NCBI GenBank assembly: GCA_001805695.1
Contig: MHGT01000007.1
Coordinates: forward strand, 19,001 to 51,068
Origin: Omnitrophica WOR_2 bacterium RIFCSPHIGHO2_02_FULL_67_20
Lineage (GTDB): Bacteria; Omnitrophota; Gorgyraeia; Aquiviventales; Aquiviventaceae
Reading direction: 5' to 3'
DNA length: 32,068 bases
Under the pieces are notes generated by a model. That model was not told where the DNA came from. It searched no databases and saw only the letters and a program-made list of their open reading frames with translations. Every line of letters begins with the position of its first letter. Position 1 is the first letter of the stretch. Below, one piece after another: positions 1 through 32,068 of this stretch. The translations under genes and the position numbers were made by a program.

Positions 1-534
1 GCGGTGGTCGATGACGGCACGGCGAGCGTCGAGACCCGCCTGGGGGCGATCCGGGACCTGGCGCTGGCCCGGCGCTCGACGGATCCCGGCGACGACCTGC
101 TCGTCGTCGGCACCGACAACCTGTTCCGCTGGTCGCTCGCCCGGTTCGTGCAGGAAGCCCGGCGCCATGCCCCGAAGCCGAGCCTGGCGCTCTGGCGGGC
201 GAAGTCGTTGGACGCCGTGAAAGAGTTCGGCGTCGTCACACGGGACCCGACGATGCGCGTCACCGCGTTCGTGGAGAAGTCGTCGCAGCCCCCGTCGGCG
301 GAGGTGGCGCTGTGCGTCTACTTCTTTCCCGGGCCGATGTGCGGGGACATCCAGCGGTTCCTGGACGGCGGGGGCAATCCCGACGCGCCCGGCTACTTTC
401 TCGAGTGGCTGGTGCGGCGGGGCGAGGTCTACGGCATCATGATGCCGGGCGCGTGGTATGATATCGGCTCGCTCGACTCGTACCAGACGGTGCTCAAGGA
501 ATGGCCGCAAGCGGGTGAGGAGTCCGGGGTGTAG
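1..534 (+). CDS. Sugar-phosphate nucleotidyltransferase, C-terminal part (gene cut by window edge)
   Basis: The reading frame is open at the left edge, so the N-terminus with the nucleotide-binding G-rich loop lies outside the window. The visible 177 residues read like the second half of an RmlA/GlmU-type NTP transferase: 'DDLLVVGTDNLF' resembles the strand carrying the metal-binding Asp, 'VTAFVEKS' the conserved Glu-Lys strand, and 'GAWYDIGSLDSYQ' the usual C-terminal Trp-x-Asp-x-Gly motif. Such enzymes activate sugar 1-phosphates to NDP-sugars for cell-surface glycans. The substrate cannot be told from this part. It ends 44 bases before metK on the same strand, so co-transcription is possible but not shown. 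Family assignment is fairly safe; the specific enzyme is not. Confidence 0.7.
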   Translation, partial: AVVDDGTASVETRLGAIRDLALARRSTDPGDDLLVVGTDNLFRWSLARFVQEARRHAPKPSLALWRAKSLDAVKEFGVVTRDPTMRVTAFVEKSSQPPSAEVALCVYFFPGPMCGDIQRFLDGGGNPDAPGYFLEWLVRRGEVYGIMMPGAWYDIGSLDSYQTVLKEWPQAGEESGV

Positions 535-578
535 GGTGAAGGGGTCATCTGCCAAGATCATTCGATAGGAGACCAGAC

Positions 579-1724
579 ATGCGGCGTCATCTGTTTACGT
601 CGGAGTCCGTGACGGAGGGACATCCCGACAAGATTGCGGACCAGATCTCCGACGCGGTGCTCGATGCCATCTATGAGAAGGACCCGAACGGCCGCGTCGC
701 CTGCGAGGCGCTGGTGACCACGGGCCTCGCGTTCGTCGCGGGCGAGATCACCACCTCGTGCTACATCGAGATCCCCCAGATCGTGCGCGAGACAATCCAC
801 CGCGTCGGCTACGTCGAGCCGGAGCACGGGTTTGCCTGGAAGACCTGCGGGGTCGCGACGGCCATCCAGGCCCAGTCGCCGGACATCGCTCTGGGGGTCG
901 ACAAGGGCGGGGCGGGGGACCAGGGCATGATGTTCGGTTATGCGACCCGGGAAACGCCCGAGCTCATGCCGCTGCCGATCATGCTCGCCCACCGCCTGGC
1001 GCGGCGCCTGGCCGAGGTGCGGAAGCAGCGGCTGGTCGACTACCTCCGGCCTGACGGCAAGACGCAGGTGACGGTGGAGTACCACGACGGGCACGCGGCG
1101 CGCCTCGAGGCGCTGGTCGTCAGCGCCCACCACAAGGCCGGCGTGTCCATGGCGCGGATCCGCGGCGATATCAAGCGGCTCGTCATCGAGCCGGTCGTGC
1201 CCAAGCTGTGGCTGGACCGGAAGACCAAGATCTTCGTGAACCCGACCGGCCGTTTTGAGGTCGGCGGGCCGATGGGGGACACCGGCCTGACCGGGCGGAA
1301 GATCGTCATGGACACCTACGGCGGCGTCATCGGCCACGGCGGCGGCGCGTTCTCGGGCAAGGACCCGACCAAAGTCGACCGCTCGGCCGCCTACATGGCC
1401 CGCTACGTGGCGAAGAACCTGGTCGCCGCGGGCGTCGCGGACCGGTGCGAAATCGAGCTCGCCTACGCCATCGGCGTCGCGGAGCCGGTGTCCATCATGG
1501 TCAACACCCATGGCACGGGCAAGCTCTCCGAGGCGAGCCTCCTGAAGATCATCCGGGAGCTCTTCGACCTGACGCCGGGAGGCATCATCCGCACGCTGAA
1601 GCTCCGCCGGCCCATCTACTTCAAGACCGCCGCGTACGGCCATTTCGGCCGCGAGAATGAAGGATTCCCATGGGAAGAAGTGGACCGCGTCAAGGACATC
1701 CAGCGCTCGGCGCGCCACCACTAG
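579..1724 (+). CDS. metK: S-adenosylmethionine synthetase (MetK)
   Basis: This cytosolic enzyme makes S-adenosylmethionine from methionine and ATP. The 381-residue protein has the normal bacterial length and all signatures: '[13 protein letters not shown]' at residues 6-18 with the catalytic His and Lys, 'GAGDQG' at 111-116, and the phosphate-binding 'GGGAFSGKD' at 254-262. The ATG is preceded by an AGGAG-type ribosome site (about 567-571) at normal spacing. The next gene on the strand is ahcY, which recycles the S-adenosylhomocysteine left after methyl transfer, so the pair forms part of the activated methyl cycle. No SAM riboswitch fits in the short 44-base leader. Identification is essentially certain. 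Confidence 0.97.
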
Positions 1725-1730
1725 ATCAGT

Positions 1731-1758
1731 AGGCAGAAAGCAGAAGGCAGCAGGCAGC
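1731..1758 (+). repeat. Heptanucleotide tandem array (word AGGCAGA)
   Basis: Four consecutive 7-base units (AGGCAGA, AAGCAGA, AGGCAGC, AGGCAGC) fill the gap between metK and ahcY. This is one of at least seven intergenic arrays in the window with period 7 but different words. Only one orientation is present here, so no hairpin is expected. Confidence 0.75.
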
Positions 1759-1779
1759 GAACCGAGGGAGAGGAGTCGC

Positions 1780-3111
1780 ATGGCGAGCCTAACCGCAGAG
1801 CGAGTGGAGACGCAACATGGAGCGAAGCGCTCGATGACCCGACGGAATCCATCCCGCGCGTCCCACATCGCGAATCCCAATCTGGCGAGCGCGGGACGCT
1901 CCAAGATCGATTGGGCGGAGGGCCAGATGCCGGTGCTGGGGCAGATCCGCCGCCGGGCGGCGAAGCGCCGGCCGCTCAAAGGGATGCGCCTGGCCTGCTG
2001 CCTCCACGTGACGACGGAGACGGCGCACCTGATGCTCACGCTCAAAGCCGCCGGTGCCGCGGTCACGCTCTGCGCCTCCAACCCGCTCTCGACCCAGGAC
2101 GACATCGCCGCCAGCCTCGTGAAGGACTTCGGGATCTCGGTCTACGCCGTCCGCGGCGAGGACCGCGACACCTACTACGACCACATCCACGCCGTCCTCG
2201 CGCGCTCTCCCCACATCACGATGGATGACGGCGCGGACCTGGTGTCCACCATTCACAAGCAGCCGCACCGCTTCGGGCAGGACATCATCGGCGGGACCGA
2301 GGAAACGACGACCGGTGTCATCCGGCTCAAGAGCCTGGACGCCCAGGGCAAGCTGCGCTACCCGGTCATCGCGGTCAACGACGCCGACACCAAGCACCTG
2401 TTCGACAACCGCTATGGGACGGGCCAGTCCACGATCGACGGCATCCTGCGCTCGACCAACCGGCTCCTGGCCGGGTCGGTCTTCGTCATCGCCGGCTACG
2501 GCTGGTGCGGGAAGGGGCTGGCGCAGCGGGCCAAAGGTCTGGGGGCTTCCGTCATCGTGACTGAAATCGACCCTATCAAGGCGCTGGAAGCGGTGATGGA
2601 CGGGTTCCAGGTGATGACCATGAAGCAGGCGGCTTCGCGCGGCGAGTTTTTCGTCACGGTGACGGGTTGCTCGAACGTCGTGACCGCGGAGCATGTGGCG
2701 CGGATGAAGGATGGAGCGGTAGTCGCCAACTCCGGCCACTTCGACGTGGAGATCGACCTGGAGGGGGTGAAGCGGATCGCCGCGCGGCGCCAGCAGATGC
2801 GGGAGCACATCACCCAGTTCACGCTGAAGGACGGCCGGCGCGTCAACGTGCTCGGGGAAGGGCGGCTGGTGAATCTGGCCTGCGCCGAGGGGCACCCGCC
2901 GGGGGTGATGGACATGTCCTTCGCCAACCAGGCGCTCTCCGCCGAGTACCTCGTCCAGCACAGCCGCCGCCTGGAGCCGCACGTCTATTCCGTGCCGAAG
3001 GAGATCGACCGCGAGATCGCCCGGCTGAAGCTCGCGGCACTCGGCGTCTCACTCGACCGCCTGACGCCGGAGCAGCAGAAGTACCTCTCGAGCTGGGAAC
3101 TCGGCACGTAG
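1780..3111 (+). CDS. ahcY: Adenosylhomocysteinase (AhcY), short archaeal/Thermotoga-like type
   Basis: It hydrolyses S-adenosylhomocysteine to adenosine and homocysteine with bound NAD. Visible family blocks are 'DDGADL' (about 149-154), 'GGTEETTTG' (171-179), '[18 protein letters not shown]' (200-217) and the NAD-binding 'GYGWCGKG' (239-246). The C-terminus stops at '[10 protein letters not shown]' and lacks the Lys/Tyr-rich tail that reaches the neighbouring subunit's NAD in the long bacterial and eukaryotic enzymes; this matches the shorter archaeal/Thermotoga-like form. I chose the ATG at 1780 because of the purine-rich GGGAGAGGAG just upstream. The ATG at 1834 fits the family's usual N-terminus better and is a real alternative. 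The frame is also open upstream to 1657, overlapping metK, but that part is unconserved. Confidence 0.94.
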
Positions 3112-3114
3112 CAA

Positions 3115-3211
3115 GGTAACCAGTAACCGGTTACCAGCAACCAGCAAGAGCGCCGAAAACCGAAACCGGTAACCAGAGCTTCTGGTTACCGGTTACTGGT
3201 TTCTGGTAACG
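3115..3211. repeat. Heptanucleotide array, head-to-head (words GGTAACC / GGTTACC)
   Basis: Between the convergent ahcY and lptG genes. Units in exact 7-base register run 3115-3149 (GGTAACC, AGTAACC, GGTTACC, AGCAACC, AGCAAGA) and again 3184-3211 (GGTTACC, GGTTACT, GGTTTCT, GGTAACG). The two stretches are largely complementary, and the centre forms a perfect hairpin (listed separately). Confidence 0.8.
3165..3193. terminator. Perfect 13-bp hairpin between convergent genes
   Basis: ACCGGTAACCAGA (3165-3177) pairs with TCTGGTTACCGGT (3181-3193) over a GCT loop. The position between two converging genes suits a bidirectional transcription stop, but no T-run follows on either strand, so termination is an inference from location and stem stability. 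Confidence 0.45.
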
Positions 3212-3224
3212 CCGGCGCCGCCGG

Positions 3225-4301
3225 TTACGGGGTGCGCCGGAGGACCCGGACGCACCACCACACGGCCAGCACGTGCGGCGTCCAGACGGCGACGAGCACC
3301 GGCACCAGAGCGCGCTTGCCCATCCCCTCACAGAAGCCCACCAGCAGATAGTAGCCGATGCCCCAGGCCAGGCTGATCCCCAGCCCCTTGAGGTTGCCGC
3401 GGAGCGTGAGCTGGGTCGAGCCCGCGAAGGCGATGAGGCACACCACGAGGTTCATGAGGGGCAGCGTGACCTTCGAGGCGAGCTCGACGGCGTAGCGGCG
3501 CACGTCCATGCCCGTTTGCGCCAGGCGGATGAACAGCAGCCGCAGCTGCCCGTAGCGCATCAGGTCCGGCCGGCTCTGCGGCTCGATGAACGACTCCGGC
3601 TTGACCGGATAGCCGATGAGCCGCTCCACGAACGGCTCCGGTTCCCCCCGCAGTTTGCCCCCCGGTCCCGCCCGGTAGATCGTCCCGTAGAGCAGGAGCC
3701 AGCCATGCTTCGTCCAGACCGCCCGGCTCGCGTACAGGCTCTTCGTGGGCTTGTTGCGCCGGTCGTGCTCCAGAACGGTCAGGTTCTCCAGCTCCTGGGC
3801 CTTCAGGTCCAGCACCCGCGCGTGGTAGAGCCGGTTGAACGCGTCCATCATGGCCACGTTCTCGATGCGTTCGTCCGGCGCCCGGCCGCGGAACGACTCC
3901 TGCCGGAGCCGCTCGTACGCCACGGACGTCTTCGGCACGACGAAGTCGTTGACGACGAAGACGGCGAGGCTCGCGAACCAGCCGACGAACAGGAACGGCA
4001 CGCTGGCGCGCAGGAGACTGGTGCCGCTGGCGTTCATGGCCAGGAGCTCCTGGTGGCGGGAGAGCCGCGAAGCCACGAACGCGCTGCTGAGGAGCAGGGC
4101 CAACGGCGAAGCCTTGACGAAGATGAGGGGAAGAAAGTTCAGGTAGTAGCGGGCGACGGTCCCGACCGGGATGTGGTACCGGAGGATCTCATCCAGGTGC
4201 TCAAAGAGGTCGATGACGCAGCTCAGGAAGAGGAAGACGCACAGGCACCACAACCACACCGGCAGGAGCTGCGTGACGGAGTACCGATCCAAGATGCGCA
4301 T
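3225..4301 (-). CDS. lptG: LPS export permease LptG (YjgP/YjgQ family)
   Basis: This is one of the two inner-membrane subunits of the LptB2FG ABC exporter, which extracts lipopolysaccharide from the inner membrane and passes it to LptC. The 358 residues show the family layout: three N-terminal membrane helices (about 12-35, 60-82, 100-120), a periplasmic beta-jellyroll region (about 130-265) and three C-terminal helices (about 275-350). The start 'MRILDRYSVTQ' and the 'LSRHQELLAMNASG' coupling segment resemble LptG more than LptF. It is the downstream partner of lptF (4423-5514) on the same strand, separated by a repeat array. The F/G assignment rests on motif similarity and gene order; the family assignment is secure. 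Confidence 0.88.
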   Translation of the reverse strand: MRILDRYSVTQLLPVWLWCLCVFLFLSCVIDLFEHLDEILRYHIPVGTVARYYLNFLPLIFVKASPLALLLSSAFVASRLSRHQELLAMNASGTSLLRASVPFLFVGWFASLAVFVVNDFVVPKTSVAYERLRQESFRGRAPDERIENVAMMDAFNRLYHARVLDLKAQELENLTVLEHDRRNKPTKSLYASRAVWTKHGWLLLYGTIYRAGPGGKLRGEPEPFVERLIGYPVKPESFIEPQSRPDLMRYGQLRLLFIRLAQTGMDVRRYAVELASKVTLPLMNLVVCLIAFAGSTQLTLRGNLKGLGISLAWGIGYYLLVGFCEGMGKRALVPVLVAVWTPHVLAVWWCVRVLRRTP

Positions 4302-4320
4302 CAGATCCGCAGCCTTTGTG

Positions 4321-4407
4321 TTACGTGTAACGTGTTACGTGTCACGTCAGGGCGACGGCTGCCCGGTCCTTCCACGTAACACGTGACACGTGACACGTGA
4401 CACGAAG
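4321..4407. repeat. Heptanucleotide array, head-to-head (words TTACGTG / CACGTGA)
   Basis: Between lptF and lptG. The first arm, 4321-4348, reads TTACGTG, TAACGTG, TTACGTG, TCACGTC. The second arm, 4373-4407, reads CACGTAA, CACGTGA three times, CACGAAG. The words are reverse complements, so the gap can fold into a long imperfect stem. Because it lies inside an operon-like pair it might attenuate lptG expression, which is inference only. Confidence 0.8.
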
Positions 4408-4422
4408 GGGACGCGTTGTCCA

Positions 4423-5514
4423 TTACCTTCGGACGGCGCGGGCGATCAGGATGCTGCTCACGATTCCGCCGACGATGTTCGGGCACCACATCGCCAGCCA
4501 GGGTGCCACCCAGCCCTTCAGGGCCACGGCGTTCATCCCGATGGAGGTGAGGTAGTACGCCATGAAGATCCCGAGGACCCACAGGTAGCTGGTGAGCCGC
4601 TCGTGGTGGTGGAGCCGGAGGCCGAGTGAGAGCCCGAAGGCGACGAAGATCAGCGCCGCGAAGGAGGCGGTGATCTTGCGGTGGAGTTCCAGGCTGACCG
4701 GCAGCGTCTCGATCCCCTGCGCGGCGAGTTGGTGGCGCTCGGCGAGCAGCTCCTTGAAGGTCATCTCCTTGAGCTTCTTGCCCATCCGCTCGGGGTCATC
4801 CTGGTCCGTGCGGAGCGCCATGGTATAGTCCGTGAAGTTGACCTTGTAGAACGAGCCGGGGTGCTTAAGGTCCCACTCGTCCACCGTGCCGTCGTAGAGC
4901 CGCAGTTGCACGCCGCGCTTATTTTGCAGGCGATGGAACTCGCCGTGGTCGGCGATGATGGTTCGCGTCGGGCCGTTGGGCTGCGGTTCGTAGATGCGGA
5001 CCCCCTCGAGCTTCTGCCCCTCCACCCGGTAGACGAAGATGAGGTAGGGCGAAAACTCCTTGATGAAGGTCCCCGCCTCGAGGTAGGCGGTGGGCTGCTT
5101 GACGCCGATGGCCTTAAGCTGCCGGCGGAAGGCCAGGTGCGAGGCCGGCACCAGCCGGTCGTTCACGATGACCAGGGCGACGCTGATGACCGCTCCGACG
5201 AGCAGCAGCGGGAACACGAGGCGGATCGGCGGAACACCGGAGGCGCGCATGGCGATGAGCTCGTAGTCAGTGTTCAGCCGGCCGAACGCGAGCGTCATGG
5301 CGACCAGGCAGGCCATCGGCACGGTGAAGCTTAAGAGATAGGGAATCAGGTAGAGGATGAGCCGGACGATGTCGAACGGGCTCACCCCCTTCGAGACGAC
5401 GAGCTCGGTGAACCGGATGATGTTGCCGATGAGCAGCACCGCCGTCAGCCCTCCCATCGTGACGACGAAGGGGGCGGCGTGCTCGCGCAGGATGTAGGTC
5501 CGGAGGATTCTCAT
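4423..5514 (-). CDS. lptF: LPS export permease LptF (YjgP/YjgQ family)
   Basis: The 363-residue partner of LptG in the LptB2FG lipopolysaccharide exporter. The N-terminal helices (about 15-35, 50-78, 98-120) include 'LAFGRLNTDYELIAMRASG', the cytoplasmic coupling segment that contacts the LptB ATPase and closely matches the LptF pattern. A periplasmic domain spans about 125-270, and helices return at about 275-360. It is first in transcription order on the minus strand, as lptF usually is. Neither lptB nor lptC is in the window. The starts of LptF and LptG are similar ('MRILRTYIL' and 'MRILDRYSV'), as expected for paralogues. Confidence 0.88.
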   Translation of the reverse strand: MRILRTYILREHAAPFVVTMGGLTAVLLIGNIIRFTELVVSKGVSPFDIVRLILYLIPYLLSFTVPMACLVAMTLAFGRLNTDYELIAMRASGVPPIRLVFPLLLVGAVISVALVIVNDRLVPASHLAFRRQLKAIGVKQPTAYLEAGTFIKEFSPYLIFVYRVEGQKLEGVRIYEPQPNGPTRTIIADHGEFHRLQNKRGVQLRLYDGTVDEWDLKHPGSFYKVNFTDYTMALRTDQDDPERMGKKLKEMTFKELLAERHQLAAQGIETLPVSLELHRKITASFAALIFVAFGLSLGLRLHHHERLTSYLWVLGIFMAYYLTSIGMNAVALKGWVAPWLAMWCPNIVGGIVSSILIARAVRR

Positions 5515-5518
5515 GAAC

Positions 5519-5582
5519 GGTTCGGGGTTCGGGGTTCGGGGTTCGGAGCCATTTCCCCGAACCCTGATCCCTGATCCCTGAA
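5519..5582. repeat. Heptanucleotide array, head-to-head (words GGTTCGG / CCCTGAT)
   Basis: Lies between comF and lptF. GGTTCGG occurs four times without change at 5519-5546. The opposite arm reads CCCTGAT, CCCTGAT, CCCTGAA at 5562-5582, preceded by CCCGAA. The arms are partly complementary. The array begins 4 bases upstream of the lptF start codon, so it occupies the place where a ribosome site would normally be. Confidence 0.8.
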
Positions 5583-5586
5583 CAGT

Positions 5587-6309
5587 CTAGCGCTCATCGA
5601 GCGGGGTCCTTGCGGCGGTCAACACGTACACCCTAGTTGCGCCCGCCCGCTTGAGCGCCAGCGCGCACTCATGAGCGGTGGCGCCGCTCGTGAGCACGTC
5701 GTCCACGAGCAGGATGGTCCGGTCGCGGACATCCCCGGGAAGGGCGGTGAAGGCTTCCCGGACGTTGCGCGAGCGCTCGCGCCATGACAGGCGGGTCTGC
5801 GTCGCGGTCCAGCGCGTCCGCGCCAAGGCGCGCGGCCGGCACGGCTTGCCGAGCGACCGGGCGATGGGGCGGGCCAAGTCCTCCGCCGGGTTGCCGCCGC
5901 CCAGCCAGCGCTTGAGCCCATGGAGCGGGACGGGCACGACCGCCGACACCTCCCCAAGAGGCAGCGACTCGCGCGCCGTCCGAGCCATTCCGTCAGCCAG
6001 CCAGCGGCCCAGTCGCCAGCGGCGGCGGTACTTGAAGCGGCGGATGGCGAGCCGGGCAGGGCCGGCATAACGCCAGGGCGCGCGGGCCAGCTCAAACGCG
6101 CGCGGAGCCTCGCGGCAGGCCGCGCAGTCCATGCGCGCGTCGAAGGCGCCCCGCAGCTCCACGCCGCAGCGCTGGCACGCGGGGGCGAGGGTGGCCGGCA
6201 GGGCGCGCTCGCAGCGGCGGCATACCGTCCGTTCTGCAGGGGAGGGGGCGTCGCAGAGCCGGCACGCCGGCGGATAGAGCAGGTTGGTCAACGCTGCGAA
6301 GAGAAACAC
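5587..6309 (-). CDS. comF: ComF family protein (zinc ribbon plus phosphoribosyltransferase domain)
   Basis: The 240-residue protein starts with a double zinc-ribbon (CxxC pairs: 'CRLC', 'CRRC', 'CQRC', 'CAAC', within residues 16-62) followed by a type I phosphoribosyltransferase fold whose PRPP loop is 'ILLVDDVLTSGAT' near residue 200. ComF proteins take part in DNA uptake during natural competence and in replication restart in species where they were studied; the substrate is not settled. The family's 'RGFNQAE' region reads 'GGGNPAEDLARPIA' here, a small deviation. It precedes lptF on the same strand. No other competence genes are in view, so a role in DNA uptake is not supported by context. 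Confidence 0.88.
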   Translation of the reverse strand: MFLFAALTNLLYPPACRLCDAPSPAERTVCRRCERALPATLAPACQRCGVELRGAFDARMDCAACREAPRAFELARAPWRYAGPARLAIRRFKYRRRWRLGRWLADGMARTARESLPLGEVSAVVPVPLHGLKRWLGGGNPAEDLARPIARSLGKPCRPRALARTRWTATQTRLSWRERSRNVREAFTALPGDVRDRTILLVDDVLTSGATAHECALALKRAGATRVYVLTAARTPLDER

Positions 6310-6311
6310 GC

Positions 6312-6400
6312 GCTATGATAACGCTGATGCACGCTGATGGCAACGCTGATTCCAGGCGGATGACGTGGATGATGAAGCTTGACGCTGATACGGCCGTCCG
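6312..6400. repeat. Degenerate tandem words (ACGCTGAT type, about 10-11 base spacing)
   Basis: The divergent gap between comF and the DUF255 gene holds four copies of ACGCTGAT or close variants with irregular spacing of about 10-11 bases for the first three. Unlike the other arrays, this one is not heptameric. It overlaps the region that must contain both promoters. Confidence 0.55.
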
Positions 6401-6416
6401 CTAGTCTAATGATGAT

Positions 6417-8710
<2,294 letters not shown>

Positions 8711-8711
<1 letters not shown>

Positions 8712-8908
8712 TGGCCAGCAAAGTTCGAGTGGAGCGCAAGGTCGCGCAGACGGCGCAGGCCGCATCACCGGCGGTCTCGCAGGGGGAGGTCGCGCAGGTG
8801 GCGTATGAGCTGTTTGAGCGCCGCGGAGGCGTGCCGGGGCACGACGTGGAGGACTGGCTTGAGGCGGAGCGGATTGTCAGGGCGCGGCGCCGCGGCGGCG
8901 CGCGATGA
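8711..8908 (+). CDS. DUF2934 small protein
   Basis: A 65-residue protein whose core 'QVAYELFERRGGVPGHDVEDWLEAERIV' (quoted in part: AYELFERRGG, DVEDWLEAE) matches the DUF2934 pattern of an alpha-helical pair around a Gly turn and an Asp-Trp-x-x-Ala-Glu motif. Members are common in proteobacteria and acidobacteria and their role is unknown. The ATG shares one base with the stop of the upstream DUF255 gene, with GGAGGGGG as ribosome site inside that gene, and its own stop overlaps the next ATG (ATGA). It is therefore translationally coupled on both sides. Confidence 0.8.
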
Positions 8909-9327
8909 TCCCACCACCTGCGCCAGCCCCGGTCCGGAAGCCGTGCATCCTCATTGTGGACGACGTGCAGAACATCCTCGCCGTGGTCTCGCGCCGCCTC
9001 CAGAGCTGGGGCTACGAGCCGCTGATCGCGGAGAGCGGCGAGGAGGGGCTCGCCATCGCTGAGGCACAACTCCCCGACCTCATCCTGCTCGACGTCATGA
9101 TGCCCAAGATGAAGGGGCGGGAGGTGTGCGCGCGCCTCAAGGCGAACCCGAAGACCCAGCACATCCCGGTCATCTTCACGACCGCCCTCGGCCTCGCCGA
9201 CCACATCAAGGCGGGGATGGACTTGGGCGCGGCGGACTACATCGTGAAGCCCTTCGAGCCGGCTGAGTTGAAAGAACGCATCGCGAGTGTGTTGGCCCGC
9301 CATCAGCGCGCTGGGAACTCACCCTGA
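8905..9327 (+). CDS. Single-domain response regulator (CheY-like receiver)
   Basis: The 140-residue protein is a complete receiver domain and nothing else: acidic pocket 'VDD' (Asp19-Asp20), phospho-acceptor Asp63 in 'LILLDVMMP', switch Thr near 92-93 ('IFTTA') and Lys115 in 'YIVKPF'. It has no DNA-binding or enzymatic output domain, so it should act by protein contact. The first 12 residues are a Pro/Ala-rich lead. It is coupled to the DUF2934 gene by an ATGA overlap. No histidine kinase is in the window, so its partner is encoded elsewhere. Confidence 0.92.
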   Translation: MIPPPAPAPVRKPCILIVDDVQNILAVVSRRLQSWGYEPLIAESGEEGLAIAEAQLPDLILLDVMMPKMKGREVCARLKANPKTQHIPVIFTTALGLADHIKAGMDLGAADYIVKPFEPAELKERIASVLARHQRAGNSP

Positions 9328-9349
9328 GGCAACGCGGATAGATCATCTG

Positions 9350-9381
9350 CGTAATCCAGCTTTTCAATCGGCGTAATCAGC
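9350..9381. repeat. Dispersed word repeat (GTAATC ... AGCTTT ... GTAATC), copy 1
   Basis: Two GTAATC words 22 bases apart enclose AGCTTT and AATC in the gap before the helicase gene. A related arrangement with 23-base spacing lies at 21696-21724. Downstream, ATTGT-GCG-ACAAT (about 9430-9442) is a small inverted repeat close to the likely helicase promoter. The rest of the 162-base gap shows nothing I can name. Confidence 0.45.
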
Positions 9382-9489
9382 ACCTTGGGGCAGTGCCCGT
9401 CCATCTCCCCTCTAGACCCTCCGTCGAGATTGTGCGACAATAGTGCTTGGCCTATCCGTGTTTTGCATCCCACCACGTTGAAAGGACCA

Positions 9490-10854
9490 ATGGCACCGAG
9501 CGATCACCCATCCAGCACGCCCGTTCCGGCAGCACCCCTGGCGCCTGCTCCACCGGGACCGATGTTCGATGACTTGGGGCTGCACGCGGACCTCCTCAAG
9601 AGCATCCACGACATGGGCTTCATCCGGCCCACGCCCATCCAGGCGCAGGCGATTCCGGTCATCCTCTCCGGCCGGGACGTCATCGGCCTGGCCCAGACCG
9701 GCACCGGCAAGACGGCCGCCTTTGTCCTGCCCATCCTCCACCGGCTCCTGCTGGGCCGGCACAGCCGCCACGTCCGCACCCTCATCGTGGCACCGACCCG
9801 GGAGCTCGCGCTCCAGTCCATGGAGCAGATCAAGGGGCTCTCGCGCCACGTCCCGCTGAAGGGCGTGGCCATCTTCGGCGGCGTGCCGATGGAGCCGCAG
9901 ATCACCGCGCTCGCCCATGGGGTGGACATCATCTCGGCGACCCCGGGCCGGCTCCTCGACCACATCTACTCGGGCCGCATCGACTTCATCGACCTCAGCG
10001 TGCTCGTCCTCGACGAGGTGGACCGGATGCTCGACATGGGCTTCCTGCCCGACATCCAGAACATCCTGCGCCTCCTGCCGCCCAAGCGGCAGAACCTGGT
10101 GTTCTCCGCCACCCTGCCGCCGGAAATCCAGAAGCTGGTCCACCAGATTCTGCACGACCCGGTGACCATCCAGATCGGCCAGCGCTCCTCGCCGGCCGTC
10201 GGCATCCGCCACGCCGTGTACCCGGTGCCGCGGCACCTGAAAACCGAGCTCCTCATGCGGCTCCTCCGCCAGCCCGACATGAGCTCCGTCCTCATCTTCA
10301 CCCGGACCAAGTCCTACGCCTCGCGGCTCTCGGAGGCACTCGGCCAGAAGGGCCTCAGGGTGTCCGTGCTGCACGGCGACCGCAGCCAGAGCCAACGCCT
10401 GCGCGCGCTCGAACAGTTCCGGAAGGGCCGCAGCCAGGTCATGGTGGCGACCGACATCGCGGCCCGGGGCCTCGACATCGACGACATCAGCCACGTCATC
10501 AACTTCGATGTCCCGAACACCCCGGAGGACTATGTCCACCGCATCGGCCGCACCGCGCGCGTCGATGCGACCGGCGACGCCTTCAGCCTCATCTCGCACG
10601 ACGAAGAGCCCATGATCACCGAGATCGAGAAATCGCTCAAACGCACACTCCCCCGCGTGACCCTGCCCGACTTCGATTACAAGCGCGGCGGACCCGGCCC
10701 TTCGCACACCCGTCCCGCGCACGCCGGCCACCACGGTCGCGGCGGCCCTCACCGGCCCGGATCTTCCCACGTCTCCGGCGGTCCTCACGGGTTCGGCGCT
10801 CCCCGCCGGCGCCGCCGCGGCGGCAGCGGACACGGCCCAGGCCGGCCGCACTAA
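9490..10854 (+). CDS. DEAD-box RNA helicase (RhlE-like) with variant DEVD motif
   Basis: An ATP-dependent RNA helicase of 454 residues. The two RecA-like domains carry the Q motif ('GFIRPTPIQ', 43-51), Walker A 'AQTGTGKT' (68-75), 'PTRELA', 'TPGRL', motif II at 175-178, 'SAT' (206-208), 'ATDIAARGLDI' and 'HRIGRTAR'. Motif II reads DEVD in place of DEAD; the Asp-Glu pair needed for Mg-ATP is kept. The last 60 residues are a disordered Gly/His/Arg-rich tail ending in a run of arginines, as in many RhlE/CsdA-type helicases that bind structured RNA. The start is the ATG at 9490, preceded by AAAGGA; the open frame upstream to 9385 is not family-like. The ychF-like gene follows 3 bases after the stop. 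Confidence 0.95.
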   Translation: MAPSDHPSSTPVPAAPLAPAPPGPMFDDLGLHADLLKSIHDMGFIRPTPIQAQAIPVILSGRDVIGLAQTGTGKTAAFVLPILHRLLLGRHSRHVRTLIVAPTRELALQSMEQIKGLSRHVPLKGVAIFGGVPMEPQITALAHGVDIISATPGRLLDHIYSGRIDFIDLSVLVLDEVDRMLDMGFLPDIQNILRLLPPKRQNLVFSATLPPEIQKLVHQILHDPVTIQIGQRSSPAVGIRHAVYPVPRHLKTELLMRLLRQPDMSSVLIFTRTKSYASRLSEALGQKGLRVSVLHGDRSQSQRLRALEQFRKGRSQVMVATDIAARGLDIDDISHVINFDVPNTPEDYVHRIGRTARVDATGDAFSLISHDEEPMITEIEKSLKRTLPRVTLPDFDYKRGGPGPSHTRPAHAGHHGRGGPHRPGSSHVSGGPHGFGAPRRRRRGGSGHGPGRPH

Positions 10855-10857
10855 CAG

Positions 10858-11928
10858 ATGCACATCGGCCTCGTCGGCCTGCCGCAGGCGGGGAAGAAGA
10901 CGCTCCTGCGCCTCCTCACGCGGGTGGACGCCTCGGCGGCATCACCGGGCAATGGCGCGGTCCCCGGCGTCTGCCCGGTGCGGGACCCGCGCGTGGACCG
11001 TCTCGCCGCGCTCTACCAGCCCAAGAAAATCACCCACGCGACCATCCAGTACCTCCTCATGCCGGACCTCACCAAAGATTCCCCCAAGAACCAGGAGCTG
11101 TTCCGCTCGCTCCTCAACGTGGACGTGCTGGCCGCGGTCGTGCGCGCCTTCACGGACGAGGCGGTCTTCCACCTCGAGGGGTCGGTGGATCCGCTGCGGG
11201 ACATCGACATGATCCTGGCGGAGCTCATCCTCAACGACTTGCTCTTCGTCGAGAAGCGGCTCGAGCGGATCGCCAAGGAGCGCACTCAGCGCAGCGGGAT
11301 GGACCGGGCCAAGGAAGAAACCCTGCTGAAGGCATTCCAGGCCCGCCTGAACGACAGCCTGCCGCTGCGCACGCTCGAGCTCAGCCCAAATGAGCAGCAG
11401 CTCTTGAGCGGGGCACCCCTCCTCTCCTGCAAGCCACTCCTGCTCATCCTCAACGTCGGAGACGAGGACGTGCGCGACAAGCGCCTTGCGGACGACGTGG
11501 CGCAGCGCTGGGCCGCCCACCAGGTCCATGTCGTGCAGGTGTCGGCCAAGATCGAGGAAGAGCTGGCGGCACTCGAGGACCCGGCGGAGCGCGCCGCGTT
11601 CCTGAAAGAGCTCGGCATCGCGGAGTCGGCGATTGACGTCCTCACCCGCGTCAGCTACGAAGCGCTCGGACTCATCTCCTACTTCACGGTCGGCCCTGAC
11701 GAGGTGCGGGCCTGGACGGTGCGTCGGGGCTCGGCAGCGCCGGCGGCGGGCGGCGTCATCCATTCCGACATCGAGCGCGGGTTCATCCGCGCGGAGCTCA
11801 TCAAGTATGGCGACCTCATCAGTCTGGGCAGTGAGCAGGCGGTGGCGAGTGCGGGCAAGGCGCTGTTGAAGGGGAAGGAGTACGTCGTCGAGGACGGCGA
11901 CATCCTCAACTTCCGCTTCAGTGTGTGA
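10858..11928 (+). CDS. ychF: YchF-like (Obg-related) ATPase with non-standard P-loop
   Basis: The 356-residue protein has the YchF arrangement: P-loop domain, helical insertion (about 125-180) and a C-terminal TGS domain ending in the highly conserved 'IHSDIERGFIRAELI' and 'LLKGKEYVVEDGDILNFRF'. YchF proteins are ribosome-associated and hydrolyse ATP rather than GTP. Here the P-loop is 'GLPQAGKKT' (about residues 7-15) where the family normally has 'GLPNVGKST', so the residue after the invariant Lys is Lys, not Ser/Thr. The protein is also shorter at the N-terminal domain, and the usual G3 region is hard to find. It may be a diverged paralogue with altered nucleotide use. It lies 3 bases after the helicase stop, suggesting one transcript. 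Confidence 0.85.
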   Translation: MHIGLVGLPQAGKKTLLRLLTRVDASAASPGNGAVPGVCPVRDPRVDRLAALYQPKKITHATIQYLLMPDLTKDSPKNQELFRSLLNVDVLAAVVRAFTDEAVFHLEGSVDPLRDIDMILAELILNDLLFVEKRLERIAKERTQRSGMDRAKEETLLKAFQARLNDSLPLRTLELSPNEQQLLSGAPLLSCKPLLLILNVGDEDVRDKRLADDVAQRWAAHQVHVVQVSAKIEEELAALEDPAERAAFLKELGIAESAIDVLTRVSYEALGLISYFTVGPDEVRAWTVRRGSAAPAAGGVIHSDIERGFIRAELIKYGDLISLGSEQAVASAGKALLKGKEYVVEDGDILNFRFSV

Positions 11929-11971
11929 GATGAGGAGACAGGATGCAGGACCCCGGACGGGAGGAAAAAAG

Positions 11972-13642
11972 ATGAAGCGAGTCGGATGGGTGCTCGTGGC
12001 GGTGAGCGTGTGGGGTGTCTCCGCCGCTCGTACGGGCGCGGAGACCATCAGCGCGGAGTCGAAGATCACGGCGGTGACGGTGTTCCCGGACCGGGCCGGC
12101 GTGACGCGGCAGGCCACGCTCACCCTGTCCAAGGGCCAGCACACCGTTGCGCTCTCGCCCCTGCCGAGCGGCATCGAGCCGTCCTCCCTGAGCGCCAGAG
12201 GCGCCGGCGAGGCCGAGGTGACGCTCTACGGCGTTCGGCTCGTGACCACGGAGCGCGAGACGGCTCAGGATCCCAAGGTCGAGCAGCTCGAGGACGGCAT
12301 CCGGGACACCCTGCGCAAGCAGCAGCAGCTGCGCAACACCAAGCAGGTCCTAGCGCAGGAGCGGGAGTACCTCGAGTCGATCCACGCCGCGTCGAGCCAG
12401 CAGATCGGCAAGGACCTCATCACGAAATCGCCGAGCGCCTCGGATGCCGCGGCCCTCTTGGCCTTCCTCGACGAGTCGATGCTGAAGACCTTTGAGCGCG
12501 ACCAAAAGGCCGATGAAGAGCTCGAAACACTCGGCCGCGAGCTGGATAAGCTCCAGCGGGAGCTTTCCCGCCTCACCGAGGGCCGGCGCCGGCAGGAAAC
12601 CGCCGTCCTCGTGGAGCTGGAGGCGAGCAAGTCGGGGTCGTTCCGCCTGGAGGTGTCCTACCGGGTCCCCGGCGCCGCATGGGAGCCGGCCTACGAGGCC
12701 CGCGCCTCCGGCGGGTCCGACGAAGTGGAGCTGGCGACCGCCGGGATGGTGCGCCAGCAGACGGGCGAAGATTGGACCGATGTCCTCCTCACCCTCTCGA
12801 CCGCGCGGCCGGCGCTCGCGGGGTCGATGCCGGAGCTCGAACCGTGGTTCCTGAGGCCGTGGGAGCCGGTCGCGTTCGAACGGAAGGCGCGCCTGATGGC
12901 CGCCTCGGCGCCGGCGAGATCTGAAATGGCCATGGGCCAGCTTCAGGAGGGGGCGCCGGCCGAACAACCGGCGAGGGAGCAGGAAGGTCGGGTCGCCTAC
13001 GCGACGGTGGAAGCGGCCGGCCCCTCCGTGACGTTCCGCCTGCCCCGGCCCGCGTCCGTCCCGTCCGACTGGCAGCCCCACAAGGTGCCTGTCGCGTCGG
13101 CCCGGTTTCCGGCGGAGCTGGCGTACGAAACGACCCCCAGGCGGCTGCCGTACGCGTTCCTGCGCGCCAAGGTCACCAACACGAGCGAGGCACTCTACCT
13201 GCCCGGGACGGTGTCGGTCTTCCTCGATGGCACGTTCGTGGCGACCTCGGCGCTGAAGCAGGTCGCACCCGGCGAGTCGTTCGACCTCTACCTCGGCGTC
13301 GATGAGCGCGTGACGGTCGAGCGCAAGACGCTCAAGGAGCGCGTGGAGGTGAGCCTCCTGCCGGGGCTGCGCGGCAAGACCAAGTCTACCGACTACGAGT
13401 TCCTCACCATCATCGAAAACTTCACCGGGCGGCGCGTCAGCGTGACGGTGTTCGACCAGGTGCCGGTGTCGGAGCGCGAGGAGATCGTGGTCGAGTCGGT
13501 CCGCCAGGAGCCGGCTGCGGTCGAGAAGGACGAGGAGAAGCCGGGCGTCTTCCATTGGCAGCTGGACCTTGCCCCGAACCAGAAAGAGGAGCTCCGGCTG
13601 TCCTACCGCGTCAAGCACCCGGTGGAGATGCAAATTCAATAA
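11972..13642 (+). CDS. Secreted DUF4139 domain protein (mucoidy-inhibitor MuiA-like)
   Basis: A 556-residue predicted exported protein with signal sequence 'MKRVGWVLVAVSVWGVSAA'. An N-terminal DUF4140 region (about 25-115; 'VTVFPDRAGVTRQATLTL') is followed by a coiled-coil stretch (about 85-190, rich in Gln/Glu/Leu) and the DUF4139 beta domain, with 'SYRVPGAAWEPAYEAR' and 'TGEDWTDVLLTLSTARP' typical of the family. MuiA-type proteins were linked to capsule/mucoid phenotype; the biochemical role is unknown. The ATG at 11972 is chosen because of GGGAGG at 11959-11964 with ideal spacing and because it begins a proper signal peptide. The gene starts 43 bases after the ychF-like stop. Confidence 0.88.
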   Translation: MKRVGWVLVAVSVWGVSAARTGAETISAESKITAVTVFPDRAGVTRQATLTLSKGQHTVALSPLPSGIEPSSLSARGAGEAEVTLYGVRLVTTERETAQDPKVEQLEDGIRDTLRKQQQLRNTKQVLAQEREYLESIHAASSQQIGKDLITKSPSASDAAALLAFLDESMLKTFERDQKADEELETLGRELDKLQRELSRLTEGRRRQETAVLVELEASKSGSFRLEVSYRVPGAAWEPAYEARASGGSDEVELATAGMVRQQTGEDWTDVLLTLSTARPALAGSMPELEPWFLRPWEPVAFERKARLMAASAPARSEMAMGQLQEGAPAEQPAREQEGRVAYATVEAAGPSVTFRLPRPASVPSDWQPHKVPVASARFPAELAYETTPRRLPYAFLRAKVTNTSEALYLPGTVSVFLDGTFVATSALKQVAPGESFDLYLGVDERVTVERKTLKERVEVSLLPGLRGKTKSTDYEFLTIIENFTGRRVSVTVFDQVPVSEREEIVVESVRQEPAAVEKDEEKPGVFHWQLDLAPNQKEELRLSYRVKHPVEMQIQ

Positions 13643-13652
13643 AGGCGTTCTG

Positions 13653-13708
13653 GGTTGGGGGTTCAGGGTTGGGGGCACGCCCCGAACCCCGAACCCTGAA
13701 CCCCGAAC
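13653..13708. repeat. Heptanucleotide array, head-to-head (words GGTTGGG / CCCGAAC)
   Basis: First arm GGTTGGG, GGTTCAG, GGTTGGG at 13653-13673; second arm CCCGAAC, CCCGAAC, CCTGAAC, CCCGAAC at 13681-13708. The arms are close reverse complements separated by 7 bases and can form a long GC-rich stem that ends 8 bases before the yajQ start codon. Confidence 0.82.
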
Positions 13709-13716
13709 CGAGTCTG

Positions 13717-14220
13717 ATGGCGCAAGATCATAGCTTTGATTTCGTCTCGAAGGTCAACATGCAGGAGTTCCGCAACGCGCTCCAGCAAGCGCAGCGGGAA
13801 ATCAGCACCCGGTTCGACTTCAAGGGCAGCAGCGCCGCGGTGGTCTTCGAGGACGCGCAATCGCCGCCCCTCCTGAAGGTCACGGCGGACAACCACGCCC
13901 AGCTCTTCAGCGTGGTGGACGTGGTGCACGGCAAGCTCGCCAAGCGCGGCGTCCCGCTGGCTGCGCTCTCGTGGAAGGAGCCCGAGCAGCTGCCGGGCGG
14001 CTCGATGAAACGGCACGCAGCACTCCAGCAGGGCATCTCTTCCGACCAGGCACGAGAGATCGTGAAAGCGATCAAGGATCTGGGGCTGAAGGTTCAGCCG
14101 CGCATCGAGGGCGATGCCGTCCGCGTGTCGGGGAAGCAGCTCGATGACCTGCAGGCGGTGGTCCAGACGGTCACGCAGCGCTCGTTCGGCATTCCGATTC
14201 AAGCGGAGAACTACCGGTGA
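13717..14220 (+). CDS. yajQ: YajQ family nucleotide-binding protein
   Basis: The 167-residue protein is complete. It has the family opening 'SFDFVSKVNMQEFRNALQQA', 'TRFDFKGS' and the C-terminal 'DLQAVVQTVTQRSFGIPIQAENYR'. YajQ/XC_3703 proteins bind nucleotides; one studied member is a cyclic-di-GMP effector in Xanthomonas, and others bind tRNA or GTP. The start at 13717 gives the expected N-terminus, but there is no ribosome site, because a heptamer hairpin occupies the 60 bases upstream. Translation may depend on how that stem folds, or on initiation from another signal. Confidence 0.94.
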   Translation: MAQDHSFDFVSKVNMQEFRNALQQAQREISTRFDFKGSSAAVVFEDAQSPPLLKVTADNHAQLFSVVDVVHGKLAKRGVPLAALSWKEPEQLPGGSMKRHAALQQGISSDQAREIVKAIKDLGLKVQPRIEGDAVRVSGKQLDDLQAVVQTVTQRSFGIPIQAENYR

Positions 14221-14224
14221 AGAA

Positions 14225-14313
14225 GAGTCCATAGTCCGCAGTCCGCAGTTCGTAGCCGGATCTGTTCGAGGGACAGTCTTGGCTACGGTCTACGGACTAT
14301 CGACTACGGACTA
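14225..14313. repeat. Heptanucleotide array, head-to-head (words TAGTCCG / CTACGGA)
   Basis: Arm one GAGTCCA, TAGTCCG, CAGTCCG, CAGTTCG at 14225-14252; arm two CTACGGT, CTACGGA, CTATCGA, CTACGGA at 14283-14310. It fills the gap between yajQ and the DUF378 gene, directly after the yajQ stop, and can fold back on itself. Confidence 0.8.
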
Positions 14314-14328
14314 GACACGGAGGTCGGG

Positions 14329-14568
14329 ATGACGGGAGGAAAGTGTTGTGGGGTGTGCAAGGTCGTCGGGCTCCTCGTCGGCATCGGCGCCCTGAACTGG
14401 GGGCTGGTGGGAATCTTCCAGGTGGACCTCGTGGCGAAGCTGTTGGGAGACATGACCATGCCGGCCCGCATCGTCTACGGCATCATCGGGGTGGCGGGCC
14501 TGCTGAAGCTCGTCTCGCTGGTTAAGTGCTGTCCCTGCAGTTCGGGCAGCTGTCAGACCAAGTCGTAA
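14329..14568 (+). CDS. DUF378 small membrane protein with Cys-rich ends
   Basis: A 79-residue protein with two membrane helices (about 10-30 and 42-62). 'GALNWGLVGIFQVDLVAKLLG' (shown in part: LNWGLVGIF) and 'RIVYGIIGVAGL' match DUF378/YuzA, a family of unknown function. Both ends carry extra cysteines ('KCCGVCK' and 'KCCPCSSGSC'), seven in total, which could bind a metal or form a redox site; that is inference. The ribosome site CGGAGG lies 6 bases upstream. The cupin gene follows after 12 bases. Confidence 0.85.
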   Translation: MTGGKCCGVCKVVGLLVGIGALNWGLVGIFQVDLVAKLLGDMTMPARIVYGIIGVAGLLKLVSLVKCCPCSSGSCQTKS

Positions 14569-14580
14569 TCCTGTGATCGC

Positions 14581-15546
14581 ATGGCACATCCCATCTCCGG
14601 CTCGGGCGGCGAGATCCTGAAGCTGGGCCCGCCCGCGACGGGAACCATCGTCGTATCGGTGGACGCGCGGCGCGCGCCCTCCCCGTTCACCGCCGCGGTG
14701 CAGACGCTCTTCCCCGGGGGGGAACTGCCGGTGCACCGCTGCCGGGATTGGGATGAGGTGTGGGTGGTGCTCAAGGGGCAGGGACGCGTGACGCTGGGCG
14801 AGGGTGTGAGCACGACGGTCGTGCACGGTGCGGTGCTCTCCGTCCCGCGGCAGACGTGGTTCGGCCTGCGCAACACCGGCAACGGGCCGCTCCAGGCGGT
14901 GGTGGTGTCAGCACCCGCCGGCGCGGACGGGCTCTTCCGGGAACTCGCCCAACTCGGCCACACACCGGACCCCGCGGCCGTCCAGCAGATCGCTGGGCGC
15001 TACGGGGTTGAGCTCCGCCCAGCCGCGCCCGCGCAGGCCGCGCGACCGGAGAGAGGCGGGCGATCTCGGCGGCGCCGGGGCGGGGGGCGAGGGCGGGGCA
15101 GATCGCACCCCGCGTCGGCACAGCCCCAGGCCGCACCACAGCCGGCGCTTCCACCGCCACCGGCCGTGTCCGTTGTCCGGCCGGTTCAGGGAACTGGCGC
15201 GGCGGTCCAGCAGCTGGCCGGTCAGGGCGGGGGCCGCCATCGCCGGCGGCGCAGAGGCGGGCGGGGTCGGGGTGAGGGTCGGAAACCGGCGGTGACGCCA
15301 CCATCCGCACTGCCGTCTCAGGGGCAGAAGCCCCAGCCCTCAGCGCCTCAGCCGTCCGGGTCCGGGCGCTCAAAGAAGCGGGACGGGCGCCGCCGCTCCC
15401 GCCACGTGAAGGAAGTGTACATGGGCGGGAAGTGGGTCCAGGTGTCGGGGGAAGGCCCGGTGATTGCGTCCAGCGACTCCGGCAGGGAGCGCCATCGTCA
15501 AGTGGACGATGACGGCCCCGGCGGCCCGCTCTCCGTATCGCTCTAG
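14581..15546 (+). CDS. Cupin-domain protein with long Arg/Gly-rich disordered tail
   Basis: The 321-residue protein has a single small cupin barrel at about residues 25-120 ('PGGELPVHRCRDWDEVWVVLKGQGRVTL', recognisable from 'HRCRDWDEVWVVLKG'), with one His and one Glu that could be metal ligands, followed by about 170 residues of low complexity. The tail alternates Arg/Gly-rich blocks ('GGRSRRRRGGGRGRGRS', 'GGGRHRRRRRGGRGRGEGR', 'GRSKKRDGRRRSRH') with Pro/Gln/Ala linkers, then ends in a short ordered-looking 'VYMGGKWVQVSGEG'. The Arg blocks resemble RNA-binding RGG regions. I do not know a described protein with this arrangement; the role is unknown. It lies 12 bases after the DUF378 gene. 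Confidence 0.8.
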   Translation: MAHPISGSGGEILKLGPPATGTIVVSVDARRAPSPFTAAVQTLFPGGELPVHRCRDWDEVWVVLKGQGRVTLGEGVSTTVVHGAVLSVPRQTWFGLRNTGNGPLQAVVVSAPAGADGLFRELAQLGHTPDPAAVQQIAGRYGVELRPAAPAQAARPERGGRSRRRRGGGRGRGRSHPASAQPQAAPQPALPPPPAVSVVRPVQGTGAAVQQLAGQGGGRHRRRRRGGRGRGEGRKPAVTPPSALPSQGQKPQPSAPQPSGSGRSKKRDGRRRSRHVKEVYMGGKWVQVSGEGPVIASSDSGRERHRQVDDDGPGGPLSVSL

Positions 15547-15572
15547 GTCCGCCAAGCGTCGTCTCGGGTGAA

Positions 15573-15673
15573 CCCCGTACCACGGCCTGACGGCCGTGGC
15601 CTCCTGAGATTCCCTTCGGGTTGACCACCATTCCTCCCCGCCCTGACGGGCGGGGCTTCCCCGTGGTACGGGG
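15573..15673 (-). repeat. Compound hairpin resembling an IS200/IS605 right end / omega-RNA scaffold, no transposase
   Basis: An outer 13-bp inverted repeat (CCCCGTACCACGG at 15573-15585; CCGTGGTACGGGG at 15661-15673) encloses two hairpins: CCACGGCC / GGCCGTGG (15580-15599) and CCCCGCCC / GGGCGGGG (15636-15655). Both have an 8-bp stem and the same TGAC loop (GTCA on the minus strand). The minus-strand reading, with 'GGGAAGCCCCGCCC', 'GTCAGGGCGGGG' and a GTCAAC-like junction, resembles the right ends of IS200/IS605 elements, where the tnpB 3' end overlaps its guide RNA. No TnpB reading frame is present, so this would be a solo remnant. The outer stem and the first hairpin share bases and cannot form together. 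Confidence 0.4.
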
Positions 15674-15684
15674 TGAACGTCACC

Positions 15685-15701
15685 CGGGTAACGTTTACCC
15701 G
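15685..15701. promoter_or_regulatory. Inverted repeat CGGGTAA-N3-TTACCCG upstream of lpdA
   Basis: A perfect 7-bp inverted repeat with 3-base spacer, followed at once by an AT-rich GTATATAG that could be a -10 element. It could be an operator or part of the lpdA promoter. No regulator is suggested by the neighbours. Confidence 0.25.
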
Positions 15702-15714
15702 TATATAGATGCCG

Positions 15715-15756
15715 GATGCAGGACCCAAGACCTGAGTCTGGCGTCCTGCGTCCTGT
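15715..15756. repeat. Heptanucleotide array, head-to-head (words GATGCAG / GTCCTGC)
   Basis: Six 7-base units: GATGCAG, GACCCAA, GACCTGA, GTCTGGC, GTCCTGC, GTCCTGT. The first and last halves are near reverse complements (12 of 14 paired positions), giving a hairpin that ends 5 bases before the lpdA start codon. Confidence 0.7.
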
Positions 15757-15761
15757 TGAAC

Positions 15762-17201
15762 ATGGACCCTGTGAAAGCAGACATTGTTGTCATCGGCGCC
15801 GGTCCCGGCGGATACGCTGCCGCATTCTACGCGGCGGATAAAGGCCGCCGGGTCATCCTCGTGGAGCAGGACGCGCGGCTGGGGGGTGTGTGCCTCAACC
15901 GCGGGTGCATTCCTTCCAAGGCGCTTCTCCACGCGACCGAGCTCATGCGGGAGGCCAAGGAGCTGAGCAGCGCACGCGGCATCACTTTTGGCGAGCCCTC
16001 CGTCAGCCTGGAAAAGCTCCGCGCCTGGAAGGAGTCCGTCCTCGCCAAGCTGGCGGGGGGCATCGGCACGCTGGCGAAGGCGCGCGGGGTGCAGATTCTC
16101 CATGGGCGCGGCCACTTCGAGGACTCCACGACCCTGCGCGTCGAAACGTCGGAGGGGCAGAAGTTCCTCACCTATCAGACCGCCATCATCGCCGTCGGCT
16201 CGAAGCCGGCGATGCCCCAGGCGTTCGATGTGGGCAACCCGCGGATCATGACCTCTACCGAGGCGCTGGACCTTGCGGAGATCCCGAAGGACCTCCTCGT
16301 CGTCGGCGGCGGCTACATCGGCTTGGAGCTTGGCACCGTGTTTGCGACGCTGGGCAGCCGCATCGTGCTCGCCGAGGCGCTGGACTCCATCTTGATGGGG
16401 CTCGACGCCGATCTGGCCCGTCCGGTCCTGCGGTACGCGCAGACACACTTCAAGGAGGTGCGCCTGGGTGCGAAGGTGCTCAAGATGGCCACGAGTAGTC
16501 AACAGATCAAGGTGACGTTCGAGGCGGGGAACGCCCAGAAGGGCGAGCTCTACGACCGGGTCCTGGTCGCCGTCGGGCGCACCCCCAACTGCGCGAACTT
16601 GGGGCTGGAGAATACGAAGGCCGCGCGGAACGAGCGGGGCTTCATCAGGGTCAACGCGCAGCAGCAGACGGACGACCCCGCCATCTACGCCATCGGGGAC
16701 GTCGTCGGCGGCGCCATGCTCGCCCACAAGGCCTCGAAGGAGGCGCGCGTCGCGGTCGAGGTCATCACCGGCGAATCGAGCGCCTTTGAGCGGATCACCA
16801 TCCCGGCGGTCGTCTTCACCGACCCCGAGGTGGCCTGGTGCGGCCTCACCGAGTCCGAGGCCCGGGCGAGGGGGATCGCCGTCGAGGTGGCCAAGTATCC
16901 GTGGTCCGCCTCTGGCCGGGCGCTCTGTCTGGACCGGACGGACGGGCTGACCAAGCTGGTGATCGAGCCGAAGACGGAGCGGATCCTGGGCGTGGGCCTG
17001 GTCGGTGTGCGCGCCGGCGAGCTCATCGGCGAAGGAGTGCTCGCCATCGAGATGGGCGCCACCGCCAAGGACCTAGCCGAGTCGGTTCACCCGCACCCGA
17101 CGCTCTCCGAGACGCTCATGGAGGCGGCGGAGCTCTTCTACGGCACCTCCACCCACGCGCTCTCGCGCCGCCGCCCCAAACCTGCCCAGGCGGAGCGGTG
17201 A
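15762..17201 (+). CDS. lpdA: Dihydrolipoyl dehydrogenase (E3)
   Basis: This flavoprotein reoxidises dihydrolipoamide of 2-oxoacid dehydrogenase complexes or the glycine cleavage system using NAD. The 479 residues show FAD-binding 'GAGPGG' (12-17), the redox-active disulfide 'GGVCLNRGCIPSK', NAD-binding 'GGGYIGLELG', 'YAIGDVVGG' and the catalytic 'HPHPTLSE' near the C-terminus. No E1, E2, lipoate or glycine-cleavage gene lies nearby, so its complex is unknown from context. There is no visible ribosome site before the ATG at 15762; the upstream 50 bases are a heptamer array. A longer frame to 15621 runs through repeats and is not credible. Confidence 0.94.
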   Translation: MDPVKADIVVIGAGPGGYAAAFYAADKGRRVILVEQDARLGGVCLNRGCIPSKALLHATELMREAKELSSARGITFGEPSVSLEKLRAWKESVLAKLAGGIGTLAKARGVQILHGRGHFEDSTTLRVETSEGQKFLTYQTAIIAVGSKPAMPQAFDVGNPRIMTSTEALDLAEIPKDLLVVGGGYIGLELGTVFATLGSRIVLAEALDSILMGLDADLARPVLRYAQTHFKEVRLGAKVLKMATSSQQIKVTFEAGNAQKGELYDRVLVAVGRTPNCANLGLENTKAARNERGFIRVNAQQQTDDPAIYAIGDVVGGAMLAHKASKEARVAVEVITGESSAFERITIPAVVFTDPEVAWCGLTESEARARGIAVEVAKYPWSASGRALCLDRTDGLTKLVIEPKTERILGVGLVGVRAGELIGEGVLAIEMGATAKDLAESVHPHPTLSETLMEAAELFYGTSTHALSRRRPKPAQAER

Positions 17202-17227
17202 TGAGCGCGCGCATCCTCGAAAAATAG
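17201..17227 (+). other. Eight-codon coupled reading frame after lpdA (possible severed gene start)
   Basis: An ATG overlaps the lpdA stop (ATGA) behind GGAG at proper distance, as expected for a coupled downstream gene, but the frame reads only 'MSARILEK' and stops. It may be the left-over start of a former operon partner whose remainder was lost when the Rrf2/sulfate genes came to lie here, or chance. Confidence 0.2.
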
Positions 17228-17229
17228 GC

Positions 17230-17259
17230 TTGACAAGCTTGGGGAATATTCAATATACT
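17230..17259 (+). promoter_or_regulatory. Sigma-70-type promoter of the Rrf2 gene
   Basis: A perfect -35 TTGACA (17230-17235) and a near-consensus -10 TATACT (17254-17259) are separated by 18 bases. The region is sharply AT-rich against its GC-rich surroundings. The transcript would start about 15 bases before the Rrf2 ATG. Confidence 0.65.
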
Positions 17260-17283
17260 TTATCCATAGGATTAATAGTCTAT
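17242..17283. promoter_or_regulatory. Candidate Rrf2 operator at its own promoter
   Basis: GGGAATAT (17242-17249) lies in the promoter spacer and ATAGTCTAT (17275-17283) at the start codon. The same 8-mer and the reverse complement of the same 9-mer recur in front of sbp (17781-17795). Binding here would block the promoter, giving autoregulation. This is inferred from the shared words only. Confidence 0.4.
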
Positions 17284-17749
17284 GCAGATGCTTTCGAAGA
17301 AGTCCAAGTACGCGCTCCGAGCGCTCCTCGCGCTGGCCAGACGGCCGAGCGAGGGGCCGGTCCTCATTTCCGAGCTGGCCGAGCAGGAGGGCATTCCCAA
17401 GAAGTTCCTTGAGCTCATCCTGCTCGAGCTGAAGAACAACGGTATCCTCCAGAGCAAGAAGGGCAAGGGAGGCGGCTACTTCCTCGGCCGGAAGCCGGAC
17501 GCGATCAGCTTAGGAGAGGTGATCCGCGTGCTCGACGGTCCGCTCGCCCCGCTGCCGTGCGTCAGCCAGACCGCCTACCACGCGTGCGAGGAGTGCGGGG
17601 ATGAGGCGACCTGCGGCATCCGAGCCGTCATGAAGGATGTCCGGGATGCCACATCCACCATCCTTGACCGCGAGAGCCTGGCCGACGTGCTCAGGCGGAC
17701 GGAGCGGCTGCAGCAAGAGAAGAAGAAGGTGTTGGTGTACGCCATCTGA
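17282..17749 (+). CDS. Rrf2 family transcriptional regulator with conserved cysteines
   Basis: The 155-residue protein starts with the Rrf2 winged helix ('[17 protein letters not shown]', '[31 protein letters not shown]' region, wing at about 60-68). The sensing region holds Cys93, Cys102, Cys105 and Cys111, so it could bind an iron-sulfur cluster as IscR and NsrR do, or sense thiols; spacing differs from the IscR C-x5-C-x5-C pattern. It is divided by only 46 bases from a sulfate-uptake operon on the same strand, and shares sequence words with it, so I infer control of sulfur supply, analogous in role to CymR. Start at the ATG 17282; ATG 17288 in the same frame is possible. Confidence 0.92.
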
Positions 17750-17752
17750 TTT

Positions 17753-17795
17753 TTGTCCTCATTACTCTACTAATAGAATAGGGAATATAGACTAT
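17753..17795 (+). promoter_or_regulatory. Promoter/operator region of the sulfate-uptake operon
   Basis: AT-rich gap of 46 bases. TTGTCC (17753-17758) and TAGAAT (17774-17779) could be -35 and -10 with a short 15-base spacer. GGGAATAT (17781-17788) and ATAGACTAT (17787-17795) match the words at the Rrf2 start and touch the sbp ATG, so a bound regulator would cover the transcription start. Confidence 0.42.
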
Positions 17796-18827
17796 ATGAC
17801 AAGACGGCTGGTGTTGGGAGCGCTCGTGGTGGTGATGGTTGCCGTAGCTGGAGGGGTCCTCAACGCGCGCTCTGACGTCGCTCTTAAAGAGCAGACGCTG
17901 TTGAACGTCTCCTACGACCCCACGCGGGAGCTGTATCAGGAGTACAACGCGGCCTTCGCCAAGCACTGGAAGGGGAAGACCGGGGAGGACGTGAAGATCG
18001 AGCAGTCGCACAGCGGCTCCAGCAAGCAGGCCCGCGCGGTCATTGACGGGCTGGAGGCCGACGTCGTGACGCTGGCACTGGCCTACGACATCGACGCCAT
18101 CGCCGGGAAATCCGGGCTGCTGCCGAAGGACTGGCAGAGCCAGCTGCCGCGCCGCAGCGCGCCATACACCTCCACGATCGTATTCTTGGTGCGGAAGGGC
18201 AACCCGAACACCATCAAGGATTGGGACGACCTCATCCGGCCGGGTATTGCCGTCATCACCCCCAACCCGAAGACCTCAGGGGGCGCGCGCTGGAACTACC
18301 TGGCGGCGTGGGGCTACGCCTTAAAGAAGCGGGGAGGCGATGAGGCGAAGGCGAGGCAGTTCATGACGGCGCTCTACAAGAACGTGCCGGTGCTCGACTC
18401 CGGGGCGCGGGGTGCGACGACGACCTTCGTCGAGCGGGGGATCGGCGACGTCCTGATCAACTGGGAGAACGAGGTGCTGCTTGCGGTGCGGGAGTTCGGG
18501 GCGGATCGGTTCGAGCTCGTCGTTCCTTCGGTGAGCATCCTGGCCGAGCCGCCGGTGGCGGTGGTGGACGCGGTGGCGGAGCAGCACGGCACGCTTGAGC
18601 TGGCCCGGGCGTATGTGGACTACCTGTACTCTGAAGAAGGGCAGGAGATTGCGGCCAAGCACTACTACCGGCCGACGCTCGCGTCGGTGGCGGCGGCGCA
18701 CGCGGCACGGTTCCCGGCGGTGGAGCTGTTCACGATCGACGCGGTGTTCGGCGGATGGCAGAAGGCGCAGACAACCCATTTCGATGACGGCGGACTCTTC
18801 GACCAGATCTACCAGCCCGGCCGCTGA
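17796..18827 (+). CDS. sbp: Sulfate-binding protein of ABC importer (Sbp/CysP)
   Basis: A periplasmic 343-residue binding protein. It has an N-terminal hydrophobic signal (residues 5-22) and the family blocks '[17 protein letters not shown]', '[25 protein letters not shown]' (in part: [12 protein letters not shown]) and '[21 protein letters not shown]', which form the sulfate-binding pocket. It delivers sulfate or thiosulfate to the CysTW permease. Which anion cannot be decided. The cysT start lies inside its last 44 bases. It is first of a four-gene operon sbp-cysT-cysW-cysA with overlaps at every junction, next to an Rrf2 regulator. Confidence 0.95.
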
Positions 18828-19677
18828 CGCCGGACTCCGGGTAGCGGCGCCGGCGCGGGCCAGGCGCCGCACTATCCTGCCCGGCTTCGGCCTGACGCTC
18901 GCCTTCACGCTGGCGTATCTGAGCCTCATCGTGCTCATCCCGCTCTCCGCCACGTTCGTGAAGGCGTCAACGCTCGGCTGGGCCCAGTTCTGGCGCGTGG
19001 TGACGGAGCCGCGCTCGCTGGCCTCGTACCGGCTGAGCTTCGGCGCCTCGTTCCTGGGCGCTGCGGTGAACGCGGTCTTCGGTCTGGTCGTCGCGTGGGT
19101 GCTGGTGCGCTACCGGTTTCCAGGAAGGCGCCTGCTGGATGCGCTGGTGGACCTGCCGTTCGCGCTGCCCACGGCGGTGGCCGGCATCACCCTCACGACG
19201 CTGTGCGCGCCGGGCGGGTGGGTCGGCCGGCAGCTCGCGCCGCTCGGCATCAAGGCGGCGTTCAGCCCACTCGGCGTCGTGATCGCGCTCACGTTCATCG
19301 GGTTGCCGTTTGTCGTGCGGACCATCCAGCCGGTCCTGCAGAACCTGGACGCCGAGATCGAGGAGGCGGCCGCGAGCCTGGGTGCTAGCCGCTGGCAGAC
19401 GTGGCGGCGCGTCATCCTGCCCGAGCTGTGGCCAGCACTCCTGACCGGTATCGCACTCGCCTTCGCGCGCGCCGTGGGCGAGTACGGGTCGGTCGTCTTC
19501 ATCTCCGGCAACATGCCGATGAAAACTGAGATCACCCCGCTCCTCATCATCACCAAGCTCGACCAGTACGACTACGCGGGTGCCACCGCGATCGGTGTCT
19601 TCATGCTGGTCGTGTCCTTTGTCCTGCTGCTCGTCATCAACGTGCTCCAGTGGTGGAGCGGACGGCGGGCGGCATGA
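18784..19677 (+). CDS. cysT: Sulfate ABC transporter permease CysT (CysU)
   Basis: Integral membrane subunit of the sulfate importer, 297 residues with six predicted helices. It carries the permease '[23 protein letters not shown]' segment (EAA loop, quoted in part: [12 protein letters not shown]) that contacts CysA, and the family ending '[19 protein letters not shown]'. The only ATG near the expected N-terminus is at 18784, 44 bases inside sbp; after the sbp stop no ATG, GTG or TTG occurs before the first helix, so an unusually long overlap is the simplest reading. The stop overlaps the cysW ATG. Confidence 0.92.
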
Positions 19678-20489
19678 GGGTCACCGAACCGGCTTCAGTG
19701 CGATGGACCTTGATCGCCATCGCCGTCCTCTTTCTTGGGCTGTTTCTGGTCCTGCCGCTGGCGACGGTGTTGCTGGAGGCGTTCCGGAACGGGGCGGGGG
19801 CGTACCTTGCCGCTCTGCGCGAGCCAGAGGCGCTGGCCGCCGTCCGACTGACGCTGCTCGCGGCCGGCATCGCGGTGCCGCTCAACGTCGTCTTCGGTAT
19901 CGCCGCGGCCTGGGCCATCGCGAAGTTCGAGTTTCCGGGCAAGCAGGCGCTGATGACGCTGATCGACCTGCCGTTCTCCGTCTCGCCGGTCGTGGCCGGC
20001 CTCATCTACGTCCTGCTCTTCGGACGCCAAGGCTGGTTGGGGCCGTGGCTGGCCGCGCACGATGTGACCGTCATCTTCGCCGTGCCCGGCATCGTGCTGG
20101 CGACCCTCTTCGTGACCGTTCCCTTCGTCGCCCGGGAGCTCATCCCCGTGATGCAGGCGCAGGGAACCGAGGAGGAGGAGGCGGCCCGCGTGCTCGGCGC
20201 CGGCGGCTGGCAGACGTTCTGGCGGGTGACCATCCCCAACATCAAGTGGGGGCTGCTCTACGGCGTCATCCTCTGCAACGCGCGGGCGATGGGCGAGTTC
20301 GGCGCGGTTTCGGTGGTGTCCGGCCACATCCGCGGGCGGACCACCACGATCCCGCTCCATGTTGAAATCCTCTACAATGAGTACCACACCGCGGCCGCCT
20401 TCGCCGTCGCCTCGCTCCTGGCGCTCCTGGCGTTGGTGACCCTGATCATCAAGACGTTCGTTGAGTGGAAGGTGCAGCATGAGCATTGA
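19674..20489 (+). CDS. cysW: Sulfate ABC transporter permease CysW
   Basis: The second membrane subunit, 271 residues, six predicted helices, with the EAA loop '[20 protein letters not shown]' near residue 170 and the CysW-type '[19 protein letters not shown]'. It pairs with CysT to form the channel. The ATG at 19674 overlaps the cysT stop (ATGA) and is preferred over an upstream in-frame ATG at 19650 that lies within the cysT coding region. Its own end overlaps cysA by 11 bases. Confidence 0.94.
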
Positions 20490-21564
20490 GGTCCGCAACG
20501 TCACGAAGCTCTTCGGCCATTTCGCCGCGCTGAAGGACGTCAGCCTCACGGTGCCTTCCGGCGAGCTGGTCGCCCTCCTGGGCCCCTCCGGGTCGGGGAA
20601 GACGACGCTCCTGCGCATCATCGCGGGGCTGGAAACGCCGGATGAGGGCAGCGTCCACTTCGACGGCGAGGACGCCACGGCGCGCAACCCGCGCGACCGG
20701 CGGGTCGGCTTCGTGTTCCAGCACTACGCGCTCTTCCGCCAGATGACCGTGTTCGACAACGTCGCCTTCGGCCTGCGGGTCAAGCCGCGCTTCGAGCGGC
20801 CCTCGCCGGCCAAGATCGCCGAGCGCGTGCACGAGCTCCTCGCGTTGGTGCAGCTGGAGCGGATGGCCGGCCGCTATCCGTCGCAGCTTTCCGGCGGCCA
20901 GCGCCAGCGGGTCGCCCTCGCCAGGGCGCTGGCGGTGCAGCCGAAGATCCTCCTGCTGGATGAGCCTTTCGGGGCGCTGGACGCGAAGGTCCGGCAGGAG
21001 CTGCGGCGGTGGCTGCGCCGTCTGCACGATGAGATCGGCATCACCAGCGTCTTCGTCACGCACGACCAGGATGAGGCGCTGGAGGTGGCCGACCGGGTCG
21101 CCGTCCTCCACGAGGGGCGCATCGAGCAGGAGGGCTCGCCCGAGGAGGTCTACAATCATCCCGTCTCCCCGTTCGTCTTCCACTTCCTCGGCAACGTCAA
21201 CCTCTTCCACGGGCGCATCGAGGGCGGCACGATGCATGTGGGGGAGTTCAGCCTGGAGCTGCCCAAAGGGACCCAAGCCGACGCCGCCTCCGCGGTCGCC
21301 TACGCCCGGCCCCACCTCTTGGACATCGACCACACGCCGCTACCGGGCCGGCCGCACTTCCGCGCTACGATCCGGCACATCAACGCCGCCGGCCCGGTCG
21401 TGCGGGTGGAGCTGGCGACCGGCTCGGGAGGGATCGTGCACGCGGAGCTGCCGCAGGAGCGGTACCGCGTCCTCGGGCTGCAGCGGGGGGCCGAGGTGTA
21501 CGTCAGCGTGAAGGACATGAAGGTATTCACCAGCCCCCACGGCACGTCCGGCGCCGGCATCTGA
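20479..21564 (+). CDS. cysA: Sulfate ABC transporter ATPase CysA
   Basis: The 361-residue cytoplasmic ATPase powers sulfate import. It has Walker A 'GPSGSGKT' (35-42), the Q-loop 'FVFQHYALF', signature 'LSGGQ' (137-141), Walker B 'ILLLDEP' (157-163) and switch His in '[10 protein letters not shown]'. A C-terminal regulatory region of about 120 residues follows ('[10 protein letters not shown]', TOBE-like). The start at 20479 is preceded by GGAAGG and overlaps the end of cysW. It closes the operon; the next gene is 190 bases away. Confidence 0.95.
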
Positions 21565-21684
21565 ACAGAAGTAGTTGACAGTCGGATGGGGAAGCGGAGA
21601 ATGACTGTCATTAGAAGTTGTTTCATAAATCCTATGGAGGGGATTTCGGTGATTCCAAGAGCTGATTTCAGTGATGAGGTCCGA

Positions 21685-21726
21685 CGGTAATCACCGTAAT
21701 CAGCTTTGAGAAATCACCGTAATCGC
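21685..21726. repeat. Dispersed word repeat (GTAATC ... AGCTTT ... GTAATC), copy 2
   Basis: Three GTAATC words in the gap between cysA and the duplicated permease; the last two are 23 bases apart around AGCTTT and AAATCACC, as in the copy at 9350-9381. The upstream part of the gap (21576-21640) includes TTGACAG and an AT-rich CATAAATCCTAT that could be promoter elements for the next operon. Confidence 0.45.
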
Positions 21727-21754
21727 TCCCAGCGAGTATTTGCGAAACCAGTTC

Positions 21755-23464
21755 ATGATCACCCGATCGGCGGTTTCCCGTCCCTCCTCATGGCTGGCCG
21801 ACTGCAGCGTGGTGGCGCTGCTCGCCGCCCTGCTCTACGGAGTGGTGCAGGTGGGCCGGCACTGGCAGGCGCCGCTCCAGCTGCGGGTGGACATTGACCT
21901 GAGCCTGTGGGCGCTGCCCGGCTATACCCTGCTGTCGCTCTTGCGGGGTAGTGCCGCCTACGGCGTCTCGCTGGGGTTGGCCCTCGCCTACGGCTACACC
22001 GCCGCGCACCGGCCGCGCGCCGAGCGGCTCCTCCTGCCGCTGCTGGACGTCCTGCAGTCCATCCCGGTGCTCGGCTTCCTGCCCGGTGCGGTCCTCGTCC
22101 TGGTGGCGCTCTTCCCCCGCACCAACACCGGTCTGGAACTCGCCTCTATCCTCATGATCGTCACGAGCCAGGTCTGGAACCTCGCGTTCAGCTTCTACCA
22201 GTCGCTGCGCGGTATTCCCCTCGAGCTTCGGGAAGCTTCGCGGGTCTACCAGTTCAACTGGTGGCAGTGCTTCCGCCGCGTCGAGCTGCCCGCCGCCGCG
22301 GTCGGCCTGGCGTGGAACAGCATGATGGCGATGGCCGGCGGGTGGTTCTTCCTCATGGTGTGCGAGTCGTTCACGCTGGGCTCCCACGACTTCCGCCTCC
22401 CGGGCCTGGGCGCCTACATGAGTGCCGCGATTAGCCAGCGCTCCACGCGAGCTATCGTCGCCGGTCTGGCCGCCATGGTGGTGATGATCACGCTCGTGGA
22501 CCTGTGCGTCTGGCGGCCGGTCCTGGTCTGGGTGCAAAAGTTCCGCATGGAAGAGACGGCGGCTGGAGGCCGGCGGGAGACGCTCCTCCTGACGTGGCTC
22601 CGCCACTCGTGGTTGGCGCGCTCGGCGATGGCCACGGTGGCGCATCCCATCAGCGAGTGGCTCGCGACCGCTACCCATCCGCTCCACGAGCCGCCGGCCC
22701 CTCCGGTGGTGGCGGCCCGCGCGGCGCGTGTGCTGAGCTGGCTGGGTGCCGCCCTCGGTGGTCTCCTCATCATCTGGGCGGCCGTCCGGCTGGTCCGGCT
22801 GCTCGGCGGGCTGAGCCTGGCTGAATGGCTGGATGTGCTGGCCGGGTCGGCGCTGACGTGCGTGCGGGTTTTCGCGGCGGTCCTGCTCGGCAGTCTGTGG
22901 GTGATCCCGGTGGGGATCTGGATCGGCCGGTCGGAGCAATGGCGCAGCCGCTTCCAGCCGCTGGTGCAGATCGCCGCGTCGTTTCCCGCCCCGATGCTCT
23001 ATCCCTTGATCCTCCTCACGCTCCATGCGCTGGGGTGGGGGTTGGGGGTCGGGGCGGTGCTCTTCATGCTCATCGGGACCCAGTGGTATATGCTGTTCAA
23101 CGTGCTCGCCGGAGTCTCCGCCGTGCCCACGGAGCTGCGAGAGGCGGCCCGGGCGTATCGCTTCACCTCGAGCCAGCGGTGGCGCGTCGTCTGGTGGCCG
23201 GCAGTGTTCCCCTACCTCATCACGGGATGGGTCACGGCGGCCGGGAGCGCCTGGAACGCCAGCATCGTCGCGGAGTACGTGTCCGTTGGGCCGCAGATCT
23301 TCGTGACGAAGGGGCTGGGCTCGCTGATTTCGCTCGCCGCCAGCCAGGGCCGCTATGATGTGCTCTCGGCCGGCGTGCTGACGATGGCGGTCCTGGTCGT
23401 CCTCATCAACCGGTACCTGTGGAAGCCGCTCTACCGGCTTGCTGAAACGCGCTACGCGCTCTGA
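21755..23464 (+). CDS. ABC importer permease with two fused membrane domains (NitT/TauT-like anion family)
   Basis: The 569-residue protein contains two copies of the binding-protein-dependent permease domain in one chain, about 60-265 and 335-560, each with its own EAA loop ('ELREASRVYQFNWWQCFRRV' and 'ELREAARAYRFTSSQRWRVV'). This duplicated permease is known in the family annotated as anion transporters (COG4986). It would form the whole channel alone and work with the ATPase encoded 13 bases downstream. No binding protein is encoded nearby, and the substrate is unknown; nitrate, sulfonate or bicarbonate are only guesses from relatives. The start is uncertain: ATG 21755 is chosen, TTG 21740 is in frame, and neither has a clear ribosome site. 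Confidence 0.88.
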   Translation: MITRSAVSRPSSWLADCSVVALLAALLYGVVQVGRHWQAPLQLRVDIDLSLWALPGYTLLSLLRGSAAYGVSLGLALAYGYTAAHRPRAERLLLPLLDVLQSIPVLGFLPGAVLVLVALFPRTNTGLELASILMIVTSQVWNLAFSFYQSLRGIPLELREASRVYQFNWWQCFRRVELPAAAVGLAWNSMMAMAGGWFFLMVCESFTLGSHDFRLPGLGAYMSAAISQRSTRAIVAGLAAMVVMITLVDLCVWRPVLVWVQKFRMEETAAGGRRETLLLTWLRHSWLARSAMATVAHPISEWLATATHPLHEPPAPPVVAARAARVLSWLGAALGGLLIIWAAVRLVRLLGGLSLAEWLDVLAGSALTCVRVFAAVLLGSLWVIPVGIWIGRSEQWRSRFQPLVQIAASFPAPMLYPLILLTLHALGWGLGVGAVLFMLIGTQWYMLFNVLAGVSAVPTELREAARAYRFTSSQRWRVVWWPAVFPYLITGWVTAAGSAWNASIVAEYVSVGPQIFVTKGLGSLISLAASQGRYDVLSAGVLTMAVLVVLINRYLWKPLYRLAETRYAL

Positions 23465-23477
23465 CGCGACACCCGCC

Positions 23478-24815
23478 ATGCCTGCTGAGACGCCGAACGG
23501 ACACGACCCGCTCGTGAAGCTCGCGAGCGTCGGACACGTGTTTTCGCTGCCGTCCGGCAAGCCGCTCCCGGTCCTGGAAGACATCAACCTCACGCTCGCC
23601 GAGCAGGAGCTGGTGGTTATCCTGGGGCCCTCGGGCTGCGGGAAGTCGACGATCGTGCGCATCGCCGCCGGGCTCCTGAGCCCCACCCACGGCGAGGTGA
23701 CGTACCGCGGACGCCCGGTGCTCGAACCCAACCCGCACGTCGCACTCGTCTTCCAGCAGTTCGCGCTCTTTCCCTGGCTGACCGTCGCCCAGAACATCGA
23801 GCAAGCACTCCTGCCTCAAGGGGTCGGCGCCGACGCCCGGCGCCATCGCGTGGCCGAGGTCATCTCGCTCATCGGGCTGGACGGATTTGAGGAGGCCTAC
23901 CCCCGCGAGCTCTCCAGTGGGATGAAGCAGCGCGTCGGCATCGCCCGGGCGCTGGTGGTGCAGCCCGAGCTGCTCTGCATGGACGAGCCGTTCAGCCAGG
24001 TGGATGCGCTCACCGCGGAGACGCTGCGCAACGAGGTCATCAGCCTCTGGCGGGACACCCGCAAATCGCCCCGCGCCATCCTCCTCGTCAGCCACGACAT
24101 CCACGAGGCGGTCTTCATGGCGAGCCGTATCCTCATCATGTCCGCCAATCCCGGCCGTCTCAAAGCCGCCATCGAGAACCCGATGCCCTATCCGCGCGAC
24201 CCGCGCTCGAGCGCCTACCAGGCGCTGGTGGACCGCCTCCACGACGCCATCACCGGCGTGTACCTGCCGGAGCAGGCGGCCGAGTCCCGGCCGGCCACCA
24301 TCCTGGCCGGGCTCCTGGGCCTTTCGGCGATCACCTCCATTCCGATGGTCGAGGTGCGTGAGGTGATCGGCCTCTTGGACGCGGTCCGGAGCCAGGGCGG
24401 GGACGTGGAGTTTTTCCGGCTCACGGCGGAGCTGGGGCGGGCGTTCACGCGGATCCTCCTGGCCGCCAAGGCCGCGGAGCTCCTGCAATTCCTGGAGACG
24501 CCCCATGACCACCTCGTGCTGACGGAGCGGGGACGCCAGTTCCTGGCCGCCCCCCGCGCGATGCGCAAGCAGCTCTTCCGCGAGCAGCTCCTCCAGGTGC
24601 CGCTGGTAAAGCGGGTGCGGGAGATGCTGGAGCACAGCCCCGAGCACCGCCTGGCCAAGGACATCCTGCTGGAAGAGCTGGCCATCCAGTGCCCGCAGGA
24701 GGACCCGAAACGGCTCTTGCGCATCCTGAGCAACTGGGGCCGCTTCGCGGACCTCTGGACGTCGACCGCCGAGCGCGGCACGCTCACCCTGCTGGGCACC
24801 GCAGCGCCCAAATGA
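23478..24815 (+). CDS. ABC importer ATPase with C-terminal AAA-associated extension
   Basis: The first 260 residues are a NitT/TauT-type ATPase: Walker A 'GPSGCGKS' (50-57), Q-loop 'VFQQFALFPWLT', signature 'LSSGMKQR' (145-152, Ser where Gly is usual), Walker B 'LLCMDEPFSQVDALT' and switch His in 'LLVSHDIHEA'. The remaining 180 residues are a helical extension of the type called AAA-associated C-terminal domain (AAA_assoc_C), which looks like a winged-helix region and may sense a regulator or substrate. ATPases with this extension usually go with the duplicated permease, as here. The ATG at 23478 follows the permease stop by 13 bases; the frame is open to 23439. Confidence 0.9.
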   Translation: MPAETPNGHDPLVKLASVGHVFSLPSGKPLPVLEDINLTLAEQELVVILGPSGCGKSTIVRIAAGLLSPTHGEVTYRGRPVLEPNPHVALVFQQFALFPWLTVAQNIEQALLPQGVGADARRHRVAEVISLIGLDGFEEAYPRELSSGMKQRVGIARALVVQPELLCMDEPFSQVDALTAETLRNEVISLWRDTRKSPRAILLVSHDIHEAVFMASRILIMSANPGRLKAAIENPMPYPRDPRSSAYQALVDRLHDAITGVYLPEQAAESRPATILAGLLGLSAITSIPMVEVREVIGLLDAVRSQGGDVEFFRLTAELGRAFTRILLAAKAAELLQFLETPHDHLVLTERGRQFLAAPRAMRKQLFREQLLQVPLVKRVREMLEHSPEHRLAKDILLEELAIQCPQEDPKRLLRILSNWGRFADLWTSTAERGTLTLLGTAAPK

Positions 24816-25531
24816 TGCGCCTGCGAAAACCCCGCTTCCTGTTCGTCTACCCGCTGGCCGCGCTGCTCTTTACGGTCGGCCGCATCACCGAGCGGAATCT
24901 GCGGCTGGGCATCCTGCTGATTGCGCTCGGGGAGGCGGTGCGCCTTTGGGCCAACGGCTATGTCGGCCACGTCAAGGTCAACTGGACGGAGCAATCACGC
25001 GGGGACGCCAAGATCGGCCGGTTGATCACCGGGGGGCCCTACGCCTTCGTCCGGCACCCGCTTTACCTCGGGACGGCCGTGATCGGAGCGGGGTTCTGCC
25101 TCATCGTCGGCAGTGTCTGGCTCGCACTCCCGGCGTTCGCCGGCTTTCTGCTCATCTACCGGGTGAAGATGACCGAGGAGGAACGGACTCTGCTGAATGA
25201 ATGGGACAGCACGTACCAGCACTACCATAACGCGGTGCCCCGGTTGATGCCGTGGCGCCCGCGCTATCGGGATCGGCACGGGCGGTGGAGCTGGAAGGGG
25301 GTGGCGGCCAGCAAGGAGTGGAAGACCGCCATCTGGGTGACGGTCATGGTGATCCTGCTCTATTTCTGGGAGGAGGCGGTGCAGCAGCGCGAGCCGCTCT
25401 TCGAGAAGCGCTGGGTCCTGCACGCGTGCCTGCTGGTGGTCCTCGTGGCGCTGATGGCGACCGACGGCCTCGTCGAGCTCATCAAGCGGCGGGGACGGGC
25501 GGGCCGCAGCGCACAGCCAGTTCATAAATAG
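24812..25531 (+). CDS. Isoprenylcysteine carboxyl methyltransferase-like membrane protein
   Basis: A 239-residue integral membrane protein with about five helices. The conserved core 'GGPYAFVRHPLYLGTAVIGAG' (SAM-binding region; quoted in part GPYAFVRHPLYLG) and 'EEERTLLNEWDSTYQHYHNAVPRLMPW' (in part EEERTLLNEW) are typical of the ICMT/phospholipid methyltransferase superfamily. Bacterial members methylate small membrane-associated or lipid substrates, mostly unknown. The ATG overlaps the stop of the ABC ATPase, so it is translationally coupled to the transporter; whether this reflects shared function is open. A second in-frame ATG follows at once (24815). Confidence 0.85.
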   Translation: MMRLRKPRFLFVYPLAALLFTVGRITERNLRLGILLIALGEAVRLWANGYVGHVKVNWTEQSRGDAKIGRLITGGPYAFVRHPLYLGTAVIGAGFCLIVGSVWLALPAFAGFLLIYRVKMTEEERTLLNEWDSTYQHYHNAVPRLMPWRPRYRDRHGRWSWKGVAASKEWKTAIWVTVMVILLYFWEEAVQQREPLFEKRWVLHACLLVVLVALMATDGLVELIKRRGRAGRSAQPVHK

Positions 25532-25542
25532 AGAAGTTGAGC

Positions 25543-26316
25543 ATGGCGCCGCCTCTGCATTTCACTGAGCAGGGCACTGGAACCGCGCTGCTGCTCCTGC
25601 ACGCGTTCCCGCTGTCGCACGCGATGTGGAGCGGGGAGCTCGCGCGCTTTGCGACGATGCGGCGCGTGATCACGCCTGATTTGCCGGGGTTCGGCCGCTC
25701 GCCGCGGCTCACCACACCGTCCATTCCCGCCATGGCCCGGGCGGTGGCCGCGCTGCTGGATGGGCTGGGCATCCGCGAGCCGGTGATGCTGGGCGGCCTC
25801 TCCATGGGCGGCTACGTCGCGCTCGAGTTCTTCCGGCAGTTTCCCGATCGGGTGAAGGCGCTGGGGCTCTTCTCCACGCGGGCCGCGCCAGACTCGCCGG
25901 AGCAGCGCGCGGGGCGCCTGCAGTTGGCCGGCCAGCTCGCGCGGGACGGCATCGAGGCACTGATGCAGACCGCCGTTCCGAAATTACTGGGGCCAACAAC
26001 GAGGGCCCGCCGGCCCGCGGTGGCGGAGCAGGTCGAGCGGGCCGCCCGGGCGGCGAGCGTGGACGGTGTTGCCGATGCGCTGCGCGCCATGGCCGCGCGC
26101 GCGGATTCGCGGCCCCTGCTCGCCGCCATTGGGTGTCCGACGCTGGTCGTGGCCGGCGGCGAGGACCGAGTGATTCCCGTTGCTGAGAGCGAAGCGATGG
26201 CCAAGGCGATTCCCGGTGCTCAGCTCGCAGTGATCCCGGAGGCCGGCCATGTGGTCAACCTCGAGCAGCCGGATGCGTTTCAGGGCATTGTGGAAGCCTG
26301 GATCCGTCACAATTGA
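25543..26316 (+). CDS. Alpha/beta-hydrolase
   Basis: The 257-residue protein has a full alpha/beta-hydrolase fold: oxyanion segment 'LLLLHAFPLSHAMW', nucleophile elbow 'GLSMGG' (Ser near residue 88), catalytic Asp in 'VVAGGEDRVIP' and His in 'EAGHVVNLE'. It resembles the 3-oxoadipate enol-lactonase/BioH-like group, but the substrate cannot be told. It starts 11 bases after the methyltransferase-like gene. An in-frame TTG at 25537 exists, but the GAGAAG ribosome site fits the ATG at 25543. Confidence 0.9.
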   Translation: MAPPLHFTEQGTGTALLLLHAFPLSHAMWSGELARFATMRRVITPDLPGFGRSPRLTTPSIPAMARAVAALLDGLGIREPVMLGGLSMGGYVALEFFRQFPDRVKALGLFSTRAAPDSPEQRAGRLQLAGQLARDGIEALMQTAVPKLLGPTTRARRPAVAEQVERAARAASVDGVADALRAMAARADSRPLLAAIGCPTLVVAGGEDRVIPVAESEAMAKAIPGAQLAVIPEAGHVVNLEQPDAFQGIVEAWIRHN

Positions 26317-26323
26317 AAGGAAA

Positions 26324-26351
26324 GGTGCCAGCTACCGCGGTGCCTGGCACC
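26324..26351. repeat. Hairpin GGTGCCAG / CTGGCACC after the hydrolase gene
   Basis: A perfect 8-bp stem (26324-26331 with 26344-26351) around a 12-base loop containing ACCGCGGT. It begins 7 bases after the stop codon. There is no T-run, so it is either a weak terminator or a dispersed hairpin repeat. It marks the last point of core-like sequence before the accessory region. Confidence 0.45.
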
Positions 26352-26398
26352 GGGCTGAAGAAGATAAACGGCTGTGGCGAATAAGACCTCTTGCCAAG

Positions 26399-26418
26399 TG
26401 ATAACAGATATGTTATCA
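26399..26418. promoter_or_regulatory. Palindromic operator of the toxin-antitoxin remnant
   Basis: TGATAACA, spacer GATA, TGTTATCA: a perfect 8-bp inverted repeat just upstream of the toxin remnant. Xre antitoxins bind such sites to repress their own operon, so it is the natural target of the HTH protein at 26567-26869. Confidence 0.6.
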
Positions 26419-26437
26419 TTCTATCGGAGTCAGATCA

Positions 26438-26570
26438 GTGCTGGAAGTCCTGTACTACCCTGAAGGGAGCCGCGTGGCTGGTTCACAGCGTTGAGAAGAA
26501 GAGCGCGAAAACGCCAAGGGATGATCTTGAGCTCGCAAGAAGGAGGCTAAAGGAGGTGACGGCTCGATGA
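26438..26570 (+). pseudogene. RelE/HigB-type (Gp49-like) toxin, internally deleted
   Basis: Behind GGAG and at the expected distance from the operator, a GTG starts a frame reading 'VLEVLYYPEG', typical of the first strand of phage-derived Gp49-like toxins. It then runs out of frame to a stop. In the +1 frame from about 26474 the sequence reads 'WLVHSVEKKSAKTPRDDLEL' and 'ARRRLKEVTAR', the characteristic C-terminus of the same family, and its stop overlaps the antitoxin ATG as in intact loci. About 60 central residues holding most of the catalytic fold are missing, so the toxin must be inactive. Confidence 0.6.
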
Positions 26571-26869
26571 GAGGCTTCGACAAGCACTTGCATGAACTAC
26601 TGGAAGCGCACCCGGAAGCGGCATTGGAGCACGCCAAGCTGTTCGCCGAGCTTCCGCTGCCGACGCAGCTGGCCATCATGCGCCGCCGAAGGAAGCTGTC
26701 TCAACGCGCCTTGGCAAGAAAGCTGAGGGTGCGTCAGCCTCATGTGGCTCGGACCGAAAGCGTCCGTCACGACCCACGCATCTCCTCGGTTGTCCGGGCC
26801 GCTAAAGCGGTTCGCTGCCATGTTCTGCTCGTACCGGATGAAGAGCTAAAACGGATCGCGGTGGCGTAA
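26567..26869 (+). CDS. Xre-family antitoxin (HigA-like), orphaned
   Basis: The 100-residue protein has an N-terminal helical part (about 1-40) and a helix-turn-helix at about 41-80: 'RRKLSQRALARKLRVRQPHV'. This arrangement is usual for antitoxins paired with Gp49-like toxins. The ribosome site AAAGGAGGTGA (26548-26558) is near perfect. The gene is intact while its toxin is decayed, so it may persist as a repressor of its own promoter or as an anti-toxin against a related toxin elsewhere. A strong terminator follows. Confidence 0.82.
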   Translation: MRGFDKHLHELLEAHPEAALEHAKLFAELPLPTQLAIMRRRRKLSQRALARKLRVRQPHVARTESVRHDPRISSVVRAAKAVRCHVLLVPDEELKRIAVA

Positions 26870-26885
26870 CAGTCAGGCGTTATTC

Positions 26886-26917
26886 ACGGCCCGTCGGATG
26901 ACCGGCGGGCCGTTTTT
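26886..26917 (+). terminator. Rho-independent terminator of the antitoxin operon
   Basis: ACGGCCCG (26886-26893) pairs with CGGGCCGT (26906-26913), with an inner CGG/CCG, followed by five T residues. It is 16 bases after the antitoxin stop and is the clearest intrinsic terminator of the window. Confidence 0.85.
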
Positions 26918-27133
26918 GTGTCCGTGAGAAGCAGGTAGGAGTAAAATAAACTGGTTACTTGTGCCCGGCGCAAGATGGCGCTGAAGCTGCTGAAGGAACT
27001 GAATGGGTATGAATAAGTGTTTCAGCGCGAGCAGGAAATGGTAATGTGGCATCGGAAGTTCCCTGGAATTCCTTGATCATTCCTAAGGTGGTGCCGGATA
27101 AGCAGTGGTCCGTGACGACCCGAGAGCAGTCTG
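26918..27133. other. Gap with a short unrecognised coding fragment
   Basis: About 216 bases without a convincing gene. At roughly 26965-27016 a short frame reads 'ARRKMALKLLKELNGYE' before a stop; it looks like the end of a broken gene, but I do not recognise it. Nothing else stands out. Confidence 0.3.
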
Positions 27134-27757
27134 ATGAGCAACCAAAGAGCCAATAGCGGAGAGCATGATGCTTGGAGAGTGCTCTTGCCGGTCATCATTG
27201 GTGGAGTGCTCGCAACAGTTGGCGGCATCGTAAGCCAGTATTGTGCGTCGCAGTTTCAATTCTCGACTGAAGCTCGCATCGAGAAGATTCAGGAACAGCG
27301 CCAGGTCTTTGCGCGGCTCATGGGGCGGAAGTTTGCCACCAAGCAACTGCATGTCTCTCGTTACGAGGCGCTCGTCTTTTCTGATTATCACGAGGCGCGT
27401 TGGAAGCGCGCTGGCTCGCCGAACGATTCTCTCGACCTGCAAGAGGCACAGCGCTGGATGCACCGTAGCGAGGATCTTGTTTTCGAGATCGTAAGGAACA
27501 ACCAAATCCTCTTTGAAGACATCGGAGTCGCCCGTGCGCTGTTCCCCAATACGCCGCGCCTTCGCGAATTGGTGGATCGGATTTACAGCTTCAAGGCCCT
27601 GAAAATGTCACAACCTCCAGATGATGCTTCGTTGGAGGAGTTGGTCCAGTGGAAGGACGAGTCTGTTCGGCAGCTACAGTCGGTGGTTGATCGCGAATAC
27701 GGAGAACCAATCGATGAGCTTCTGGTCTACCTCTCGCAGCAGCTTCCGATGGATTGA
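27134..27757 (+). CDS. Unrecognised single-pass membrane protein
   Basis: A 207-residue protein with one membrane helix at about 15-37 ('WRVLLPVIIGGVLATVGGIV') and a charged, mainly helical soluble part (about 45-200), likely cytoplasmic, with possible coiled-coil content. I recognise no enzymatic motif. Similar single-helix orphans are frequent in genomic islands. GC content and codon use are lower than in the genes before 26.3 kb, consistent with acquired DNA. Only a weak ribosome site (GAGAGC) is seen. It stands alone between the terminator and a repeat-rich gap. Confidence 0.65.
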   Translation: MSNQRANSGEHDAWRVLLPVIIGGVLATVGGIVSQYCASQFQFSTEARIEKIQEQRQVFARLMGRKFATKQLHVSRYEALVFSDYHEARWKRAGSPNDSLDLQEAQRWMHRSEDLVFEIVRNNQILFEDIGVARALFPNTPRLRELVDRIYSFKALKMSQPPDDASLEELVQWKDESVRQLQSVVDREYGEPIDELLVYLSQQLPMD

Positions 27758-27806
27758 GTTCGGTGGCGGAGCTCTCGAAAGATTTGCCTAACCGAGGTAT
27801 ACACCC

Positions 27807-27840
27807 GGAACGGAATTCCGGTGACACAATACTATTTCCG
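27807..27840. repeat. REP-like dispersed element around CGGAATTCCG
   Basis: A palindrome CGGAATTCCG is followed by GTGACACAATACTATTTCCG. The minus strand would encode the peptide 'GNSIVSPEF', which I have met as a recurring spurious translation in unrelated genomes, so the element is probably one of the widespread REP-like repeats mobilised by REP-associated transposases. No transposase gene is nearby. Confidence 0.45.
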
Positions 27841-27895
27841 AAATGAATAAGCCTCTCGCGGTCGTTACGTACGGATGTTCCCTCGACTTGCTCTG

Positions 27896-27912
27896 CGGCC
27901 GCTTCGCGGCCG
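27896..27912. repeat. GC-rich hairpin CGGCCGC-TTC-GCGGCCG
   Basis: A perfect 7-bp stem with TTC loop, followed by an A/T-rich AAATAAAA on the plus strand. On the minus strand it is preceded by T-rich sequence, so it is not a normal terminator in either direction. Confidence 0.4.
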
Positions 27913-27921
27913 TCAAATAAA

Positions 27922-28080
27922 ATGTGGATGAGGGGTCCGGTTGTTCCCTCGTCGCGGATCTCGGCCGTCGGCCTCGACCGCTCCTCAGTTTGGGAGGAAC
28001 ACCTTAGTAATATGTGGATGTGGGGTCCGGTTGTTGCCTCGTCGGAGATCTCCGCCTTCGGCGTCGACTCCTCCTCGGCA
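27922..28080. repeat. Tandem pair of structured elements, 90-base period, with compensatory changes
   Basis: Copy 1 starts at 27922 and copy 2 at 28012, both with ATGTGGATG and then GGGGTCCGGTTGTT. About 60 bases align well. Each copy contains a two-part stem: the inner hairpin is GGCC-GTC-GGCC in copy 1 and CGCC-TTC-GGCG in copy 2, and the outer stem is GCGG/CCGC in copy 1 and GGAG/CTCC in copy 2. The differences fall on both partners of the same base pairs, so pairing is kept. There is no convincing gene here; an antisense frame of 187 codons crosses the region but is explained by the repeats. Confidence 0.6.
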
Positions 28081-28150
28081 TCAACCATAGGTCTGGAGTG
28101 AGGATGGTCCTCAGATGAGTAAGAGCATTTTTCTCCAGACCTATGGTTGA
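28081..28150. repeat. Perfect 18-bp inverted repeat; right arm is leader copy A
   Basis: TCAACCATAGGTCTGGAG (28081-28098) and CTCCAGACCTATGGTTGA (28133-28150) enclose 34 bases that hold a small inner hairpin GAGGA-TGG-TCCTC. The right arm continues into the palindrome CTATGG-TTGA-CCATAT (28141-28156). The stretch 28130-28155 matches 31879-31904 at 22 of 26 positions. Confidence 0.7.
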
Positions 28151-28156
28151 CCATAT

Positions 28157-28279
28157 GTGTCTAAAAGGGGGATTCCTGATAGGGAGATTTGGTGGAGGAG
28201 ACCAAGAAGGCTTGGTAGCGCTTCCTTAGTGCTTCAGACGGTGGCTGAGGGGTTGCAGGTGGCGCTGGCCTCGACGTAA
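28157..28279 (+). CDS. Possible 40-residue small protein (copy A)
   Basis: A GTG directly after the palindromic leader opens a 40-codon frame whose end reads 'VAEGLQVALAST'. This resembles the end of the small frame after leader copy B ('LADGFRLVLAGIELK' at 31892-32026). It stops 15 bases before the next membrane-protein gene. Very short and without a ribosome site, so it may equally be a decayed gene or chance. Confidence 0.22.
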   Translation: MSKRGIPDREIWWRRPRRLGSASLVLQTVAEGLQVALAST

Positions 28280-28294
28280 CCAGGGAGCCGTAAA

Positions 28295-28675
28295 ATGGTG
28301 GTCAACGAGGCGTTCGGCTGGTTGTGGATTGTGCTGGGTTTCGCTTCAGGAACGCTCCTGGGGCTGAAGTTCCAGAGCGAAAGCTGGCTGGGAGGCTACG
28401 GTTCTCACAGACGGCGACTGATTCGCCTGGGCCACATTTCCTTCCTGGGACTTGGATTTTTGAACATCCTGTTCGCACATAGTCTTCCGCAACTTCGCCT
28501 GAGCCAGGCATGGTTATCGCTGGCTTCGTGGAGTTTGATGCTCGGAGGTGTGACCATGCCAGTGTGCTGTGGCTTGATGGCATGGCGGAAGAATCTGCAA
28601 CCAATTTTCGCCATCCCAGTCGTTGCCCTTCTCATCGGTGCGTTCCTGGTGCTGATCGGTATGGTGCAGCCATGA
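28295..28675 (+). CDS. Small four-helix membrane protein (unrecognised)
   Basis: A 126-residue protein with four predicted membrane helices (about 7-25, 42-62, 70-90, 100-122). 'LIRLGHISFLGLGFLNILFA' in the second helix looks conserved in style, with a His and Asn inside the membrane. I do not recognise the family. AGGGAG stands 8 bases before the ATG. The stop overlaps the ATG of the radical SAM gene (ATGA), so the two are translated together, which suggests a shared pathway at the membrane. Confidence 0.75.
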   Translation: MVVNEAFGWLWIVLGFASGTLLGLKFQSESWLGGYGSHRRRLIRLGHISFLGLGFLNILFAHSLPQLRLSQAWLSLASWSLMLGGVTMPVCCGLMAWRKNLQPIFAIPVVALLIGAFLVLIGMVQP

Positions 28676-30063
28676 AAGTCGGCTTCATCGCCATGAGTGG
28701 TGTGCGAGCGTACAACGAGGAACTCACGCGAATTGGGCTGACGCTTCCTGGTTTTGTCGAACGCAGCCAGGTCATTGCTTCATTGCCGAGCCTTTCACTT
28801 CTGACATTGGCGGCGATGACTCCACCGCCAATCGAGGTTGAGTATCGTGAGATCAAAGATTTGCGAAACACACCACCCCTTCCTACCGATTACGATCTGG
28901 TCGCCATCTCGTCCTTCTCTGCCCAAATCTACGAAGCCTACCAAGTCGCCGATGAGTATCGCAGACAGGGAATCCCTGTGGTTCTTGGCGGGCTTCATGT
29001 CAGCGTATTACCTGAAGAAGCGAAAACACATTGTACAAGTGTGGTAGTTGGCGAAGGTGAAATATCATGGGGGAAGGTTGTTGCCGATTTCGTTGCAGGG
29101 AAGCTCCAAGACTATTACACCCCTGCTGGGGAGTCGTACAACTTGGCAGACGCTCCGATTCCCCGTTACGAATTGCTAGACATCGAGCAATACAACCGGC
29201 TGACAGTCCAAACCAGTAGAGGCTGTCCTCACCGCTGCGATTTCTGCGCTAGTTCCATTCTGTTGACCCCCAAGTACAAGGTCAAACCTGTTGAACAGGT
29301 CATCGCCGAGATTCGAAGGATCAAGGCGATCTGGAAGCATCCATTCATCGAGTTCGCTGACGACAACAGCTTTGTAATTCGAGAGTATTACAAACGCCTG
29401 CTGCGTGCGCTCAAAGATGAAGGGCTTCGTTGGTTTACGGAAGCAGACATCTCCGTTGCCGAGGATGAGGGGTTGCTGCATCTGATGCGTGAAAGCGGCT
29501 GTCGGCAGGTGCTCATCGGCTTGGAAAGTCCCACACCGCAGGGCTTGGATGGCGTCGAGCAGCGGCGAAACTGGAAACTGAAGAAACTGCCGGACTACGA
29601 GTCAGCGATTCGTACCATTCAAGGGCATGGGATCACTGTGGATGGATGCTTCATCTTGGGACTGGATGGAGATGGTGAAGACATCTTTGATCGCGTCTAC
29701 GAGTTTGTCGAGAATACAGGATTGTATGAAGTGCAACTGACCGTACTGACGCCATTTCCTGGCACGCCGCTCTATCACCGCCTGAGACAGGAAGGGCGTT
29801 TACTCGAAGATCGAGCCTGGCACAAATGCACGCTCTTTGATGTGAATTACGTGCCCAAGCAGATGTCGGTTGAAAGGTTGGAACGTGGATTGGTGGAGCT
29901 ATCAAGAAGGATTTACGATAGTGCGTTTATTCGTGATCGAAGGAGACGCTTTTTCAAGACGCTGCGGAGAAGTGGAGTGGAGTGGTTGCAAAAAATGGAG
30001 GAGGGATGGGGCGATGAGTATCGGGACGATCAAGAAGCTGTTTGTGATCGCCGCGCTGTATGA
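28672..30063 (+). CDS. B12-binding-domain radical SAM protein
   Basis: The 463-residue protein has an N-terminal Rossmann-like domain of the cobalamin-binding type (about 55-135: 'DLVAISSFSAQIYEAYQVAD', 'GIPVVLGGLHVSVLPEEA', 'VVVGEGE') and a radical SAM barrel with the [4Fe-4S] ligands Cys185, Cys189 and Cys192 in 'RGCPHRCDFC'. Like many class B relatives it lacks the DxHxxG His, so cobalamin would bind without a His ligand or not at all. 'TPFPGTPLYHRL' near residue 360 is typical of this group. Relatives modify lipids, hopanoids, antibiotics or chlorophyll precursors; the substrate here is unknown. The membrane proteins on both sides favour a lipid. GC content is lower than the core genes. 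Confidence 0.9.
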   Translation: MKVGFIAMSGVRAYNEELTRIGLTLPGFVERSQVIASLPSLSLLTLAAMTPPPIEVEYREIKDLRNTPPLPTDYDLVAISSFSAQIYEAYQVADEYRRQGIPVVLGGLHVSVLPEEAKTHCTSVVVGEGEISWGKVVADFVAGKLQDYYTPAGESYNLADAPIPRYELLDIEQYNRLTVQTSRGCPHRCDFCASSILLTPKYKVKPVEQVIAEIRRIKAIWKHPFIEFADDNSFVIREYYKRLLRALKDEGLRWFTEADISVAEDEGLLHLMRESGCRQVLIGLESPTPQGLDGVEQRRNWKLKKLPDYESAIRTIQGHGITVDGCFILGLDGDGEDIFDRVYEFVENTGLYEVQLTVLTPFPGTPLYHRLRQEGRLLEDRAWHKCTLFDVNYVPKQMSVERLERGLVELSRRIYDSAFIRDRRRRFFKTLRRSGVEWLQKMEEGWGDEYRDDQEAVCDRRAV

Positions 30064-30394
30064 TTTTGTTCTGGGTGTAGTCTTTTTGGTGGCTTGGAAG
30101 CAGGTCTACAACTATTTCGGGGTGACGCTCCCGAACCACGATGGCTACGTGCAATTTGGGGCGGCACTGGTGGCAATCTTCGGGGTTGGGTTTTGGCTTG
30201 TGGCGCAGAACCCTGAGCGCAACCGTGACATCATCAAAATGGGTGTCCTGTTGAAAATCGCATATTCGGGCGTAGTGCTTGGACACCACTTCTTCGGGAT
30301 GGTTCCAGGCGTGTGGGTTCCGTTTGCCTGGTGCGATCTTGTTTTTCTAGCGTTATTCGTAGCGGCACTGCGTGCCCTGCCATCAAGGGCGTAG
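30014..30394 (+). CDS. Small four-helix membrane protein with conserved polar residues (unrecognised)
   Basis: The 126-residue protein has four membrane helices (about 8-28, 44-62, 73-92, 102-120). Motif-like stretches are 'YFGVTLPNHDGYVQFGAAL', 'NPERNRDIIKMGVLLKIAYS' and 'HHFFGMVPGVWVPFAWCDL', which I believe recur in a family of unknown function. The gene starts 50 bases inside the radical SAM gene, behind GGAGGAGGG, so it is coupled to it. With the gene at 28295 it encloses the radical SAM enzyme between two small membrane proteins. Confidence 0.78.
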   Translation: MSIGTIKKLFVIAALYDFVLGVVFLVAWKQVYNYFGVTLPNHDGYVQFGAALVAIFGVGFWLVAQNPERNRDIIKMGVLLKIAYSGVVLGHHFFGMVPGVWVPFAWCDLVFLALFVAALRALPSRA

Positions 30395-30437
30395 GATAGC
30401 AGAGACTTCTTGCGTGACATAATTGCCCGCTGATCAT

Positions 30438-30650
30438 ATGAATATGACGAAATCCATACATTTAATCACTTACGGCTGTCAGATGAATGAAAGAGATTCC
30501 GAGGAGGTGCTCGGGATGCTGACGGCGCAGGGCTACGAGATCGCCGGGCAGCCGGAAGACGCGGACGTCATCCTCCTGAACACCTGCTCGGTACGAGCCC
30601 ATGCCGAGGAGCGGGCGTTTGGGAAGCTTTCGGGTAGAGAATATTGTTGA
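30438..30650 (+). pseudogene. miaB: MiaB (tRNA methylthiotransferase), N-terminal fragment only
   Basis: Sixty-odd codons match the start of MiaB: 'HLITYGCQMNERDSEEVLGM' with the first cluster Cys, and 'ADVILLNTCSVRAHAEERAF' with the second. MiaB adds a methylthio group to the isopentenyl-A37 of tRNAs and is normally about 440 residues with a radical SAM domain. After 'GKL' (about position 30630) homology stops and the frame ends with 'SGREYC'. The fragment is GC-rich like the core genes, whereas the sequence from 30633 on is AT-rich. The gene was therefore cut by an insertion or deletion at this point. The remainder is not in the window. Confidence 0.72.
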
Positions 30651-30680
30651 CATACAATCCATTTTCGTAGAATATTGACA
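30635..30680 (+). promoter_or_regulatory. Promoter with direct repeat before the AAA ATPase
   Basis: TAGAGAATATTGTTGACA (30635-30652) is echoed by TAGAATATTGACA (30668-30680). TTGACA at 30647-30652 can serve as -35, with GAATAT (30670-30675, spacer 17) or TAGAAT (30668-30673, spacer 15) as -10. The start codon lies only 8-10 bases after the -10 and has no ribosome site, so the transcript may be nearly leaderless. The repeat may be an operator. Confidence 0.45.
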
Positions 30681-30682
30681 GT

Positions 30683-31867
30683 ATGGAATACATCACTAGA
30701 CTGCTGGAACAGAAAATCCGACGGGCCCTCCATCGCAATAGAAGCATCCTGCTCTTCGGGGCCCGGCAGACCGGCAAGACCACGCTGATCAGCCGCTTTC
30801 ACGCGGATCTGGTCATCACCCTCGTGAGGCCGGACATCCGTCAGCGGTATGAAAAGTCACCACAGCTACTGGCCGGTGAGGTGGAGGCGCTCGCCCCCAC
30901 AGCCGCGAACACACGTCCGCTGGTCGTTGTCGATGAAGTGCAAAAAGTGCCAACGTTGTTGGATGTGGTGCAGGACCTCATTGACCGGGGCCGCGCCAAT
31001 TTTGTGCTGACGGGGTCCAGCGCTCGAAAACTTCGCCGCGGCGCCGTCGTCAATCTCCTGCCGGGGCGCGTGGCCACGTTCAGGTTAGATCCGTTCAGTT
31101 TGCGGGAAGTGCCCGCACAGGACGTGCATGAGCGCCTGCTGTACGGGTCGTTGCCCGGCATGCTGGCGGTGCCGGATCGTGCAGATCGAGAAACCGATTT
31201 GGAATCGTATGTGACGACGTATCTGGAAGAAGAGGTGCGGGCAGAGGCGCTTGTGCGGAATGTGGGCGATTTTGCCAGGTTTCTTGAGCTGGCCGCATCC
31301 GAATCCGGCAACATCGTCAACTTGAGAAAATTGTCTCAGGAGATCGGCGTGTCCCATACGACGATCGGGGCCTACTACCAAATTCTCGAAGACTGCCTGA
31401 TCGCCGAGCGGATTGAGCCCGTGACCCACAGCAAGACGAGGAAGAAACTGACCAAATCCGAAAAATACCTGTTCTTTGATTTGGGGGTCCGGCGTCTGGC
31501 AGCCCGAGAAGGCACGAAACTGCCGCGCGATACCTTCGGGCGGCTGTTTGAGCAATTCGTTGGTCTGGAACTGGTTCGGTGCGCCCATGCTGCGCACCGA
31601 ACCCTCGCCATCCGCTTTTGGCGTGATCCGGACGGCCCGGAAGTGGATTGGGTCATCGACGATGAGGGGGCCTATGCCCCCGTGGAAGTGAAATGGACGG
31701 ACCATCCTCGATCCGGCGACATCCGCCATCTGGAAGTGTTCCTCGACGAATATCCCTCGGCCAGGGCCGGGTACATCGTGTGTCACGTGCCGCGTAAAAC
31801 CAAGCTGAGCCGCCGCGTCGTCGCGCTGCCCTGGCAAGCCATTGACGAGCTGATCCCTGCGTCATGA
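30683..31867 (+). CDS. AAA ATPase with DUF4143 C-terminal domain
   Basis: The 394-residue protein has an AAA_14 P-loop domain: Walker A 'GARQTGKT' (26-33), Walker B 'VVVDEVQK' (81-88) and sensor 'FVLTGSSARKLRRG' (107-120). A winged-helix-like linker follows ('NLRKLSQEIGVSHTTIGAYY'), then DUF4143 with 'KYLFFDLGVRRLA' and a nuclease-like end 'GPEVDWVI...PVEVKW' (Asp ... Glu-x-Lys, PD-(D/E)XK pattern). This family is frequent in mobile regions of bacteria and archaea; its role is not established, although defence or toxin-like functions have been suggested. It sits immediately behind the broken miaB, and intermediate GC content suggests transfer. Confidence 0.9.
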   Translation: MEYITRLLEQKIRRALHRNRSILLFGARQTGKTTLISRFHADLVITLVRPDIRQRYEKSPQLLAGEVEALAPTAANTRPLVVVDEVQKVPTLLDVVQDLIDRGRANFVLTGSSARKLRRGAVVNLLPGRVATFRLDPFSLREVPAQDVHERLLYGSLPGMLAVPDRADRETDLESYVTTYLEEEVRAEALVRNVGDFARFLELAASESGNIVNLRKLSQEIGVSHTTIGAYYQILEDCLIAERIEPVTHSKTRKKLTKSEKYLFFDLGVRRLAAREGTKLPRDTFGRLFEQFVGLELVRCAHAAHRTLAIRFWRDPDGPEVDWVIDDEGAYAPVEVKWTDHPRSGDIRHLEVFLDEYPSARAGYIVCHVPRKTKLSRRVVALPWQAIDELIPAS

Positions 31868-31878
31868 CCCGCGCGATC

Positions 31879-31905
31879 TTTCTTCAAACCTATGGGTGAC
31901 CATAG
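31879..31905. repeat. Palindromic leader, copy B
   Basis: CTATGG-GTGA-CCATAG (31890-31905) is a perfect 6-bp palindrome with 4-base spacer, embedded in a stretch matching 28130-28155. It overlaps the possible start codon at 31892, a position suited to autoregulation. Confidence 0.6.
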
Positions 31906-32026
31906 TGGTGCAATACCTGGACTCCCCGCACTATCCAGACAGGCTGTTGCGGAGGACGCCAACCAAGTGTTCGAGGCGCTGGCCGATGGGTTCCGCCTTG
32001 TGCTGGCAGGAATAGAGTTGAAGTGA
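31892..32026 (+). CDS. Possible 44-residue small protein (copy B)
   Basis: An ATG inside the palindromic leader opens 44 codons: start 'MGDHSGAIPGLPALSRQAVA', end 'FEALADGFRLVLAGIELK'. The C-terminal half looks like a regular amphipathic helix. Another ATG follows 2 bases after the stop. I do not recognise it. The parallel with copy A raises it above chance, but it is short and has no ribosome site. Confidence 0.38.
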   Translation: MGDHSGAIPGLPALSRQAVAEDANQVFEALADGFRLVLAGIELK

Positions 32027-32028
32027 TC

Positions 32029-32068
32029 ATGGTAGTGACCCGCTCACTGCAGATGCTCACGGCAGTCG
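32029..32068 (+). CDS. Start of a further reading frame, cut by window edge
   Basis: ATG two bases after the small-protein stop; 13 codons are visible ('MVVTRSLQMLTAV') and open to the end. The first residues recall the start of the membrane protein at 28295 ('MVVNEAFGWLWIV'), in the same position relative to the leader. Too short to judge. Confidence 0.2.
   Translation, partial: MVVTRSLQMLTAV

Follow-up and report, generated by a model that had tools for sequence, protein, structure and literature searches.

Covarying hairpins in an Omnitrophota genome look like the ends of small DNA units stacked at the front of miaB

Towards the right-hand end of the window, by which we mean the whole analysed stretch of 32,068 nucleotides from contig MHGT01000007.1 of Omnitrophica WOR_2 bacterium RIFCSPHIGHO2_02_FULL_67_20 (here G000), pieces of the start of the tRNA-modification gene miaB alternate with hairpins and other genes, all on the plus strand. 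Segment A (27812..27877) consists of a leader beginning GGAATTCCGGTGACACAATAC and the miaB start MNKPLAVVTYG (ATG at 27843), closes with the core ACGTACGGATG (27867-27877), and resembles the leader and start of the intact miaB in a related genome (G020, L021/L093). Directly after this core stands the first F-type hairpin (REP1, 27878..27913), followed by two copies of a degenerate start-like segment, B, both ending in CCGGTTG (27918..27943 and 28012..28033), each with a further hairpin behind it, F1 (27944..27981) and F2 (28034..28071). B was considered as a gene, since it reads M..SKLNVEGSSGC in several other genomes, yet it is degenerate in the window. Segment C (28081..28150) forms an 18-bp stem, with the miaB start MSKSIFLQTYG (ATG at 28115) as its right arm; it is broken at its core ACCTATGGTTG (28139-28149), and the E-type left end of what we take as the next cassette occupies 28150..28272. 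The cargo at 28295..30394 comprises a 126-aa ORF, a radical SAM/B12-binding protein (ORF 28510-30063) and an ORF at 29870-30394. The next miaB start, beginning MTKSIHLITYGCQMN, continues for about 50 further codons of a truncated miaB copy (30444..30626, core at 30468-30478), of which the last 112 nt are nearly identical to the intact miaB of the same genome. An AAA_14/DUF4143 ATPase gene (30683..31867) then overlaps by its stop (ATGA) the ATG of the miaB start MTRAIFLQTYG (31864..31898, core ACCTATGGGTG at 31888-31898), and the E-type left end of a further putative cassette (31899..32027) lies just before the contig end at 32068. Farther to the left, at 26567-27016, a HigA-like HTH gene is followed by a D-type tail lacking a core, probably a further decayed cassette end.

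An earlier note on this DNA had described the F1/F2 region as two tandem copies with a 90-base period, and this is borne out (27918-27986 and 28008-28076, identity 86%). The stems pair as it claimed, GCGG/CCGC and GGCC/GGCC in copy 1 and GGAG/CTCC and CGCC/GGCG in copy 2, with an additional unvarying TC/GA step in both, and the compensatory differences that it reported between the copies amount to 3 pairs altered on both sides. Folded singly, the copies do modestly better than shuffled sequences on the plus strand (z -1.7 and -1.4), with a clearer advantage on the minus strand (z -2.3 and -3.9). A search of window positions 27000-29000 against Rfam returned zero matches up to an E-value of 1. 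The statement that no gene explains the stretch is right in a narrow sense only, since the flanks of the hairpins are fragments of the miaB start.

Two more places with hairpin copies were found in the genome of the window, and a covariance model built from 8 copies was run on 27 genomes of the same family, whose titled members are Candidatus Omnitrophota from groundwater; like all data used here, they are metagenome assemblies. The model gave 8 matches with E < 1e-9, in 3 genomes, including one strong match absent from its input (G009:C129, E 1.2e-10), and the weaker matches in the 27 genomes were mostly short stem fragments. The earlier note took a lack of further copies, or copies with lost stems, as refuting its reading; further copies exist and their pairing is kept. 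Across the 8 copies, 96.3% of pairing cells are filled by pairs (83.5% in shuffles), 3 pairs show changes on both sides, and the covariation score reaches 0.404, compared with 0.172 for shuffled sequences and no more than 0.082 for slid pairings. Most of these changes form one block that divides two alleles, one carried by win1, L002, L092b and L083 and the other by win2, L045, L090b and L092a, with one further change in L083. Because each allele occurs in several genomes, the independent compensatory events are few, and the window pair is better seen as two old alleles side by side than as a local duplication that drifted apart with compensation. Templated repair within a palindrome is another source of concerted changes in hairpin arms, so such changes are by themselves no proof of selection on structure. 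The proposal of a structured element therefore stands as far as pairing is maintained in further copies; it does not stand as an isolated structured RNA, since all 8 strong copies among the 27 genomes lie inside mosaics of miaB starts, directly after a GG-N-TG junction, at the place taken by the left ends in other inserted units. A hairpin recognised by a protein, the other option of the earlier note, may still apply. One of the contigs with a B-F-C mosaic of Omnitrophota type, L045 (VIKE01000083.1), is labelled Rhodocyclaceae and has probably been misplaced in that MAG. At another locus (L002, 500-1300), an ORF reading MTYYVGLDLHKSMSVLVVKDRDG, which looks IS110-like by eye, starts about 120 bases from a B-F copy, and its left end falls within a segment A leader.

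Similar mosaics were found as one-directional arrays at the 5′ end of miaB, made of segments closed by a MiaB start (ATG, then seven codons, then T-Y-G). The intact miaB is preceded by 3-6 co-oriented starts with cargo between them in G021, G008 and G002, and by shorter arrays in G009 and G019. In each case the sequence switches just after ACNTAYGGNTG, which encodes T-Y-G and the first two bases of the following C codon, and passes either into miaB itself or into one of the recurrent left ends D, E or F and then cargo; the junction is identical to the base across many loci and genera. The pattern ACNTAYGGNTGRCCRTA was matched 19 times, in 9 of 28 genomes, and its reversed control 0 times. For 13 of these 19 matches an in-frame ATG precedes ACN by exactly 8 codons, as in MiaB itself (p ~1e-9; in a random control about 10% of sites have an ATG at any of 5-13 codons), and this spacing persists where the starts share little at the DNA level. 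Such constancy would follow if every start had at one time been that of miaB and, as such, had been under selection at the protein level. The intact miaB genes of G008, G021, G002, G009, G019 and G000 begin with the start of the upstream segment. Some cores lie away from any intact miaB, and some starts have decayed.

The left ends differ in how they relate to the core. D begins CCGTATGTGCCGTTGGCGCGAGATGGCGCTG and E begins ACCATAGTNGTNGAATACCTGGACTT, and both openings turn the core into a dyad (TAYGG-NTGA-CCRTA); F, unlike D and E, makes no dyad with it. Both D and E recur in different genera. Within the tail of E one frame shows most variation at its third codon positions and gaps come in threes, so that this tail may be the end of a gene. 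Considered as ends of known proteins, the tails of E and D gave zero Pfam matches even at E 10. E is present in 6 of 384 Omnitrophota genomes, all 6 from the family of the window; it had no plasmid match, and the D, E and F patterns had none in viral contigs.

A comparison within G000 bears on the precision of the junction. Contig C36, which carries the intact miaB of this genome, opens with 130 bases that agree with window positions 31769-31898 at 129 of 130 sites; this common stretch runs from the tail of the DUF4143 ATPase gene through the ATGA overlap into the start MxRAIFLQTYG. The two sequences part exactly at the core, C36 continuing into miaB and the window into E. To judge from this alignment, the pair would represent an occupied and a vacant version of the site within a single population, or else the same cassette end present twice; both readings need a precise junction at the core.

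The cargo of the arrays is varied and, judged from the array contents alone, contains many defence and toxin-antitoxin families. It includes ThsB-type TIR proteins, a PD-(D/E)XK protein and a zeta-type kinase (L092), TIR, PD-(D/E)XK-like and Fic proteins (L076), Fic (L082), HigB/HigA-like pairs (L083 and L181, the latter read by eye), AbiEi/AbiEii (L118), GIY-YIG and DUF488-like ORFs identified by eye (L088 and L077), and a TPR protein with a serine recombinase (L095), besides the radical SAM protein and DUF4143 ATPase of the window. The list includes nucleases, and many further ORFs are unknowns.

Their placement suggests that the F1/F2 hairpins are termini of small DNA units inserted one behind another at the front of miaB. 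F takes the place of D or E immediately behind the core, and the most economical reading is that it marks the inserted unit's end recognised by the enzyme; most likely it would serve as the DNA arm that a recombinase reads, as duplex or as folded single strand. We infer that the window pair consists of two cassette ends devoid of cargo, each a B start with an F hairpin, left between A and C. For the arrays as a whole we consider it reasonably probable that they arise from small cassettes inserted site-specifically and in tandem, each rebuilding the start of miaB; they would resemble dusA islands in their target and integrons in their cassettes. A cassette would insert at the TYGC codons of miaB, its left end being a recognition arm (D, E or hairpin F) and its right end its own leader with the first eleven MiaB codons, so that miaB would stay functional. 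The newest insertion would adjoin the miaB body, and with each such event the older starts would be pushed outward and decay. The recombinase may act in trans or may have been lost. Against this reading weigh the difference of F from D and E with no dyad at its core, the cores away from an intact miaB, the decayed starts, the lack of recombinase matches in G000, and the chance that the flank pair of G000 is a cassette duplicated.

As the enzyme, a large serine recombinase appears to be the best candidate. The N of GGNTG varies between neighbouring cores, which argues for a very short shared overlap, and a very short overlap suits the large serine recombinase family. In G025, two serine recombinase loci are found no more than about 3.5 kb downstream of cores, and the first core of L077 has a serine recombinase remnant beside it, both associations being post hoc. 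In L095 (G025) an intact large serine recombinase (6729-8552) lies beside the TPR protein in a unit that opens with core-D. The genome of the window, which is 73% complete, had zero matches to PF00239 or PF00589. A tyrosine recombinase was considered and set aside, as PF00589 gives mainly XerC/D: almost all matches are 1-2 XerC/D-like genes per genome. One truncated tyrosine integrase lies after a degenerate core on G004:C84. This contig (L096) is 3.35 kb long, has a 99-base terminal overlap and contains a single degenerate junction, which is what a free or tandem cassette should look like; besides the truncated integrase, which forms an in-frame fusion with a miaB-like start, it carries an NYN-domain gene and an ORF of 521 aa of unknown function.

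Other origins of the mosaics have to be weighed against site-specific insertion. Ordinary recombination could have duplicated the miaB 5′ region repeatedly, trapping passenger genes and leaving the hairpins as palindromes without a role. The window segment at 30444-30626, which carries on for 50 codons beyond the core as a copy of the miaB of this genome, is what such duplication would leave, and several starts are degenerate; however, the sharing of one exact breakpoint by many loci and genera, the conservation of the starts as protein and not as DNA, and the recurrence of D and E across genera make this account unlikely. We give still less credence to F and C being cis-regulatory RNA hairpins of the miaB leader, acting for example in translation control, with the extra copies as decayed leaders. 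The perfect stem of C pairs the leader with the coding start of miaB, keeps its pairing despite changes on both sides at 6 of 18 pairs among 7 sequences, and runs into an intact miaB in L083 (G009), where F and C together directly precede the gene; F covaries as well. A regulatory RNA role toward miaB is accordingly possible for C, but F is limited to 3 of 27 genomes, too few for a general regulatory role, most intact miaB genes in the family have neither F nor C, and Rfam gave zero matches in 27000-29000. Long hairpins of the C type were seen at window 28081-28150 and in L083, L088, L092, L082 and L045.

F also shares with REP/BIME elements the form of a short palindromic intergenic hairpin with varying arms, and the family has RAYT genes, which raises the alternative of a REP-type palindrome mobilised by a Y1 (RAYT) transposase. 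Y1_Tnp genes are present in 19 of 27 genomes, with one in G000, and the leader of segment A (ATTCCGGTGACACAATAC) matches the inverted repeats that flank a Y1 gene on G020:C56 (L053, 35-59 and 769-789). REP/BIME elements are dispersed, whereas F is confined to arrays, with every one of its 8 strong copies at miaB-start mosaics, and the array-bearing genome G002 has no Y1 match, so that we hold this origin to be very improbable.

Among known systems, insertion in the 5′ end of dusA comes closest to the miaB array. Genomic islands and prophages integrate in the 5′ end of dusA, with mnmE and rimO named as similar targets (PMC4482086). The target of the miaB units is likewise a single site within the 5′ portion of a conserved tRNA-modification gene, the same in several genera, and these units likewise restore the gene start. 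Unlike dusA islands they are small (~0.1-3 kb), tandem-stacked and mostly without an integrase gene, and the arrays seem to lack the tyrosine integrase that an element of the dusA type carries as its own. Integrons hold co-oriented small cassettes with toxin-antitoxin and defence cargo, one growing end and hairpin-like ends, and the miaB array is like them in co-orientation, in the kind of cargo, in its presumed single growing end and in its hairpin-like ends. The two appear to differ in their junctions (GTTRRRY in the integron, GG-N-TG at miaB as read by eye) and perhaps in the enzyme, PF00589 having no match in G000 and only XerC/D-like ones in most relatives, as judged with a general model on incomplete genomes. 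Unlike an integron, the miaB array would also grow at a housekeeping gene, with the start of that gene rebuilt at every insertion. Xer-dependent pdif modules, too, are small, recombinase-free and rich in toxin-antitoxin genes, and XerC/D is present in the family of the window as in the pdif setting; the core ACNTAYGGNTG is, on informal comparison, without resemblance to a dif site. A report of miaB cassette arrays was not found in the literature searched. We tentatively raise the possibility of a gene-capture system apart from integrons, in which recombinase-free cassettes rich in defence and toxin-antitoxin genes would be inserted serially at the miaB core, with the MiaB start rebuilt and with hairpin or dyad ends as recognition sites.

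If this is true, a little-studied phylum would stockpile defence and toxin-antitoxin genes in an integron-like manner, tied to a conserved tRNA-modification gene. The fixed core would give a handle for searches elsewhere, and the decay of old gene starts would let the order of insertion be read. Covarying hairpins, finally, could then mark the ends of recombination units instead of regulatory RNA.
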